DNA of 64,000 nucleotides from Chryseobacterium soli (GTDB taxonomy: Bacteria; Bacteroidota; Bacteroidia; Flavobacteriales; Weeksellaceae), in contig NZ_JPRH01000005.1 in assembly GCF_000737705.1 (NCBI RefSeq), positions 1-64,000 of the forward strand, written 5' to 3'. The position numbers and the translations under genes were made by a program. The notes under the pieces were generated by a model, which saw only the letters and a list, made by a program, of their open reading frames with translations, was not told the DNA's origin and did no database searches. This document shows, in pieces, positions 1 to 64,000 of this stretch; within the stretch, counting starts at the first letter, position 1, and each line of letters opens with the position of its first letter.

Positions 1-668
1 AGCAATGCTCCGCCGTCTTTTGTCGGAATCATTTTCTCTACTTCATCAAGACCTTTTCCGCCCAGAATCACTTGGGAGAGTTCTTTTCCGTTTTTATCGA
101 GTTTTATAATCAGAACATCTTTGGAACCATATCCTCTGGCTGAGTTTTGTACATTTCCGGCCACAAAAAAACCTAAATCCGTGGTTTGAATCACAGATCT
201 TGCTTCTTCATCGGAAGAAGTTCCCAAAGTTTTTTGCCAAAGCTCATCTCCGAATTCATTGATACGGATCAGCCAGATGTCAGAACCACCTTTGGAATCA
301 TCTTTTTTATCCAACCCTTTTCCTGAATACGAAGTTCCGGCCAGAAGAAAGCCGCCCTCCTGGGTTGCTACGGAAGCAGATAAAAAGTCGTGATTATTTC
401 CTGAAAAATATTTTTCCCAGACCTGGTCACCCTGCTGGTTCAGTTTGACTAAATGGAAATCGTAACCGTTGTTTTGGGTATTGTCGGTAGAAAGTTTTTT
501 AGATTGTATCGAACTTCCTGTAATAAGGTATTGCTGATCGATGGTGGTGGTTACCTGACTTAAGAAATCCTGTGTTGAGGACTTAATATCTTTTTGCCAC
601 AATACTTCCTGGGCCTGTATGCCCAAAACAGTGCACATCGAAAGTACACTCGTGTAGAGTTTCCTCAT
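1..668 (-). CDS. Secreted repeat protein, N-terminal part (runs off the window)
   Basis: The open frame reads from ATG at 668 leftward to the window edge without a stop, so only about 222 N-terminal residues are visible. It opens with a short signal peptide ending near IQAQ. After this, blade-like repeats of about 55 residues recur, each with a glycine-rich stretch (EGGFLLAGTS, DLGFFVAGN) followed by a D-(V/I)-W/L-I-(R/K)-(I/L) strand and an E/G-x-x-W/S-Q segment. Such repeats are typical of secreted Bacteroidota proteins with a predicted beta-propeller fold, many of which carry a T9SS C-terminal sorting domain. That end lies outside the window, so the sorting type cannot be seen. A -7 motif lies about 50 bp upstream. 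The specific function is unknown. Confidence 0.8.
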   Translation of the reverse strand, partial: MRKLYTSVLSMCTVLGIQAQEVLWQKDIKSSTQDFLSQVTTTIDQQYLITGSSIQSKKLSTDNTQNNGYDFHLVKLNQQGDQVWEKYFSGNNHDFLSASVATQEGGFLLAGTSYSGKGLDKKDDSKGGSDIWLIRINEFGDELWQKTLGTSSDEEARSVIQTTDLGFFVAGNVQNSARGYGSKDVLIIKLDKNGKELSQVILGGKGLDEVEKMIPTKDGGAL

Positions 669-716
669 CTATTATGTGTTTTAAAGTTAATAGTCGTTTT
701 TATTATTATAATTCTG

Positions 717-724
717 CAAATTTA
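717..724 (-). promoter_or_regulatory. -7 promoter element for the secreted repeat protein
   Basis: On the minus strand this reads TAAATTTG, a perfect TAnnTTTG Bacteroidota -7 element, about 49 bp before the ATG at 668. No convincing -33 TTG lies at the normal spacing. Confidence 0.5.
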
Positions 725-867
725 ACATTTTTTAGCAATTATTAAATTCACGTTAAAAAGATTTAATATGAATCTTATCACATGGTGTCTTTTCTTTCTT
801 GGTATTTACTTTTATTACAAATCTATTTCTCCACCACGTCAAAACCCGTCGTATTAAAACAAAAAAA

Positions 868-893
868 GGGTTAATTCTAAAAAGAATTAACCC
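868..893 (-). terminator. Rho-independent terminator of the efflux operon
   Basis: An 11-bp perfect stem (gggttaattct / agaattaaccc) with an AAAA loop is followed on the minus strand by a run of T. It lies just past the stop of the outer-membrane efflux gene. Confidence 0.8.
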
Positions 894-930
894 CAAAACA
901 TAATGTTTATATTGGCTGAATTATGATTTC

Positions 931-2388
931 TTATTTCCAGCCGCCACCCAGACTTTTATAGATGTCTACAACGGTGCTTAACTGCTTTTGTTTTGCTTCA
1001 ACCAGTTCCATTTTTGCATCTAATGCATCTCTCTGGTTCAGTAAAACTTCCAGATAATCTGCTCTGGAATTGCGGAATAGCTGATTGGCAATATCAATAG
1101 ATTCGTCCAACGCTTTTGTTTCCTGAGATTTTAACTGATAGTACTGGTCAATATTTTTAACCTTCGACATTAAGTTAGCCACATCAAGATAGGCATTTAA
1201 TATCGTTTTATCATATTCATACAGGGACTGAATCTGCTTAGCATCAGCGGTTTGAAAATTGGCTTTAATCGCGCTTTTATTGATCAGCGGTCCAGCCAGT
1301 TCTCCTGCTAAATTATACGCTATCGACTCAGGCAGCTTTACCAAATAGGAAGGTTTAAAAGCTTCCAATCCTAATGTTGCAGAGATTTCCAGTGAAGGAT
1401 AAAACTCTTTTCTAGCTGCTTCTACATCCAGTTTTGAAGATTTCAATTCCAATTCTGCCTGTTTAATATCAGGACGGTTGGATAATAACTGTGAAGGAAT
1501 ACCTGTGTAAACGGTTTGAGGAATCGTTGACATAAAGCTTTCCTTTGTTCTCACAATCTGCTGTGGATATCTTCCCAACAATGCATTGATCTCGTTTTCC
1601 TTTTCTGTGATCTCCTGACGAATGGTATATTCTGAAGCTTTTGATTTTGCCAGTTCAGCCTCAAACTTTTTCACAGCCAGCTCTGTAGCCGCTGCAGCCT
1701 GCTTTTGGATTTTAGAAATCTCCAGTGCTCTTTCCTGAAGTTTGATATACTGTTGAATAATATCCAACTGATTATCAAGTGCTAATAGTTCATAATAATT
1801 ATCAGCAACTTCCTCAATAAGATTGGAAAGAACAAAGTTTTTCCCTTCTACTGTAGAAAGATAATGGGCAACTGCAGATTCTTTCTCAGTTCTGAGCTTT
1901 TTCCAGATATCTATTTCCCAGTTGGCCATTAATCCTCCTTCAAAGTTTCCAAGCGGATCAGGCATTTCTTTTCCAGCTTCTATATCTGTTGTAGCATCCC
2001 CAGCCCCTTCACTGGTGTAGCGGCCGGCTTTACTCACTCCGGCTCCCAGTTTTGCAGCAACAGTAGGACTTAGCTTCCCTTTTTTGTAAAGGACACTGCT
2101 TTTTGCAATTTCAATTTCCTGAAGGGTAATCAGCAGTTCCTGATTATTTTTCAGTGCAGTTTCAATCAGACTAACGAGATTTGGATCTGTAAAGAACTGT
2201 CTCCATGGAGTCGTTCCGCTATTATTATTAGCATCCTGTTGCTCCTGCTGATTAAAATTCTGAGGTATATTTTCTTTAACCTCATCTTTTATAACGGTCG
2301 CCATCGGAGCTTTACAACTTGCAAGAACAAGTGATAAAGCAATGGCTGTAATGATACTTTTAGTCTTCGAATTTTCCATCATGTTCAT
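931..2388 (-). CDS. RND efflux outer-membrane factor (TolC/NodT family lipoprotein)
   Basis: This 485-residue protein should form the trimeric outer-membrane exit duct of a tripartite RND pump. It starts with a lipoprotein signal peptide whose lipobox is LASC, so it is probably lipid-anchored. Two OEP repeats follow, with long amphipathic helices rich in Ala, Glu and Lys and the family landmark PSQLLSNRPDIKQAE near the middle; the length fits the family. Its start overlaps the 3' end of the RND pump gene by 29 bp, which indicates translational coupling. It is the last gene of the operon (adaptor, pump, outer-membrane factor), and a terminator follows. The substrate cannot be told from the sequence. 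Start codons a few residues downstream (Met3, Met4) are equally possible. Confidence 0.93.
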   Translation of the reverse strand: MNMMENSKTKSIITAIALSLVLASCKAPMATVIKDEVKENIPQNFNQQEQQDANNNSGTTPWRQFFTDPNLVSLIETALKNNQELLITLQEIEIAKSSVLYKKGKLSPTVAAKLGAGVSKAGRYTSEGAGDATTDIEAGKEMPDPLGNFEGGLMANWEIDIWKKLRTEKESAVAHYLSTVEGKNFVLSNLIEEVADNYYELLALDNQLDIIQQYIKLQERALEISKIQKQAAAATELAVKKFEAELAKSKASEYTIRQEITEKENEINALLGRYPQQIVRTKESFMSTIPQTVYTGIPSQLLSNRPDIKQAELELKSSKLDVEAARKEFYPSLEISATLGLEAFKPSYLVKLPESIAYNLAGELAGPLINKSAIKANFQTADAKQIQSLYEYDKTILNAYLDVANLMSKVKNIDQYYQLKSQETKALDESIDIANQLFRNSRADYLEVLLNQRDALDAKMELVEAKQKQLSTVVDIYKSLGGGWK

Positions 2389-5300
2389 AAGGTTCAGTTT
2401 GTTCTGTTAAAGGATTTTCTTCTTCATATTTGGCCAGCCTTGATTTGTCTGCAATCGTTCCAAAAATATAGTACAATCCTGGAATAATCATCAGTCCGAA
2501 AATAGTTCCTATCAACATACCACCTGCAGCAGCTGTCCCGATAGTTCTATTTCCTGTGGCACCAGGGCCGGTAGCCATTACTAAAGGAATAAGTCCCGCA
2601 ATAAAAGCGAAAGAGGTCATTAAGATTGGTCTGAAACGGATGGCAGCACCTTCAATCGCAGCTTTTGCAATCGGTACTCCTTCTGCCTTTCTCTGAACGG
2701 CAAACTCTACAATCAATACAGCATTTTTACCCAAAAGACCAATAAGCATTACCATGGCCACCTGAGCATAGATGTTATTCTCTAATCCAAGAAGTGAAAG
2801 ACATAAAAATGCTCCAAAAATCCCCGTTGGAAGTGATAAAATTACCGGAAGCGGAAGAATGAAACTTTCATACTGTGCAGAAAGGATCAAATACACAAAT
2901 CCTAGACATACCAAGAAGATAAATACGGCTTCATTTCCACGGCTTACTTCATCTTTAGAAATACCAGCCCAGTCTATCCCAAAACCTCTTGGAAGTGTTT
3001 TATCTGCTACTTCCTGAATTGCCTGAATTGCCTGTCCACTACTATAACCCGGAGCAGGCGTACCACTTACTTCAGAAGAATTATACATATTATGTCTCGT
3101 GATCTCTGATAACCCATATACTTTTTCCAGTTTCATGAAATCAGAATAAGGTACCATCTGGTCTTTATTATTTTTCACATATAGCTTCAATAAATCACTT
3201 GGCAGCGCACGATATTGTGGTCCGGCCTGAACAATTACCTTATAGGGTCTATCAAAACGGATAAAACTCGTTTCATAATTAGAACCTATCAATGTTGACA
3301 GATTGTCCATCGCCGTTTCAATGCTTACTCCTTTCTGTTCTGCCAGATCATTATCTATTTTAAGCATATACTGAGGAAAGCTCGCAGAATAAAAAGTAAA
3401 TGCAGAACCCAATTCCGGACGTTTCTGAAGTTCTTTTACAAAATCATTACTTACCTTCTCCATTTTCTGATAATCTCCACTTCCTGCTTTATCAAGCAAA
3501 CGGAGTTCGAAACCACCTGCTGCACCATACCCTGGAATGGAAGGAGGCTGGAAGAATTCTATATTAGCACCTGGAATTTCTTTGGCTTTAGCTTCAAGTT
3601 TCTCAATAATTTCAGCGGCTGATTCTTTACGGTCAGCCCAATCTTTAAGGTTGATCAAGCAGGTTCCCGAGTTAGAGCCCGTTCCTTCCGTTAAGATTTC
3701 ATACCCCGCTAATGAAGAAACAGACTGTACTCCATCAATACCTTCTGAAGCTTTTTGTAATTGTAATGCAATCTGATTGGTTCTTTCCAACGTTGATCCC
3801 GGAGGCGTCTGAATAATAGCATAGATCATTCCCTGATCTTCACTTGGAATAAATCCTGAAGGCAATTTATTGCTGATAAAATAAGTAGCCGCACAGAAAA
3901 CCAGTAATAACGGAAGTGTTATAATTTTTTTAGTAACGGTCTTATTTAATAATTTCTCATATCTTCCAGCTCCTTTTGTAAACAGATTATTGAATTTCTC
4001 CAAGAATAAAGTGATAGGAGTTTTCTTTTTATGCTTACCATGATTATTTTTCAATATTAAGGCACATAAAGCAGGAGTTAGCGTTAAAGCAACAATTCCT
4101 GAAAGAATAATAGAAGATGCCATTGTAATAGAGAACTGACGATAGAAAACACCTACCGGACCTGACATAAATGCCACCGGAATGAATACCGCTGCCATTA
4201 CCAATGTAATTGCGATAATTGCACCACTGATCTCATGCATCGCTTCTTCTGTAGCTTTTAACGGCGACAGGTTTTTTTCTTCCATTTTAGCGTGGACCGC
4301 TTCAATTACAACAATTGCATCATCGACGACGACCCCAATAGCCATTACTAAAGCAAACAATGAGATCATATTCAGAGTAATTCCAAAGGCAGACATAATC
4401 GCAAAGGTTCCTACTAATGAAACCGGAACAGCTAATGCCGGAATCAAAGTCGAACGCCAGTCTCCTAAGAACAGGAATACAACAATCGCCACCAAAACAA
4501 AGGCCTCAAATAAAGTATGTACTACTTTTTCGATAGAGGCATCCAGGAATCTTGAAACGTCATAACTAATGTCGTAATGCATTCCTTTCGGGAAATTATT
4601 TTTCTGAAGATCAGTCATCAAAGCTTTTACATTTTTGATAACATCGCTCGCATTCGATCCATAAGACTGTTTGATCGTAATTGCTGCAGAAGGCTTTCCA
4701 TTCAATGTAGAATAAATATCATACATTGAACTTCCGAATTCTATATCGGCAACATCTTTTAATCTTACAAACTCACCACCGGTTTTTGCTTTTAAGATAA
4801 TATTTCCATAATCTTTTTCATTATTATAACGTCCCGAGTATTTTAAAATATATTCAAAAGACTGTGAGCGTTTACCAGAACTTTCTCCGGTTTTCCCAGG
4901 AGATGCTTCCAAACTCTGTTGGTTTAGAGCTTCCATTACTTCATCTGCTGAAATATTGTAAGCTGTTAAACGGTCAGGTTTCAGCCAAATACGCATTGCA
5001 TACTCACGGGTTCCCAGGATATCGGCAAAACCAACACCGCTTACCCTTTTCAATTCAGACATTACGTTAATATCTGCATAGTTGAAAAGGAATTTCTGGT
5101 CAGCTTTCGGATCATCACTGTATAAGTTGATATACATCAACATGTTAGGCTCTTCTCTTGTAATCTTCACCCCTTCACGTACTACCAACGGCGGAAGTTT
5201 ATTAACTACAGAGGAAACACGGTTCTGAACGTTAACTGCTGCAACGTTAGGATCCGTTCCCAGGTCAAATACAACCTGGATAGAAGCTTCCCCGTCGTTT

Positions 5301-5548
5301 CCGGCATCGGAAGTCATATACTTCATACCCGGCACCCCGTTAAGACCCCTTTCCAAAGGAATAACTACGGATTTAATCAACAATTCGTTGTTGGCTCCCG
5401 GATATTCTGCGGTGATATTTACTTTAGGAGGAGAAATGGAGGGAAACTGGGTCACCGGAAGCTTTACCAGTGAAAGTACCCCCATAAATACGATAATCAA
5501 TGAGATTACGATTGACAGAACAGGTCTGCGAATGAATTTCTTAAACAT
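2360..5548 (-). CDS. RND efflux pump, inner-membrane permease (HAE1/AcrB type)
   Basis: The 1062-residue protein has the usual AcrB length and layout: a TM1 start of the FIRRPVLSIVIS type, two large periplasmic loops and twelve membrane segments. The proton-relay residues are intact: the Asp-Asp pair of TM4 (VVVDDAIVV, about residues 407-408) and the TM10 lysine (GLLGKNAVLIVEF, about residue 940). It should export hydrophobic or amphiphilic compounds using the proton gradient. The adaptor gene lies 7 bp upstream, and the outer-membrane gene overlaps its 3' end. The C terminus carries an acidic tail of about 25 residues. No heavy-metal (CusA) methionine triad signature was noticed, so a drug-type HAE1 pump is favoured. 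Confidence 0.95.
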   Translation of the reverse strand: MFKKFIRRPVLSIVISLIIVFMGVLSLVKLPVTQFPSISPPKVNITAEYPGANNELLIKSVVIPLERGLNGVPGMKYMTSDAGNDGEASIQVVFDLGTDPNVAAVNVQNRVSSVVNKLPPLVVREGVKITREEPNMLMYINLYSDDPKADQKFLFNYADINVMSELKRVSGVGFADILGTREYAMRIWLKPDRLTAYNISADEVMEALNQQSLEASPGKTGESSGKRSQSFEYILKYSGRYNNEKDYGNIILKAKTGGEFVRLKDVADIEFGSSMYDIYSTLNGKPSAAITIKQSYGSNASDVIKNVKALMTDLQKNNFPKGMHYDISYDVSRFLDASIEKVVHTLFEAFVLVAIVVFLFLGDWRSTLIPALAVPVSLVGTFAIMSAFGITLNMISLFALVMAIGVVVDDAIVVIEAVHAKMEEKNLSPLKATEEAMHEISGAIIAITLVMAAVFIPVAFMSGPVGVFYRQFSITMASSIILSGIVALTLTPALCALILKNNHGKHKKKTPITLFLEKFNNLFTKGAGRYEKLLNKTVTKKIITLPLLLVFCAATYFISNKLPSGFIPSEDQGMIYAIIQTPPGSTLERTNQIALQLQKASEGIDGVQSVSSLAGYEILTEGTGSNSGTCLINLKDWADRKESAAEIIEKLEAKAKEIPGANIEFFQPPSIPGYGAAGGFELRLLDKAGSGDYQKMEKVSNDFVKELQKRPELGSAFTFYSASFPQYMLKIDNDLAEQKGVSIETAMDNLSTLIGSNYETSFIRFDRPYKVIVQAGPQYRALPSDLLKLYVKNNKDQMVPYSDFMKLEKVYGLSEITRHNMYNSSEVSGTPAPGYSSGQAIQAIQEVADKTLPRGFGIDWAGISKDEVSRGNEAVFIFLVCLGFVYLILSAQYESFILPLPVILSLPTGIFGAFLCLSLLGLENNIYAQVAMVMLIGLLGKNAVLIVEFAVQRKAEGVPIAKAAIEGAAIRFRPILMTSFAFIAGLIPLVMATGPGATGNRTIGTAAAGGMLIGTIFGLMIIPGLYYIFGTIADKSRLAKYEEENPLTEQTEPYEHDGKFED

Positions 5549-5555
5549 ACTGCTA

Positions 5556-6641
5556 CTACTCTGCTTTTAATTTCAATGATTGAAGAACTTTCGCAGGATT
5601 CTGGAATTTTGTCTTCACTTTTTGGTCGTCTTTTACTTTCTGAACCCCTTCCAATAAGATGTTATCTCCCTCTGAAAGACCTGAAGCTACTACATAAAGG
5701 TCTGGAAGTTCATAGGCAACTTTTATATTTCTGGATTTTGCTTTTCCGTTTTTGTCAATGATAAACACGTATTTCTGATCCTGAATCTCATAGGTTGCTT
5801 TCTGAGGGATAATCAAAGCGTTATGAAGCGGCAGTGTCATTTGTACTTTTCCAGTTTCACCGTTTCTTAACAGTTTATCCGGGTTTGGAAACTTCGCTCT
5901 GAATGCAATATTTCCTGTTTCATTATCAAATTCACCTTCGATGGTCTGGATCTCCCCTTTTTGAGGAAGCATATCACCGTTAGCCATGATTAAAGATACC
6001 TGATTGCTTCCACGGTCTGCAGCGTGGGTTTGATAGCTTAGGTATTCCGGTTCAGAAACGTTAAAGTAACTGTACACATCCGTATTGTCTGATAAAGAAG
6101 TTAAAAGATCTCCCTCATCTACCAAACTTCCTAATTTTAAAGGAATCCTGTTGATCACTCCTGAAAATGGGGCTTTAATATCCGTAAACGAAAGGTGGAT
6201 CTGAGCCAGCTTCATTTCTGCATTGGCAGCATCCAGTTTTGCTTTTGCCATTGCTTTTTCATTTTTAGAAACAATGTTATTGTTTGCTAGGGTGCTTGCA
6301 TTTCTCAATTCAATAGATGCCTGCTCTACTTCTGCTTTCGCTTTCAGTAGTTCTGCCTGATATAACTGAGGCATAATCCGGAACAGGGTCTGGCCTGCAT
6401 GAACGTACTGACCTTCATCCACATAAATTTTTTCAAGAAATCCTTTTTCCTGTGCACGGATTTCAATGTTCCTCACAGAACGGATCTGCGCTACAAATTC
6501 CTTATTAATTACAGTATCTTTTTTCAAAGGATTGGTAACAGGATATACTGTATCTTCCTGTTTTTCTTCTTTTTTGCCGTTGCAGCCAACAACGAGCAAA
6601 AGGGTGCTAAGCATAATGCTTGAAGCAACTCTTTTCATCAT
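5556..6641 (-). CDS. RND efflux periplasmic adaptor (membrane fusion protein)
   Basis: This is the adaptor that bridges the RND pump and the outer-membrane duct. I chose the ATG at 6641 (Met-Met-Lys-Arg) because a lipoprotein signal follows directly, with lipobox VVGC. A longer reading frame to 6773 would put 44 hydrophobic, AT-rich residues before the signal peptide and is unlikely. The mature protein shows the lipoyl/barrel-sandwich halves (GFLEKIYVDEGQYVHAGQ and APFSGVINRIPLKLGSLVDEG) flanking an alpha-helical hairpin, then a beta-barrel and a membrane-proximal domain (NGETGKVQM). At about 361 residues it matches AcrA/MexA-type adaptors. It is first in the operon, 7 bp before the pump gene. 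Confidence 0.92.
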   Translation of the reverse strand: MMKRVASSIMLSTLLLVVGCNGKKEEKQEDTVYPVTNPLKKDTVINKEFVAQIRSVRNIEIRAQEKGFLEKIYVDEGQYVHAGQTLFRIMPQLYQAELLKAKAEVEQASIELRNASTLANNNIVSKNEKAMAKAKLDAANAEMKLAQIHLSFTDIKAPFSGVINRIPLKLGSLVDEGDLLTSLSDNTDVYSYFNVSEPEYLSYQTHAADRGSNQVSLIMANGDMLPQKGEIQTIEGEFDNETGNIAFRAKFPNPDKLLRNGETGKVQMTLPLHNALIIPQKATYEIQDQKYVFIIDKNGKAKSRNIKVAYELPDLYVVASGLSEGDNILLEGVQKVKDDQKVKTKFQNPAKVLQSLKLKAE

Positions 6642-6787
6642 AATTCTAGAGTTTATATAAATCGTTAATGTTTTAATTGAAAATTGGTAATAGAGAATAT
6701 GAAATATTGTAATGATTACCGGCATATACAACACAGGGTATTTCCTACTCAGTTTTGGAAGTAGAAAATACATCGGAAAAGAAGAGT

Positions 6788-7180
6788 TTAAATTCTAATA
6801 GAACGTATCAGAATGAACTTTTTTATTGTAGAAAATCGCGAAAGAAAACCATGAATGTCGGGTTTTCTGCGTTTAAAAGACCGTAATCCAAAAATATAAA
6901 CCAAGCTGAACACACTGGCAAAGGCAACCATAGCCTGCACCGTGTCTGATAACTGAAAATCATCTTCCGGAAGTTCCAGAGAATAACTAATTCCTGCATC
7001 ATCTGCCATCTGCTGTACAGAAAACTTTTCGTAGGTTTGATTTAATCGGTTTGCCCTTTTCGGCATATGATGAGAAGCATGACCGGAATAATCATTTTGA
7101 AGTGTTTTAACATTAATCTTACTTTCTACTATAAAAAGCAGAAAAAGACTCGTTAAAAAATATACTATACAGTTTCTCAT
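6788..7180 (-). CDS. Hypothetical small membrane protein upstream of the efflux operon
   Basis: I do not recognise this 130-residue protein. It has an N-terminal hydrophobic segment (about residues 5-20, signal peptide or membrane anchor), a polar middle part containing KRANRLNQTYEKF, a second hydrophobic segment (VQAMVAFASVFSLVYIFGL) and a basic C-terminal tail. The ATG at 7180 was chosen over an upstream start because a perfect -7 element at 7191-7198 sits between them, leaving a leader of only a few nucleotides. It reads toward the efflux operon with a gap of about 146 bp, so it may be co-transcribed, but the gap leaves this open. Confidence 0.6.
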   Translation of the reverse strand: MRNCIVYFLTSLFLLFIVESKINVKTLQNDYSGHASHHMPKRANRLNQTYEKFSVQQMADDAGISYSLELPEDDFQLSDTVQAMVAFASVFSLVYIFGLRSFKRRKPDIHGFLSRFSTIKKFILIRSIRI

Positions 7181-7190
7181 TTTGAAGGAG

Positions 7191-7198
7191 CAAAGGTA
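7191..7198 (-). promoter_or_regulatory. -7 promoter element with a near-leaderless transcript
   Basis: The minus strand reads TACCTTTG, matching TAnnTTTG, only about 10 bp before the ATG at 7180. The transcript would begin within a few bases of the start codon. No -33 TTG is evident. Confidence 0.5.
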
Positions 7199-7573
7199 CG
7201 CCTTGAATCCTATACCTTCATAATAGATTAACAAAATTTAACTCTCCTTTAAATAAGCTGAATAAATCTCCTTTTTTTAAAGAGCAAAATAATAATTACA
7301 ACATTATAAAAAACACCATATATTATTCATTATCAGTTAATTTAAAACACATTTGACATTATACGATTCTTTTTATTGAGATAAATTCAAACGCATTACA
7401 AAAGAGTTGAAACGATAATCCTTTTTTGTTATCAATAATCGAAATAATCTATATTTTAAAATTTTATTTTAGAATATAATTTAATCCATGAAAAATTTAC
7501 ATTGATCAACAAAACCTATATTAAGATTTTAAATCATTGATATTCATCTATTTTTATTTCATCAATTTTAGAG

Positions 7574-7581
7574 TACTTTTG
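7574..7581 (+). promoter_or_regulatory. -7 promoter element before a tiny ORF
   Basis: This reads TACTTTTG, a perfect TAnnTTTG match, 17 bp before the ATG at 7599. No -33 TTG at normal spacing was found. Confidence 0.45.
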
Positions 7582-7598
7582 CCAAAAATAAACAACAA

Positions 7599-7673
7599 AT
7601 GAAAAAAAGTCTATTATTTATTTACAGTAAACCATTCCCTACCCATACGCAGCAAATCTCCCTCGAAATCTAG
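7599..7673 (+). CDS. Possible 24-residue peptide or leader ORF
   Basis: ATG at 7599 opens a 24-codon frame that starts MKKSLLFIYSK and ends at TAG. It begins like a Lys-rich signal sequence but stops before any mature part. It has a well-placed consensus -7 element. The region is less AT-rich at its 3' end than its surroundings. It may be a leader peptide, the stub of a decayed secreted protein, or chance; the next gene (7862) is 188 bp downstream. Confidence 0.25.
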   Translation: MKKSLLFIYSKPFPTHTQQISLEI

Positions 7674-7861
7674 GTCTGTCTATGGTTATTTACATTTTTA
7701 TATTTCATGAAAAATGCTTTGCATAAAGGCTTTAAAAGCATTACAGGTAATAAAATTTGATTAATTTATATAAAATTAACATATATTTAATAAAAATATT
7801 TGTAAATTTATGTGTTATTAATATTACCATTTCATGAAACACATTAAAATCACCTATTATT

Positions 7862-8251
7862 ATGAAAAAATTATTACAATCGATTCTTATGGGATTGATA
7901 GTCATTTCTGCAACAGCGTGTAAACATCCCGGAAAAGAAGCTGAAATCGTTGCTGTAGCCCCAGAAACTCCTGATGAATCTGTCAAGAATATCTTTGTAG
8001 ATACTTATGGCGAAAAAATGGAAGTTACTGTTAATGAAACAAAAAATACTGTTACTATTCATCTGAACGGCAAAACTTATGATCTTAAAAAGAATAATGA
8101 TTTGCCAGAGTACACCGCTACCAACACTGAATATCTTTATTCTAATATCAAGGGAAATATTACTTTTCTGAAAAAAGATGTTGATATGGTTCTTTTCCAT
8201 CTAAAACATGATAAAAAAGTACAGCCTCCCACAAAGATGGCATCGTATTAG
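7862..8251 (+). CDS. Small lipoprotein of unknown function (MliC-like beta fold possible)
   Basis: The 129-residue product starts with a lipoprotein signal (lipobox ATAC, mature N-terminal Cys at residue 20). The mature part is short, with alternating beta-strand-like segments: YGEKMEVTVNETKNTVTIHLNGKTYDLKK, given here only as its character, then a Tyr-rich turn and a final strand near MVLFHL. The order of strands recalls the MliC lysozyme-inhibitor fold, but the disulfide cysteines of that family are absent, so I do not assign it. It lies 32 bp upstream of a META-domain lipoprotein and is probably co-transcribed with it. Confidence 0.75.
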   Translation: MKKLLQSILMGLIVISATACKHPGKEAEIVAVAPETPDESVKNIFVDTYGEKMEVTVNETKNTVTIHLNGKTYDLKKNNDLPEYTATNTEYLYSNIKGNITFLKKDVDMVLFHLKHDKKVQPPTKMASY

Positions 8252-8283
8252 TTATAAGATAATCTATATTTAAAATAAAAATT

Positions 8284-8724
8284 ATGAAAAACTGGTATCA
8301 TTATATCACGGTATTATTTTTAACGGTATTTCTTATTTCTTGTGAAAGCAAAACGAATGCGCTGCCTTCCCAAACAAATAAAGATATTACCGGAAAAACA
8401 TGGAAACTTACAGAGCTTAACGGACAGCCTATTGCGCTAAAAAACCAAAAAAATAATCCTCATTTCAAACTGAATATGGCTGACATGAGGTATGAAGGAA
8501 ATGCAGGATGCAATGGTTTGGGCGGTACTTTTGAAATAAAACCTGATATTATGAGAATAAAATTCAATCAGGGAATTTCTACCATGATGGCTTGTGAAGA
8601 TCTTGATATTGAGAATCAATTCACAAAAGCTTTACTTACCGCAGATAACTATTCTGTGAATGGGAATATACTGACGCTGAACAAAGCAAGAATGGCCCCT
8701 TTGGCAAAATTTGTTCTTCAATAA
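8284..8724 (+). CDS. META-domain (HslJ-like) lipoprotein
   Basis: The 146-residue protein has a signal peptide with lipobox LISC followed by one META domain. Landmarks seen are GKTWKLTELNGQPI at the start, the conserved AGCNGLGGTFEI core and STMMACEDL near the end, the usual order for the family. HslJ-type proteins sit in the envelope and are linked to heat and novobiocin tolerance in enterobacteria; the Bacteroidota members have no settled role. It is the second gene of a probable two-gene lipoprotein operon, and a bidirectional terminator follows. Confidence 0.88.
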   Translation: MKNWYHYITVLFLTVFLISCESKTNALPSQTNKDITGKTWKLTELNGQPIALKNQKNNPHFKLNMADMRYEGNAGCNGLGGTFEIKPDIMRIKFNQGISTMMACEDLDIENQFTKALLTADNYSVNGNILTLNKARMAPLAKFVLQ

Positions 8725-8750
8725 TCTTACATTCTATTAGCATTATATAA

Positions 8751-8781
8751 AAAGAGGCTTTACACCATGTAAAGTCTCTTT
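8751..8781. terminator. Bidirectional terminator
   Basis: A 13-bp stem (aaagaggctttac / gtaaagtctcttt, one G-T pair) with a 5-nt loop and T runs on both sides lies between the convergent META lipoprotein and SemiSWEET genes. Confidence 0.85.
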
Positions 8782-8806
8782 TTTATTTTAATTAAATGTT
8801 GACTGG

Positions 8807-9064
8807 TCAGGATTTTCTAAAAAGCAAATAGCAAACAAAAAGACCTATATTCACTAATACAGCAAAGGCATTAGAAAGAATAATAGGCAATTCATTTTTC
8901 AAAAAGCCATACCATACCCACAATGAAAGCCCGGAAATAAGTACCAGAATCATGATCCATGAGATATCTTCCACATTTTTTTCTTTAATGACTTTTACAA
9001 GCTGAGGAATCATAGAAACAGAAGTAAGTACGCCTGCTACAATACCTAAAATATTTTCGTTCAT
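8807..9064 (-). CDS. SemiSWEET-family sugar transporter
   Basis: This 85-residue membrane protein has three predicted transmembrane helices and the PQ-loop signature (SMIPQLVKVIKEK) in the first, the hallmark of bacterial SemiSWEETs. These work as homodimers that move sugars passively across the inner membrane. The Trp in WIMILVLISGLSLWVWYG and the conserved Asn in the third helix (LSNAFAVLVNIGL) also fit. The length is typical. The gene is a single transcription unit bounded by a terminator. The substrate is not evident, and PQ-loop proteins of this size are sometimes only annotated as hypothetical. Confidence 0.88.
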   Translation of the reverse strand: MNENILGIVAGVLTSVSMIPQLVKVIKEKNVEDISWIMILVLISGLSLWVWYGFLKNELPIILSNAFAVLVNIGLFVCYLLFRKS

Positions 9065-9152
9065 AGCTTAAAATTCTCTCTTGAAGATATACATTTTCAT
9101 CTGATTATCGAATATATTTCACTCGTTCAGACAAAAGATCAAAAAATATTAT

Positions 9153-10187
9153 CTATTTGAATCTATTTATATCTACTTCTGCATGTAAAGGAATATTCTC
9201 TTCAATGCAGTCATATAAACTTTTAGAAAAGTAACATCCATTTAAAATTCCTCTTGCTCCCAGGCCATTGAAAACATACAGGTTTTTGTAATCAGGGTGA
9301 TTTCCGATGATGGGTCTTCTATCTTTTACCGTAGGACGAAATCCAAAGTTTACTTCTTTTACTTCAAAATCATGAGGATAAAGTTCTGATAATCCTTTCA
9401 CAAGTTGTACTACAGCAGAATCATCAATATGATGGTGCAGTTGCTCTCTGTCATAGGTTCCTCCGTAAAAATGAAGCCCATCATTAACAGGAAATAAAAA
9501 ATGTTTCTTTTTAATAGTGATATCCTTAGGAATTTCCCGGGACAGTTTAACTTTTATATGATGCCCTTTATTGGGATTAATAGGAATTACAGAAAAATAT
9601 GGATTTTCTTTAACACCAATACCTTCGCAAAAAATAATATTTTTAAAAGTGAGGTCTTTATAAGAAGATACCTTTACATCAAGTTGAGTATAATCAAATT
9701 TTTCTTTTACAAATAGCTCATTTTTTTCAAAATAATCGAAAAGACCATTGAAAAACCCACTAACATCTAGTCTTGCTGACTGAATAACCTTTCCTGTGTC
9801 AAAATCATTTTTTACCCCATCTATGTGCTCGAAATTTTGGCTTAAAAAACCTGAAAGGTCTTCATTTCCGGATTTCTTCATCCAAAGGTTCTGTTCGTTT
9901 TCATCATGAAAAATTCTATGAATTGAACTGCCAATCCAATAATTCTTTCCTGTATACGACTTGATTTCCTCCAATGTCTGTGTCAGGAAATCAATCTGTT
10001 CCTGAGCTTTCCAGAATGTCGTAAACTTTTTGAGCACAACAGGATTGATAATTCCTGCTGAAACCTGCGATGCACTTTTCCTACCTTCTGAGAATATGAC
10101 AAAGGATTTATTGTTTTTAATCAGCTGATGAGCGAAGAAAAGCCCTGCATATCCGTCTCCTACGATTATATATTCTATATTTTTCAT
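9153..10187 (-). CDS. FAD-dependent oxidoreductase (DAO family)
   Basis: The 344-residue protein begins with a Rossmann dinucleotide-binding strand (YIIVGDGYAGLFFAHQL), a GxGxxG variant, followed by a DAO-type motif (ASQVSAGIINPVV). The C-terminal NLYVFNGLGARGILNG is the usual FAD-closing segment of D-amino-acid-oxidase-like flavoproteins. The Arg in GFRPTVKDRRPIIG fits the substrate-carboxylate-binding region of the family. It would oxidise an amine or amino acid; the substrate is not known, and relation to the C-terminal MnmC domain is possible. The gldN terminator lies just upstream, so it has its own transcript or depends on readthrough. Confidence 0.85.
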   Translation of the reverse strand: MKNIEYIIVGDGYAGLFFAHQLIKNNKSFVIFSEGRKSASQVSAGIINPVVLKKFTTFWKAQEQIDFLTQTLEEIKSYTGKNYWIGSSIHRIFHDENEQNLWMKKSGNEDLSGFLSQNFEHIDGVKNDFDTGKVIQSARLDVSGFFNGLFDYFEKNELFVKEKFDYTQLDVKVSSYKDLTFKNIIFCEGIGVKENPYFSVIPINPNKGHHIKVKLSREIPKDITIKKKHFLFPVNDGLHFYGGTYDREQLHHHIDDSAVVQLVKGLSELYPHDFEVKEVNFGFRPTVKDRRPIIGNHPDYKNLYVFNGLGARGILNGCYFSKSLYDCIEENIPLHAEVDINRFK

Positions 10188-10194
10188 AATAAAA

Positions 10195-10220
10195 AAACCT
10201 GAGTAAAAGTACTCAGGTTT
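10195..10220 (-). terminator. Terminator of the gldKLMN operon
   Basis: A perfect 11-bp stem (aaacctgagta / tactcaggttt) with a 4-nt loop is followed on the minus strand by a T tract. It separates gldN from the FAD oxidoreductase gene. Confidence 0.88.
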
Positions 10221-10241
10221 TGTATAAATATCAAGTGAAAT

Positions 10242-11180
10242 TTAGTAATTCCACATTTCATTTTCCATGTCAAGGATCTGCGACTTAATTCTGTCGCTTT
10301 CTTCCAACTGCTCTTCGGCATTCTTAGGAATATAGTCCTTAATGTTACCATCACCTAAACCTGCGGAAGATTTATAAATGATAGAAGAAAATCTTCTTGC
10401 ATTAATAATATCATCAAAAGATAGATCTGCAGAAGAGTTCTTTCTGTTGAAAACGTAATTATTTGCTAAGATATCTCTTGCACTTGGATAATATACCCAG
10501 AACAGATCAATCAGTTCGTCATTGCTTGCAATAGGTTTTCCGTCTGGACCGATAACTCCCTGCACCGCTGGGTCAGGACCCATTGCTGCGATACCAAGAG
10601 GTCTGTACTTCATTTGTCCGTCTCTCTTATCGATGAACCACATACCCATTATTTTAAGAACTTTTACTTTTTCAGTAGTAGTCTTATAAACGTCAGTATA
10701 TTGTTTTTTCTCCTGATCAGTTAATTGTCTTCCTGAGTTAAGAATATCGATGGCAGCATCATTAATAACTACTTTCTCTAATCTTTTCTGAATACCTTCA
10801 GCAGAAAGTCTGTCTACAAAATTCTCGTCATTGTATACCTGCTCTATTTTCCCGCTTAATGCAGCATCTAATAATAACTGGTATAATGATCTTGTAGGTG
10901 TTGAAAGAAGGCCATCCGGATTATCATAATAGAACGGCTGATTAATCTTATCGTTCATATCAATGATCTCCCAAACAAACATACTTTTTAAAATATCTTT
11001 ATCATCCACAAAACCATATTCCAAAGGTTTTACTGTTTTATCAACGATAGTATCTCCAACTTTTTGCTTGTTTTCAGCTCTCATCTGCCTAAATTCTTCT
11101 GGAGAAGAAGCGTTCAGAATAGTTTGAGAAAAAGCAAATCCCGAAACTAATACTAAAAGGCTGCTAATATATTTTTTCAT
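10242..11180 (-). CDS. gldN: Type IX secretion/gliding motility protein GldN
   Basis: This 312-residue periplasmic protein has a signal peptide ending at FAFSQ and the GldN/PorN landmarks: KPLEYGFVDDKDILKSMFVWEIIDMNDK-type opening (described by its start), a YNDENF segment and the DIINARRFSSIIYK motif near the end. With GldK it forms the periplasmic ring of the T9SS, which exports proteins with type A or B sorting domains across the outer membrane and supports gliding. It is the last gene of gldK-gldL-gldM-gldN, 21 bp after gldM, and a strong terminator follows. Confidence 0.96.
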   Translation of the reverse strand: MKKYISSLLVLVSGFAFSQTILNASSPEEFRQMRAENKQKVGDTIVDKTVKPLEYGFVDDKDILKSMFVWEIIDMNDKINQPFYYDNPDGLLSTPTRSLYQLLLDAALSGKIEQVYNDENFVDRLSAEGIQKRLEKVVINDAAIDILNSGRQLTDQEKKQYTDVYKTTTEKVKVLKIMGMWFIDKRDGQMKYRPLGIAAMGPDPAVQGVIGPDGKPIASNDELIDLFWVYYPSARDILANNYVFNRKNSSADLSFDDIINARRFSSIIYKSSAGLGDGNIKDYIPKNAEEQLEESDRIKSQILDMENEMWNY

Positions 11181-11201
11181 AATAAATTTACAATTTTAGT
11201 C

Positions 11202-12794
11202 CTATTGAACGTTAATTAATATAGGAGTAATATTTTTAATTACTTGTCCGTCTAAGCCTTGAGCAGTTGCTTTAATATCAAAGATTGATACTACATCACC
11301 TGTTCTTAAGTTTCTCACTAATCCTGCCGCATCATCTAATGAGCTTCCGTGGATTAATAATGCTGCTTTACCTGGAACTCTAACCATAAACTGAGTTACA
11401 GTAAATGAAACCGGGAAGTCAAAGTCAGGAATTGCTGCCTGAACAGACTGGTTAGGAATAGAACTTGCCGGCATAGACAATACATTCTGACCTCTCATCT
11501 GCCCTTGTGGTGGCGGTACATTCTTAATTCTGTATTCAAATACCTGAGAAACAGATTTTCCGTAAGGATCTATTCCAGATAATGTAAGCTTCACTGTATT
11601 TCCTGTAGAAGGTTTAACAATCCATTTTCCTGGACCTGTACCTCTTACAGTAGCACCTGGAGCAGATAATGAAAGTTTAGAGTTATCAGCACCAAGTATC
11701 GATCCGGATACCGGGTTTTCAAGACCTCTATACATTACATTCATCTTATCAGCAGATAGTAATAATCCTTTTTCAAGTTTTACTTCTCTTGGTCCTGCAA
11801 TTACATTATAGGTATGTGTCCAAGGGAAACTCTGAGGTGTACCTGAAGCATCTGTTAATGTAATCGTGCCTCCTAATTTATGCTCGCCAATACCTGATCC
11901 TGTAATTGAACTAATTCCTTGTCCATCCACAACTCTGCCAACACCTGTAATACTAATTTTATTACTATTAGAATAAGTACCTAACATTACTTTTACTTCT
12001 GCCTGCTTACCTGCTTGAATATCAATTGGTCCTGAAACGATAGGCTCATATTTTGAGAATTTAATACTCGCATCTACTTTTTCCTGTAATAATAGTGCTA
12101 AAGCATCAGATTGTACGTTTCTGGCATCATTTTGGATAATCTCTAAATTAGAGATCGCCGCAATAAGTGGCTGATGGTAGAATTTGTTTTGGAACCAAGT
12201 CTTATCATTTGGAGATTTTCCTTTTGGATATTCCGCAATTAGAGATTTATTAGCTCTTTCCACCAAATCTTTTAATTGAGCATTATTACCAAAAGTAGCA
12301 ACGATATAATTTCTTACATCATCAATCTTAGCTTTTAAGTCTGTAGCTCCTTTAGTAAGTGTATTTTCATCTCCCTCTTTAAAGAAGTAAGCCATTGTTG
12401 CTTCGTTATTGTTAAGAGCTGCAAAGTTTTCACTTACATCAATTTCTTTCTTGGTTACAGGATCTATGTCATGAAATTCTGACTGCTTTTTTAACTCGTC
12501 TTTTATTTTCTGAGACGCATCTACTAAAGCATCAATTTTCACTTTCAGCACTTTATATTGCTCCCAAGGCTGTGCATATGTATCAGGTACTTGCTGTGCT
12601 TTTAATTCAAGGGTTTTTTCAAAAATTTTCTCATTCTTTTTCTCTGTTAAAGTTCTTGTTTCATGAAGTGCTTTAGTGGAATCGTAATAAGATCGGATGA
12701 TTTCAGCATCAATGTTGAGGGCCATCATAGCGATGAACACCAAATACATAAGGTTGATCATCTTCTGACGTGGAGTCTGTTTTCCTTGTGCCAT
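11202..12794 (-). CDS. gldM: Type IX secretion/gliding motility motor protein GldM
   Basis: The 530-residue protein has one N-terminal membrane helix (TPRQKMINLMYLVFIAMMALN) and a long periplasmic part of four domains, the first helical and the rest beta-rich. This is the GldM/PorM architecture. The N-terminal helix pairs with GldL to form the proton-driven motor, and the periplasmic arm carries torque to the GldK/GldN ring. The conserved arginine of the TPRQK segment is present. A Pro-rich linker (PPPQGQMRG) precedes the last domain. It lies between gldL (52 bp) and gldN (21 bp). Confidence 0.97.
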   Translation of the reverse strand: MAQGKQTPRQKMINLMYLVFIAMMALNIDAEIIRSYYDSTKALHETRTLTEKKNEKIFEKTLELKAQQVPDTYAQPWEQYKVLKVKIDALVDASQKIKDELKKQSEFHDIDPVTKKEIDVSENFAALNNNEATMAYFFKEGDENTLTKGATDLKAKIDDVRNYIVATFGNNAQLKDLVERANKSLIAEYPKGKSPNDKTWFQNKFYHQPLIAAISNLEIIQNDARNVQSDALALLLQEKVDASIKFSKYEPIVSGPIDIQAGKQAEVKVMLGTYSNSNKISITGVGRVVDGQGISSITGSGIGEHKLGGTITLTDASGTPQSFPWTHTYNVIAGPREVKLEKGLLLSADKMNVMYRGLENPVSGSILGADNSKLSLSAPGATVRGTGPGKWIVKPSTGNTVKLTLSGIDPYGKSVSQVFEYRIKNVPPPQGQMRGQNVLSMPASSIPNQSVQAAIPDFDFPVSFTVTQFMVRVPGKAALLIHGSSLDDAAGLVRNLRTGDVVSIFDIKATAQGLDGQVIKNITPILINVQ

Positions 12795-12846
12795 TCTTTT
12801 TCTTTTTGTTTTGGATTAAAAATTAAATATTAAAATGGTTTGGAAA

Positions 12847-13542
12847 TTACGACTTCATAGCAGTCAACATACCGCCATAAACTCTGTTTAGATTATTTAA
12901 GTTAGATGTTAAACCTTGTAATTCTTGATTAAATTTCTCTGAATGTTCAGCAGATTTCTGCATATCTGCAACGTATTTGTTAGCAAATTCAGATTGTCTT
13001 TTACCACTCTCCAACTGCATTGCATATAAAGCATTCATGCTTTCCATGTGTTGAGCAGCTTTGTTAAGTTGGTCATTATACTTATGAGTAGAAGCAGAAA
13101 CATCTACCGTTTGATTGATCTGGTCTACAGAGTTTGAAAATTTATCAATACCTGTTCTTAGTCTATCAAATAATTGAACATCTAATTTTGCATCAGCAAG
13201 CATCTTGTCCAATTTTGTAGAAAGAGAATTTTCTAATTCCGCAAATTGAGCGGCTGCTCCATTTTTAGAAGATATATTTGAATGTATTGGGTTAGGGTTT
13301 GCATGTTTATCTAATAATTCAGGATATACATTTTCCCAAGCATAAGACTCTTCAGATTTCGGAGGGTCAAAAGCAAAAATGATAAAAATGATTGCTTCTG
13401 TAATAAGTCCTACTGTAAGAGCCATATTACCATTAATTGGTCCCAGAGTAATGTGAGTAATTTTAAGCCAAGCTCCAAGAATTACAATTGCAGCACCGAA
13501 TGAATAAAAGAAGTTCATCCAAGCATCTTTAGTCTTAAACAT
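12847..13542 (-). CDS. gldL: Type IX secretion/gliding motility motor protein GldL
   Basis: The 231-residue protein has two N-terminal transmembrane helices (about 11-29 and 38-58) and a cytoplasmic helical tail with coiled-coil character. Lys27 in the first helix and Glu49 in the second match the charged residues known to matter for the GldL motor of Flavobacterium johnsoniae. GldL forms a pentamer around the GldM helices in the inner membrane. The gene is second in the operon, 55 bp after gldK. Confidence 0.97.
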   Translation of the reverse strand: MFKTKDAWMNFFYSFGAAIVILGAWLKITHITLGPINGNMALTVGLITEAIIFIIFAFDPPKSEESYAWENVYPELLDKHANPNPIHSNISSKNGAAAQFAELENSLSTKLDKMLADAKLDVQLFDRLRTGIDKFSNSVDQINQTVDVSASTHKYNDQLNKAAQHMESMNALYAMQLESGKRQSEFANKYVADMQKSAEHSEKFNQELQGLTSNLNNLNRVYGGMLTAMKS

Positions 13543-13597
13543 ATAAGTTAGTTTTTTTTAGTGTTATAAATGTTATTGAAAATAATTGTCTGATTTA

Positions 13598-15019
13598 TTA
13601 TCTGCTAACTCTTTTTGGTTTTACTGCAGCTTCAGGAATATCCTGTACTGTTCTAAATCCAATATAACTTCTAGCCGAATCTTTTCTTTCCCAATCTCTT
13701 GCACCAGTCATAAGCATATAGCCTACATCTTTCCAAGAACCTCCTCTCACAGATTTTTTAGTATCTGTTGTATTTTTTGTAGAAGGATTTAAAGTAGAAG
13801 AGAATCCGTATGAAGAATTGTTATAAGCAGACACTGTCCATTCAGAAACATTTCCAGCCATATCAAATAACCCAAAACCATTCTTCTTAAATTTCTTTAC
13901 TGGAGCTGTATATGTATAAGTACCTTTCTTGTCGTCTTCCATATAGTTACCACGCTTCGGTTTGAAGTTTGCCAGATAGCATCCTCTGTCATCCATTAAA
14001 TATGGACCTCCCCAAGGGTAAGTAGCATTTTGCATACCGCCTTTTGCAGCATATTCCCATTCAACTTCTGTCGGAAGACGGAATAGCAATGGTCTTTGTT
14101 TTTTTCTTTTTAAACTTTCGTTGTAATCAGTTTTCAGTTTAGATCTAAAATTACAGTATGCTCTAGCCTGATCCCATGTTACCCCAACTACCGGATAATT
14201 TTTATAAGCTTTATGCCAGAAATATTGTTCGAACAATGGCTCATTATAAGCGAAGTGGAAATCTTTTACCCAAACTGTAGTATCCGGGTAGATCGCAATA
14301 CTTTTACTCTTAAGGTAGTTAGCACCTCTTTCGTTATCAGCAATTGCAGCATCCATATCTCCCCACTGATAGTTGTATTTTAATTTACTAACATCTAGAA
14401 TTCTTTCGTTACCCATTCTAGAAGAAGCTGGCAAATACATTGATTCTAATACTTCCGCATATTCCACATCCGGATATTTAGAGGTACTCCAATGTAAAGG
14501 AATTTTCCAGTCTAATTTTTTAGTGGCATCAAATCCACCTTCTTCTCTGCCTCCCTGGCCTTCTAAATATTCTTGATAGGGTGTTAAATTTTCTTCTTTC
14601 TTTGCAAGGTATGCATAATCTCCTATGCTTGCCCCTTTACGACCGCCTTCATCACCGCCTTCTCCAGCAGCTTCAGCAAGTAAAGTTCTCGCAATTGAGT
14701 CTCTTACGTAATTAATAAATACCCTGTATTCTGCATTTGTAGTTTCAGCTTCATCCATGAAGAAAGAGGAAACGGTAACCGTTTTTAATGCTGCTTTTTC
14801 AGGGCTATTTGTTGGATCCTGGTCTGCTAAACCAGCAACAAAGGAACCTGCAGGAATGGCCACCATACCGTATGGTCTTTCCGCAACAAATGATTTCGTT
14901 TTCTCTCTTGGTATCAATTCTCCTTTTGTTCCAGGTTTCCCTACAGAAGAGCTACCACCACCTGAACAAGATACCGACGCTACCGACGCAGACAATAATA
15001 AAAGAAATATCCTTTTCAT
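13598..15019 (-). CDS. gldK: Type IX secretion/gliding motility lipoprotein GldK
   Basis: The 473-residue lipoprotein has lipobox SVSC followed by a Gly/Ser-rich linker and a formylglycine-generating-enzyme-like (SUMF1) domain: MVAIPAGSFVAG, VVGVTWDQARAYCNF, RLPTEVEWEYAAKGG, FGLFDMAGNVSEW and SVRGGSWKD are all in the expected order. GldK/PorK uses this fold structurally, making the outer-membrane-attached periplasmic ring with GldN. It is the first gene of the operon. A near-consensus -7 element (TATATTTA) lies at 15042-15049, about 22 bp upstream on the minus strand. Confidence 0.97.
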   Translation of the reverse strand: MKRIFLLLLSASVASVSCSGGGSSSVGKPGTKGELIPREKTKSFVAERPYGMVAIPAGSFVAGLADQDPTNSPEKAALKTVTVSSFFMDEAETTNAEYRVFINYVRDSIARTLLAEAAGEGGDEGGRKGASIGDYAYLAKKEENLTPYQEYLEGQGGREEGGFDATKKLDWKIPLHWSTSKYPDVEYAEVLESMYLPASSRMGNERILDVSKLKYNYQWGDMDAAIADNERGANYLKSKSIAIYPDTTVWVKDFHFAYNEPLFEQYFWHKAYKNYPVVGVTWDQARAYCNFRSKLKTDYNESLKRKKQRPLLFRLPTEVEWEYAAKGGMQNATYPWGGPYLMDDRGCYLANFKPKRGNYMEDDKKGTYTYTAPVKKFKKNGFGLFDMAGNVSEWTVSAYNNSSYGFSSTLNPSTKNTTDTKKSVRGGSWKDVGYMLMTGARDWERKDSARSYIGFRTVQDIPEAAVKPKRVSR

Positions 15020-15127
15020 GTTAATTTTTATAATTAAGCCGTAAATATATAATTTTTTTAAGAAACTTTTAAGATTTTTTTTGAAATAACGAAAGAAATC
15101 TAAATTTATTTTATTTACAAATACTTT

Positions 15128-16981
15128 TTATTCCACAGTTACAGATTTCGCAAGGTTTCTCGGCTGATCCACATTCGCACCTCTATATACAGCAATATAA
15201 TATGCTAAGAGTTGTAAAGGTACTGATGCAATGATTGGAGAGAAACATTCTGAAGTCTCTGGAATTTCAATAACATAATCTGCCATTTCACTTACCTGCT
15301 GATCGCCTTTATTTACGACAGCGATAATTTTACCTCTTCTGGCTTTAATTTCCTGAACATTGCTCACAATTTTATCATAATGTCCTTTTTTAGGAGCAAT
15401 GATAACGATAGGCATGTTTTCATCAATTAAAGCAATCGGACCATGTTTCATTTCTGCTGCAGGATATCCTTCCGCATGAATATAAGAGATTTCTTTTAGT
15501 TTTAAAGCTCCTTCCAGCGCTGCAGGATAGTTGTATCCTCTTCCCAAATAAAGGAAATTTGTAGCATTCACAAAGTCTTTTGCAATACTTTGAGTCAGCT
15601 CATGGGTTGTACTTAATACTTCTTCTATCTTTTTAGGGAGTGCATTCAATTCAGCAATTAGACTCATAAATTCAGCATTCCCAAGATTTCCATTGTGCTT
15701 TCCAAGTTTCAGTGCAATTAAGCTAAGAATGGTAAGCTGTGCTGTAAATGCTTTTGTAGAAGCTACTCCAATCTCCGGACCGGCGTGAGTGTAAGAACCC
15801 GCATCTGTAATCCTTGCAATGGAAGAATCTACTACATTACATATACCATATATAAATGCACCTTTTTCTTTTGCTAACTTTAATGCAGCCATGGTATCTG
15901 CTGTTTCTCCTGACTGAGAAATTGCGATAACGACATCTTTATCTGTAATAATTGGATTTCTGTATCTGAATTCTGAAGCATATTCTACTTCTACAGGAAT
16001 TCTTGCATATTCTTCAATAAGATATTCACCAATCAGTCCTGCATGCCATGAAGTTCCACACGCAATAATGATGATTCTGTTTGCATTTTTGAATTTTTCA
16101 ACATGATCCCAGATTCCTGCCATCTTGATGATTCCTTCATCAACAAGAAGTCTTCCTCTCATAGTATCATGGACAGATTTCGGCTGCTCGAAAATTTCTT
16201 TAAGCATAAAGTGCTCATATCCGCCTTTTTCAATTTGCTCAAGGTTCATTTTAAGCTGCTGAATTTCCGGCTCAATTTTAGAATTCTCATTGATTGTTCT
16301 AATATCTACACCTCCCTCTAATGAAATCGTGGCCATATGACCTTCTTCCAAATAGATCGCTTCTTTTGTAAATTCAACAAAAGGAGAGGCATCTGAAGCA
16401 ATAAAGTATTCTTTATCACCAATTCCGATGGCCAAAGGAGATCCTAATCTACCCACAACCAATACACCAGGATAATCCTCGTGCATTATAGTCACTGCAT
16501 AAGCTCCGTATACTTCATTAAGTGCATATCTTACTGCAGTCGGGAAATCGGTCTGTGAATTCAGATCCATAAAATACTGGATAAGATTAACCAATACTTC
16601 TGTATCTGTTTCTGATTTAAAAGTAAATCCTTTTTCGGTAAGCATTTTTTTAATGGTATCATAGTTTTCTATAATACCATTGTGGATAATTGCCACTTTA
16701 CCATTATTGGATAAATGAGGGTGAGAGTTTCTATCACTAGGAACTCCATGGGTAGCCCAACGGGTATGTCCCATTCCCATTTTTGCTTTTCCTTTTAACT
16801 GTTGAGAAATATTGACTAAGTCCTGTACTTTCCCTTTTGTTTTTTCAATTTCAAATTTGTTGTCAGAATCTTCCAGTACAATACCTGCACTGTCATATCC
16901 TCTATATTCTAATCTTCTAAGACCGTTGATTACTATATCATACGCGTCTTGGAAACCTGTATATCCTACTATTCCGCACAT
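15128..16981 (-). CDS. glmS: Glutamine-fructose-6-phosphate aminotransferase (isomerizing)
   Basis: GlmS converts fructose-6-phosphate and glutamine into glucosamine-6-phosphate, the entry step to UDP-GlcNAc for peptidoglycan and lipid A. The 617-residue protein has the class II amidotransferase domain with the N-terminal nucleophile Cys2 (MCGIVGYTG), followed by two SIS domains (ACGTSWHAG and SQSGETADT; later GRGYNYPAALEGALKLKE). It ends in the conserved PRNLAKSVTVE tail. The length is standard. It sits downstream of a DUF4270 lipoprotein gene with a gap of 18 bp, so these are likely co-transcribed; the intergenic region is too short for a glmS ribozyme. Confidence 0.98.
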   Translation of the reverse strand: MCGIVGYTGFQDAYDIVINGLRRLEYRGYDSAGIVLEDSDNKFEIEKTKGKVQDLVNISQQLKGKAKMGMGHTRWATHGVPSDRNSHPHLSNNGKVAIIHNGIIENYDTIKKMLTEKGFTFKSETDTEVLVNLIQYFMDLNSQTDFPTAVRYALNEVYGAYAVTIMHEDYPGVLVVGRLGSPLAIGIGDKEYFIASDASPFVEFTKEAIYLEEGHMATISLEGGVDIRTINENSKIEPEIQQLKMNLEQIEKGGYEHFMLKEIFEQPKSVHDTMRGRLLVDEGIIKMAGIWDHVEKFKNANRIIIIACGTSWHAGLIGEYLIEEYARIPVEVEYASEFRYRNPIITDKDVVIAISQSGETADTMAALKLAKEKGAFIYGICNVVDSSIARITDAGSYTHAGPEIGVASTKAFTAQLTILSLIALKLGKHNGNLGNAEFMSLIAELNALPKKIEEVLSTTHELTQSIAKDFVNATNFLYLGRGYNYPAALEGALKLKEISYIHAEGYPAAEMKHGPIALIDENMPIVIIAPKKGHYDKIVSNVQEIKARRGKIIAVVNKGDQQVSEMADYVIEIPETSECFSPIIASVPLQLLAYYIAVYRGANVDQPRNLAKSVTVE

Positions 16982-16999
16982 ATTTTTTCTAGTGTTTTT

Positions 17000-18589
17000 T
17001 TATTTTTTTGTTCCGTAAGTAACTAATAATTGAATTCTATTAGCATTGGTAGCCTCTGTTCCTACGAACACTGCTCTATCCATTGCAAATGATCTGGAAG
17101 TATATTTATATCCAGCCAGTGTTGTTGACGATGATGAAAGGGCTAAAAACTCTCCAAGGTTGATCACCAGTGTTTTGTTTTCTGCTCCGGTTTCCACAAT
17201 ATCTTTAACCGTTTTCGTTACTGTAAAATCATAATAAGCCGGGTTTTTATCCAAATCATACATTTTGTATGGAGTAAAGCCTAACAACATATCCTGAGTA
17301 AACGTGGATGAAATCAATTCACCCGTGGCAGCTTTACTATCAACCGGAAGAAGGGTAAACTTTGTAGGCTTAGCATAAGCATTGTCCCAGTTGGTTTTAT
17401 CAGTATAAATTCTGATTTTAGCTCCTATAATTGCTGCTTTATTATTTTGATATAATGTTTTAAGCGTATTGATGTCAGTATCCTTAATTTTTATTCCGAT
17501 AGAAGGCCCTCCCATAGCCTGTGTATAAAGTCTTGGATCACCATTTTGCTCGCTACTGACAGCTAATGCATCAGATAAACTTGATCCGGTTCTGTTGTAT
17601 TCATATTGTCCGATATGGGCGTTTGCTCCTTGCAGATTAAAGGTAAATGTGGTCTGTGGTCTCGTTACTACACCATTAGTCGTAACATCAGATTTGTAGT
17701 ACATGATCATCTCCATATCGTTAGGAGAAAACTGGAACAAATATCCATCATTTTCTGCAACAGAAATTCTTATTCCATTAAAATATCTTGTAAAGTTAGA
17801 CGCATCCTGAAGTTCAGGCTGTCCTTTTTTAGCGATGATTTTATTTTGGAAGAAGGTCTTATCCAGCGGGATTCTGAAACCTAAGTTAGACGTAAATGCA
17901 GTACTGTTATCAGAAGTCTTTAAAATGGTCATAGCCGTAACATTTCCATTAAAAACACGGGTTCCCAATAAAGCACCTGTGCTTACACTTACGTTAGAAC
18001 GGGTAAAATTGGTATTGTTAGCATCTAAGAAAGTCGTTACTTCATTTACGTTTATATTAAACAAAGTGGGTGCTCCTGTAGTCCCAATATTACCATATTT
18101 ATTAACAGCATACGTCTTGATACTTTCCTTAGTGGGAATAGTGTTATCTCCATTAAGAAAGCCAGCCTTATCTGTTATATCCCCTAAAGCTGTACCATCA
18201 TATTGAGCAGCAGAAGGTCTTATTACTAAAACCACAGAATCCACAACTGCATTGGTTCCAAAATCAGGATTATCGGTTGATAGTCTTAACTGCGTAAGAT
18301 AAGAAGCTTTCTGCATTCCAAAATTACTTTCGTTAAAGGCTCCTAAAACGGCAGTAGATGAAGTTGATCCCCATAAATTGATCAATTTAGAAGCATCACT
18401 TCTGATAGTATCATGATTATTAATATTATAAGCGATAAGGTCATATGGTGTCACAGTACCTTCTGTAGCTTCATTGGCAAATAGCTGTTCCCCCAGCGAA
18501 TCCGGTTCCGGTTCGCAATTATAAAGCAATACACTTCCAAAAATCGCCAATAATAACATGGCGAAAGTTCTTTTAACATTATGAGTCAT
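17000..18589 (-). CDS. DUF4270 lipoprotein
   Basis: The 529-residue protein starts with a lipoprotein signal (lipobox LYNC) and shows the DUF4270 pattern: EPDSLGEQLF after the anchor, SYLTQLRLSTDNPDFGTN near residue 90, a VVDSVVLVI strand and a C-terminal RIQLLVTYG strand. DUF4270 proteins occur widely in Bacteroidota as surface or periplasmic lipoproteins of unknown function. It lies between the glycogen-synthase-like gene (14 bp) and glmS (18 bp) in a tight three-gene unit. Confidence 0.88.
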   Translation of the reverse strand: MTHNVKRTFAMLLLAIFGSVLLYNCEPEPDSLGEQLFANEATEGTVTPYDLIAYNINNHDTIRSDASKLINLWGSTSSTAVLGAFNESNFGMQKASYLTQLRLSTDNPDFGTNAVVDSVVLVIRPSAAQYDGTALGDITDKAGFLNGDNTIPTKESIKTYAVNKYGNIGTTGAPTLFNINVNEVTTFLDANNTNFTRSNVSVSTGALLGTRVFNGNVTAMTILKTSDNSTAFTSNLGFRIPLDKTFFQNKIIAKKGQPELQDASNFTRYFNGIRISVAENDGYLFQFSPNDMEMIMYYKSDVTTNGVVTRPQTTFTFNLQGANAHIGQYEYNRTGSSLSDALAVSSEQNGDPRLYTQAMGGPSIGIKIKDTDINTLKTLYQNNKAAIIGAKIRIYTDKTNWDNAYAKPTKFTLLPVDSKAATGELISSTFTQDMLLGFTPYKMYDLDKNPAYYDFTVTKTVKDIVETGAENKTLVINLGEFLALSSSSTTLAGYKYTSRSFAMDRAVFVGTEATNANRIQLLVTYGTKK

Positions 18590-18603
18590 TAAAAATGTGT
18601 TTT

Positions 18604-19374
18604 TTAATATAGTTGGTTTATAGAGTCTAGATCAAGATACTCCGACTTTGGAGTAGATGTTTCGTTGAAAGCTTTATCCAGGTCTTCATCCAGGAATTCA
18701 TCACCTTTCACTACCATATTTACATAATTCATGCTTTCGATAACAAAACTTTTAATGCTTGGGTTATCTAACGCTTTTAATCCTGAAATATTATCGAATT
18801 TTAATTTTTCATCGATCTTCTTGTCCAAAGCTGCTTCTTTCTCGTTGTAAAGAGAAAGTACAATTTTTGCATCTTTGAAATAGGTATCGGATTCGTAATA
18901 GGTTTTAAGATAAATTGGAACAAAAGAAGCCATCCATCCATTTAAATGGATAACATCAGGAACCCAGTTTAATTTTTTGATAGTTTCAATAACTCCTCTT
19001 GCGAAGAAGATTGCTCTCTCATCATTGTCTTCGAAAGGATTTCCTTCGTCATCAACATAATATTGCTTTCTTTTGAAGTATTCTTCATTATCAATAAAGT
19101 AGACTTGAAGTCTTTCCCCCGGAAGAGACGCTACCTTAATAATCAAAGGTTGATCCAGATCATTGATAATAATATTCATTCCCGAAAGGCGGATTACCTC
19201 ATGAAGCTGGAATTTTCTCTCACTAATTTGTCCAAATCTTGGCATAAAAACTCTAACATCATTGCCTTCATTGTGCATCTTAAGTGCCATTTTGTTTACC
19301 ACTGCAGCCATATTTGTGTCTTCTTGGTATGGATACATCTCCGTAGTAATGTACAGTATTTTTTGATTCGGCAT
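18604..19374 (-). CDS. Glycogen/starch synthase N-terminal-domain protein, probable pseudoenzyme
   Basis: At 256 residues this is about half the length of GlgA and covers only the GT5 N-terminal Rossmann half (KILYITTEMYPYQ, VRVFMPRFGQI, VIHLNGWMASFVPIYLK). The conserved K-x-G-G ADP-glucose motif that should follow the EM(Y)PY strand is replaced by QEDTNMA (residues 18-24). The entire C-terminal donor-binding half is missing. Activity as a glycogen synthase is therefore unlikely; a structural or regulatory role is an inference. I chose the ATG at 19374 because a perfect -7 element at 19414-19421 lies where a longer form would start. It is the first gene of the unit leading to DUF4270 and glmS. 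The last 40 residues are acidic. Confidence 0.8.
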   Translation of the reverse strand: MPNQKILYITTEMYPYQEDTNMAAVVNKMALKMHNEGNDVRVFMPRFGQISERKFQLHEVIRLSGMNIIINDLDQPLIIKVASLPGERLQVYFIDNEEYFKRKQYYVDDEGNPFEDNDERAIFFARGVIETIKKLNWVPDVIHLNGWMASFVPIYLKTYYESDTYFKDAKIVLSLYNEKEAALDKKIDEKLKFDNISGLKALDNPSIKSFVIESMNYVNMVVKGDEFLDEDLDKAFNETSTPKSEYLDLDSINQLY

Positions 19375-19413
19375 AAATTTCTTTCTAATTTTTTGTAAAA
19401 ACGCTTTAATGTG

Positions 19414-19421
19414 CAAAATTA
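19414..19421 (-). promoter_or_regulatory. -7 promoter element of the GT5-like/DUF4270/glmS unit
   Basis: The minus strand reads TAATTTTG, a perfect TAnnTTTG, 40 bp before the ATG at 19374. It excludes a start at 19416, which would overlap the promoter. Confidence 0.6.
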
Positions 19422-19517
19422 CAAAAAAACATCCAACATTATTTTAATTAACATTTTTTTACGATAATTCCCTTTTCCAAATTATCAAAACCGCACTTTA
19501 TTATGCTATATTTTTAG

Positions 19518-19525
19518 TATTTTTG
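19518..19525 (+). promoter_or_regulatory. -7 promoter element of panC
   Basis: This reads TATTTTTG, a perfect TAnnTTTG, 20 bp before the panC ATG. A TTG at -33 is not seen. Confidence 0.6.
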
Positions 19526-19545
19526 AATTAGTATTAAAATAAACT

Positions 19546-20394
19546 ATGGAAGTTCTAAAAAACAAGAAAACCCTTCAGGATTTCATTGAAAGACAGAAAG
19601 AAATGGGAAAAAGAATAGGCTTTGCACCTACCATGGGAGCCCTGCATAACGGCCATCTTTCCTTATATGAAGAAGCTAAAAAAGAAAATGATCTTGTCAT
19701 TTCTTCAATTTTTGTAAATCCCACTCAATTTAATAATCCTGAAGATCTGGAAAAGTATCCCAGAGATGTCAACCGAGATATCTTAATTTTAAAAAACTCA
19801 GGATTGGTGGATGCCGTATATATTCCTGAAGTAGCAGATATCTATCCGGAAAAGGCAGTAAGCCAGCATTATGATTTTGACGGACTGGAAAATGAAATGG
19901 AGGGAAAATCGAGACCGGGACATTTTGATGGAGTTGGAACTGTGGTGGAAGAATTATTCCGACAGGTTAAGCCTGATAATGCTTATTTTGGAGAAAAAGA
20001 TTTCCAGCAGCTGGCCATTATCAAAAAAATGGTCGAAAAGAAGCATCTCCCGATCAAAATAGTTGGAGTTTCTATTTACAGAGCAGACAATGGTCTTGCC
20101 CTAAGTTCAAGAAACCAAAGACTTCATGAAGACCGAAAAGAGGTTTCAAAAATTATTTACCAGACCTTACTGAAAGTCAACGACTGGTTCAGAACCGTTA
20201 CCGTTCCTGAAATTAAAGAAAGGGTAGCTGATGTTTTCGATCAGCAGCAGGGCATGCAGCTGGAATATTTCCTGATTGCTGACGAAGAGACATTGAAAGA
20301 GACTGATTTCTTTTATAAAGACAGAAACTACAGAGCCTTTATTGTAGTAATGGTAGATGGTGTGCGATTGATCGACAATATGCATTTAGAATAG
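19546..20394 (+). CDS. panC: Pantoate-beta-alanine ligase
   Basis: PanC condenses pantoate with beta-alanine using ATP, the last step of pantothenate (vitamin B5, coenzyme A precursor) synthesis. The 282-residue sequence contains the family signatures: FAPTMGALHNGHLSL with the HIGH-like nucleotide motif, FVNPTQFNNPEDLEKYPR, FGEKDFQQL and LALSSRNQRL. The length and order match the family. The gene diverges from the GT5-like/DUF4270/glmS unit, as is common in related flavobacteria, and is followed by its own terminator. Confidence 0.98.
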   Translation: MEVLKNKKTLQDFIERQKEMGKRIGFAPTMGALHNGHLSLYEEAKKENDLVISSIFVNPTQFNNPEDLEKYPRDVNRDILILKNSGLVDAVYIPEVADIYPEKAVSQHYDFDGLENEMEGKSRPGHFDGVGTVVEELFRQVKPDNAYFGEKDFQQLAIIKKMVEKKHLPIKIVGVSIYRADNGLALSSRNQRLHEDRKEVSKIIYQTLLKVNDWFRTVTVPEIKERVADVFDQQQGMQLEYFLIADEETLKETDFFYKDRNYRAFIVVMVDGVRLIDNMHLE

Positions 20395-20405
20395 AAAACA
20401 AAAAA

Positions 20406-20433
20406 TCAAAGGCTTCCTGAGGGAAGCCTTTGA
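20406..20433 (+). terminator. Terminator of panC
   Basis: A perfect 12-bp stem (tcaaaggcttcc / ggaagcctttga) with a TGAG loop lies 12 bp past the panC stop. The T tract is weak on the plus side and an A run precedes it, so it may also stop the tRNA transcript coming from the right. Confidence 0.75.
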
Positions 20434-20487
20434 AACACCAAATCACAAAATATTAATATGAAAAAAATTTACTTTTCAGTAAACTTG

Positions 20488-20560
20488 TGACCCGGCTGGG
20501 ATTCGAACCCAGGACCCATACATTAAAAGTGTATTGCTCTACCAGCTGAGCTACCGAGTC
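20488..20560 (-). tRNA. tRNA-Lys (TTT), copy 1
   Basis: A full 73-nt cloverleaf on the minus strand: acceptor GACTCGG pairing with CCGGGTC, D-arm AGCTCAGCTGGTAGAGC, anticodon loop CTTTTAA (anticodon TTT) and T-arm GGTTCGAATCC. CCA is not encoded. It is identical to the second copy at 20737-20809 and is last in the three-tRNA transcript. Confidence 0.97.
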
Positions 20561-20614
20561 GGCCACAATTAAAAATGAATTACTTCACTGTTAACTATTA
20601 AATTTTCTTTGCAG

Positions 20615-20697
20615 TGCCTGCGACTGGATTCGAACCAGCACATCCTTAGGAAACCACCCCCTCAAGATGGCGTGTCTACCAATTTCACCACGCAGGC
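20615..20697 (-). tRNA. tRNA-Leu (GAG)
   Basis: An 83-nt class II tRNA on the minus strand: acceptor GCCTGCG pairing with CGCAGGC, anticodon loop TTGAGGG (anticodon GAG, reading CUU/CUC), a long variable arm and T-arm GGTTCGAATCC. CCA is not encoded. It is the middle gene of the Lys-Leu-Lys unit. Confidence 0.96.
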
Positions 20698-20736
20698 TAA
20701 AAAAATTACAAAAATCTAGTAATATTTTTTCGCTTG

Positions 20737-20809
20737 TGACCCGGCTGGGATTCGAACCCAGGACCCATACATTAAAAGTGTATTGCTCTACCAGCTGAGC
20801 TACCGAGTC
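20737..20809 (-). tRNA. tRNA-Lys (TTT), copy 2
   Basis: Identical in sequence to the tRNA at 20488-20560, with the same acceptor stem, D-arm, TTT anticodon and T-arm. It is the promoter-proximal gene of the unit, about 50 nt after the predicted transcription start. Confidence 0.97.
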
Positions 20810-20862
20810 GGTCACTTTGATAACGATTTGCAGTTGTATATTGTTCCTCGTTTTCAGTGGTG

Positions 20863-20891
20863 CAAAGATAGGACTTTTTTCATTATCTCAA
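20863..20891 (-). promoter_or_regulatory. Consensus promoter of the tRNA operon
   Basis: On the minus strand a TTG (20889-20891) is followed after 18 nt by TATCTTTG (20863-20870). This matches the Bacteroidota housekeeping promoter TTG-N17-23-TAnnTTTG exactly and points toward the three tRNAs. Confidence 0.88.
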
Positions 20892-20923
20892 AACTTTTTT
20901 GCAAATTTGTTTAAAAAAAATTC

Positions 20924-21439
20924 ATGATAATTTCACTGGTCGGATACATGGGATGTGGCAAATCTCACATTTCCAAAATATTAAGCGAAAAAATAAATTT
21001 TAAATTAATTGACCTAGATAAAGAGATTTCTAGGCGAAATAAATTAACCATCTCCGAAATTTTCGAAAAAAAGGGCGAGATCTCCTTTAGAAAGCTGGAA
21101 AGAGAGGCGTTGGAAGAAATATTAGCGAGTGAAGAAAATGTGGTTTTAAGCCTTGGTGGCGGAACTCCTGTTTACTACAATAACATGGAGATTATCAACC
21201 ACAGCTCTAAAAGTATCTTTTTGAGAGCATCTATTGGTACATTATCAGAAAGGCTTTCAAAACAAAAAGAAAAAAGGCCGTTAATAGCCAATATTTCGGA
21301 TGAAAACCTTCCTGAGTTCATTGCTAAGCATTTATTCGAAAGAAATGAATTTTACAGCAAAGCACAGTTTAACATCAATACGGATTCAAGGGAACCTGAA
21401 GATATTGTTCAGGAAATTATTGAAAAGCTCTATTTATAG
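20924..21439 (+). CDS. aroK: Shikimate kinase
   Basis: This enzyme phosphorylates shikimate in the pathway to chorismate and aromatic amino acids. The 171-residue protein has the P-loop GYMGCGKSHIS near the N terminus, the shikimate-binding DLDKEISRR and the SLGGGTPVY motif at about residue 80, then the lid region (KQKEKRPLI). The length is typical. The gene begins 33 bp downstream of the tRNA promoter region on the opposite strand, and its last 6 bp overlap the convergent S4-domain gene, so the two transcripts share their 3' ends. Confidence 0.96.
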   Translation: MIISLVGYMGCGKSHISKILSEKINFKLIDLDKEISRRNKLTISEIFEKKGEISFRKLEREALEEILASEENVVLSLGGGTPVYYNNMEIINHSSKSIFLRASIGTLSERLSKQKEKRPLIANISDENLPEFIAKHLFERNEFYSKAQFNINTDSREPEDIVQEIIEKLYL

Positions 21440-21886
21440 AGCTTTTTCATTTTCTTCTTCCTCATTCTCGTCACCGCTTTCCCCAAAAAAGTCATCCCAA
21501 TCGGTAAAATCTGAAGCAATATCATTTCCTACATACTCATCCATCTCTCTTCTGTCTTTTTTAGTAGGTCTTCCTTCTCCTTTAACTCTGTAATAATCCT
21601 GGGTCATTTTACGGAGTTTCAATAACTCATATTGGTCATTATCGGTGACGTCTTTAATGTGAAGCGGAACCAATTTAGCTCCAATCCTGCTTTTAGGAAT
21701 CTGGATTACTTTTATTTTATAATCAATCTGATTTTTACGGATCTTGATAACATCTCCTTCTTTTACCTCTTTTGAAGCCTTTACAACACCTTCTCCTATG
21801 GATACCCTGTTCTTTTTAATCTCGTCTGTAGCAACACTTCTTGTCTTATAAAAACGAATGCTCCATAAAAATTTATCTATTCTCAT
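21434..21886 (-). CDS. S4-domain RNA-binding protein (Hsp15/HslR-like)
   Basis: The 150-residue protein opens with an S4 domain (MRIDKFLWSIRFYKTR, then KKNRVSIGEGVVKASKEV and GDVIKIRKN) like Hsp15, which binds 50S subunits carrying stalled nascent chains during ribosome rescue. A basic region (KGEGRPTKKDRREMDEY) and a strongly acidic tail follow. It converges on aroK with a 6-bp overlap. Its promoter region is shared with the divergent FKBP-like lipoprotein gene 55 bp away. Confidence 0.88.
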   Translation of the reverse strand: MRIDKFLWSIRFYKTRSVATDEIKKNRVSIGEGVVKASKEVKEGDVIKIRKNQIDYKIKVIQIPKSRIGAKLVPLHIKDVTDNDQYELLKLRKMTQDYYRVKGEGRPTKKDRREMDEYVGNDIASDFTDWDDFFGESGDENEEEENEKAL

Positions 21887-21895
21887 AATTTTTTA

Positions 21896-21903
21896 TACTT
21901 TTG
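21896..21903 (+). promoter_or_regulatory. -7 promoter element of the FKBP-like lipoprotein gene
   Basis: This reads TACTTTTG, a perfect TAnnTTTG, 38 bp before the ATG at 21942. No -33 TTG is evident. Confidence 0.55.
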
Positions 21904-21941
21904 CCGTTATATTATTTGTAAAGTAATTAAAGTTTTTTGAA

Positions 21942-22694
21942 ATGAAAAAAATATTTTTATATATCCTTGCAGGATCGCTGTGTTTTTCTGCATGTAAAAA
22001 AGATGATGCGGATACAACCTATACGGAGCCGGCTGATATCAATGTACAAAACGACTATGATAACCAGGCTATCGCTAAGTTTATGAATGAAAACTACTTG
22101 GATGCCCAGGGAAATATAAAAGCTTTCAGCAGTACAGACACTTCTGATGACAATCAAACAAAGCTGACTGATCTGCCTCATACTACTTTACCTTCCGGAA
22201 CGATCTATTTCATAAGAGCCGGTGCTCAGCCAGCAGATGTACCAACACCTGGATACGCCATTGGTTCTACGGATATTATCAGAATCATGATGAAATCTAA
22301 GTCTTATCTTGCAGTAAACACGGACGGAAATGTAGCATTTCAGACTGGAGTAGATTTTCTAAACACGATAAACGGATCTACTATTCCTGCTGTTGATCCT
22401 AAATTCTATTACATATCTGACAAAGATCCATTAATAGTAAATGCAACTACTGATGCAGCAAAACAAAAGAGCTATTATATGATCGAAGGCTTTAATGAAG
22501 CGCTGCAAAAATTCCAAGCTTTTAATAAAGGAAATTCAGAAGCATATAACCTTCAGGGAGTTATCATTGTACCATCTAGAGCAGCTTTTGCCAGAGACCC
22601 GTATAATAACTATACAGGATCTTCTTTAAGAAATAATTCTTTTGTCTTTAATTTTCAGGTATACGGAACAGCTCCGAGACCTGCCGGACAATAG
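21942..22694 (+). CDS. Lipoprotein with FKBP-like C-terminal domain
   Basis: The 250-residue product has a lipoprotein signal (lipobox FSAC, then KKDD). The C-terminal third resembles an FKBP peptidyl-prolyl isomerase: MIEGFNEALQKFQ matches the turn-helix after the active site, LQGVIIVPSRAAFAR the flap region, and NSFVFNFQVYG the closing strand (LVFDVEL in typical FKBPs). The N-terminal half is poorly conserved and starts with acidic linker sequence. It would act on the periplasmic face of a membrane; GldI-type FKBP lipoproteins are a possible comparison. Whether it is an active isomerase cannot be judged by eye. Confidence 0.72.
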   Translation: MKKIFLYILAGSLCFSACKKDDADTTYTEPADINVQNDYDNQAIAKFMNENYLDAQGNIKAFSSTDTSDDNQTKLTDLPHTTLPSGTIYFIRAGAQPADVPTPGYAIGSTDIIRIMMKSKSYLAVNTDGNVAFQTGVDFLNTINGSTIPAVDPKFYYISDKDPLIVNATTDAAKQKSYYMIEGFNEALQKFQAFNKGNSEAYNLQGVIIVPSRAAFARDPYNNYTGSSLRNNSFVFNFQVYGTAPRPAGQ

Positions 22695-22715
22695 TTAAAC
22701 AACATATCAATAAAA

Positions 22716-22740
22716 AACCGCTTCAATACGTGAAGCGGTT
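22716..22740. terminator. Bidirectional terminator
   Basis: A perfect 10-bp stem (aaccgcttca / tgaagcggtt) with a 5-nt loop, an A run before it and a T run after it, lies between the convergent FKBP-like and glutamate-synthase-like genes. Confidence 0.9.
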
Positions 22741-22764
22741 TTTTTTATACTTTATTTTTATCTT

Positions 22765-24282
22765 TTAAGATCTGGCTTTCTGTTTTACATTTCCTAAAAT
22801 ATCCGGGAAATAAAGATCCGCCAGATGATCAAATTCATCTCCTCTCATAAACATGGTTGCATCTACTTCTTCATAGGATTTTCTTCCTGCTGCAGCAATC
22901 AGTTCATTACAGGTATGAAGTGTGTTTTTATGGAAATGATACACTCTTTCGCTTTTATCGGTTACATCCAATCCTTTAATAAGCATTTTATCCTGTGTGG
23001 CAACTCCTGTAGGACAATTATTCGTATTACATCTCAGTGCCTGAATACAGCCTAAAGAAAACATGAATCCCCTTGCATTATTACACATATCAGCACCCAT
23101 GGCAACTGCTCTCAAAATATCTAAACTCGTTAATACTTTACCACTGGCAATCACTCTGAGTTTATCTCTAACGTTATAGCTATTCAACGTTCTGTTGACA
23201 AAAATTAAAGCTGGCTCCAACGGCATTCCCACTCCATCTGAAAATTCCGGCGGCGCGGCTCCTGTTCCCCCTTCAGCACCATCTATGGTAATAAAATCCG
23301 GATAAATTTTCAACACATTCATTTGAACACAGATGTCTTCAAATTCTCTGGTATCTCCTATACAAAGCTTAAAACCAACAGGTTTTCCTCCTGAAAGTTC
23401 TCTTAAATGCTGTACAAATCTCAATAATCCTGCAGCATTGGAAAAAGCAGAATGAGAGGGCGGTGAAATAACCGTCATTCCGGGTGTGACGTGACGGATT
23501 TTTGCAATTTCAGGAGTATTTTTCACTCCCGGCAGAACGCCTCCATGACCGGGTTTTGCACCCTGAGATAATTTAACTTCAATCATTTTTACTGTGGGAA
23601 GCGTTGCATATTTTGTGAATAATTCAGGGTTGAATTTCCCTTCTTCATCCCTGCATCCAAAATATCCTGTTCCGATCTGCCAGCATAAATCTCCACCTTC
23701 CAAATGGTGTGGAGAAACCCCTCCTTCACCGGTATTATGATAAAAATTTCCTTTTTTTGCACCTCTATTTAAAGACATTTGAGCCCTGTCGCTTAATGCT
23801 CCAAAACTCATCGCTGAAATATTGAATAACGATGCATGATAAGGTTGTGTACACTGCTCCCCTCCTACCCAGACTCTCGGTAATTCTTCTGACGGAGATT
23901 TTGCATAAATGGAATGTTTAATTCCTTCGTATTTTCTATGATTAACTTCTAACTGCGTTCCAAAAGCGACTGTATCACTCAGGTTTTTGGCACGTCTGTA
24001 CACTGCAGAACGCTGGTTTCTTGGAAAAGGCTTGCCATCGGTCTCTCTTTCGATGAAATATTGCTGCATTTCAGGTGAGATACTTTCAAAAAAGTACCGG
24101 AAGTAGCCTAGCACCGGAAAGTTCCTTAAAATGGCATGTTTTGACTGGTAGGCATTATATACGCCTAATGCATAAATGGCGGAAAGCAGAATCGGTATCC
24201 AATAATGCGCTCTGATTAATAACGCTACAATCCATATAGCAGTTACTAATACAATTCCCCAAGATAAAAACTTATCTCTCAT
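22765..24282 (-). CDS. FMN-binding glutamate-synthase-family protein
   Basis: This 505-residue protein has two N-terminal membrane segments (about residues 8-40) followed by the central and FMN domains of glutamate synthase. Seen are NISAMSFGALS, the GEGGVSPHH loop, TIDGAEGGTGAAP and the 3Fe-4S cluster cysteines CIQALRCNTNNCP (C-x5-C-x4-C). The glutamine amidotransferase and GXGXG domains of GltB are missing. Such stand-alone, membrane-anchored GltB-like proteins occur in many bacteria without a proven reaction; a flavin-dependent oxidoreductase is expected. It is a single gene ending at a shared terminator. Confidence 0.88.
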   Translation of the reverse strand: MRDKFLSWGIVLVTAIWIVALLIRAHYWIPILLSAIYALGVYNAYQSKHAILRNFPVLGYFRYFFESISPEMQQYFIERETDGKPFPRNQRSAVYRRAKNLSDTVAFGTQLEVNHRKYEGIKHSIYAKSPSEELPRVWVGGEQCTQPYHASLFNISAMSFGALSDRAQMSLNRGAKKGNFYHNTGEGGVSPHHLEGGDLCWQIGTGYFGCRDEEGKFNPELFTKYATLPTVKMIEVKLSQGAKPGHGGVLPGVKNTPEIAKIRHVTPGMTVISPPSHSAFSNAAGLLRFVQHLRELSGGKPVGFKLCIGDTREFEDICVQMNVLKIYPDFITIDGAEGGTGAAPPEFSDGVGMPLEPALIFVNRTLNSYNVRDKLRVIASGKVLTSLDILRAVAMGADMCNNARGFMFSLGCIQALRCNTNNCPTGVATQDKMLIKGLDVTDKSERVYHFHKNTLHTCNELIAAAGRKSYEEVDATMFMRGDEFDHLADLYFPDILGNVKQKARS

Positions 24283-24336
24283 AAGAATGTAGTATTTAAA
24301 AGTTAAAATAAATTTAGTTGAAATTTTGCAAAGAGA

Positions 24337-25683
24337 CTATGCTTTTGCTAAAAAACTTTCGTAAGAAGATTGCACAGAAACTGTGCCATCTGACAGGATT
24401 TTTTCTAAATTCAGAAATTCTATTTGATTAACGGAGGCCTGATCAAAGTCTTTTTGAACTCTCACATAGTTTTCTGTGAAGCCGTACATTTTTCCGTCTT
24501 TATTCTCGTGCTCCCAAAGAACAGGAAGCGTTTTCCCAAGCTGGGTTTCATAAAATGCCATTTTTTTCTTTTCAGAAAGTATTCTCAGCATTTTATTACG
24601 TTTTTTTCTTTCAGGAATAGGAACGACTCCGTCCATTCCGGCAGCTTCTGTATTTTCCCTTTCGGAATAGGTGAATACATGGAGATAGCTTATCGGAAGT
24701 TCATTCAGGAAGTTATAGGTTTCCATAAATAATTCTTCGGTTTCCCCCGGAAATCCTACAATAACGTCTACACCAATAGCTGCATGAGGCATTACCTCAC
24801 GGATTTTATTGACTCTATTTCTGTACAACTGAGTCAGATAACGGCGTTTCATTTTTTTCAATAAATCATCACTTCCCGACTGTAAAGGAATATGAAAATG
24901 CGGAACAAAGCTTCTGCTTTTAGAAACCAGTTCAATACTTTCATCCTTCAAAAGATTGGGCTCAATGGAAGAAATACGTATTCTTTCAATGCCTTCTACC
25001 TGATCAAGTTCTGAAATCAGATCTAAAAAAGTATGTTCGTGTCTTTTGTTTCCAAATTCTCCTTTTCCGTAATCGCCGATATTTACTCCTGTAAGAACAA
25101 TTTCTTTGATGTCTCTTCCTGCGATTTCTTTGGCATTCGCAAGAACATTGGGAATGGTATCGGAACGGGAAATTCCTCTTGCCAAAGGAATCGTACAGTA
25201 CGTACATTTATAATCACAGCCATCCTGAACTTTCAGGAAAGCTCTGGTTCTGTCACCGATAGAATAGCTTCCGATAAAGAAGTCTGTTTCCTCAATTTCA
25301 CAAGAATGAACAATTCCTTCGCTTTCAGATTTTTCCAAATCATCGAGATAGCTCAAAATATTGAATTTTTCTTTAGCTCCAAGAACCAAATCCACTCCGT
25401 TGATCTGAGAAATTTCTTCAGGTTTCAGCTGTGCATAGCATCCAACAATAACCACCAACCCTTCAGGATTGGCTTTCATGGCTCTTTTTACGTGAAGTTT
25501 ACACTCACGGTCTGCATTCTCAGTCACCGAACACGTGTTGATGACATAGACATTCGCCTTATCATCAAAACCTACTTTATCATAACCTGCATCTGTTAAC
25601 TGACGGGCAATAGTAGATGTTTCTGCAAAGTTTAATTTGCAGCCAAGGGTATGAAATGCGGCGGTTCTGTGAATGTGAGACAT
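24337..25683 (-). CDS. mtaB: tRNA (N6-threonylcarbamoyladenosine37-C2)-methylthiotransferase
   Basis: MtaB adds a methylthio group to t6A37 of tRNAs reading ANN codons. The 448-residue protein has the N-terminal MTTase domain with its three cluster cysteines (LGCKLNF, NTCSVTENADREC, VVGCYAQ), the radical-SAM CxxxCxxC motif (DGCDYKCTYCTIP) and a C-terminal TRAM-like region. The LGCKLNFAE opening is typical for MtaB rather than MiaB or RimO. The -7 element at 25709-25716 supports the ATG at 25683. Confidence 0.95.
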   Translation of the reverse strand: MSHIHRTAAFHTLGCKLNFAETSTIARQLTDAGYDKVGFDDKANVYVINTCSVTENADRECKLHVKRAMKANPEGLVVIVGCYAQLKPEEISQINGVDLVLGAKEKFNILSYLDDLEKSESEGIVHSCEIEETDFFIGSYSIGDRTRAFLKVQDGCDYKCTYCTIPLARGISRSDTIPNVLANAKEIAGRDIKEIVLTGVNIGDYGKGEFGNKRHEHTFLDLISELDQVEGIERIRISSIEPNLLKDESIELVSKSRSFVPHFHIPLQSGSDDLLKKMKRRYLTQLYRNRVNKIREVMPHAAIGVDVIVGFPGETEELFMETYNFLNELPISYLHVFTYSERENTEAAGMDGVVPIPERKKRNKMLRILSEKKKMAFYETQLGKTLPVLWEHENKDGKMYGFTENYVRVQKDFDQASVNQIEFLNLEKILSDGTVSVQSSYESFLAKA

Positions 25684-25708
25684 TGATTACTCCTGAATTT
25701 TATGGGTG

Positions 25709-25716
25709 CAAAGATA
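25709..25716 (-). promoter_or_regulatory. -7 promoter element of mtaB
   Basis: The minus strand reads TATCTTTG, a perfect TAnnTTTG, 26 bp before the mtaB ATG. The -33 region is not recognisable. Confidence 0.6.
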
Positions 25717-25749
25717 GTAATTTTAATAAAGACTCTAAATTGATTCAGT

Positions 25750-26340
25750 CTATTGTTTGTATTCATCTCTTATTTCAGAACTATTTTGAAAACAAACGGG
25801 TGAAGCATTGGATGTTACATCCTTTTCTTCCTGCTTTTTTTTCATTTCCATATTAAATTCCTGAGATTTATTTCTCGCAATGGAAAGTGTTTTCCAATCT
25901 TCATTTTTCATCATTTTAGCCAGGTAAACGATCTGGCCGATATGATAAGGGTAATGAGCCAGCTGACGAAAAACAGCATCGGCAACAGAATGTGCTTCTC
26001 CCCTGATATAAATCGTTGAATAAAAATTCTCTTCATTAATCTGACCTAAAGCATCAAAAAAACACTTCCATCCTTTTTCCCAAAAATCTAAAACCTCCTG
26101 CTTGGTGTTCATCGTATTTACAAATTCTTCGTCGCGGTTCCGCCAGGATTTCTCTCCATCTTCCGTCAGAAAATTCGTCCATCTGGAAAGCATATTTCCT
26201 GCAATATGATGTATGATGACAACAATAGAATTACTTTCTTCATTGTACTGCCAGAATACCTGCTCTTCAGAAAGCTGCTGTAAGGTATTATCTCCAAGAG
26301 ACTTATAGTACTCAAAACGTTTTATGAATAAATCTTCCAT
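25750..26340 (-). CDS. DUF1572/DinB-superfamily protein
   Basis: The 196-residue protein fits the DUF1572 branch of the DinB/YfiT four-helix bundle superfamily. Seen are KSLGDNTLQQLSEEQVFWQ, the first metal-ligand region VIIHHIAGNMLSRW, and the second region FRQLAHYPYHIGQIVYLAK with two histidines. DinB-like proteins bind a divalent metal with three His, and several are thiol-dependent S-transferases; no specific substrate can be named. The C-terminal 40 residues are basic and poorly conserved. It diverges from the NTF2-like gene with a 58-bp gap. Confidence 0.87.
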   Translation of the reverse strand: MEDLFIKRFEYYKSLGDNTLQQLSEEQVFWQYNEESNSIVVIIHHIAGNMLSRWTNFLTEDGEKSWRNRDEEFVNTMNTKQEVLDFWEKGWKCFFDALGQINEENFYSTIYIRGEAHSVADAVFRQLAHYPYHIGQIVYLAKMMKNEDWKTLSIARNKSQEFNMEMKKKQEEKDVTSNASPVCFQNSSEIRDEYKQ

Positions 26341-26398
26341 AGGTTTAAAATAAAAACTAAGTTACCATTTTTCCCGTATATACAGTATAAATGCAGTT

Positions 26399-26755
26399 AT
26401 GGTTTGTAGGATAAGTGACTTTATGAAAGATCTGAATTCATTAAATATAGAACAGCTTGAAAAATGGTTTACCGATGAAAGTACCATATGGATTCCGCCT
26501 TTAAAGGAAGTTTCAGGTAAAAATAGGATTTTAGCTTTATTCAGAGCTATTTTCAAACGTTATGAAACCATTGAATGGCACGTTTCTGAAATTTTTTCAT
26601 TAGGAAATCACAAATATTTTTATCAGACCACTTCGTACGGAACCATGATTGGAAAGGGCATCTATGAAAATAACATCTGTACTTTGGTTCAATTTTCAGA
26701 AAACGGAAAAATCATTTATCTTTCTGATTATTTTAAAGATACTAAAGGTTTTTAA
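26399..26755 (+). CDS. SnoaL-like/NTF2-fold small protein
   Basis: This 118-residue product resembles SnoaL-like NTF2-superfamily proteins: an N-terminal helix ending in LEKWFTDESTIWIPP, where the D/E and aromatic residues line the cone-shaped pocket, then strands EWHVSEIFSLGNHKYFYQTTSYG and the closing CTLVQFSENGKIIYLSDYF. Such folds serve in many enzymes and in ligand binding; the role is unknown. The true start is uncertain: the ATG at 26399 gives an MVCRISDF prefix, and the ATG at 26423 (MKDLNSLN) is equally plausible and slightly better looking. It is a single gene followed by a terminator. Confidence 0.75.
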   Translation: MVCRISDFMKDLNSLNIEQLEKWFTDESTIWIPPLKEVSGKNRILALFRAIFKRYETIEWHVSEIFSLGNHKYFYQTTSYGTMIGKGIYENNICTLVQFSENGKIIYLSDYFKDTKGF

Positions 26756-26804
26756 TAGGTATCATTCTTATTTTTAAAGAAATTCATTCATCATTATAAC
26801 AAAA

Positions 26805-26829
26805 AAACCAGCTTGTATTAAGCTGGTTT
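26805..26829. terminator. Bidirectional terminator
   Basis: A perfect 10-bp stem (aaaccagctt / aagctggttt) with a 5-nt loop, preceded by an A run, lies between the NTF2-like gene and the convergent T9SS cargo gene. It fits best as the cargo gene terminator on the minus strand. Confidence 0.82.
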
Positions 26830-26849
26830 CTCATTTTATAGGGTTGTAT

Positions 26850-28931
26850 TTATTCTCTGTTTTTCACCATAATCCATCCTGAAAACTTGAAAGCGGTATT
26901 CTTTTTATCATTTTCATTCCAGGTTACAGAATACCAATAATTTCCGGTAGGAACTTTTCCGCCTCCTTTTGCGGTACCATCCCATTTATAACCATTGGAT
27001 TTATCGGCCTGATGGATTTTATTTCCATATCGGTCAAAAATACTGAATACCAGATTCTGTTTATGAGCGAGTGCAGAGTAATCAACGACATCATTAATTC
27101 CATCTCCGTTCGGAGTAATCACATTGATAAGATTAGGAACTACAACATCAATCTGTATCGGCTCACAATCATAAGCATCTTTTATAAATACGGTATGATC
27201 TCCCCTCGAAATATTGGTAAAGACATTGGAATCCTGCCAGTTGATGGCATCCATTGAATATTGATAAGGTGGAGTACCACCGATCACATAAACAGTGATC
27301 GTACTGCTGCTGATATCAATTGTAGACACAACGGGCTGCCCTGAAGAATATACTTTCACCGCCTGTTGTACAATACAGTCTCCTGTTTTTAGTTTTACCC
27401 AATACGTTCCGACACCAACATTGCTGATCGCCTGAGTGGTAGCGCCTGTACTCCATTCATATCCATTGAATCCCGGGCCGGCATCCAAAGTGGTTTTATC
27501 TTCAATACAAATCACTTTATCTTTAAGAACGTTGGAATACACAGGCGGAATCACAACAAGAGTAACTTTAGCAATATTATAACAACCGTTCGCATTAGAT
27601 ACCCGAACATAAATTACTCCATTCGGAGCGATATAAGCAGCGGGCGTAGCAATTTCATTGGTCTGATTAATCGCATCTGTGAGAGAAGGATAATATTTTT
27701 TCACTGCTCCTAACTGTGTCGTTACAACAGCACTGATAAGATTAAAAGATGCCGTAGAAGGATTGGCTTCGATGAAACACGATCTTAAAATAGCATCATT
27801 AACGACCACAACAGGATAGAATTTTAAAGTAATTTCTGCAATACCGGTGCATCCGAATGGTGTGGTTATTTTGACGTATATTTTTCCTTCTGCGGATACA
27901 AAGGCAGTAGGCGTTGTAATTTCATTTATTCCTGCATTAAGATCAGATAAGGTATTGTAATATTTTTTAGTCACCGTAGGATCTAAAATTACGTCAGCTG
28001 TTGTTAAATCAAATATTGCAGTCCCTGCATTATTATTGTTACACTGGGTTAATAGGGCATTATAGGGATGAATAGAGCCGTCTTTAAATTTAAAAGTACC
28101 GATCTGTTTACACTTATTCAGTTGATTAACGGGATTAGTAGGATCTGTATAGCTGATACTGTAATAATAAATAGTAGTGGTATTAACACTTATAGGTGCT
28201 GTTATTGGATTACTTCCTGTTAAAGCATCATTCTGACTTGTATGATACGTCACCGTAAAATTTTGATTTCCATTAATAATTCCTGAAGACAATAAAGAAA
28301 AATCAAAAACAGCAGGATTGGTGCATATCACCACTTCCCTTGGATCTGCAGGATTGGCTGCAGGATTTCCAGGAGGCATAAAAGGATGTGGCTGAATAGT
28401 AGGATCCGTAAACGGAGAAGCTAATGTTGCCGTTCCGCCCCATGTAAGATCAAAAGAAAAAACGGTGGGTGAAAAATTATCAAGATATAAATAGTAGGTT
28501 TCTCCTGGAAGAACATCCATGTATTTTACAAAGCCATCCCCAACACCAGGCCCTTCGGTGGTATCTGTAGATGTCATATTCATCCCTGTTGGATAACCTG
28601 CTGTAGTACCGTCATTGGAAGAACATCTGATGGGAGTCCCTCTGGTGGCGCAGGTTTTATTGGGTCCATAAATAGCCCAGTCGTAATCTACAGGTCCTGT
28701 TGGATTAATTTCAAATGTCAGGGTACCACCTGTAGCAATCGTAAATGAATACCATGCAGAATTGTGCTCCATTTGCAGGCAACCGCCTAAGGTTTCATTG
28801 ACAGATCCAATTCCTGAAGGTGTATATGTAATGTTAGAATTTCCACAAACCGCAAGTGCTGTTGAACAGTCCGCCTGGGAAAAAAAGATCTGTGATACAA
28901 ATAATAAAATAAAAAGTAGATTTTTTCTCAT
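26850..28931 (-). CDS. T9SS type B sorted cell-surface protein (gliding-associated C-terminal domain)
   Basis: The 693-residue secreted protein has a signal peptide ending at FFSQ. An N-terminal domain of about 150 residues (ALAVCGNSNITYTPSG, HNSAWYSFTIATGG) resembles the beta-sandwich found at the start of many flavobacterial surface proteins. Three consecutive repeats of about 80 residues follow, each with a FD/FN-L start, a KYY-x3-L/TDA strand and an IYV(R/K) strand. Ig-like modules and the CHU_C type B sorting domain close it (NVITPNGDGINDV, FDRYGNKI, GKVPTGNYWYSV). It is a likely substrate of the GldKLMN system encoded in this window. An adhesive or structural role is an inference. Confidence 0.92.
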   Translation of the reverse strand: MRKNLLFILLFVSQIFFSQADCSTALAVCGNSNITYTPSGIGSVNETLGGCLQMEHNSAWYSFTIATGGTLTFEINPTGPVDYDWAIYGPNKTCATRGTPIRCSSNDGTTAGYPTGMNMTSTDTTEGPGVGDGFVKYMDVLPGETYYLYLDNFSPTVFSFDLTWGGTATLASPFTDPTIQPHPFMPPGNPAANPADPREVVICTNPAVFDFSLLSSGIINGNQNFTVTYHTSQNDALTGSNPITAPISVNTTTIYYYSISYTDPTNPVNQLNKCKQIGTFKFKDGSIHPYNALLTQCNNNNAGTAIFDLTTADVILDPTVTKKYYNTLSDLNAGINEITTPTAFVSAEGKIYVKITTPFGCTGIAEITLKFYPVVVVNDAILRSCFIEANPSTASFNLISAVVTTQLGAVKKYYPSLTDAINQTNEIATPAAYIAPNGVIYVRVSNANGCYNIAKVTLVVIPPVYSNVLKDKVICIEDKTTLDAGPGFNGYEWSTGATTQAISNVGVGTYWVKLKTGDCIVQQAVKVYSSGQPVVSTIDISSSTITVYVIGGTPPYQYSMDAINWQDSNVFTNISRGDHTVFIKDAYDCEPIQIDVVVPNLINVITPNGDGINDVVDYSALAHKQNLVFSIFDRYGNKIHQADKSNGYKWDGTAKGGGKVPTGNYWYSVTWNENDKKNTAFKFSGWIMVKNRE

Positions 28932-29092
28932 AGATATATGTTTTTATTAAAAATTAATCATAAATTAAAACAATACACAACACATATATCAAATATACCT
29001 ATTATTTCATTACAAATAATAAAATTCTTCATAGATTGAATTATTCTGAAATATAAAGATATACCTATAGAATTCTACAATAAAAATGCAGA

Positions 29093-29890
29093 TTATTTTA
29101 TACTCGTAATATTGCCACAAAGATTTTCAAGATGAAAGATTTTATGAAAAGGACTTTGTACTTCCTGGAGATGCTCTCTATCCTGAATGAAAGTATATCT
29201 TGAGGCCAGAGAGTTCATATCAGAAACAATCACCAGCCAGCATTCATCTACCGAGGTATCATAATACGGGAATTTTTCATTCTTTTTTTCGATAAGTTCC
29301 AAAATTTTTTCAGAACAGAGCTCATCAAAAAGATTCATATTATATTCATGGGTGATAAACACATTTCTCCTGTGGACAGATTTCCTGATGCTTTTTACAC
29401 ATCCCACTGCTTTATTTTTCTGGATACTCCGGCAGATACACTGGATAATTTCCTGCTGGTCTTCCAGCCGTTCAAACTTAATATTGGTATGGAATTCTAA
29501 AAAATAAACACCACGATATTTCGTAGTGTTCTCTTGTTCTAATACTATTTCAGCCTGACGGAAAATTTTATTCAAACAGCTTTCCACTTTCTTCATTTCC
29601 AAATGGTTAATCACTTCCGTAAGCTCTATTCCAATTTTTTTGTCGTTGAATTTGGCGATAAAGTCAGGACTTTCGCAAATAAGATTTTCAAACTGCACCT
29701 CTGGAAAATGGTGCATAAAAGAGTTTAAGAGCAAAATCTCGGATTTCTTCTTATATTTTTCGCGGTCGTGAAGCAGAGATTCATCTATTTTACGGTGATA
29801 TTTCTCCATCGGCTTTTTTTTCAAATGTCGATTCAGATAATACAGGCTTAGATTCTTAATAAGATCTTCTTCGGAAAATGTCTTTTTCAT
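29093..29890 (-). CDS. Orphan protein with PD-(D/E)xK nuclease-like motif
   Basis: I do not recognise this 265-residue protein as a named family. It is strongly charged, with a Lys-rich first 50 residues. Residues 51-93 show the pattern of a PD-(D/E)xK core: Glu51 in a helix, SPD (Asp76) beginning a strand, a short turn, then GIELTEV (Glu89, Thr91) in the next strand, so the usual ExK lysine is a threonine. Later parts contain GVYFLEFHTN and CWLVIVSDM strands. No signal peptide is present. It stands alone between the T9SS cargo gene and the glucan-phosphorylase-like gene, with no methylase or toxin partner. A nuclease role is tentative. Confidence 0.6.
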   Translation of the reverse strand: MKKTFSEEDLIKNLSLYYLNRHLKKKPMEKYHRKIDESLLHDREKYKKKSEILLLNSFMHHFPEVQFENLICESPDFIAKFNDKKIGIELTEVINHLEMKKVESCLNKIFRQAEIVLEQENTTKYRGVYFLEFHTNIKFERLEDQQEIIQCICRSIQKNKAVGCVKSIRKSVHRRNVFITHEYNMNLFDELCSEKILELIEKKNEKFPYYDTSVDECWLVIVSDMNSLASRYTFIQDREHLQEVQSPFHKIFHLENLCGNITSIK

Positions 29891-30099
29891 GTGTGATTTT
29901 TTTATTGATGAGTAAAGAACACATGTACCAATGAGCTTTTATTATTAGAAGTTTTTGATAATCAAAAATTTACCTATTAAAGGTAGGTAAAAAAACTATT
30001 CGGCAGATACTTTTAAAATTTATTTATTACATAATTAATGTAGGGTTTATTTTCATATTTAATACCTTTAGTCTTTATAAAAATACAAAACTGTGATTT

Positions 30100-31758
30100 A
30101 TGGATTTTAAAAACTTTAAAATACCCTATAGTGTCAATCCTCAATACACTACAAAAACTGCCTATTTTTCAATGGAATTTGCGATTGAGCAAGTGCTGAA
30201 AGTATACTCCGGCGGCTTAGGCTTTTTAGCAGGATCTCATATGAGAAGTGCTTACAATCTAAAGCAAAACCTTATTGGAATCGGAATTCTCTGGAAATTC
30301 GGCTACTATGATCAGGCAAGAAACCATGATCAGACGTTACAGCCTACCTGGACAAAAAAAATGTACAGCTTTCTTGAAGACACAGGAATAAAATTTCAGA
30401 TAGAAATTCACAGTGCACCGGTTTGGGTGAAAGTATGGTATCTGGATCCTGAGATTTTCAATACAGCACCTATGTTCTTTCTTTCCACAGATGTTCCTGA
30501 AAACGATCATATTTCAAAGACGATCTGTCATAAATTATATGATGCCAATGAGTCTACAAAGCTTGCACAATATATTTTACTGGGCAAAGGAGGCGCACAA
30601 TTGCTGGATGAAATGAATATTGAAAGGGATATCTATCACCTGAATGAAGCCCACGGACTTCCTGCTGCGTTCCATTTATTGAAAAAATACAATGGAGATC
30701 TTGAGAAAGTCAAAGAAAAACTAGTATTTACCACCCATACCCCTGAAGAAGCAGGAAATGAAAAACATAACCTCAAATTATGTTATGACATGTCTTATTT
30801 CTCCGGGTTCAGTATGGAAGATGCAAAAAAAATTGAAGGAACTGATGATGACCGTTTTAACCATTCGCTTTGTGCTTTAAAAATGGCGAAAGTTGCCAAT
30901 GGAGTTTCTCAGCTTCATGGGGTAGTTTCCAGAGCTATGTGGAGCAAATATCCGGGAATCTGTGAAATAAAATCGATCACTAATGCACAGGAATTTAAAT
31001 ATTGGTCAGATAAAATACTTTACAATTCTAAAGATGAGAATGACGAAACGGTTTTTGATTTCCGGAAAAAGCATTTAAAGAAAAGACTCTTTAAAATCGT
31101 CGCAGACCAGACCGGTAATTTGTTTGATCCGAAAATTTTCACCATCGTTTGGGCGAGAAGATTCGCAGGCTACAAACGTGCTGACATGCTTTTACATGAT
31201 AAAGAAAGGTTCCGGAATCTATTAAACAACCCTAAATATCCGGTACAGATTATTTGGGCAGGAAAACCTTATCCGATGGATTATGCAGCAATTTCTACCT
31301 TCAATACGCTGGTTGAGGAAAGTAAAAACCATAAGAATATGGCTGTTTTAACGGGATACGAGCTTTCTTTAAGTAAATCACTGAAACAAGGCTCTGATTT
31401 ATGGCTGAATAACCCAAGAGTACCGAGGGAAGCCTCAGGAACATCCGGAATGACGGCTGCTATGAATGGCTCTGTAAACCTTTCAACCGATGACGGCTGG
31501 ATCCCTGAATTTGCCCACCACGGAGAAAACTCATTTGTCGTTCCAAAAGCAGATTATGCCAATATGAGTATTTATGAGCAGGACAATTATGACCTGAACA
31601 AATTATATGAAATCCTGGAAAATGAGATTATTCCAACTTATTATGACAATCCAAACAAATGGAGGAAAATTCAATACAATTCAATGAATGATGTTAAAGA
31701 TCATTTCAACAGCGACCGAATGGCTGATGAATACTACAAAATACTTTATAACGATTAG
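30100..31758 (+). CDS. Alpha-glucan phosphorylase-like protein lacking the PLP lysine
   Basis: The 552-residue protein belongs to the short (archaeal/Thermus-type) GT35 alpha-glucan phosphorylases: AYFSMEF, VYSGGLGFLAG, FTTHTPEEAGNE, VSQLHGVVSRAMW, ARRFAGYKRADML and PREASGTSGM are in order. Family members cut alpha-1,4-glucans with phosphate, using PLP bound to a lysine in EASGTSGMKAALNG. Here that position is Thr452 (SGMTAAMNG, codon ACG), and the usual Asp of LAGDH is Ser46. Without the lysine the Schiff base to PLP cannot form. The protein may be a pseudo-phosphorylase, a regulatory glucan binder or an atypical enzyme. It is a single gene ending at a bidirectional terminator. Confidence 0.85.
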   Translation: MDFKNFKIPYSVNPQYTTKTAYFSMEFAIEQVLKVYSGGLGFLAGSHMRSAYNLKQNLIGIGILWKFGYYDQARNHDQTLQPTWTKKMYSFLEDTGIKFQIEIHSAPVWVKVWYLDPEIFNTAPMFFLSTDVPENDHISKTICHKLYDANESTKLAQYILLGKGGAQLLDEMNIERDIYHLNEAHGLPAAFHLLKKYNGDLEKVKEKLVFTTHTPEEAGNEKHNLKLCYDMSYFSGFSMEDAKKIEGTDDDRFNHSLCALKMAKVANGVSQLHGVVSRAMWSKYPGICEIKSITNAQEFKYWSDKILYNSKDENDETVFDFRKKHLKKRLFKIVADQTGNLFDPKIFTIVWARRFAGYKRADMLLHDKERFRNLLNNPKYPVQIIWAGKPYPMDYAAISTFNTLVEESKNHKNMAVLTGYELSLSKSLKQGSDLWLNNPRVPREASGTSGMTAAMNGSVNLSTDDGWIPEFAHHGENSFVVPKADYANMSIYEQDNYDLNKLYEILENEIIPTYYDNPNKWRKIQYNSMNDVKDHFNSDRMADEYYKILYND

Positions 31759-31810
31759 TGAACTGCAACATAATACAAAAAAGCAGTAAGCCAATTCTTT
31801 TCAAATAAAA

Positions 31811-31837
31811 ATATCCGGGAAAAATTTTCCCGGATAT
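31811..31837. terminator. Bidirectional terminator
   Basis: A 9-bp perfect stem (atatccggg / cccggatat) around an A5T4 centre that can pair further, with T runs on both sides, lies between the convergent phosphorylase-like and DUF6496 genes. Confidence 0.88.
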
Positions 31838-31844
31838 TTTCTAA

Positions 31845-32030
31845 TTAATCTTTTTTCTTTTTAGGCACTTTAAGCCCTTTCTCTTTGGCTTCAGAAATTC
31901 CAATGGCAACCGCCTGCTTTCTGTCTGTGACCTTTTTTCCGGAAGAAGATTTTAATTTTCCTTCCTTAAATTCGTGCATTACCTTTCCTACTTTGTCTTG
32001 AGCCTTGTCTGAGTATTTTGTCTTGCTCAT
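31845..32030 (-). CDS. DUF6496 small basic protein
   Basis: The 61-residue, lysine-rich protein (KVGKVMHEFKEGKLKSS, RKQAVAIGISEAKEKG, terminal KKKKD) fits the small DUF6496 family found in many soil and plant-associated bacteria, with no known function. The repeated basic segments suggest nucleic-acid binding, which is an inference. It lies 10 bp after the 157-residue hypothetical gene and probably shares its transcript. Confidence 0.82.
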   Translation of the reverse strand: MSKTKYSDKAQDKVGKVMHEFKEGKLKSSSGKKVTDRKQAVAIGISEAKEKGLKVPKKKKD

Positions 32031-32040
32031 TATAATTTTT

Positions 32041-32514
32041 TTAAGGTTTTGGCAGGGTTACTCCTAATTCATAAACACTAGCGTGCTTCAAATATTTTGA
32101 ACGCTCTCTGGAAGTTACCGACTCTAAATGATCATTTTTAATCACAATAATCGGATCTTCCATATTTTCAATCTCAAAATTGGCGAAATATCTTTCTTCA
32201 GGGCTTGTTTTATCGTTGCTGGCCTTTATTTTCTGGAGTTCATCTGCATATTTTTTAAATCCGGGGTCAGATGAATGGATAAATTTATATTCATCACCGG
32301 CATCTACATAAAAATGGAGTTTTTTTTCAATTAATCCTGCTTCATTTGTTAGCTGAGGGTTATCATTTCCATCTTTAAAAGCTACTTCTACAAGATCTCC
32401 TCCTTTACTTTGCGCGCATGCTTCGGCATCTTTAAAACTTGAAAAACCAGTATACACAATTTTGTTCGTCAAAACGTATCGGTTAAGTTTTTGGTTATAT
32501 GCATTCGTTTCCAT
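32041..32514 (-). CDS. Hypothetical protein
   Basis: I do not recognise this 157-residue protein. It has no signal peptide or membrane segment. The sequence mixes short strands (YVLTNKIVYTGF, KLHFYVDAGDEYKFI) with a helical acidic middle (YADELQKIKASNDKT) and a basic stretch (SRERSKYLKHAS). Composition and codon use resemble the neighbours. The DUF6496 gene follows after 10 bp, so the two are probably co-transcribed; related pairs might belong to the general stress response, but nothing in the sequence shows that. Confidence 0.7.
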   Translation of the reverse strand: METNAYNQKLNRYVLTNKIVYTGFSSFKDAEACAQSKGGDLVEVAFKDGNDNPQLTNEAGLIEKKLHFYVDAGDEYKFIHSSDPGFKKYADELQKIKASNDKTSPEERYFANFEIENMEDPIIVIKNDHLESVTSRERSKYLKHASVYELGVTLPKP

Positions 32515-32649
32515 AATTATTACTATTAAATTGATTATACTTTATATATTCAATTTTATTGCCAAATGCATACAAATAATATTATAATTTCATTTAGTAA
32601 GCTGTTTTTTTATTATTTTAGTCTTTGTAATCAAAACATTATAATAACT

Positions 32650-32826
32650 ATGAAAAATCTAAAGAAAATTTCAAGAGAACAACTTAAAGATGTAGTGGGA
32701 GGAATTCTTCCTGGCATGATCAGATGCATCAGCCCGATTTCCTGTACCAGAACTGTAGGATATATTGGAGGTCTTGACAACCCATGCGGAATCACAACTT
32801 ATCCAATATGCCGCCTTGAAGAGTAA
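32650..32826 (+). CDS. Double-glycine leader peptide, four-cysteine core (bacteriocin/RiPP-like)
   Basis: The 58-residue product starts MKNLKKISREQLKDVVGG, a leader of the type common in Chryseobacterium small secreted peptides: a helical basic leader ending in Gly-Gly, the cleavage site of C39-peptidase ABC exporters. The core of about 40 residues holds four Cys (in RCIS, SCTR, PCG and ICR) and several Gly and Pro, suitable for two disulfides or thioether-type modification. The ATG at 32650 is chosen because the leader starts there; a longer frame from 32566 encodes unrelated hydrophobic residues. No maturation enzyme, exporter or immunity gene lies beside it. A strong terminator follows directly, so it is a single-gene transcript. 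Confidence 0.8.
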   Translation: MKNLKKISREQLKDVVGGILPGMIRCISPISCTRTVGYIGGLDNPCGITTYPICRLEE

Positions 32827-32849
32827 TTTCTCTTTGATATATTGCATAG

Positions 32850-32867
32850 ACAGGGCTTTTGCCCTGT
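32850..32867 (+). terminator. Terminator of the double-glycine peptide gene
   Basis: A perfect 7-bp GC-rich stem (acagggc / gccctgt) with a TTTT loop is followed by six T residues, 23 bp past the peptide stop codon. Confidence 0.9.
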
Positions 32868-32903
32868 TTTTTAGTTTTATATGGCTATCTTGATAAGAAT
32901 TAT

Positions 32904-32911
32904 TAAATTTG
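32904..32911 (+). promoter_or_regulatory. -7 promoter element of the S9 peptidase gene
   Basis: This reads TAAATTTG, a perfect TAnnTTTG, 19 bp before the ATG at 32931. A TTG lies only 11 bp upstream of it, too close for a standard -33. Confidence 0.55.
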
Positions 32912-32930
32912 AAATCGATTAAAATTAGAA

Positions 32931-35060
32931 ATGAAAAAAATCCTTTTAACTCTTACTGTTGCGGTGGCATTTCAAAATATGTCTGCACAGGAAATCACTT
33001 TAGATAAAATATACTCCGGATACTACCGTGGAAAAGGCATTGCCGGAATAACTTCCATGAAAAACGGGGAAAATTATCTGGTTATTGAACCTACAGGAAT
33101 TGCCAAGTATTCATATAAAACTTCCCAGAAAGAAGGAAATATCGTTGACGGACAATATGAAAGCTATGAATTTTCTGATGATGAATCAAAAATATTATTG
33201 TTAACGGGAAGCCAGCCGATCTACAGACATTCTTTCTTAGGGAAATTTGAAGTTAAAGATTTAAAAACAGGAAAAACCATCAGCATTAATAACGGAAAAC
33301 CTATTCAGGAGCCAAGATTTTCACCTGATGCTTCCAAGATTGCTTTTATAGTAGATAATAATTTATTTTATCAGGATCTTACTTCAGAGAAAATCACACA
33401 GATTACTGAACATGGCGTTAAAAATAAAATCCTTAACGGATTGGCAGACTGGGTGTATGAAGAGGAATTCGGACACGCCAGACTGTATGACTGGACTAAA
33501 AATTCCGATGCGATAGTTTTCGTAAAATCTGATGAAAGTGAAGTTCCGGAAATTTATATTCCTATTTATGGAAAGACGCTGTATCCATCTGAAATGCGTT
33601 ATAAATATCCAAAAGCAGGAGAAAAAAACTCGGTGGTTTCTGCCCACATCTATCAATTGGATGGAGCTAAAAAAACAAAAATCAATTTAGACGATTATAA
33701 AAATTATTATATTCCTAATGTGATCCAGACGGCAAAACCTGATGAGATCATATTAATAACTTCTGAAAGAACGCAAAATGCTTCCGATGTTTTGAAAGTG
33801 AATACAAAAACAGGAGCCGTTCAGAAATTATTTACCGAAACAGACGAAAAATGGATTGATACAGACAGTCCTACTTTAGAATTTTTGGAGGACGATTCTT
33901 TCCTTTGGGGATCTGAAAGAGATGGAAACCGTCACTTATACTGGTATGACAAAGACGGTAAGCTGAAAAAACAGGTGACTAAAGGAAACTGGGAAGTAAC
34001 TGATTATTACGGATACAATCCAAAATCTAAGGAAATCTACGTTCAGACCACAGAAAAAGGAAGCATCAATAAAGTCGTTTCCAAGATCAATATCGAAAAT
34101 GGAAAGTCACAGCTGATTTCCAATACGGACGGAAATAATTCTGCCAACTTCAGCAAAAACTATAATTATTTCATTGAAACATCTTCTACAGCCTCAAAAC
34201 CGTACATGTATGTCTTAAAAGACGGAAATGGCAAGACGTTAAAAGAACTTCAGAACAATAATGACCAGCTTCAAAAGCTAAAATCAGATAATTTTGCTGA
34301 AAAGGAATTCATCACCATTCCGAATGCAGTAGGAGATCAGATGAATGCCTGGATCATAAAACCTAAAAACTTCGATAAAAACAAAAAATATCCATTGTTT
34401 ATGTTCCAGTATTCGGGTCCAGGTTCTCAGCAGGTTTCAAATTCTTGGGACAATGCAAACGCAATTTGGTTCGAAATGTTGGCACAAAAAGGATATATCA
34501 TTGCTTGTGTTGATGGACGCGGAACTGGTTACAAAGGCGCTAAATTCAAAAAGGTAACGTACATGAATTTAGGAAAATACGAAATCGAAGACCAGATTAC
34601 GGCTGCAAAATGGTTTGGAAACCAGTCTTATATCGACAAAACAAGAATCGGAATGTTTGGATGGAGTTTCGGAGGGTATATGACAAGTTTAGCCATGACC
34701 AAAGGCGCTGATGTATTTAAAGCCGGAATTGCGGTAGCACCAGTAACCAACTGGAGATATTATGATTCTGTTTACACGGAAAGATTCCTAAGAACACCAC
34801 AGGAAAACCCTGATGGATACGATAAAAATTCCCCTACGGAATATGCAAATCTGTTAAAAGGTAACTTCTTACTGATTCACGGAACAGCTGATGATAATGT
34901 ACACTTCCAAAATTCCATGGAATTTTCTGAAGCATTGATTCAAAATAAAAAACAGTTTGAGTTTATGGCCTATCCGGATAAAAACCACGGAATTTATGGC
35001 GGACAGACAAGACCGCAACTGTATCAGAAAATGACAGATTTCATTCTTAAGAATTTATAA
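32931..35060 (+). CDS. Dipeptidyl-peptidase IV-type S9 serine peptidase
   Basis: The 709-residue secreted enzyme has a signal peptide (ends NMSAQ), an N-terminal eight-bladed propeller of the DPPIV_N type (including DWVYEEEFG, the Glu pair that binds the substrate amino terminus in DPP4) and a C-terminal alpha/beta hydrolase. The catalytic triad is Ser579 (GWSFGGY), Asp654 (GTADDNVH) and His686 (DKNHGIY). It should remove X-Pro or X-Ala dipeptides from peptides in the periplasm or outside. It stands directly upstream of three POT peptide transporter genes, which would take up the products (inference). Confidence 0.95.
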   Translation: MKKILLTLTVAVAFQNMSAQEITLDKIYSGYYRGKGIAGITSMKNGENYLVIEPTGIAKYSYKTSQKEGNIVDGQYESYEFSDDESKILLLTGSQPIYRHSFLGKFEVKDLKTGKTISINNGKPIQEPRFSPDASKIAFIVDNNLFYQDLTSEKITQITEHGVKNKILNGLADWVYEEEFGHARLYDWTKNSDAIVFVKSDESEVPEIYIPIYGKTLYPSEMRYKYPKAGEKNSVVSAHIYQLDGAKKTKINLDDYKNYYIPNVIQTAKPDEIILITSERTQNASDVLKVNTKTGAVQKLFTETDEKWIDTDSPTLEFLEDDSFLWGSERDGNRHLYWYDKDGKLKKQVTKGNWEVTDYYGYNPKSKEIYVQTTEKGSINKVVSKINIENGKSQLISNTDGNNSANFSKNYNYFIETSSTASKPYMYVLKDGNGKTLKELQNNNDQLQKLKSDNFAEKEFITIPNAVGDQMNAWIIKPKNFDKNKKYPLFMFQYSGPGSQQVSNSWDNANAIWFEMLAQKGYIIACVDGRGTGYKGAKFKKVTYMNLGKYEIEDQITAAKWFGNQSYIDKTRIGMFGWSFGGYMTSLAMTKGADVFKAGIAVAPVTNWRYYDSVYTERFLRTPQENPDGYDKNSPTEYANLLKGNFLLIHGTADDNVHFQNSMEFSEALIQNKKQFEFMAYPDKNHGIYGGQTRPQLYQKMTDFILKNL

Positions 35061-35083
35061 TCTGTATTGTAACAATGTAAAAA

Positions 35084-35112
35084 AATCCTTTCAAATTGTA
35101 ATTGAAAGGATT
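35084..35112 (+). terminator. Terminator of the S9 peptidase gene
   Basis: A stem of about 10 bp (atcctttcaa / ttgaaaggat) with a short A/T-rich loop is followed by seven T residues. Confidence 0.88.
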
Positions 35113-35177
35113 TTTTTATTTATTTCATTAATCGTTTTCTAAAGTATTATTTATTTTATCAATTAAAATTAAAAACT

Positions 35178-35185
35178 TATTTTTG
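35178..35185 (+). promoter_or_regulatory. -7 promoter element of the first POT transporter gene
   Basis: This reads TATTTTTG, a perfect TAnnTTTG, 21 bp before the ATG at 35207. It covers an in-frame TTG at 35183, which therefore cannot be the start codon. Confidence 0.6.
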
Positions 35186-35206
35186 GGAAATTTGAAATTT
35201 GAAACT

Positions 35207-36862
35207 ATGAAGACTAAACATCCTAAAGGCCTGCCCTTTCTCTTTTTCACTGAAATGTGGGAACGTTTCGGGTATTATTTGATTCTCGGAATTTTTGTTC
35301 TGTACGTTATCGAACCGACCGGTGTAAAGGGTGGTTTAGGACTTCCCGACAAAACTGCCGATGATATCTTCGGAACTTATATTGCTCTGACGTATCTGAC
35401 GCCTTTTATCGGAGGATTTTTAGCAGACAGAGTATTAGGATACATCAAATCTATTTATTTAGGCGGAATTCTAATGGCCGCAGGATATATTGGAATGGGT
35501 GTTTTCAAAGAGCTGCCTTTGTTTTATGGATCTTTAGCATTAATCATCATTGGAAACGGTTTCTTTAAACCTACTATTTCTACCTTATTAGGAAATCTAT
35601 ATTCTGAAGAACCTTATAAGGCTAATAAAGACTCTGGATATAATATTTTCTATATGGGAATTAATATCGGAGCATTTATCTGTAATATTATCGCCGCCTT
35701 CATGCGAAATAAGTTCGGCTGGGGTGAAGCATTCATTACCGCTGGTGTCGGGATGCTGATCGGGATGGTTATTTTTACCATCGGAAGAAAGCATTACATC
35801 CATGCTGCACAGATGAAACCTGTACAGGAAGGAGATACAAAGCTTTCTGAAATCATGATGAAAGTTTTTGTTCCGGCTATTGGTTTTGGAGTTATAGGCT
35901 GGTTTATTCCGAATAATATCTTCGGAAGCGACAGCACGGATGCATTCATTTTTGCCTGTATTCCTGTAATTTACTTTTATGCTTCCCTATACTTTAAAGC
36001 AAAACCTGAAGAGAAAGCCTCTATTGGCGCCCTCTTATCTGTATTTATGATCAGTATGTTTTTCTGGGCAGTTTTCAAACAAAACGGAACGGCTTTAACG
36101 AGATGGGCGAATTATTATACCGACCGAAGTGTCCCTGCATCATTAGAAAAACCTTTGGAAGACATTTATATGGTGGAAGGAAAAAGCTACAAAGACAAAG
36201 AAGTTCCGGTGTATAATGAGCAGTATCAATCTCAAAAGGATAAAGATGGAAAACCCGTTAAAGAAATAGGAAAAGACATTTACTTTAAAAACATTTCCCC
36301 TGAACAGCGGGCTGCATTAGAACAAAACCCTGAAAAACAGGTTTTTCTCTACAATACTGAACTTTTTCAGTCGATCAACCCATTCTGGGTGATTGCTTTA
36401 ACTCCTGTAGTGGTTGGTTTCTGGGCATTGCTGAGGAGAAAAGGGAAAGAACCATTAACGCCTACAAAAATTGTCCTTGGATTATTTATTTCTGCACTTT
36501 CCTGTCTGGTCATGGTATTTGCTGTGATGGCAGGTGAAAATGGAGCGGTTAAAGTTTCGGCCTTATGGCTGGTGGCAGGGTATGGAGCGATCACAGTCGG
36601 AGAACTTTGCCTTTCCCCGATGGGATTATCTTTCGTTTCTAAATTGTCTCCTGCAAGGATCACAGCACTGATGATGGGAGGATTCTTCCTTGCCAACTCA
36701 GTAGGAAACAAGCTTTCCGGAATTCTGGCAAGCACCTGGTACAATTACGACAACAAAATGAATTATTTTCTGGTGAACTTTGCTTTACTCATATTCGCCA
36801 CATTATTAGGACTTTCCATGTTAAAAAGATTAAATAAAATCATGAAAGAAAAAGGACATTAA
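35207..36862 (+). CDS. POT-family proton-coupled peptide transporter (1 of 3)
   Basis: This 551-residue MFS protein carries the POT signatures: ExxER motif (TEMWERFGYY), GGFLADRVLG after the second helix, FYMGINIGAF and GELCLSPMGLS. It should import di- and tripeptides with protons. A polar insert of about 70 residues sits between two membrane helices in the middle (EDIYMVEGKSYKDKEVP onward), absent from the two neighbouring paralogues and probably periplasmic. I start at ATG 35207 (MKTKHPKG), just after the -7 element. A terminator follows, so it is transcribed separately from the second paralogue. Confidence 0.93.
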   Translation: MKTKHPKGLPFLFFTEMWERFGYYLILGIFVLYVIEPTGVKGGLGLPDKTADDIFGTYIALTYLTPFIGGFLADRVLGYIKSIYLGGILMAAGYIGMGVFKELPLFYGSLALIIIGNGFFKPTISTLLGNLYSEEPYKANKDSGYNIFYMGINIGAFICNIIAAFMRNKFGWGEAFITAGVGMLIGMVIFTIGRKHYIHAAQMKPVQEGDTKLSEIMMKVFVPAIGFGVIGWFIPNNIFGSDSTDAFIFACIPVIYFYASLYFKAKPEEKASIGALLSVFMISMFFWAVFKQNGTALTRWANYYTDRSVPASLEKPLEDIYMVEGKSYKDKEVPVYNEQYQSQKDKDGKPVKEIGKDIYFKNISPEQRAALEQNPEKQVFLYNTELFQSINPFWVIALTPVVVGFWALLRRKGKEPLTPTKIVLGLFISALSCLVMVFAVMAGENGAVKVSALWLVAGYGAITVGELCLSPMGLSFVSKLSPARITALMMGGFFLANSVGNKLSGILASTWYNYDNKMNYFLVNFALLIFATLLGLSMLKRLNKIMKEKGH

Positions 36863-36887
36863 TCTCCTGTTTTTCATACATATTATA

Positions 36888-36912
36888 AAGCCGTAGTACT
36901 ATTCTACGGCTT
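36888..36912 (+). terminator. Terminator of POT gene 1
   Basis: A 9-bp stem (aagccgtag / ctacggctt) with a 7-nt loop is followed by a T run. Confidence 0.88.
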
Positions 36913-36938
36913 TTTTGTTTAATTATAAAATTAAAACC

Positions 36939-36968
36939 TTGCCAAAAACTCAAAAAAAACTATATTTG
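36939..36968 (+). promoter_or_regulatory. Consensus promoter of POT gene 2
   Basis: TTG at 36939-36941, then a 19-nt spacer and TATATTTG at 36961-36968: both elements of the Bacteroidota promoter at normal spacing, 28 bp before the ATG at 36997. Confidence 0.85.
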
Positions 36969-36996
36969 TCAGTCTTAACAAAAATTAACAATAGAA

Positions 36997-38751
36997 ATGG
37001 ATAATATTGAAGCATTAAGTCCGAAACCGGATGAATTTGTAGAGAATAAGGGTTCCAGACATCCAAAGGGATTATGGGTTCTTTTCGGAACAGAAATGTG
37101 GGAGCGTTTCAACTTTTACGGGATGAGAGCGCTTTTGACGCTTTTCATGGTAAATTCCCTATTAATAAAAGAAGCGGATGCGGCAATCATTTATGGTGGA
37201 TTTTTAGCTTTATGTTATCTTACCCCTCTTTTGGGTGGTTTTATTGCTGATAAATATATCGGAAATAGAAATGCTATCCTTATTGGAGGTTCATTAATGG
37301 CAATTGGTCAGTTTTTATTATTCATCAGTGCCTCAAGTTTTTCCGCAGATTTAGGAAGTGCGAAAACCATTATGTGGTTGGCATTGTTCGTTATTATTTT
37401 TGGTAACGGGTTCTTCAAACCAAACATTTCCTCAATGGTAGGAAGTCTTTATCCTAAACAGGAAAAATCTAAACTAGACTCAGCGTTCACGATTTTCTAC
37501 ATGGGAATCAACATTGGAGCGTTCCTGGGACAGTTCATTTGTCCTTATGTAGGAGACGTAAAAGATGCCACAACGGGAGTAAGAGATATTTTTGCTTTTA
37601 AATGGGGATTCTTAGCTGCTTCAATTGCCATGGTAGTTGGAACAATAACATTCTTTATCCTTAAAAACAAGTATGTAGTAACGCCGGAAGGAAGACCTAT
37701 CGGTGGATTACCGAAAAATAATACAAGTGCAGATTTTGAAGAAGGAGAAACTCAGACCGCAAAATTTACTGGAGTATCATTAGGAATTACTGGAGGTATT
37801 TTCGTTGTTTTATTCTTCGTTTTCAGATACTTACTTGTTGGTGAATTTGGGTTTAAAGCTGTGGAAATGGGGCAATTAATCAAAGGAATTATTTATCCTT
37901 TCATTTATGCTGCAGGTATTTCTTTGGCATTCTTAATTATGAGTTCTGCTGAAAACAAGATAGAAAGACAAAGAATTTGGGTAATTTATATTGTATCATT
38001 CTTCATTATTTTCTTCTGGGCAGCTTTCGAGCAGGCAGGATCTTCATTAACATTTATCGCAGATAACCAAACAGACAGAAGTATTTTCGGATGGAATATG
38101 CCACCGTCAATGGTGCAGATTTTCAACGGTATTTTCGTTGTATTATTGGCAGTTCCTTTCAGTTTATGTTGGGATAAATTAAGAGCCAAAGGAAAAGAGC
38201 CGGTTTCTCCAATGAAACAGGCAATGGGATTAGCTTTAATTGCTTTAAGTTATTTCATTATCGCGCATAACGTAAAAGATCTTGGAAATTCAGGATTATT
38301 AGCGATCAAATGGTTAATGCTTTTATATTTCATCCAAACTTGTGGTGAACTTTGTTTATCTCCAATCGGTTTATCTTTGGTAGGTAAATTAGCTCCAAAA
38401 AGATTCGCATCTTTATTATATGGTGTATTCTTTATTTCTAATGCTGCCGGTTATGCATTGGCTGGTTCATTAGGAGCATTGATTCCTGCAACTGGTGATA
38501 AATTCTCTAAAGCACAGGAAATCGGAGTAAACCTTCAAGATGTTTTAGATAAAAAAGTGACATTAAATGCTGATCAGGTTGCAGCATTTGAAAAAGCTCA
38601 ACTACCTTTAGCAAATCCAACTTTTGCAGGAGTTGAAATCCACAACTTATTCGAATTCTTTATGGTATTCGTTGTATTGTGTGGTATTGCAGCTGTAATT
38701 TTAGCTTTAATTTCACCAATCTTAAAGAAAATGATGAACGGTGTAAATTAA
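36997..38751 (+). CDS. POT-family proton-coupled peptide transporter (2 of 3)
   Basis: The 584-residue protein has the POT motifs TEMWERFNFYGMRALL, GGFIADKYIGNRNAI, FYMGINIGAFLGQF and GELCLSPIGLS, with about 14 membrane helices. A soluble insert of about 50 residues, rich in Lys, Asp and Ala (LQDVLDKKVTLNADQVA), lies before the last helix. Its codon use is visibly more AT-poor-in-third-position biased than the neighbours, with strongly repeated TTA and GGA codons, which suggests high expression. It has its own consensus promoter and terminator. Confidence 0.93.
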   Translation: MDNIEALSPKPDEFVENKGSRHPKGLWVLFGTEMWERFNFYGMRALLTLFMVNSLLIKEADAAIIYGGFLALCYLTPLLGGFIADKYIGNRNAILIGGSLMAIGQFLLFISASSFSADLGSAKTIMWLALFVIIFGNGFFKPNISSMVGSLYPKQEKSKLDSAFTIFYMGINIGAFLGQFICPYVGDVKDATTGVRDIFAFKWGFLAASIAMVVGTITFFILKNKYVVTPEGRPIGGLPKNNTSADFEEGETQTAKFTGVSLGITGGIFVVLFFVFRYLLVGEFGFKAVEMGQLIKGIIYPFIYAAGISLAFLIMSSAENKIERQRIWVIYIVSFFIIFFWAAFEQAGSSLTFIADNQTDRSIFGWNMPPSMVQIFNGIFVVLLAVPFSLCWDKLRAKGKEPVSPMKQAMGLALIALSYFIIAHNVKDLGNSGLLAIKWLMLLYFIQTCGELCLSPIGLSLVGKLAPKRFASLLYGVFFISNAAGYALAGSLGALIPATGDKFSKAQEIGVNLQDVLDKKVTLNADQVAAFEKAQLPLANPTFAGVEIHNLFEFFMVFVVLCGIAAVILALISPILKKMMNGVN

Positions 38752-38773
38752 CCGTATCAATAAAATATAAGTA

Positions 38774-38797
38774 AAACCTCTGCTAAGTCAGAGGTTT
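38774..38797 (+). terminator. Terminator of POT gene 2
   Basis: A 9-bp stem (aaacctctg / cagaggttt) with a 6-nt loop is followed by a T run. Confidence 0.9.
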
Positions 38798-38813
38798 TTT
38801 TTATTTTCGTACG

Positions 38814-39526
38814 ATGGAAATCTCCGAAGATTCTTTATATCAATCCGTAAAGGAAATCGTTACGCAATCGCGCGAAAAAGTTTTTCGCATGGCGAATTCC
38901 ACACTTTTGCTTACGTACTGGCAAATCGGGCAACTTATTGTTGAAGATGAACAGAAAGGAAATGAACGGGGAACTTATGAATCCTATACACTGAAGAATC
39001 TCTCAAAAAAATTAACTTTAGAGTTTGGAAAAGATTTTGATGAAAGTAATCTAAGAAATATGCGTTCTTTTTATCAGGCATTCCCAATATGTGACGCATT
39101 GCGTCACGAATTGAGCTGGACTCATTACAGGCTATTGATAAAGATGAATAATTCAGATAAAGTGAATTATTACATCAATGAATCTATTCAAAACAGCTGG
39201 AACTACAGAGATCTGAAAAGACAAATTAATTCTCTTGTATTTAAAAACCGGGGAACTTTCTCATCAGGATATCGGTCAAATTGATATGTATGTAAGAATG
39301 GTATGATGACATGAAAAGAAATGAAGGCGATAATCCAACCATAGGCATTTTACTCTGCTCAGAAAAAGATGAAACTATCGTAAAGTACTCTATTCTTAAC
39401 GACAAAAATAACCTTTTTGCAAGTAAATATTTGTTGTACCTTCCGAAAGAAGAAGAATTAAAGCAAATCATTGATCAGGACAGAATCCGTTTCGAACTTG
39501 ATCAGGAAAATAATCACTCAAACTAA
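38814..39526 (+). pseudogene. Decayed DUF1016 (YhcG-type) nuclease gene
   Basis: The first 142 codons encode an intact DUF1016 N-terminal domain (TLLLTYWQIGQLIVEDEQ, ESNLRNMRSFYQAFP, LSWTHYRLLIK, NWNYRDLKRQINSL-like end). At about 39238-39243 the frame jumps into sequence coding for LKTGELSHQDIGQIDMYVRM in another frame, which belongs to the far end of the PD-(D/E)xK catalytic domain. About 120-130 codons of the nuclease core are thus deleted. A second lesion, one extra base near 39301, shifts the frame again before YDDMKRNEGDNPTIGILLC and the normal C terminus to 39526. YhcG-family proteins act with restriction or recombination systems. The remnant sits between POT genes 2 and 3. Confidence 0.9.
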
Positions 39527-39544
39527 AATAATTATAAAGCAATT

Positions 39545-41056
39545 ATGAGCTTAACTTTAGATGAAATACAAAATTTCAAAGGAAAATATCCAAAACAAAT
39601 ATGGAGCTTATTTTTCTCTGAAATGTGGGAACGCTTTTGTTTCTACGGAATGCGAGGAATGCTGGTTTTCTTTATGATCTCCCAGCTTAATTTCCACGAA
39701 AAGGAAGCCAATCTTCAATATGGTGCCACCCAGGCATTTGTGTATGCCTTCACTTTTATAGGCGGCCTTTTTGCCGATAAAATTCTAGGTTTCCGAAAGT
39801 CTCTGTTCTGGGGCGGACTCTTAATGATAGTTGGAAGTTTAATTCTAGCAACCGATCCGCATAAGTTCTTCTTCCTGGGAATTGCATTCACAGTAGTAGG
39901 TACAGGTTTTTTCAAACCCAATATTTCTTCTATGGTCGGTCAGCTTTATAAGCCTAATGATTCAAGAGCTGATGCAGGTTTCTCACTTTTCTACGCAGGA
40001 ATCAACCTTGGAGCTTTGCTTGGAGGATATTTATGTATTGCAATAGGTAAAGGAGAACTTTTTGCCAGTTTTATTCCAGAAGAGTTAAGATGGCATCTTG
40101 CTTTTGGATTTGCTGCAATTGTAATGGTAATAAGCTTAATTAATTTCGTTTTTACGCAAAAAAGTTTAGGAACAATCGGTCTTCAGCCGGGACATCCCAA
40201 TAATGAAATAAAATCAGCTCCTATCGCAAAATGGCAGGAATACGGGGTATATGTTTTATCACTAATCTTCGTTCCGATTATTATGATCATGGTTGCAAAG
40301 ACCCAGTATACAGACTATTTTATGTATACCATCGGGCCATTAACTCTGATCTATCTGTTCTATGAAATGACAAAAGTGACGGCTGCAGAACGTAAAAAAT
40401 TGTGGGCAGCACTTGTATTCATTTTATTCTCTATCCTGTTCTGGGGAATTTATGAGCAAAGTGGTGGTTCATTAAGTATTTTCGCCGCTAAAAATTTAAA
40501 TAAAGACCTTCTTGGATTAGATCCGAACGGAGTTAATAATTCAGGAGGTGCATTTTTCATTATTTTCTTAGCACCTATTATCGGCCTGCTCTGGATTTGG
40601 CTGAATAAAAGAAAGATAGAGCCTAATACCATCATTAAATTCGGTCTCGGATTTATCTTCCTTGGACTTGGGTATTATGTTTTATTTGCTACTAAATTCT
40701 TTGCTAATTTACAGGGGATCACCTCATTGAACTTTTTCACGATTGCTTTATTAGTAATTACCCTGGGTGAGCTTTGTCTCTCCCCTATCGGATTGTCAAT
40801 TATGACCAAACTTTCCACCAAAAATCTTCAGGGAATGATGATGGGAATGTGGTTCCTTGCTTCGGCATATGGCCAGTATGTGGCGGGAATTATCGGAGCA
40901 GGTCTTGCCACTGCAAAAAAAGGAGCTACCAATTATGATGTTTTAATCACTTATACTGATGGATATAAACAATTAGGATTATATGCCGTTATTGCCGGTG
41001 TGGTACTAATTTTGATCTCTCCATTTGTAAAAAAATTAATGCAGGATGTAAAATAG
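39545..41056 (+). CDS. POT-family proton-coupled peptide transporter (3 of 3)
   Basis: The 503-residue protein has the POT motifs FSEMWERFCFYGMRGML, GGLFADKILGFRKSL, FYAGINLGALLGGY and GELCLSPIGLS and about 14 membrane helices. It lacks the soluble inserts of its two neighbours, so it is the most compact of the three. It begins 18 bp after the end of the DUF1016 remnant with no evident promoter of its own between them; transcription may start inside or before the remnant. The thioredoxin gene follows after 39 bp without a terminator, so the two may be co-transcribed. Confidence 0.93.
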   Translation: MSLTLDEIQNFKGKYPKQIWSLFFSEMWERFCFYGMRGMLVFFMISQLNFHEKEANLQYGATQAFVYAFTFIGGLFADKILGFRKSLFWGGLLMIVGSLILATDPHKFFFLGIAFTVVGTGFFKPNISSMVGQLYKPNDSRADAGFSLFYAGINLGALLGGYLCIAIGKGELFASFIPEELRWHLAFGFAAIVMVISLINFVFTQKSLGTIGLQPGHPNNEIKSAPIAKWQEYGVYVLSLIFVPIIMIMVAKTQYTDYFMYTIGPLTLIYLFYEMTKVTAAERKKLWAALVFILFSILFWGIYEQSGGSLSIFAAKNLNKDLLGLDPNGVNNSGGAFFIIFLAPIIGLLWIWLNKRKIEPNTIIKFGLGFIFLGLGYYVLFATKFFANLQGITSLNFFTIALLVITLGELCLSPIGLSIMTKLSTKNLQGMMMGMWFLASAYGQYVAGIIGAGLATAKKGATNYDVLITYTDGYKQLGLYAVIAGVVLILISPFVKKLMQDVK

Positions 41057-41095
41057 TCATACGTATTATGCTTAATTTTACTTAAATATCAAATT

Positions 41096-41629
41096 ATGAA
41101 AAAAATTTTAAGCATAGTATTTCTTTTTTGGCTCACCTTTAGTTTTGCACAAATCAAATGGATGACCATTGAGGAAGCTTTACAAGCCCAGAAAGAAAAT
41201 CCAAAAAAAATACTGATTGACTTTTATGCAGACTGGTGCGGTCCCTGTAAAATTATGGAGAAAAAAACCTATGGACATCCCGTTATTGCTGATATTTTAA
41301 ATGCCAATTACTATGCTGTAAAATTTAATGCAGAAGAGAAAAAGTCCATGGATATTTTTGGAAGAACGTTTACAAATCCAAATACAGAACATAAAAAAGG
41401 AAAAAATGCACTTCATGAATTTACCCAGTATATGAATGTAGGTGCTGTCCCAAGTACTGTTTTTCTTGATGAGAGTGGAGGTCCTATTACCATCCTTCAA
41501 GGGGAATTATCCGCAAAAGAGTTGGAACCGTATTTAGAATTGATTTCCACCAATCTTTTCAAAAAAATAAAAACACGGGATCAGTGGGAAGATTATCAGA
41601 AAAAATTTAAATCTAAAATAAAAGATTAA
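41096..41629 (+). CDS. Secreted thioredoxin-family protein
   Basis: The 177-residue protein has a signal peptide (ends FSFAQ) and a thioredoxin fold with the active site DWCGPCKIMEKK. The spacing FYADWCGPC and the later cis-Pro segment VGAVPSTVFLDE are normal, so it should be redox-active in the periplasm. An extra segment of about 20 residues (FGRTFTNPNTEHKKGKN) sits between the second strand and helix, as in DUF255/DsbD-gamma-like periplasmic thioredoxins. It follows POT gene 3 by 39 bp, and a terminator lies just after it. Confidence 0.92.
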   Translation: MKKILSIVFLFWLTFSFAQIKWMTIEEALQAQKENPKKILIDFYADWCGPCKIMEKKTYGHPVIADILNANYYAVKFNAEEKKSMDIFGRTFTNPNTEHKKGKNALHEFTQYMNVGAVPSTVFLDESGGPITILQGELSAKELEPYLELISTNLFKKIKTRDQWEDYQKKFKSKIKD

Positions 41630-41635
41630 TACAGA

Positions 41636-41658
41636 AGACCTTCAGAAATTGAGGGTCT
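41636..41658 (+). terminator. Terminator of the thioredoxin gene
   Basis: A 9-bp stem (agaccttca / tgagggtct, one G-T pair) with a 5-nt loop is followed by seven T residues. Confidence 0.88.
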
Positions 41659-41741
41659 TTTTTTATCAATATTTTTTAATTTTTCCGTGTCGCAAATTTT
41701 AAACTTTAGCCTATTTTCACGAAATTAGTGCCCATTTTTAA

Positions 41742-43826
41742 ATGACTTTAGAGACATCCATAGAATATGTAAAAGGTATCGGTCCTGAAAAAGCCAAACT
41801 CATCAAAAGTGTGTTAGGTATTTCTACCGTGGAAGATCTTTTAACCTTCTACCCGATCCGCTATCTTGATAAAAGCAAGGTATACAAAATTTCCAATCTT
41901 CAGGAAAGCAATCTGGAAATTCAGCTTAAAGGAAAAATTACCCATGTGCAGGAGATCCAGACTGGGAAAATAAAAAGACTTGCCGCAAAATTCAATGATG
42001 ATACCGGCACCATGGATCTGGTGTGGTTTCAGTATTCTAAATGGATGAAGGAGCAGCTTCCTATTAACCGTGAAATTTATATTTTCGGGAAGATCAATGT
42101 GTTCAATAATCAATATTCCATGCCTCACCCTGAGATTGAAATTGAGGAAAAGAAAGAAGGTGACCACCGATTAAGTCCTATATATCCTAGTTCTGAAAAA
42201 TTAACCAAAAGAGGATTAAACCAAAGATTTTTTCAGACTGTTTTAAAAAATGTCTGCAAAGAAATTCCTAATCTCATTCAGGAAAATTTTCCGGATTATA
42301 TGATAAAAGCTTTTAAGTTTTTATCAAGACAGCATACGTATCTGAATATTCATTTTCCAAAAGACCTGGAATATGTTGAAAAGGCTGATAATCGGTTAAA
42401 ATTTGAAGAATCATTCTTTTTCCAATTGGGTTTTGGTTTAAAAAAGCTCCATCATAAAACGCAGTCATTCGGTAATTCCTTTCCGATCGTAGGAGATTAT
42501 TTTACGAATTTTTATCAGAATCATCTTCCTTTTGAATTGACCAATGCCCAAAAAAGGGTGTTAAAGGAAATCCGCCTGGATATGAAAAGGCCTATCCAGA
42601 TGAACAGACTGCTTCAGGGCGATGTGGGTTCAGGAAAAACGATGGTTGCATTACTTACGATGCTTATTGCCATGGATAACGGTTTTCAAAGCTGCCTGAT
42701 GGCTCCCACCGAAATTCTAGCACAACAGCATTACAACGGAATAAAAGATCTGTTAGAAGGAACAGGAATCAATATCAGGATTTTAACAGGTTCATCCAAA
42801 GCTTCTCAAAGAAAGATCATTCATGAAGAGCTTCAAAATGGCACACTTTCTATTCTGGTAGGAACTCATGCGGTGTTAGAAGATAAAGTAAAATTTAAAA
42901 ATCTAGGACTGGCTATTATTGATGAACAGCACAGATTTGGGGTTGCACAGCGGGCCAAACTCTGGGCTAAGAATAGAATTCCGCCCCATATTCTTGTGAT
43001 GACCGCCACGCCTATTCCCAGGACATTGGCTATGAGTTTTTACTCTGATCTTGATGTTTCGGTGATTGATGAGATGCCGGTAGGAAGAAAACCCATTATA
43101 ACCGCTCACAGACGTGAAAAAGACAGAACTTTTGTTTATAATTTCTGCAGAGACGAGATCAAGAAAGGAAGACAGGTATATTTTGTATATCCACTGATCG
43201 AGGAATCCGAAACCTTGGATTACAAAAATCTAATGGATGGTTTGGAACATGTGATGAATTCATTTTCAGATTATAATGTCACGATGCTGCATGGAAAAAT
43301 GAAACCTGATGAAAAAGATGCAGCCATGAATTATTTTGCTTCCGGAAAAGCTGAAATAATGGTTGCTACCACAGTTATTGAAGTTGGCGTAAATGTTCCA
43401 AACGCTTCAGTAATGGTGATTGAAAGTGCAGAAAGATTCGGTTTATCACAGCTTCATCAGCTTCGCGGACGTGTAGGCCGGGGTGCTGAACAGAGCTACT
43501 GTATTTTGATGACTTCTGATAAATTGTCTAAAGAAAGCAGAACCCGTATCAAAACGATGACTGAAACCAATGATGGGTTTAAAATTTCTGAAGTTGACAT
43601 GCAGCTTCGTGGTCCGGGCGATATTCTGGGTACGCAGCAAAGCGGTGTAGTAGATTTTAAGAAACTGGATCTGGTAAACGATTCAGCAATTATTAAAGCG
43701 ACTAAAGATGCAGTAGAAAAAATCCTTGAAAATGATCCATTGCTTGTAAAACCGGACAACCTCATCATCAAGAATTACTATGTAAGATATTATAAGGGTG
43801 AAAATAAATGGAGTAAAATTTCATAA
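41742..43826 (+). CDS. recG: ATP-dependent DNA helicase RecG
   Basis: RecG reverses stalled replication forks and processes Holliday junctions. The 694-residue protein has the N-terminal wedge/OB domain (YVKGIGPEKAKLIKS, FNDDTGTMDLVWFQ), then the helicase motifs: Walker A GDVGSGKT at 293-300, TAT-type APTEILAQQH, DEQHRFG at 394, MTATPIPRTLAM and the C-terminal RGRVGRG with QLRGPGDILGTQQSG, the RecG-specific TRG region. The length is standard for Bacteroidota. A hairpin begins just beyond its stop but has no T tract on this strand. Confidence 0.98.
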   Translation: MTLETSIEYVKGIGPEKAKLIKSVLGISTVEDLLTFYPIRYLDKSKVYKISNLQESNLEIQLKGKITHVQEIQTGKIKRLAAKFNDDTGTMDLVWFQYSKWMKEQLPINREIYIFGKINVFNNQYSMPHPEIEIEEKKEGDHRLSPIYPSSEKLTKRGLNQRFFQTVLKNVCKEIPNLIQENFPDYMIKAFKFLSRQHTYLNIHFPKDLEYVEKADNRLKFEESFFFQLGFGLKKLHHKTQSFGNSFPIVGDYFTNFYQNHLPFELTNAQKRVLKEIRLDMKRPIQMNRLLQGDVGSGKTMVALLTMLIAMDNGFQSCLMAPTEILAQQHYNGIKDLLEGTGINIRILTGSSKASQRKIIHEELQNGTLSILVGTHAVLEDKVKFKNLGLAIIDEQHRFGVAQRAKLWAKNRIPPHILVMTATPIPRTLAMSFYSDLDVSVIDEMPVGRKPIITAHRREKDRTFVYNFCRDEIKKGRQVYFVYPLIEESETLDYKNLMDGLEHVMNSFSDYNVTMLHGKMKPDEKDAAMNYFASGKAEIMVATTVIEVGVNVPNASVMVIESAERFGLSQLHQLRGRVGRGAEQSYCILMTSDKLSKESRTRIKTMTETNDGFKISEVDMQLRGPGDILGTQQSGVVDFKKLDLVNDSAIIKATKDAVEKILENDPLLVKPDNLIIKNYYVRYYKGENKWSKIS

Positions 43827-43831
43827 AAAAA

Positions 43832-43855
43832 CCGCGAAAAGAAATCTTCCCGCGG
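43832..43855 (-). terminator. Minus-strand terminator with no obvious parent gene
   Basis: A hairpin with a CCGCG/CGCGG outer stem and AAGA/TCTT-type inner pairing is followed by seven T residues on the minus strand only; on the plus strand it is followed by CCCCC. It therefore ends a leftward transcript arriving from the 43.9-44.4 kb gap or from the receiver gene. Confidence 0.65.
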
Positions 43856-43856
43856 C

Positions 43857-44444
43857 CCCCTTATAAAACTGTTATTTAGAAGAAATTACTTTTGATCTTT
43901 CAAAAAACTTATTTTAATAGCCATAGCTTAATATCTTGTGATTTGGTGTGTGGTGTGAAAATATTTATATATTATTTGAAAATATTTTTGGGCCATAACT
44001 ATTAAAATAAATTATAAAAAAACAAAATGAATTACTTTTCCAACTTGCTTATTATAAAAACTAACTGTGTCTGAGTTGAAGGATTTGGGAATGAAACGAA
44101 TAAAAATATCCTCCAGCTCTTCTCAAGTTTTCATGATTGTACCGTTTTGTTTAAAGATCTTCTGCGCTTTATAGTTGGAAATTAATATAATCCATTTTGT
44201 TTAACTAACATTGTGACTAATATAATTTAGTTTCTCATTCGAAACAATTATCTTTTCAAACATTTACTGATTTTATATATAATAAATTTGTGTCGCTTAT
44301 TTACAGTTACAAAATTGCAACTATTCACCTGAAAAGCTTTTACATTATTTCTATTATTAGTTATAAAATTTTCACATAAGTGTGAATATTATGTAATAAA
44401 TACTATTCTTTTTATTCAAATACAGGTAACATTTCCCTATACAA
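43857..44444. other. Gene-free intergenic region
   Basis: This AT-rich region of 588 bp contains no ORF of normal length, tRNA or repeat that I could see. A 13-codon minus-strand frame (43886-43924, starting MAIKISFL) precedes the minus-strand terminator. Two TATTTTCA near-matches to the -7 element occur upstream of it. Confidence 0.5.
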
Positions 44445-44894
44445 TTATCCCACTTTCATCATGAAATTATCAATATTCAATCCCGAAGTATGATACTGCC
44501 AGTTGATGGTGATTACTTCCGTAAGAATCTTCTTCAACGGTTCATAAGCCTCAGGTTTTTTAATAAAAATATTGGCTCCTTTTACAAAAACGCTTTCAAT
44601 TTCATCTTCCGAAAGCAGGTGAGAATATACTGCTGTCACGATATTACCGAATCTGAAGTCCATCTTTATTTCTTCCAGACATTCCATGCTGCTCTTCTTG
44701 GTAATTTCGTATTTCATGAATACAATTTCAGGAATAAGAGCATCTTCGCTGTTCAGGTATTCCATTAAATTATCTCCATTCATAAAACACTGCACCTTAA
44801 CCCCTACTTTTAAATCTTTAAATATGCTTTTAAAGAATATTAAATTTCCTTCATCTTCGTCTACTACTATTACGTTCAGAAATTCTTTATTCAT
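44445..44894 (-). CDS. Receiver-domain protein with Lys in place of the phospho-Asp
   Basis: The 149-residue protein is a stand-alone response-regulator receiver. The acidic pocket (VVDEDEGN, residues 11-17), the T/S position (TAVYS) and the conserved Lys (FIKKP) are present. The phospho-acceptor Asp expected after the third strand (FLD) is Lys61 (FMKYEI), encoded by AAA. It should not be phosphorylated in the normal way, so it is an atypical pseudo-receiver. Its start overlaps the 3' end of the AraC regulator gene by 8 bp, which indicates coupled translation and a joint role. No output domain is attached. Confidence 0.85.
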   Translation of the reverse strand: MNKEFLNVIVVDEDEGNLIFFKSIFKDLKVGVKVQCFMNGDNLMEYLNSEDALIPEIVFMKYEITKKSSMECLEEIKMDFRFGNIVTAVYSHLLSEDEIESVFVKGANIFIKKPEAYEPLKKILTEVITINWQYHTSGLNIDNFMMKVG

Positions 44895-45468
44895 AGAGCA
44901 TTTTTGAATTGATAACCAAACTCTGAGCCTTCCGTCTCTTCATAATGATTTTATGAAACTGAGAAGGGGTAATCCCTGTCGTATTCTTAAATTGCGTACT
45001 CAAATGGGCAACACTGGAATAGTTTAATTTATGGGCAATTTCTGTAAGGCTTTGCTTATTGCTGATGATTAATTCTTTTGCGTATTCTATTTTCTGCAGA
45101 ATAATAAAATTCTCTATCGACGTATAGGTAACCTCGGAAAATAAATTAGAAAGGTAACCGTAGCTGTGATTCAGTTTTTCTGCAATATAAATAGAGGCTT
45201 TCACAGGAATAGCTTCGTTAGAAAAAACAAGTTCTACAATGGCATCTTTTATTTTCTGTACCAAAGCTGTTTTTTGGCTTTCAATAATTTCTATGCCATA
45301 GTCTTTAAGATTTTTCTTAAAAACACTATGCTGCTCTTGTGTAAAAGATTCATAGAATTCTACCTCACCAAAGTTCAGCAGGCGGTATTTAAGCCCGTGC
45401 TCTTTAAGTTTTTCATCCAATACTTTCTTACAGAGAGCATTGAAATCAAATTTTACGTACATTTTCAT
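44887..45468 (-). CDS. AraC-family transcriptional regulator
   Basis: The 193-residue protein has a C-terminal AraC DNA-binding domain with two helix-turn-helix units: AEKLNHSYGYLSNLFSEV and LTEIAHKLNYSSVAHLSTQFKNTTGITPSQFHK. The N-terminal 75 residues (YVKFDFNALCKKVLDEKL, FGEVEFYESF, LKDYGIEIIESQK) form a small alpha/beta domain of the ferredoxin-like type found in many flavobacterial AraC proteins. Its gene overlaps the pseudo-receiver gene by 8 bp. The targets and the signal are unknown. Confidence 0.92.
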   Translation of the reverse strand: MKMYVKFDFNALCKKVLDEKLKEHGLKYRLLNFGEVEFYESFTQEQHSVFKKNLKDYGIEIIESQKTALVQKIKDAIVELVFSNEAIPVKASIYIAEKLNHSYGYLSNLFSEVTYTSIENFIILQKIEYAKELIISNKQSLTEIAHKLNYSSVAHLSTQFKNTTGITPSQFHKIIMKRRKAQSLVINSKMLYE

Positions 45469-45566
45469 CCTAGTATAAGTGTGCTAAATTTTAAGTAAAT
45501 ATAAGGATTTATTTCAATCTAAAGTGAAATAGGATGCTTTTTTTTAACTTTAAAATTGAACACGAA

Positions 45567-45596
45567 AAATTCCTGTATTATTAAATACAGGAATTT
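45567..45596 (-). terminator. Probable terminator of the dapA/GNAT unit
   Basis: A long stem (aaattcctgta / tacaggaattt) with an 8-nt A/T loop is followed on the minus strand by five T residues. It lies about 160 bp past the acetyltransferase stop. Confidence 0.6.
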
Positions 45597-45753
45597 AAAC
45601 ACTAAGGATGAAAAAAAATACACTGATAAAAAGCTTAACAGCTTAAAACCAAGCATATGAATGTATTGTTATGAAGTGATTTGGTTCTGATACAAAGATG
45701 ATCTAAAAAACCACATCACTTGTTATAGAATTATAGGATAATGTTATAGAATT

Positions 45754-46266
45754 TTAAGTCAAATTACCGTGAATTAAAAATTCCATTACATAGTCATCCA
45801 TGACAAATCCATTACCAATATCTAAAATCACTTCATTATACACCTTATATCCTTGCGATTCATAGAACTTTTTGGCAGAATTATCCTTATTTACATTTAA
45901 AATAATCCTGCTGTTTCCGCTCTCCTGAACCTTTTCTTTTAAAAATTCTAAGGCACCTTTTCCGAAGCCTTTTCCTTTACTTTCAGGAGCCAAATAAATT
46001 CTGTGAAGTTTTGTAGTCGCCGCTTCGTAATCATGTTCATAACCAATGAACCCTTCATAAGAATTATTTCTATCATCTAAAATCATGTAATAATGATAAT
46101 TAGAATTTTGCAGATGCTTTAAAATTTCATTAGCAGAATACATTTCTTCCAACATATATTCAATCTGTTCTGTGGAAATAATTCCAACATAGGTTTTTTC
46201 CCAAGACCTTCTTGCCAAGTTCTGAATCAGCGGTATGTCTTTTTCTGTTGCTCCAATTAATTTCAT
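45754..46266 (-). CDS. GNAT-family N-acetyltransferase
   Basis: The 170-residue protein shows a GNAT fold: an N-terminal IPLIQNLARRSWEKTYVGII segment, the acetyl-CoA-binding motif APESKGKGFGKGALEFLKEK (Q/R-x-x-G-x-G/A type) and the C-terminal KKFYESQGYKVYNE. The ATG at 46266 (MKLIGATEKD) was chosen because the fold starts there; an upstream ATG at 46311 would add 15 unlikely residues. The substrate is unknown. It lies 69 bp downstream of dapA and may share its transcript. Confidence 0.88.
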   Translation of the reverse strand: MKLIGATEKDIPLIQNLARRSWEKTYVGIISTEQIEYMLEEMYSANEILKHLQNSNYHYYMILDDRNNSYEGFIGYEHDYEAATTKLHRIYLAPESKGKGFGKGALEFLKEKVQESGNSRIILNVNKDNSAKKFYESQGYKVYNEVILDIGNGFVMDDYVMEFLIHGNLT

Positions 46267-46335
46267 ACTTTTTTGGATTAAAAAAAGTGAAAAACCAGTA
46301 CGGTTTTCCACTTTATAATTACTAACTTTTTTTTA

Positions 46336-47208
46336 TTAAATGTTAACCATTTCTGCTTTAATTTTTTCGTAAAGCCCTTCAGAAGCCGGAACCAAAGGAA
46401 GTCTTAAATAATTTTTAATAATTCCTTTTTCTACCAGTACTGCTTTAACACCACAAGGGTTTCCCTCAGCAAAAATCAAACGGATCATCTCCACTAATTT
46501 ATTGTGAATTGCATAAGCTTCCTGTACTTTTCCTTCGAAAGCAAGCTGCACCATCGTTGTAAATTCTTTAGGATACGCCTGGCCTATTACAGAAATAACG
46601 CCATCTCCACCAGCCAGTGTTACCGGAAGTGTGTATTCATCATCACCGGAAACCAAAGAAAATCCCTCAGGTTTCTTCCTTAAGATATCAAAATACTGAA
46701 GAATGTTGGGTGCTGCTTCTTTGATCAGGAATAAATTAGGAAATTCTTTTGCCAAGCGGATGGTAGTATCCGCTTCCAGATTCTGTCCTGTTCTTGAAGG
46801 AACGTTATAAATAATGATATTCTTACCTGTTGAAGCAAGTGCTTTATAATGCTGGTAAAGCCCTTCCTGATTAGGTTTATTGTAATACGGAGATACTGAC
46901 AAAACAGCTTCAAAAGCTGATAAATCTGTTTCTTCAATCTGTTTTTTTACTTCAAGAGTATTGTTTCCACCGATCCCCAGGACAAGGGGAAGGCGTTTAC
47001 CATTTACTTTAATGATATGATCTACTACCTGTTTCTTCTCCTCGGTAGAAAGTGTTGCAGCTTCTGCTGTAGTTCCTAATACAACTAAATAATTGATTCC
47101 GTTCTCGATATTATATTCAACAAGTTTTGTTAAACTGTCGAAATCAACGGATAAATCTTCATTAAAGGGTGTTATTAATGCAACACCTACTCCTTTTAAA
47201 ATGCTCAT
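46336..47208 (-). CDS. dapA: 4-hydroxy-tetrahydrodipicolinate synthase
   Basis: DapA condenses pyruvate with aspartate semialdehyde, the committed step toward diaminopimelate and lysine. The 290-residue protein has the expected TIM-barrel motifs: GVGVALITPFNED at the start, VLGTTAEAATLS (a GTTGEA variant with Ala), YYNKPNQEGLYQHY, YNVPSRTG with the catalytic Tyr, and the Schiff-base Lys in LFLIKEAAP. The length is normal. A -7 element lies 20 bp upstream. Confidence 0.97.
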   Translation of the reverse strand: MSILKGVGVALITPFNEDLSVDFDSLTKLVEYNIENGINYLVVLGTTAEAATLSTEEKKQVVDHIIKVNGKRLPLVLGIGGNNTLEVKKQIEETDLSAFEAVLSVSPYYNKPNQEGLYQHYKALASTGKNIIIYNVPSRTGQNLEADTTIRLAKEFPNLFLIKEAAPNILQYFDILRKKPEGFSLVSGDDEYTLPVTLAGGDGVISVIGQAYPKEFTTMVQLAFEGKVQEAYAIHNKLVEMIRLIFAEGNPCGVKAVLVEKGIIKNYLRLPLVPASEGLYEKIKAEMVNI

Positions 47209-47227
47209 CTGCTAGAATTATTTTCTT

Positions 47228-47235
47228 CAAATTTA
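47228..47235 (-). promoter_or_regulatory. -7 promoter element of dapA
   Basis: The minus strand reads TAAATTTG, a perfect TAnnTTTG, 20 bp before the dapA ATG. The -33 TTG is not seen. Confidence 0.6.
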
Positions 47236-47289
47236 ATAATTTAGACTAAGAATTTATAATAAATAATAATGTTTTATTATACATATAAT

Positions 47290-47297
47290 TATATTTG
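47290..47297 (+). promoter_or_regulatory. -7 promoter element of the 5'-nucleotidase/porZ/recO operon
   Basis: This reads TATATTTG, a perfect TAnnTTTG, 19 bp before the ATG at 47316. It includes an in-frame TTG at 47295 that therefore cannot be the start codon. Confidence 0.6.
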
Positions 47298-47315
47298 CAT
47301 ATACTAAAAGAGATT

Positions 47316-48071
47316 ATGAAAAATAAATTCTTATTACTGGGAATTTCTCTGACTGTTCTTACTGCCTGCAAGACGGCTTCTTTGCAGGTATATAATGTAC
47401 AGACACAGAAAAACATTTCTATTAATAACGAGCTGAAGAATGATGAAGATTTTGTGAAAATTATCGAACCTTATAAGCAAAAATTGGATAAAGAGATGAA
47501 TCAGAAAATCTCTCATACCAATACAGATCTTACCAAACAGGGAGATAACAGTAACCTGGGAAATCTTTTAGCAGACTATACATTCGATGGAGCTGATCAA
47601 TGGGCAAAGTCCAAGCTTAACAAAAATGTAGATGCCGCCCTGATCAACATCGGAGGAATTCGTACCACAATCGGAAAAGGTGACATTCTTTTGAAAAGCG
47701 TTTTTGAGGTAATGCCTTTTGAAAATGAAGTGATTATTGTTAAACTGAAAGGAACTGATCTTCAGGGACTTTTTGATTATTACGCAAAAACTCAGGTGAA
47801 CAATCCTGTGTCCCATTTATATATTGAAACAAATAACGGACAGTTATCAAAATCTTTAATCAACGGAAAACCTGTAAATCCTAATCAGGATTATTACATT
47901 GCCACTTCAGATTATCTTGCTTTAGGTGGCGACAATATGAAATTCTTCGCAAAAGGAGAATCAATTCCTACCGGAATCCGGTTAAGAGATTTATTTATTG
48001 ACTATTTCAAGAAAAATGCTGAAGTAGTGCCTAATAATGATATTCGTTTAAATTTTATTGGTAAGAAATAA
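47316..48071 (+). CDS. 5'-nucleotidase C-terminal-domain lipoprotein
   Basis: The 251-residue lipoprotein (lipobox LTAC) consists of the substrate-binding C-terminal domain of UshA-type 5'-nucleotidases alone: NLGNLLADYTFDGADQW, ALINIGGIRTTI with the Asn/Gly/Gly/Arg nucleotide-binding set, VFEVMPFENEVIIVKLKG and YIATSDYLALGGDN. The metal-binding catalytic domain is encoded by the next gene, whose ATG overlaps this stop codon by one base (TAATG). Both halves probably assemble in the periplasm to hydrolyse nucleotides. The start at 47316 follows from the promoter position and the signal peptide. Confidence 0.9.
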   Translation: MKNKFLLLGISLTVLTACKTASLQVYNVQTQKNISINNELKNDEDFVKIIEPYKQKLDKEMNQKISHTNTDLTKQGDNSNLGNLLADYTFDGADQWAKSKLNKNVDAALINIGGIRTTIGKGDILLKSVFEVMPFENEVIIVKLKGTDLQGLFDYYAKTQVNNPVSHLYIETNNGQLSKSLINGKPVNPNQDYYIATSDYLALGGDNMKFFAKGESIPTGIRLRDLFIDYFKKNAEVVPNNDIRLNFIGKK

Positions 48072-49021
48072 TGGATAGAAAAAGTTTTTTAAAAGCAATA
48101 AGCGGCGGAACTTTAGCAATGGCTTTAGCTCCTAATATGATGATGGCAGAAGATTTAAAATTCAGAGGAATAACATCCGGAAGAAAACTGACTATTCTCC
48201 ATACCAATGACCAACACAGCAGAATTGAACCTTTTGACGAAAGCTATACAAAAAATCCTAACCAGGGAGGTTTTGCAAGAAGAGCAAGCCTGATTCAGAA
48301 AATCCGAAGCCAGGAAAGCAATGTATTGCTGCTTGATTCCGGGGACATTTTCCAGGGAACTCCTTATTTCAACTTTTTCGGAGGTGAGCTGGAATTTAAA
48401 TTAATGTCAATGATGAAGTACGATGCTTCTACGATGGGAAATCATGATTTTGACAATGGTTTGGATGGTTTTTTAAAGGTGCTGCCTAATGCTCAATTTC
48501 CTTTCATCTGCTCCAACTATGATTTTAAAAATACAGTTTTAGATGGGAAAACTATTCCGTATAAAATTTTTAATAAAGATGGGATTAAGGTCGGGATTTT
48601 CGCAGTAGGAATACAATTGGACGGACTTGTAGGCAAGAAACAATACGGAGAAACCGTTTATTCAAACCCTATTGATGTCGCGCAGCATTATTCAAATTTT
48701 CTTAAAAATGAGCAGAAATGTGATCTTGTCATCTGCCTTTCACACATCGGCTATGATTATAAAGACGAACCCAATAAAGTAAGTGATAAAATTCTAGCGG
48801 CCAAAACGGAAAATATTGATATTATATTAGGTGGGCATACCCATACTTTTTTACCCGAACCACAAACCTATACGAACAGGCAAGGAAAAAATGTGCTGGT
48901 TAATCAGGTTGGATGGGCAGGTCTTCTTTTAGGCAGAATAGATTTTCACTTTGATTCTAATAAAAATATACAACATATTTCCTGGAACAATCAGGTAATC
49001 GACAGCAGCATAATCGCATAA
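48071..49021 (+). CDS. 5'-nucleotidase catalytic-domain metallophosphoesterase
   Basis: The 316-residue protein is the N-terminal metallophosphatase domain of UshA-like enzymes. The dinuclear metal ligands are visible in LHTNDQHSRIEP, LLDSGDIFQGTP, TMGNHDFDNG, VICLSHIGYD and LGGHTHTF. The N terminus (MDRKSFLKAISGG followed by a hydrophobic stretch) resembles a Tat-type signal, although the twin arginine is reduced to Arg-Lys. It lacks the C-terminal nucleotide-binding domain, which is encoded just upstream. It is coupled to that gene by TAATG, and porZ follows after 1 bp. Confidence 0.92.
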   Translation: MDRKSFLKAISGGTLAMALAPNMMMAEDLKFRGITSGRKLTILHTNDQHSRIEPFDESYTKNPNQGGFARRASLIQKIRSQESNVLLLDSGDIFQGTPYFNFFGGELEFKLMSMMKYDASTMGNHDFDNGLDGFLKVLPNAQFPFICSNYDFKNTVLDGKTIPYKIFNKDGIKVGIFAVGIQLDGLVGKKQYGETVYSNPIDVAQHYSNFLKNEQKCDLVICLSHIGYDYKDEPNKVSDKILAAKTENIDIILGGHTHTFLPEPQTYTNRQGKNVLVNQVGWAGLLLGRIDFHFDSNKNIQHISWNNQVIDSSIIA

Positions 49022-49022
49022 T

Positions 49023-51287
49023 ATGAAAAAACTTTATATAATTTCTCTTGGTATTTTAGCATCCCTGCAATGGACAAATGCACAGACCATTTCATCAAAA
49101 AAGTGGACCGATCTGTTTTCCTACAATAATGTCTTGGCCATGAAAGAAGACAACGGAAAAATAATTGCCGCTACAGAAAACGGGATATTCTATTATACAA
49201 CCTCAACAGGAGAGATTACAAAGTTGTCGAAAGCCAACGGACTCCATGATGTGAAAATCACGGCTTTTGATTATAATTCGAAAACCAAGATTGGTCTTAT
49301 CGGATATCAGAACGGTTCGATGGACGTCATTACTCCACAAGAAATCAAATATGTAGTAGATATTCCTATTGCTGCAGGCTATAACGGAAGCAAAAAAATT
49401 AATCATATTTCTATAACAGGAGACCAGGCTGTGGTTTCTGTAGGATATGGTGTTTCAATATTTAATTTAAAGAAAAAAGAATTTGGAGATTCTGCCTTCT
49501 TTTTAAGTGGAGGTATTTATGAAACAGCTAACGAGGCTACCATTTTTGGAAATAAGGTCTATGCGGTTACAAATACCGGGCTAAAAAGTCATGAAATGGA
49601 TACTACATTCCCGGTATTTTCAACCTGGACTACAGAAATCCCCGGATCATTTAAACACATTGATTCGGAAGCCGGACTTGTTTTTTCTTCGGCAACTGCT
49701 GCATTTATGTACAATAACGGTACAGCAACAGCTCTTCCTATCACCTTTGGAAATATTCACGATGTAGTTACTACAACTGATAATATTATAATCACTGACC
49801 AAAACAGAATATACACGTTTAACTCTAACGGAATAGCCCAGACCACAGTAAGTGTCGGAGAGGAATGTAATACAGCAACAATGGTGGGCGGAAAAGTATA
49901 TGGGGGAACAATACTGTCAGGAATAAAGGATGAAGCCAATAGTACATATAAGCCATCCGGTCCCTATCTTAATTATGCTTACAAAATAAACTTGTATGAT
50001 AACAATCAGATGTTGGTTTCTTCAGGTGCAAGAGGAGACCGATATGGTTCACAGATTATAAATCCTGAAAATCCTGGTTTTTATTATTTTAATGGTACAG
50101 AATGGCTTTACTCTTCTTATTTTATTGGAAATTCCACGGCATTTAATATCCTGGATGCGGTTATCAATCCAATGGACAATAATGAAGTTCTTTTTACAAA
50201 TTACACTTATTTCACTCAGGGAATCTACAAAATGAAGTATAATTCTACCAACAAAGATTTTGACTTTGTAAAACACTATGATTTAGTAGCCAATGATGCT
50301 TATTATTATCGTCCTGTAGGTTTTGTAAGTGATAATCAAAATAATCTTTTTGTAAGTTTTGGATTCAATTTTGGAAATGGTTCTATTGGTATTTATGATA
50401 AATCAGCAGATAATTTTGTAGTAAAAAAATTCAGTTTCACAAGTGACGCAGTTCAGAAGCCTTTGCTATATGAAGGACTGTTATGGATTCCCATGCCAAG
50501 GACAAATAATTTTATGGTCTATGATTATAAAAATACTCCGACCAATACTTCTGATGATGTAGAATATGTATTAAAAGAATCCAATGGTTTTGCCGGTAAC
50601 TCAAAAGGAACATTATCAGTTGCCATTGATAAATCGGGTGATGCATGGATAGGTACAGACAGCGGACTAAGAATATTATCTAATGCCGCTACAGAAATAA
50701 AAGGAACTAATCCAGAAGTAAACCCTATTATCATTGAACAAGGTGGACTTGGAGAAGAACTTTTCAGAGATGCCCAGATTCTTCAGATAGAAGTAGATGC
50801 CGGTGATCATAAATGGGTATCAATAGATGGTGGTGGTGTATATTATTTATCCGCAGATGGCCAACAGACCATAAAACATTTCACAAAAGAAAATTCGCCA
50901 CTGCCAACCAACAGTGTAACAGATATTAAAGTAGACCGAAAGACCGGTAAAGTATATTTTGCCACTTACAGCGGTATTGTAGCTTATCAAAGTGATGTTT
51001 CCGATGTTAATTCCAATTTTGGAAATGTCGTAGTCTATCCAAATCCTGTTGTATATTCTAATTTCAAAGGAAAAGTAACAATTAAAGGACTGGCAGAAAA
51101 AACAAATATCAGAATTGCCGATGCTGCAGGAAACGTAGTACATTCAGCAGTAGCAAGAGGCGGGTATTATGAATGGGATCTTAATAATGTAAAAGGTACC
51201 AGAGTAGCTTCCGGGATCTATTTTGTACTGATGACCAATGAGGATGGCTCTGATAAAGCTACTGCAAAAATAGCCGTAGTTAATTAA
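49023..51287 (+). CDS. porZ: Type IX secretion system protein PorZ
   Basis: The 754-residue protein has a signal peptide (ends TNAQ), two tandem beta-propellers of the two-component-regulator type and a T9SS type A C-terminal sorting domain (VYPNPV, VHSAVARGGYYEWDL, ASGIYFVLM). The N terminus (SSKKWTDLFSYNNVLAM, ENGIFYYTTSTGEITKLSK, GLHDVKITAFDYN) matches PorZ, and the length is close to that of Porphyromonas gingivalis PorZ (about 776). PorZ is part of the outer-membrane attachment complex, which delivers anionic LPS to the sortase PorU. It is third in an operon with the split 5'-nucleotidase, and recO overlaps its stop by one base. Confidence 0.88.
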   Translation: MKKLYIISLGILASLQWTNAQTISSKKWTDLFSYNNVLAMKEDNGKIIAATENGIFYYTTSTGEITKLSKANGLHDVKITAFDYNSKTKIGLIGYQNGSMDVITPQEIKYVVDIPIAAGYNGSKKINHISITGDQAVVSVGYGVSIFNLKKKEFGDSAFFLSGGIYETANEATIFGNKVYAVTNTGLKSHEMDTTFPVFSTWTTEIPGSFKHIDSEAGLVFSSATAAFMYNNGTATALPITFGNIHDVVTTTDNIIITDQNRIYTFNSNGIAQTTVSVGEECNTATMVGGKVYGGTILSGIKDEANSTYKPSGPYLNYAYKINLYDNNQMLVSSGARGDRYGSQIINPENPGFYYFNGTEWLYSSYFIGNSTAFNILDAVINPMDNNEVLFTNYTYFTQGIYKMKYNSTNKDFDFVKHYDLVANDAYYYRPVGFVSDNQNNLFVSFGFNFGNGSIGIYDKSADNFVVKKFSFTSDAVQKPLLYEGLLWIPMPRTNNFMVYDYKNTPTNTSDDVEYVLKESNGFAGNSKGTLSVAIDKSGDAWIGTDSGLRILSNAATEIKGTNPEVNPIIIEQGGLGEELFRDAQILQIEVDAGDHKWVSIDGGGVYYLSADGQQTIKHFTKENSPLPTNSVTDIKVDRKTGKVYFATYSGIVAYQSDVSDVNSNFGNVVVYPNPVVYSNFKGKVTIKGLAEKTNIRIADAAGNVVHSAVARGGYYEWDLNNVKGTRVASGIYFVLMTNEDGSDKATAKIAVVN

Positions 51288-51973
51288 TGAATTCACAAAA
51301 CGGATTTTTACTTTCGTTCATCAAATACGGAGAAAATGATGCCGTCCTTCACTGTTTTACAGAAGAGGACGGCTTTCAAACTTACTTTCTAAAAGGAATT
51401 TATTCCAAAAGAAACAAAAAGAAAGCCCTACTTCTGCCTTTAAGCAAGCTTAATTTTACGACTAATCCAGTCAAAGGCAATGGAATACCTTCAGTATCAA
51501 AATTTGAACTGATAGAAAACAACGATATCTATACAGATATCAAAGTAAATACGGTTATATTTTTCGTTTCAGATTTTTTAAACCAAATTCTTAAACATGA
51601 AAATAAAAATCCTGGTATATTCTTTAGCATTGACCAATTCATAGCCGAACTGACAAATAAAAACTATCAGTCCCATCTGCTGTTTCTCATTGCTATATTA
51701 AAAATTCAGGGAGTTGCTCCGCTAGTCAATAACGGAAAATACCTTGATCCGGAAACAGGAACGTTTGCCGTTGGTGCTTCTCACCAGCTATTTAATGAAG
51801 AGATTTCCGCCCTATGGAAAAATGCGGTTTCATCTGAAAACCTCTACCATATAAAAATCCCGGCTTCTTTGAGAAAAGATTTTCTGGACAGCCTTTTGGT
51901 ATATTACCATTACCACATTACAGACTTCAGAATACCCGCATCCCTTGAAGTTATTCAACAGATTTTTGAATAA
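51287..51973 (+). CDS. recO: DNA repair protein RecO
   Basis: RecO loads RecA at gaps with RecF/RecR. The 228-residue protein starts with the OB-fold region typical of RecO (GFLLSFIKYGENDAVLHCFTEEDGFQTYF, here noted only by its opening GFLLSFIKYGEND), then the LLPLSKLNF strand and a helical C-terminal domain (LLFLIAILKIQGVAPLVNNG). The zinc-binding cysteines of some RecO proteins are absent, as usual for this phylum. Its ATG overlaps the porZ stop (TAATG). The convergent glycosidase gene begins its stop region 9 bp after recO. Confidence 0.93.
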   Translation: MNSQNGFLLSFIKYGENDAVLHCFTEEDGFQTYFLKGIYSKRNKKKALLLPLSKLNFTTNPVKGNGIPSVSKFELIENNDIYTDIKVNTVIFFVSDFLNQILKHENKNPGIFFSIDQFIAELTNKNYQSHLLFLIAILKIQGVAPLVNNGKYLDPETGTFAVGASHQLFNEEISALWKNAVSSENLYHIKIPASLRKDFLDSLLVYYHYHITDFRIPASLEVIQQIFE

Positions 51974-51982
51974 TTGTTATTC

Positions 51983-54649
51983 TTAACTTTTAAGCTTTTC
52001 CACATCTTCCGGCATTTCTGTTTCAGATGCTGCGATTTCTTTTTTGGTAAATCTAGGCTGCAATATTTTCGCAATCAGGCCCGTCCATCCTGTTTGATGG
52101 GAAGCTCCTACTCCACGCCCGTTGTCTCCATGGAAATATTCGTAAAATAAAATATAATCCTTAAAATTAGGATCTGTCTGAAACCTTTCATATTGATTGT
52201 TTACAGGCCGGTTTCCATTTTCATCTTTCAGGAATATTTTTGAAAGCCTTTTGCTTAAAGAATCGGCAATCTGATCTAAATTTAAGTACTCTCCGCTTCC
52301 TGTAGGATATTCGACCAAAAAGTCAGGACTGTAGTAAAAGAAAAACCGCTGCAAACTTTCGATGATCAAAAAGTTGATTGGAAACCAGATGGGTCCCCTC
52401 CAATTGCTATTCCCGCCAAAAAGGCCGCTGTCACTTTCTGCAGGAGTATATCTTACCCGGTAATCTGTTTCATTTAAATTCAGCGTATAAGGATTGTTCT
52501 CATATTCTTTGGATAACGCCCGAATTCCGTAATCACTTAGAAACTCATTCGGATTCAACATTCTGCTCAGCAATCTTTTCAGACGGTGGCCACGCAATAA
52601 AGACAATAAATGTTTAGAATCCTGTCCTTTCACTTCCCATCTTGAAACGAGAGAAGCCAGTTCCGGTTTATTTTCAAGAACCCATTTCATTCTCTTCTTA
52701 AAATTAGGAAGATTCTCAATCATTTCATCATCGATCACTTCTACTGCAAACATCGGAATTAATCCGACTATTGTTCTTAATTTAAGATACATATTTGTTC
52801 CGTCACTGGAAGAAATTGCATCGTAGAAAAATTCATCTTCTTCATCCCAAAGGCTGAAATTCTCTTCTCCCATATTATCCAGCGAATGGGCAATGGAAAG
52901 AAAATGTTCAAAGAATTTCATCGCCATTTCTTCGTACACTGTATTATACTGAGCGAGTTCCAAAGCAATTCTCATCATATTCAGGGCAAACATCGCCATC
53001 CAGCTTGTTCCGTCTGACTGTTCCAGCTGTTCACCATTCGGAAGAACTGCATTGCGGTCAAAAACCCCAATATTATCAAGGCCTAAAAATCCGCCTTCAA
53101 AAATATTATTCCCATTTTTATCTTTTTTATTGACCCACCACGTAAAATTCATTAGTAACTTTTGAAAAGCACTTTCCAAAAATTCTATGTCAGGTTTTTC
53201 TTTAAGAAATTCATCAATTTTAAATACTCTGAAAACAGCCCATGCATGAACCGGCGGATTAACATCGCTAAAATCCCATTCATAGGCAGGAAGTTGTCCA
53301 TTCGGATGCATATACCATTCAAATAAGAACAATTTCAGCTGGTATTTTGCAAAATCCGGATCAATTAAAGAAAAACTAATGGTATGAAACGCCAGGTCCC
53401 ACGTTGCATACCAGGGATATTCCCATTTGTCGGGCATCGAAATGATATGCTCATTATTAAGATGCTTCCATTCTGAATTCCTTATTTTTTCACGCGATTT
53501 CGGAGGTTTTATTTCTGCCGGATCTCCTTTAAGCCATTTATCTACATTGTAATGGTAAAACATTTTGTTCCAGAGCATTCCTGCAAATGCCTGCCGTTGC
53601 ACCAACTTCTCGTCATCCGTCTGGATTCCCTTCTGGATTTCAGCATAAAATTCATCCGATTCTTTTTGTCTTTTACTGAAAGTCTCTTCAAAATCCTCAA
53701 AAGGCTTTTCCAGCTTTTTGTCAGACATTCTGAATTCAAAAGTTTTAGTTTCTTTTGCTTTAAAATTTTCATCAATAAAAAATGAAGCTTTTGTACCCAC
53801 ATGCTCCGGATTTACAGATCCTGAATTTCCATTAATGATAAAATCGTTAATCCCATCCTTGCAATAGTTTGAAGTGTTGGGTGACTGGTAAATGCGTTCA
53901 CTGTTGGTCTCATTCTCACAAAACAAAACCTGTGCAGACTCTCTGGCATAGAGATTTTTTATTTCGAGATCTTTATGACTGATTTCAATGCAGGAAGAAT
54001 CCTCGGAACGTAATTGTGGCTTATAATCATCATAGCCCCAATTCCAGGTATTCCTGAACCATACGGTAGGAAGTAAGACAAGAGGAACATTGTTTTCAGA
54101 CTTATTAACAATCGTGAGCCTGATTAAAATATCATTCTGACTTTCTTTTACATATTCAATGAAAATATCAAAATATTCATCATGGTCAAAAATTCCGGTA
54201 TCGATAAGTTCGTATTCCGGGGCATCTTTACCTATACTTGCATTGGTTTCTATTAAATTTTCGTAGGGAAAAGCATTCTGGGGATATTTATAGAGCATCT
54301 TCATGTAGGAATGCGTGGGAGTGGAATCCAGATAATAAAAATATTCCTTTACATCTTCTCCGTGATTTCCTTGCCCATTGGTAAGACCGAAAAACCGCTC
54401 TTTTACCATTTTATCTTTCTTATTCCAAAATCCTACGGAGAATACGAGCTTCTGAAAATCATCACAGATGCCACATATTCCTTCTTCACCCCATCGGTAC
54501 GCTTTAGCTTCTGCTGTATCATGAGTGGTATAATTCCATGCGTCACCGTTGGCACTGTAATCTTCCCGTACAAGTCCCCATTCGCGGTTGCTTACATAAG
54601 GTCCCCATTTTTTCCATGAAACATCTGAAATTCTTTGCTTTTCCGACAT
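51983..54649 (-). CDS. GH63-like (MGH1-type) glycoside hydrolase
   Basis: The 888-residue cytoplasmic-looking protein has an N-terminal beta-sandwich domain (WKKWGPYVSNREWGLVREDY) followed by an (alpha/alpha)6 barrel as in GH63 glucosidases and the MGH1-like domain: PWYATWDLAFHTI, GGFLGLDNIGVFDR, QSDGTSWMAMFALNMM, NWRGPIWFPINFLI and GASHQTGWTGL. The Asp and Glu in these motifs fit the catalytic positions, so it should be active on an alpha-glucoside or mannosylglycerate-type substrate. No signal peptide is visible. The SDR gene lies upstream on the same strand, 111 bp away, with a hairpin-forming repeat between them. Confidence 0.9.
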   Translation of the reverse strand: MSEKQRISDVSWKKWGPYVSNREWGLVREDYSANGDAWNYTTHDTAEAKAYRWGEEGICGICDDFQKLVFSVGFWNKKDKMVKERFFGLTNGQGNHGEDVKEYFYYLDSTPTHSYMKMLYKYPQNAFPYENLIETNASIGKDAPEYELIDTGIFDHDEYFDIFIEYVKESQNDILIRLTIVNKSENNVPLVLLPTVWFRNTWNWGYDDYKPQLRSEDSSCIEISHKDLEIKNLYARESAQVLFCENETNSERIYQSPNTSNYCKDGINDFIINGNSGSVNPEHVGTKASFFIDENFKAKETKTFEFRMSDKKLEKPFEDFEETFSKRQKESDEFYAEIQKGIQTDDEKLVQRQAFAGMLWNKMFYHYNVDKWLKGDPAEIKPPKSREKIRNSEWKHLNNEHIISMPDKWEYPWYATWDLAFHTISFSLIDPDFAKYQLKLFLFEWYMHPNGQLPAYEWDFSDVNPPVHAWAVFRVFKIDEFLKEKPDIEFLESAFQKLLMNFTWWVNKKDKNGNNIFEGGFLGLDNIGVFDRNAVLPNGEQLEQSDGTSWMAMFALNMMRIALELAQYNTVYEEMAMKFFEHFLSIAHSLDNMGEENFSLWDEEDEFFYDAISSSDGTNMYLKLRTIVGLIPMFAVEVIDDEMIENLPNFKKRMKWVLENKPELASLVSRWEVKGQDSKHLLSLLRGHRLKRLLSRMLNPNEFLSDYGIRALSKEYENNPYTLNLNETDYRVRYTPAESDSGLFGGNSNWRGPIWFPINFLIIESLQRFFFYYSPDFLVEYPTGSGEYLNLDQIADSLSKRLSKIFLKDENGNRPVNNQYERFQTDPNFKDYILFYEYFHGDNGRGVGASHQTGWTGLIAKILQPRFTKKEIAASETEMPEDVEKLKS

Positions 54650-54675
54650 GAATTAAGTTTTAAGTTATTTAAAAA

Positions 54676-54755
54676 AGTGAATGGTCAATCGTCAATTTCT
54701 GCTTCGCAAGGCAATTAAAATTCACAACGAAGTTAATTCACTATTGACAATCGCT
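54676..54755. repeat. Imperfect intergenic hairpin repeat (copy A)
   Basis: Between the glycosidase and SDR genes, an imperfect inverted repeat joins a left arm containing GTGAATGGTCAATCGTCAAT to a right arm ending in TTAATTCACTATTGACAAT. Similar words (gtgaatgg, gtcaat/gtcagt) recur in a second hairpin at 58886-58936, so both probably belong to one intergenic repeat family. Confidence 0.45.
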
Positions 54756-54760
54756 ATCTT

Positions 54761-55570
54761 CTACCCTCCGGTTGAAAAACTTTCAAAAGTGGTCATTGCG
54801 CCATCGATGAAAATACTGGTTCCTGTAATATAATCTGCCAGGTCACTTGCCAAGAAAGCAGCCAGATTCCCGATATCCTGCGGTTGTCCTATTCTATTAT
54901 AAGGAATTAAGGTCAACAAAGAATTCAGAGCCTGTGGAGTACTCCACGCATCTTTATTGATAGGTGTCTGGATTGCACCCGGACAAATTGAATTAACCCT
55001 GATTTTATCCGCTCCATATTCCTGAGCAAGTGTCTGCATCAACATTCTGATTGCTCCTTTACTCGAAGCATAATTGGCATGTCCCGCCCAGGGAATGATT
55101 TCATGAACAGAGCTGATATGGATGATTTTTCCACACGCAACAGAACGTGAAGGATCGATGCCGCGACGTAAAAATTCTTTGATAGCTTCTCTGGCACAAA
55201 GAAACTGCCCGGTAAGGTTTACTCCAATGACAGCATTCCACTGATCGAGTGTCATCTCGGTGAATTTCGCATCTTTCTGGATGCCTGCATTATTGATTAA
55301 AATATCTACTGTTCCTAATTCAGCAACGACATCTTTAAACATTGCAATCACCTCATCCTCTTTGGAAACATCACATTGATAAGTAATGCCTTTTCCGCCG
55401 GCATCAGTAATTTCTTTTAAAACTGCCTGGGCATCCGGGAAAGATTTTTCTACCGGATAATTAATAACGACTGTGGCACCTGCAGAAGCTAATGATGCAG
55501 CAATTCCCTTGCCTATTCCACTTGAGGCTCCGGTAATGACAGCCACCTGATTTTGAAGTGATATTTCCAT
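54761..55570 (-). CDS. SDR-family oxidoreductase (glucose 1-dehydrogenase-like)
   Basis: The 269-residue protein is a classical short-chain dehydrogenase: cofactor motif TGASSGIGKGIA, NNAG (ILINNAGIQKD), the Ser of HISSVHEI, the YASSK catalytic Tyr/Lys, and the PGAIQTPI loop. The sequence is closest in pattern to glucose 1-dehydrogenases. The position after the GH63-like glycosidase could mean use of the released sugar, which is an inference from gene order. The C-terminal FSTGG tail is unremarkable. Confidence 0.93.
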   Translation of the reverse strand: MEISLQNQVAVITGASSGIGKGIAASLASAGATVVINYPVEKSFPDAQAVLKEITDAGGKGITYQCDVSKEDEVIAMFKDVVAELGTVDILINNAGIQKDAKFTEMTLDQWNAVIGVNLTGQFLCAREAIKEFLRRGIDPSRSVACGKIIHISSVHEIIPWAGHANYASSKGAIRMLMQTLAQEYGADKIRVNSICPGAIQTPINKDAWSTPQALNSLLTLIPYNRIGQPQDIGNLAAFLASDLADYITGTSIFIDGAMTTFESFSTGG

Positions 55571-55632
55571 ATTTATTATTTGATCTTACTCAAAGTTAAT
55601 GGAAAGTATCGGTGAGAATGAAAGATTTTAAA

Positions 55633-56115
55633 TTAAAATTTTCTTAAAGTTTTATACATCAGGAATTGAGGACCGCTTCTTCCTACCCTCGTTTTTCCCT
55701 CAAAAACATATCCTGTTTTTAAGTAGAGCTGATATGCTGAACTATTTTTTTCGTTAACTGCCAGCACTATTTCATTACATTCTCCAAAATGTTCTTTAAC
55801 AAAATCATCCAAGTTCATCATGGCAGATTTTCCAATTCCTTTCCCCTGTAATTGAGGGTTTATAGAGAAAGATCTTAGTAACACAGAATTTTTATTCTCG
55901 GTAAGATCGAATTTATCTTCTCCGAAATCCAGTACAAAAAATCCAGCTGGCTTTTCATCATGGAAAATGGTTATTGGATATGCCAAATCATCATCTCGTT
56001 CTTTAATCCGTTCAAGCGCCTCTTCTGCAGTTGCGGTAAAAAGAGATTGAGTTTCATCCAACGTATATTGTAATCCTGATACATCTTCAGGCTTGAAAAA
56101 ATGTAAACTGGTCAT
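55633..56115 (-). CDS. GNAT-family N-acetyltransferase
   Basis: The 160-residue protein has a GNAT core: GFFVLDFGEDKF strand, SFSINPQLQGKGIGKSAM with the Q-G-x-G-x-G/A acetyl-CoA loop, and VNEKNSSAYQLYLKTGYVFEG at the C-terminal end. No signal peptide is present. Its gene is 3 bp downstream of the DUF1684 gene, so the two are very probably one transcript. The substrate is unknown. Confidence 0.9.
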   Translation of the reverse strand: MTSLHFFKPEDVSGLQYTLDETQSLFTATAEEALERIKERDDDLAYPITIFHDEKPAGFFVLDFGEDKFDLTENKNSVLLRSFSINPQLQGKGIGKSAMMNLDDFVKEHFGECNEIVLAVNEKNSSAYQLYLKTGYVFEGKTRVGRSGPQFLMYKTLRKF

Positions 56116-56118
56116 TGC

Positions 56119-56736
56119 TTAATGGTGATAAATATCCTGATACATTACTCCTGCTCTTATTTCTACCGGAAGTTTATTTTCTTCCGGAACAATCGGACAG
56201 TTATAGTCGTAAGCGTTATAAGCACAGAAAGGTTGGTAAGATTGATTGAAATCCAATATGATGGTATTGCCTTTCGGTATCCTCAGGTCCATATATTTTC
56301 CACCACCATAGGTTTCCTTTTCGTTGGTTGCATCACGAAACGGAAGGAAAAGATAATCTTTATACTTTTTCTGTTTGATTAAATCCAAACTTTGATACAG
56401 GTTTAAGGTATAGGATTTCCCATCTAATTCAAAGATTGCTTTTCCATATTCTCTGTACGTTTTTGTTTTGCCTGAAGATGTCGGAAGGTCAAAAGGTTTC
56501 GCATTTTTTGTTTTCACGAATTTTGCCGTAACTCTATATTTCAGATCAAAAGGAAAGAAAGGATGCCCTTTAAAATTCGTAAAGTTATCTCCACGTAAAG
56601 GAGTTTCTTTAGGATTAAGGTATTCCGCATTCAAATCTTCCTGAAATTTTTTAACCTCCATGACTTCCGGAGAAACCATTTTTTGAGAAAAGATCCACAG
56701 TGGGAATAGTAAGAATAAGACAATATATTTTTTCAT
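56119..56736 (-). CDS. DUF1684 secreted protein
   Basis: The 205-residue protein has a signal peptide (ends WIFSQ) and the DUF1684 hallmarks: an FPFDLKYRVTAKFVK strand, YREYGKAIFELDGKSYTL, a DLRIPKGNTIILDFNQSYQPFCAYN region and the terminal NCPIVPEENKLPVEIRAG. Members are widespread, and their function is unsettled. It is probably exported to the periplasm. The acetyltransferase gene follows after 3 bp. Confidence 0.9.
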   Translation of the reverse strand: MKKYIVLFLLFPLWIFSQKMVSPEVMEVKKFQEDLNAEYLNPKETPLRGDNFTNFKGHPFFPFDLKYRVTAKFVKTKNAKPFDLPTSSGKTKTYREYGKAIFELDGKSYTLNLYQSLDLIKQKKYKDYLFLPFRDATNEKETYGGGKYMDLRIPKGNTIILDFNQSYQPFCAYNAYDYNCPIVPEENKLPVEIRAGVMYQDIYHH

Positions 56737-56860
56737 ACATGTTTCGATTAAAAGAGTAAAACTATGAATTTTTCATGGGATGAAAGTTAAAATTCCCCCA
56801 AAAAAGCACAATCTGCTTTTAAATAGAATTCTCTAGCATGCTTTTTGAAAAATACAGAAC

Positions 56861-58438
56861 ATGGACAGAAAGAAATTCATTACAACAAGTGTTTTAGCGG
56901 TATCCGGCTTCTATTTTTTACAATCTAATTTATTTCAGGCAGCCCAGCGTACGGCTTCTGAACAAAAAGACCGAGAGGCTCCGATCATTATTGTCGGATC
57001 AGGATATGGCGGTGCTGTTTCAGCACTTCGTTTGTCTGAAGCCGGAAAAAAAGTAGTGATGCTGGAAATGGGTCTTAATTGGGAAAAATCAGGAATTCCT
57101 TTTTCCAATCTTCTAAAGCCTGGTAAAAGTGCAGCTTGGTTAAAAAAGAAAAGTATAGCCCCTTTCATGAATCTTTTTTCTTTAACTCCATTTACTGCGG
57201 CATTGGACCGGCTGGATTATGAACACATCAATGTTTGGGTAGGAAGAGGCGTAGGAGGCGGATCAATCGTTAACGGTGGAATGGCTGTTACCCCGAAAGA
57301 AAGTTATTTTAAGGAGATTTTTCCGGACCTTGATGCTGAAAAATTTTATAATTTCTATTTTCCATTAGTCCATAAAGAACTGAAAGTGAATGTGATTGAC
57401 GAGCAGTTTTTAAAAGACTGTCCTTATTATAAATTTACAAGAGTAGGTGAAGAAGAAGCGCATAAAGCGGGCTTTAAAACCATCCGTGTTCCCAACGTTT
57501 ATGATTTCAAATATATGGAGAAAGAATTCAGAAATGAGGTTCCCCGCTCTGCCTTGAATACGGAAGTCATCTATGGAAATAATCATGGTAAGAACAGCCT
57601 GGATAAAACCTACCTCAAAAAGGCATTGGAAACAGGAAATCTGGAGATCCTGGATCTTCACAAAGTTGACCACATTAAGCTCAATGAAGATAAAAGTTAT
57701 ACGTTAGCTATCCAGCAGATCGATACAGCAGGGCAAACCATTGCTGATAAAACTTTTCACTGTAAAAAGTTAATCCTTTCGGCCGGAACGATGGGAACGT
57801 TAGAATTATTACTGCGTTCTCATTCTCTACATAACTTTCCTGTTCATGAACTTGTCGGTAAAAACTGGGGGAACAATGGAAATTTCATGACAGGCAGAAA
57901 CTGGGTAAAACCGTTGTCCGGCGGAACAGGTGCCCAGCAGTCTACCATTCCCGTGGGTGGAGTTGATAACTGGGATGATCCAGAGCATCCTTTTTTTACC
58001 GAGATTGCTCCGCTTCCCATGGGAATGGATGTAGCCACCGCTTTGTATCTGCTCATTAACAGGGTTGATAAAAAAGGTGAGGTTACTTATGATTCAGCAC
58101 AGACAAAATTGACTCTGAACTGGGATCAAAGTCATACCGTTACAATGAAAGAAAATGCCAATTATTTTATCAAAAAAATGAACAAAGCTAACGGTGGAAC
58201 CCGCAGTCATTTTCTTTTTAATAATGGCTTTGGAGCTGATATTTGTTATCATCCGCTTGGCGGCTGTGTTTTGGGACAGGCTACCAATCAGTATGGCAAG
58301 CTTAAAGAACATGAAAATCTGTATGTGTTGGACGGCTCATTAATTCCGGGAACTATTGGAGTGAATCCATTTGTTACGATCACCGCCATTGCAGAATTTT
58401 GTATTGAAAATTTAATCCGGACAAATGAATTTGCGTAG
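56861..58438 (+). CDS. GMC-family oxidoreductase (cholesterol-oxidase-like)
   Basis: The 525-residue protein has an N-terminal hydrophobic leader (MDRKKFITTSVLAVSGFYFL) that may be a Tat-type or Sec signal, then the FAD-binding motif IIVGSGYGGAVSALRLSEAGKKV and the GMC signatures [17 protein letters not shown] and SAGTMGTLELLLRS. The C-terminal CYHPLGGCVLG and GTIGVNPFVTI segments match ChoD-type sterol oxidases, with His and Asn in the active-site positions. Substrate oxidation of a sterol or other alcohol is likely; sterol use is not proven. It is a single gene. Confidence 0.92.
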   Translation: MDRKKFITTSVLAVSGFYFLQSNLFQAAQRTASEQKDREAPIIIVGSGYGGAVSALRLSEAGKKVVMLEMGLNWEKSGIPFSNLLKPGKSAAWLKKKSIAPFMNLFSLTPFTAALDRLDYEHINVWVGRGVGGGSIVNGGMAVTPKESYFKEIFPDLDAEKFYNFYFPLVHKELKVNVIDEQFLKDCPYYKFTRVGEEEAHKAGFKTIRVPNVYDFKYMEKEFRNEVPRSALNTEVIYGNNHGKNSLDKTYLKKALETGNLEILDLHKVDHIKLNEDKSYTLAIQQIDTAGQTIADKTFHCKKLILSAGTMGTLELLLRSHSLHNFPVHELVGKNWGNNGNFMTGRNWVKPLSGGTGAQQSTIPVGGVDNWDDPEHPFFTEIAPLPMGMDVATALYLLINRVDKKGEVTYDSAQTKLTLNWDQSHTVTMKENANYFIKKMNKANGGTRSHFLFNNGFGADICYHPLGGCVLGQATNQYGKLKEHENLYVLDGSLIPGTIGVNPFVTITAIAEFCIENLIRTNEFA

Positions 58439-58466
58439 CCTAAGAAAAGCTACTATGTATCAGTAT

Positions 58467-58868
58467 TTAATATGATTCTGCAATTTTAACCCGATAGACA
58501 TCCAACGAATTTCGTTTAATGGAATTGACATAAAATCCGCCTTCTTCAGGAATAACTTCCTTAAGATCAAAACTCTTACAGTCTTTAGGAAGTCCTGAAA
58601 ATATAAGGGTAAACCAAAAATCTTTCATGAAAGGAACCACCGTCCAATTGGGAGACATGGTAATATTCTCAACATGGATCAGTTTACTTTTATGCTCGGA
58701 TTGATTATCAAAAAGATAGGTTGACTGCCAGATCCTGATGAGATTTCCTAAAAACGGCGATGCCGGAAAACAACAGTGTACAATAACCTGCTTCTCTTCT
58801 TCTATTTTTGTCTGAAGAGATTCCAGGAGCTCTTTTACGATGATTGGCTTTACAACGACTTCTTCCAC
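58467..58868 (-). CDS. Hypothetical protein next to mqo
   Basis: I do not recognise this 133-residue protein. It has no signal peptide. The sequence suggests an alpha/beta fold: an N-terminal helix (VKELLESLQTKIEEEK), a strand with a Cys-Cys pair (VIVHCCFPAS) and later strands (KLIHVENITMSPNWTVVPFMKDFWFTLIF, given only as its opening). The C-terminal half ends in FYVNSIKRNSLDVYRVKI. It lies 76 bp downstream of mqo in the same direction, with a hairpin repeat between, so a shared transcript is uncertain. Codon use is normal for the region. Confidence 0.65.
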   Translation of the reverse strand: MEEVVVKPIIVKELLESLQTKIEEEKQVIVHCCFPASPFLGNLIRIWQSTYLFDNQSEHKSKLIHVENITMSPNWTVVPFMKDFWFTLIFSGLPKDCKSFDLKEVIPEEGGFYVNSIKRNSLDVYRVKIAESY

Positions 58869-58885
58869 TTTTTTTGTTACTATGA

Positions 58886-58936
58886 ATCATCAGTGATGAA
58901 TGGTTAATTTTACATTCACCGTTCACCACTGACAAT
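58886..58936. repeat. Imperfect intergenic hairpin repeat (copy B)
   Basis: An imperfect inverted repeat of about 19 bp per arm (left arm atcagtgatgaatggttaa; right arm, reverse complement, gtcagtggtgaacggtgaa; 15 of 19 positions agree) with a 10-nt centre. It resembles copy A at 54676-54755 and lies between mqo and the hypothetical gene. Confidence 0.5.
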
Positions 58937-58944
58937 TTCTTTTT

Positions 58945-60450
58945 TTAATATTCTAATTCTAATGTCTCTTTGGTGTAATTTCTTACTTTCTCGGTAAGTT
59001 CAGGATTTTCTGCCAATTTCTGACCATAAGAAGGAATCATTTCCAGAAGTTTTTCTTTCCATTCTCCCTGGAGCTTATCCGGGAAGCATTTTTCAAGAAC
59101 ATTCACCATGGCGTATACTGCTGTTGAAGCTCCTGGTGAAGCCCCCAGTAATGAAGCAATAGTACCGCTTTTATTCACCACTACTTCAGTACCGAACTCC
59201 AGTTTACCACCGTCTTTTTCATCTTTTTTAATGATCTGAACTCTTTGTCCTGCAAGTTTCAGTTCCCAATCCTCTTCATTGGCATCTTTGATAAATTCTC
59301 TCAAATGCTGCATTCTCTGAGATTTTGTCATCGCAACCTGCTGGATCAGATATTTGGTCAAAGGAATATTATGCCACCACGCTCCAAACAGAGAGCGTAA
59401 ATTTTTGGTATTTACACTTTCGGGAAGATCAAGGTAACTTCCTTCTTTTAAAAATTTTGTTGAAAATCCTGCGAAGGGACCAAAAAGAAGTGCTTTTTTA
59501 CCATCGATAATTCTAAGGTCCAAATGCGGTACCGACATCGGCGGAGCATCTACTGTAGCCTGTGTATACACTTTCGCCTGGTGTTTTTCTACCAGTTCCT
59601 GATTGTGCGATACGAGCCATTGCCCTGAAACAGGAAATCCGCCATATCCTTCACTTTCTTTAATATCAGAGCTGTCAAGCAATGGAAGCGCGTATCCGCC
59701 TGCTCCTATGAATACAAAGTCTGCATTAACTTCCTGTTTATGGTTATTGATCCTGTCTTTCACTTTCATTCCCCAGGTGCCGTCTTCTCTTGGATCTACA
59801 TCTTTTACTTCGTGGTATAAGAAAACCTCTACATTGGAATCTTCCAGTAAGTGTCTTCCCATTTTGCGGGTCAGGGATCCAAAATTTACATCGGTCCCCA
59901 AATCCATTTTAGTCGCTGCCATCACTTCAGAATCGTTTCGCTTGCTCATGACAAGCGGAATCCATTCTCTCAGCTGATTATGATCTGTAGAATATTTCAT
60001 TCCTGAAAACAGGACAGATCCTGACATTTTTTCGTGGCGCTTTCTTAAGTATTCGGCATCTTTCTCACCAAATACCAAGCTCATATGGGGACATGAATTA
60101 ATAAATTCCTTAGGATCTTTTACATAGCCTTTTTTAATAAGGTAGGCCCAAAACTGTTTAGACATTTCGAACTGCTCTGCAATACTTTCTGCTTTAGAGA
60201 TATCGATGGAGCCATCGGGTTTTTCCGGGGTATAATTAAGTTCACAAAAGGCTGAGTGTCCGGTTCCTGCATTGTTCCATGCTGCCGTACTTTCTTTGGC
60301 AAACCTTCCCAGCCTTTCAAATATGGCAATTTCCAGATCGGGGTTAAATTCATGAAGCAATGTAGCTAAAGTGGCACTCATAATTCCGCCACCTATCAGT
60401 ACAACGTCGTATTTTGGTTTTGGCGTTCTGCTTGTAAGGGATTGTGACAT
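58945..60450 (-). CDS. mqo: Malate:quinone oxidoreductase
   Basis: Mqo oxidises malate to oxaloacetate and passes electrons to the quinone pool at the inner membrane, replacing or supplementing malate dehydrogenase in the TCA cycle. The 501-residue protein has the FAD motif DVVLIGGGIMSATLATLL, the family segments ESTAAWNNAGTGHSAFCELN (given by its character), VSHNQELVEKHQAKVY and LDLRIIDGKKALLFGPFAG, and the C-terminal LLGASPGASTAVYAM. The length and order match the Mqo family. It has no visible signal peptide, as expected for a peripheral membrane enzyme. Confidence 0.97.
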   Translation of the reverse strand: MSQSLTSRTPKPKYDVVLIGGGIMSATLATLLHEFNPDLEIAIFERLGRFAKESTAAWNNAGTGHSAFCELNYTPEKPDGSIDISKAESIAEQFEMSKQFWAYLIKKGYVKDPKEFINSCPHMSLVFGEKDAEYLRKRHEKMSGSVLFSGMKYSTDHNQLREWIPLVMSKRNDSEVMAATKMDLGTDVNFGSLTRKMGRHLLEDSNVEVFLYHEVKDVDPREDGTWGMKVKDRINNHKQEVNADFVFIGAGGYALPLLDSSDIKESEGYGGFPVSGQWLVSHNQELVEKHQAKVYTQATVDAPPMSVPHLDLRIIDGKKALLFGPFAGFSTKFLKEGSYLDLPESVNTKNLRSLFGAWWHNIPLTKYLIQQVAMTKSQRMQHLREFIKDANEEDWELKLAGQRVQIIKKDEKDGGKLEFGTEVVVNKSGTIASLLGASPGASTAVYAMVNVLEKCFPDKLQGEWKEKLLEMIPSYGQKLAENPELTEKVRNYTKETLELEY

Positions 60451-61002
60451 AATTCTAAATTTTACTCAAATTTCGGGAAAAGTTTTTAGAACCTCTGCCC
60501 TCTTTAACGATTTTAACACGTTAATTTTTGGTCCAAAATAAATTAATAAATTCTTCATCATTTATCATGGAAATTATCAATCTTATACTATCGATACTCG
60601 GTATTGAAATTACTTTTTTGTTTATGATTTTCAAAATTTGCCAGTAATTACGTTCATTTTACGAGTAAAATTTAGGATTTTAAAATTTTAATTAAAAAAA
60701 TTAATCAAAGATTTTCAACACATTTATTTTTTTCTAAATCTAAGTTTATTTATGTCTTTTTAAGTTGGCCATGTAGAATATCGCAACAGTAGTTGCTAGC
60801 CATAATATTATTTATCAATTAATAGTGATAATTATGAATAATATTCAATATTAAGTGAAATTAAATAAAAATAAATCAAATAAAACATTAAAAAATTACA
60901 ATTAATATTATTATTCTACGCATATTTTCCTTACTTTGGTATGAAATTAATACATATTCCAATAACTATTAATTCAAAATATTTCGAATAAACATACTAA
61001 AG
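60451..61002. other. Gene-free AT-rich intergenic region
   Basis: This divergent region of 552 bp between mqo and the tandem secreted-protein genes has no ORF of normal size. A 26-codon hydrophobic frame (60567-60647) is present but unsupported. A weak -7-like sequence (TTACTTTGG, 60931-60939) lies 64 bp before the next gene. No repeat or RNA gene was recognised. Confidence 0.5.
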
Positions 61003-62109
61003 ATGAAAATTTTCAACATCGTGAGTACACTATTCGCTACAGTGGCTTTGGCCCAAAGCGGAAGTGTAGGAATTAACACGTCCAATCCGGACCCCAGTGC
61101 AATTTTACATATTGAAAACTTCAAGGGGATCCCTGCTGTGGCTACAGCTACCATATCAGGAGGGGCTATCACAGGAATTACGATTACCAATGGAGGTAGT
61201 GGATACACCACGGTACCTACTGTGAATTTTTATGGTGGAGGTTCAATCGTCAACGGAAGTACCAAAGCAAAAGCTACTGCGACTGTTTCAGGCGGAGTTG
61301 TTACCGGTATTACCATTAATAATGGTGGAACGGGCTATACATCAATACCTACGGTAACAATATCCGGAGGAAATAAAGGAGTTTTATTTCCCAATCTGAA
61401 TATTGCAAACCTCAGCAGTACGACGACCCCTGTGGCTTCTCCGGCCGATGGCCTCATTGGCTATAATGGAGGGACCAACAGTAATAATAAAGCCCTGCAT
61501 TTTTTCAACGGTACAACTAGCCAGTGGCAAAGTACAATAGACGCTGAAGATACCCCAAAAGTAGGATATCTGGATTTTACCGGTTCTCTGTCATTATTAG
61601 ACAATGCAATAGCAGGAGCCAGTTCTCCGCTGCTGGTAAATCCGCCTTCCATATCCGGAGTATCCAATATCAACGGCTTTAAGGTGCAGTTTAACAGTTC
61701 TTCCGGAGGATATTCACTGATTTTACCGCAGGGAAATTATTTAGTTGAAGTAAACCTTAATCTTAATTCGCCTCAGGAAAGCCCTGCCGGACAAGGTGGA
61801 ACGGCTCCCTTACCTGGAAGCACCTATTATTTGATGGGATATTTTATAGATTTCTATAATGACACTTATAATAATTCCACCAATACTTTTACAGCGGTCT
61901 CCTCTTCAAGAAAAGAGGTTCCTATTGTCTCTAAAGTAAGTACCAACCATCTTGCTACGTGGTCGTATTACTATACCGTCCCCACCAACGCGAATTCCAA
62001 TATTATCGGAGGGCTAAGGTTAAACCTTGGAAGAATGCAGAACAGTACATTTTATGATCTTGTGAATGTAATTCCGACGGGTTCTTATATCAAAATATCA
62101 AAACTTTAA
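61003..62109 (+). CDS. Secreted protein of a tandem paralogue set (1 of 3), with inserted GSGYT repeats
   Basis: The 368-residue protein has a signal peptide (ends VALAQ) and the opening [19 protein letters not shown], a module shared with the next two genes. In this copy the module is interrupted: after ENFKG come two repeats of about 42 residues ([20 protein letters not shown] and [20 protein letters not shown], each followed by TVP/SIPTV), and the shared module resumes at [18 protein letters not shown]-terminal beta-sandwich of about 190 residues ([17 protein letters not shown]; end GSYIKISKL) looks C1q/TNF-like. A surface or extracellular function is likely; the ligand is unknown. It is first in a three-gene operon, 11 bp before the next gene. 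Confidence 0.8.
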
Positions 62110-62120
62110 AAAAACAAATC

Positions 62121-62942
62121 ATGAAAAAAACTTATATTCTGCTGTTATTATGCATTATTAATAGTCTTTTTGCCCAGGTTGCTATTGGGAAATCAACGAT
62201 GAACAGCTCTGCTATACTAGAGGTTTCAGAATCCAACAATAAAGGGGTCCTGCTTCCCAGAGTGGATATTATAGACATTTTAAGCAACACTACTCCAGTA
62301 AGCAATCCTACTGAAGGTCTTCTGGTTTATAATAAAGGAAATTCTATCAGCCCCGGGCTGTATATCTGGAAAAACAACCGTTGGAGCCAGATTGCTGACA
62401 CCTATAATCTGGCAAGTTATCTGATGCTCCAGAGAACTACCGATTATACTATATTGGGAGGACTGGCCAACGGTATATTCAAAAATTTCAATGATGCAGC
62501 ATTTAATGTGGTTTCCAATGATATTGGTGCTTCTTATAATACTGCAACGGGGGTAATTACCCTGCCGGGAAATAGCGGCTACCTTGTGAATGTATGCTTA
62601 AATATAAGAACGGCCATTGAAAGTACCACTGCCGGTATTGGCGGAACCCAGATCCATCTTCATCAGTATCTTGTGAAACTGATTGATCCTGCCACAGGAA
62701 CCCAATACGGGAAAACGATCAGCCTGAATGCCCAATCTATAGCAAGCAACAAAACGCATACGCTGAACCTGAGTTTTTCTTTCGTTACAACTTCAGCAAC
62801 TCCCATTAACCTGATGCCTTCCATTGCTCATGATGCAGGAGGTACCTATCAGTCCGGAGCTGGCGGAAATGCTCCTAATAACGGAGAAATTATTATTACA
62901 AATGCAAAAGTTGATATTCAACGATCTGCCCTTAATCAATAA
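62121..62942 (+). CDS. Secreted protein of a tandem paralogue set (2 of 3)
   Basis: The 273-residue protein has a signal peptide (ends SLFAQ), then the shared module VAIGKSTMNSSAILEVSESN, NKGVLLPRVDI, TPVSNPTEGLLVYNKG and LYIWKNNRWSQI. The C-terminal domain of about 180 residues is different from that of copy 1 in sequence but again beta-rich (VITLPGNSGYLVNVCLNIR; end NAKVDIQRS), fitting a C1q-like jelly roll. Bacteroidota proteins with this N-terminal module are usually secreted and of unknown role. It lies 11 bp after copy 1 and 11 bp before copy 3. Confidence 0.8.
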   Translation: MKKTYILLLLCIINSLFAQVAIGKSTMNSSAILEVSESNNKGVLLPRVDIIDILSNTTPVSNPTEGLLVYNKGNSISPGLYIWKNNRWSQIADTYNLASYLMLQRTTDYTILGGLANGIFKNFNDAAFNVVSNDIGASYNTATGVITLPGNSGYLVNVCLNIRTAIESTTAGIGGTQIHLHQYLVKLIDPATGTQYGKTISLNAQSIASNKTHTLNLSFSFVTTSATPINLMPSIAHDAGGTYQSGAGGNAPNNGEIIITNAKVDIQRSALNQ

Positions 62943-62953
62943 CAACCAAAGAA

Positions 62954-63730
62954 ATGAAAAAGCTTATCTATATCACCTGCATGACTCTATTTTCATTAGG
63001 TACATTCACAAAAGCGCAAGTGGGTATTAATACTTCAAATCCTAACGCGAGCAGTATTCTTGATATCAATTCATCCAATAAAGGGGTTATTTTTCCACAG
63101 TACGATCTTACGGTACTTAACAGCACCTCGACTCCTGTCGTAAATCCTGCTGATGGATTAATCATCTACAATAAAGGAGGAGCATCCACTTATTCCAAAG
63201 GATATTACATATGGGTGCGCAATCAATGGCAGCGCACTATTCTTGCAGGATCGGAGCCACAGACTCTATCTTTGGTTATCGCTCCCAGCGTTTTAATTCC
63301 TGTAAACAGCACCAATAATACTATTGCGAATTTCACAGTGGCATCCAATAAAATCACAGGAGCTTCACTGGCGGCTGATAACTCTACTATTACACTGCCT
63401 GCAGGAACCTATATGCTAAGATATTCTGTGGATACTAATAATGCCAACAATAATACGGGCCCGGCCAACACACAATATTTATCTCAAAATTTCACTTGTA
63501 CCCGGTCTTATCTGATTAATTCAGCAACGAGTGCTACCATCACCGAGGTTAACAGAATGTGCCAGCTGTCGAGTTCTTTCACATTTTTTCAGGGAACATT
63601 TTATCTGAAGCTGGCTGCTCCCACTACAATCAGACAAAAATTTGAATTCGACACGGGTAACGGATTTACGAGCAGTAATCTGACAGTAAGAGCTTCATTT
63701 GCATTGCTTATTACTAAAATGAGCCAATAA
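62954..63730 (+). CDS. Secreted protein of a tandem paralogue set (3 of 3)
   Basis: The 258-residue protein has a signal peptide (ends FTKAQ) and the module in its most complete form: [48 protein letters not shown] and YYIWVRNQWQR. The C-terminal part (TITLPAGTYMLRYSVDTNN, a Cys-containing loop FTCTRS, and LTVRASFALLITK) is again a predicted beta-sandwich. Like the two upstream copies it is a likely extracellular or surface protein. It ends the operon, and a terminator follows directly. Confidence 0.8.
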   Translation: MKKLIYITCMTLFSLGTFTKAQVGINTSNPNASSILDINSSNKGVIFPQYDLTVLNSTSTPVVNPADGLIIYNKGGASTYSKGYYIWVRNQWQRTILAGSEPQTLSLVIAPSVLIPVNSTNNTIANFTVASNKITGASLAADNSTITLPAGTYMLRYSVDTNNANNNTGPANTQYLSQNFTCTRSYLINSATSATITEVNRMCQLSSSFTFFQGTFYLKLAAPTTIRQKFEFDTGNGFTSSNLTVRASFALLITKMSQ

Positions 63731-63731
63731 A

Positions 63732-63758
63732 AAAACTTAAGCTTTTGACTTAAGTTTT
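63732..63758 (+). terminator. Terminator of the tandem secreted-protein operon
   Basis: A perfect 10-bp stem (aaaacttaag / cttaagtttt) with a 7-nt loop begins 1 bp after the last stop codon. Confidence 0.8.
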
Positions 63759-63778
63759 CAATTTATATTTAAAAAGAC

Positions 63779-63802
63779 AAGGCTTTACATGAGTAAAGCC
63801 TT
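63779..63802 (-). terminator. Terminator of gpsA
   Basis: A perfect 10-bp stem (aaggctttac / gtaaagcctt) with an ATGA loop is followed on the minus strand by T-rich sequence; it lies 8 bp past the gpsA stop. Confidence 0.82.
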
Positions 63803-63810
63803 CTTTTCTA

Positions 63811-64000
63811 TTAATTCAGTTTTGCTGTTAGTTTTTTGAATTGCTTTTCAGCATTTTTCCCTTCATACAGAATTCCGTAGATGGTATCAATGATGGGAAG
63901 TTTAAGGTTTTTCTGCTTGGCCGTCTTATAGATGGAATCTGCAGCATAATATCCTTCTGCTACCATATTCATAGACTGGATGGCAGATTTTACCGTATAT
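63811..64000 (-). CDS. gpsA: Glycerol-3-phosphate dehydrogenase [NAD(P)+], C-terminal part
   Basis: Only the last 62 codons are in the window; the gene continues past its right edge. The visible part contains MNMVAEGYYAADSIYKTA, KLPIIDTIYGILYEGKN and KQFKKLTAKLN, the typical C-terminal helices of GpsA. The enzyme reduces dihydroxyacetone phosphate to sn-glycerol-3-phosphate for phospholipid synthesis. The assignment rests on the (N)MVAEG(Y)YA and LPI-x-Y/I-LYEG signatures. Confidence 0.92.
   Translation of the reverse strand, partial: YTVKSAIQSMNMVAEGYYAADSIYKTAKQKNLKLPIIDTIYGILYEGKNAEKQFKKLTAKLN

Follow-up and report, generated by a model that had tools for sequence, protein, structure and literature searches.

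A 58-aa frame of Chryseobacterium soli probably encodes a bacteroidetocin-like (class II) secreted disulfide peptide, one of many that would depend on a common hub for oxidation and export. The frame lies on contig C5, in the 64,000-nucleotide stretch analysed here (the window), and runs on the forward strand from an ATG at 32650 to a stop codon at 32824-32826, giving a leader of 18 aa and a core of 40 aa (Table 1). In the mechanism that we propose, a single ABC exporter whose gene lies on another contig would read the leader with its C39 domain, cut after Gly-Gly and, together with an HlyD-type adaptor and an outer-membrane channel, export the core. On its way out the core would be oxidised to two disulfides by a VKOR-DsbA fusion, the gene of which neighbours that of the exporter, and the Cys-free, C39-like N-terminal region of this fusion may bind the leader. 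One hub would serve about 49 dispersed peptide genes, and the product would act outside the cell on competing related bacteria. These steps draw on homology, Cys parity and co-occurrence; on that footing we consider cleavage, export and disulfide formation very likely, and the use of the hub on contig C6 in particular nearly as likely. The sequences themselves display the gene, its leader family, the conserved Cys and their parity, the hub genes and their co-occurrence.

An earlier note on this DNA had described a double-glycine leader and a four-Cys core at 32650-32826, and both were recovered. The NCBIfam model NF047798 (leader_Chryseo, "bacteriocin-like protein") matched residues 1-18 at 36.8 bits against a cut-off of 23.5, which places the peptide in a known and already curated leader family. 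This model spans the 18-aa leader alone and is silent on the core, the oxidase, Cys parity and the exporter; its name was not found in searches of the open-access literature. In the ortholog alignment the model also matched every one of the 16 members at E 0.01. Within the leader, Ile(-12), Gln(-8) and Leu(-7) come close to the pattern for C39 recognition, Leu(-12)-X3-Glu(-8)-Leu(-7), given in the excerpts of PMC6363468. The features of a C39 exporter substrate, namely Gly-Gly, hydrophobic residues at -12 (Ile) and -7 (Leu) and an exporter of the C39 type encoded in the genome (a single C39 domain over cut-off), were all found. A longer ATG frame from 32566 is present, and the start at 32650 was preferred because it corresponds to the start seen in the leader model and in the 27 intact orthologs. 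The four Cys of the core (residues 26, 32, 46 and 54) presumably make two disulfides, with the pairing left unassigned. No Pfam family matched the peptide up to E 1, and the CCPGW family of putative bacteriocins (NF047792) reached 25.9 bits where at least 80 are needed over the whole protein, which leaves the peptide outside that family. AlphaFold gave a pLDDT of 44 with the single sequence and 69 with a 16-row alignment, with core block means of 72-82 (moderate confidence); Foldseek matched no solved fold (best E 4), and therefore no fold is claimed.

Table 1. Features of the peptide gene and its slot (positions in the window)
Feature	Position	Strand	Basis
Leader peptide, 18 aa, Gly-Gly at residues 17-18, ending DVVGG	32650..32703	+	NF047798 leader_Chryseo, 36.8 bits
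Predicted mature core, 40 aa, four Cys, C-x5-C-x13-C-x7-C	32704..32823	+	Cys invariant in 28/28; purifying selection
Leu-Pro-Gly-Met at core start	32707..32718	+	Pro-Gly-Met invariant in 28 sequences
Stretch from first to last Cys codon (codons from 32725, 32743, 32785 and 32809)	32725..32811	+	Invariance; genome-wide Cys parity
Hairpin like an intrinsic terminator, with T-tract	32848..32869	+	One match; similar hairpins in 25/28 sequences
Slot between the 157-aa gene and the S9 peptidase gene, 416 bp	32515..32930	.	Slot comparison

The suggestion that the gene has its own terminator also held up. In the terminator scan the hairpin at 32848-32869 was the single match against a shuffle mean of 1.3, and therefore alone is no proof of a terminator. 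Across the window and the 27 orthologs, an unbroken hairpin with a T-rich tail was located 3' of the gene in 25 of 28 sequences, with varying stem letters; the other three sequences scanned (L045, L047 and L066) had none by this rule. A sigma-70 scan remained at chance level (12 sites found, 10.2 expected), its best site lying upstream of the gene at 32559-32588.

We searched 173 genomes of the genus with the peptide and obtained 74 places in 63 genomes, C. soli included, while 110 genomes had no match at E 1e-5; the gene is patchy across the genus. Besides the window there were 73 places, of which 49 were read (29 as given loci, 20 fetched) and 24 were left unread. Among the 49 places read were 27 intact four-Cys orthologs, so that with the window 28 of the 173 genomes are known to carry one; the nearest named loci belong to C. 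polytrichastri (95% identical) and C. sp. ERMR1:04 (88%). The homologues read were all short leader peptides, and the conserved non-secreted function that the earlier note had allowed for was not seen among them. Met1-Lys2-Asn3, Leu12, Gly17-Gly18, Pro21-Gly22-Met23 and the Cys at 26, 32, 46 and 54 were invariant in the 28 sequences. In the closest ortholog pair the core had a pS of 0.43 against a pN of 0.043, and the median core dN/dS was 0.26 over the 87 of 378 pairs that were usable (pS 0.05 to 0.6). These results indicate a real gene whose core is under purifying selection, and we let this selection stand proxy for the expression that the earlier note had named as a test. Decayed copies in relatives might suggest a decaying or unexpressed frame, which is scarcely credible here since the copy in the window is intact and its 12 synonymous core differences from the closest ortholog stand against 4 nonsynonymous ones, with 3 against 0 in the leader. 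A sister group with six Cys has the same first four Cys and two more (L068, L070, L088, L090-L098 and L100; L068, L070 and L091 are examples). Its members carry Gly-Met-Val-Arg-Cys near the core start, and the S9 and 157-aa genes were absent in both sister loci checked (L068 and L070).

The slot that holds the gene lies between a 157-aa gene on the minus strand (32041-32514) and an S9 peptidase gene with DPPIV_N and Peptidase_S9 domains (32931-35060). The S9 gene adjoins 26 of the 27 orthologs, the exception being L061, close to the end of its contig; the 157-aa gene lies about 2.9 kb away in L043 (G103). A link of the peptide to either neighbour was considered and rejected: the 157-aa gene is present in 171 of 173 genus genomes and the S9 gene in 28 of 28 genomes asked, and since both occur without the peptide they are unlikely partners. 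Among 20 peptide-less slots that were fetched, the S9 gene was adjacent in 17, with gaps of 122-125 bp (13 slots) or 184-242 bp (4 slots), and was not found at the slot in the other 3. A stretch retained in the four longer gaps resembles the right arm of the terminator of the peptide gene, together with the bases that follow this arm; read by eye, it may be a scar of loss. Decayed copies occupy the slot in three genomes: G058, which was read, and G100 and G070, where decay was judged from listed stops and the position beside the 157-aa gene. Taken together, the slots mark the peptide gene as a unit of one gene that can be dispensed with. A housekeeping role, as a secreted peptide that binds metal or sits at the surface, would suit the purifying selection on the orthologs and the ability of four Cys to bind metal; it is very improbable given intact orthologs in 28 of 173 genus genomes (24 of 73 other places unread), the three decayed slot copies and the 110 genomes with no match. 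As the earlier note had observed, no immunity gene was recognised among the neighbours.

Two further features of the neighbourhood were recorded. The S9 peptidase gene is followed by three genes, at 35183, 36997 and 39545, which we take to be POT-type oligopeptide transporters, and the stretch 32931-41056 is perhaps a module for peptide use. The short frames 38814-39284 and 39311-39526 look like the start and end of one gene with the middle missing, presumably of a YhcG/DUF1016-type nuclease.

To search for further leaders, as the earlier note had proposed, we ran NF047798 against the C. soli genome and found 49 places at E <=1, of which 31 were over the cut-off (one of them together with its neighbours). 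The earlier statement that such genomes carry several small Gly-Gly peptides was right in that many exist, and "several" was too low. Among 14 control genomes, 2 had a leader match at E 1 and none was over the cut-off; single weak places may therefore be due to chance. For the count of Cys, the place at C3:95111-95143 (no Gly-Gly, one Cys) was dropped, C1:305358 from a separate search was added and a duplicate row was removed, which again gave 49 peptides. Their cores contained four Cys in 16 cases, five in 1, six in 29 and eight in 3. An even number was thus present in 48 of 49 cores, compared with a mean of 24.5 and a maximum of 38 in 20,000 shuffles of residues among the cores, and in 30 of the 31 peptides over the leader cut-off. 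Because the leader model is blind to the core, the search did not select for parity. Similarly, 58 of 60 leader peptides in the exporter loci of 20 other genomes had even Cys numbers (loci picked for holding the VKOR fusion; peptides found with our own leader profile at >12 bits; not independent, with at least one pair identical in two genomes), as did 60 of 62 named loci over the frame read, many of them close relatives and the odd ones being L143, which is decayed, and L154. Related sequences are contained in the parity samples, as they are in the co-occurrence samples below. Disulfides are the simplest reading of the paired Cys, and the four-Cys pattern of the peptide fits into a parity rule that spans the genome and is linked to an oxidase. 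With its even Cys number (four) and with leader and fusion in the same genome, the peptide falls within the grouping that we propose, that of a disulfide peptide served by a VKOR hub. The sole odd core, with five Cys (G000:C1:624423-624476), might dimerise or be decaying. Another member, a 94-aa leader peptide at G000:C4:173065, has a long Gly-Gly-rich repeat before a four-Cys tail.

The genome search for C39 ABC transporters, also proposed earlier, revealed one C39 peptidase domain over the cut-off, at C6:36190-36555, so the case of a genome with no exporter did not arise. This domain belongs to a 730-aa ABC exporter with ABC membrane and ATPase domains, and the start of the exporter retains the Cys of the QPDAKDCGPTCL stretch, presumably the catalytic residue. 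Adjoining the exporter gene are genes for an HlyD-type adaptor and a 502-aa VKOR/Thioredoxin_4 protein, and two further leader peptides lie one on each side of it. No C39 or VKOR-fusion gene was found in the window; contig C6 carries both the genome's sole C39 domain over cut-off and its sole fusion. The results agree with the earlier view that export and modification machinery is missing nearby and that this C39-type leader would rely on machinery elsewhere in the genome. The fusion contains six Cys only, at 175/187 (VKOR loop region), CxxC 254/257 and CxxC 366/369, which we take to form a full relay of the VKOR-DsbA type. We then compared 20 loci picked for holding a VKOR fusion, with 10.5-13 kb fetched for each: an exporter match was present in 18, within 3 kb of the fusion in 15 of these, and at least one leader peptide was present in 18 (all but L201 and L209).

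In C. soli, grasp-with-spasm enzymes are encoded upstream of the VKOR and C39 genes (L087:3265-5440, on G000 contig C6; TIGR04193 over its cut-off, TIGR04192 below its own), and a small ORF beside them has a different type of leader with no NCBIfam leader match. The position of these genes, about 2.3-4.5 kb upstream of the VKOR gene, raises the reading that the peptide is a modified (RiPP) precursor, for example of these very enzymes. This is quite improbable: no GRASP/SPASM match was obtained at E 1e-15 in 10 of the 18 exporter loci with leader peptides (within the stretch fetched), the small ORF beside the enzymes has that different leader type, and Cys parity points to disulfides.

The N-terminal region of the fusion (110 residues) had no Cys in 11 of 11 members. 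In 8 of these 11 it matched PF03412 at E <=1 (best E 2.9e-6; the C. soli member E 0.018, below the gathering score), and the claim of C39 likeness is kept solely on these Pfam matches; a profile-against-profile comparison with the C39 domain of the exporter was weak (6.6%). This region may be a C39 domain that has lost its catalytic residue. We tentatively put forward, as a serious possibility, that the leader serves as a passport with two readers, the exporter's active C39 domain and the catalytically dead C39-like domain fused to VKOR-DsbA, in a hub-and-spoke arrangement in which one machine oxidises and exports about 50 different, scattered cores.

Co-occurrence was assessed in 296 genomes of the family, 149 from the genus and 147 from other genera (leaders at E <=1e-3, fusion at E <=1e-20; a leader count of 29 for a genome in this sample stands for at least 29). 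Within the genus, 137 genomes had leaders and 139 had the fusion, which was present in 137 of 137 leader-positive genomes and absent in 10 of 12 leader-negative ones (Fisher p 6e-14, the genomes being related). Of the two exceptions, G030 had no more than a remote fusion match (E 1.6e-33); the other, G089, carries the complete hub, and a looser search gave two likely leader peptides there, of six and four Cys (E 0.008 and 0.09); in this looser leader search (E <=5) 8 of 14 control genomes matched too. In other genera, 12 genomes had both, 4 had leaders only, 6 had the fusion only and 125 had neither (Fisher p 2e-10, again among related genomes); the fusion was thus found in 12 of 16 leader-positive against 6 of 131 leader-negative genomes. 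C39 domains were present in 146 of 149 genus genomes and 52 of 147 from other genera, including 9 of 12 and 37 of 131 leader-negative genomes, respectively (Fisher p of leader against C39 4e-4 and 4e-7 among these related genomes). Presence of the leaders is matched more closely by the VKOR fusion than by the more widespread C39 across the 296 genomes.

In a tree of the S9 protein from 28 genomes, those lacking both leaders and fusion were scattered among those with both (G037 by G038; G060 by G001; G036, G018 and G105 around G106). This is one gene tree of hand-picked genomes, the 12 leader-negative ones chosen first, with support of 0.22-0.95 at these nodes, some of which are weak. Since double-negatives stand beside double-positives several times, joint gain or loss of leaders and fusion seems to have happened more than once. 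G106 itself looks like a half-way state or relic hub (L240; G106:C1:411967-414202), with a six-Cys leader peptide about 1 kb before a shortened VKOR fusion; the fusion matched over residues 2-378 only, and no other leader was over the cut-off in that genome.

We compared the system with described ones, for which the cited sources are represented by excerpts throughout. Bacteroidetocins (class IIf) have a Gly-Gly leader of 15-16 aa, a mature peptide of 42-48 aa with mostly four Cys, a C39-type exporter and a thiol oxidoreductase (PMC6671954). The Gly-Gly leader, four Cys, C39-type exporter and thiol oxidoreductase recur here, as known from sequence, and the likeness rests on this logic and not on core sequence. 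The sizes differ (leader 18 aa, core 40 aa, with four Cys), as does the arrangement: each bacteroidetocin lies in a locus with a transmembrane protein, an exporter and mostly an oxidoreductase (PMC6671954), whereas here about 49 genes are dispersed around one apparent hub, and exporter and fusion lie on another contig and not in one region with the peptide. Prochlorosins (30 substrates in Prochlorococcus MIT9313) and the lah cluster with LahT-type exporters (nine) likewise have one maturation and export set for many leader-sharing substrates (PMC6363468); those are lanthipeptides, whereas the peptides studied here have no linked modifying enzyme and are predicted to carry disulfides. A PDB sequence search up to E 1 gave carnobacteriocin B2 as its sole match (E 0.47, residues 1-39). 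Class IIa bacteriocins such as this one have the Gly-Gly leader in common with the peptide, which has no YGNGV box and so stands outside the class, and whose exporter is Gram-negative with an HlyD adaptor. In the excerpts of a graspetide survey, Chryseobacterium appears for chryseoviridin, another kind of peptide (PMC8939145). No description of the repertoire, the parity rule or the fusion-leader link was found in searches of the open-access literature, outside which most subscription journals lie. The Cys parity, the co-occurrence of fusion and leader and the shared hub with dispersed genes appear to be new, and the system would be a variant of the bacteroidetocin kind.

As for the role of the product, bacteroidetocins kill Bacteroidales (PMC6671954, excerpts) and target BamA (PMC8546649, excerpts). 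According to the excerpts, a bacteroidetocin producer can itself be inhibited (cited in PMC10352776), and therefore an immunity gene is not a must. Bacteroidetocin A had no effect on the one Flavobacteriales species tested, and bacteroidetocin C, with an odd Cys number, had modest activity (both in the excerpts of PMC6671954). Bacteroidetocins synthesised with no disulfide step were active (same excerpts), and therefore disulfides need not be required for activity. A role as a secreted signal (pheromone or inducing factor), with oxidation and export by the same hub, would be in keeping with the use of Gly-Gly leaders by signals too (PMC6363468, excerpts), with a match to the EntF induction factor model that is weak (13.3 bits against a cut-off of 35) and with a single gene that has its own terminator and no recognised immunity gene. 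We regard a signal as unlikely, since 49 different cores in one genome and patchiness between species better fit diversified effectors, and since both neighbours occur without the peptide and neither looks like a dedicated receptor or regulator. Antagonism is slightly favoured over signalling because of the patchy presence, decay and diversification of the peptides, with the killing of competitors as the likely effect.

These results turn a vague "bacteriocin-like" label into a testable system of one exporter, one oxidase and 49 predicted masses. If the proposed system is true, Chryseobacterium and some related genera would possess large and still unexplored collections of disulfide peptides, and reading the leader for an oxidase would be the task of a dead protease domain. 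If the hub-and-spoke arrangement holds as well, the spokes would be gained, lost and diversified singly, giving each species its own arsenal.
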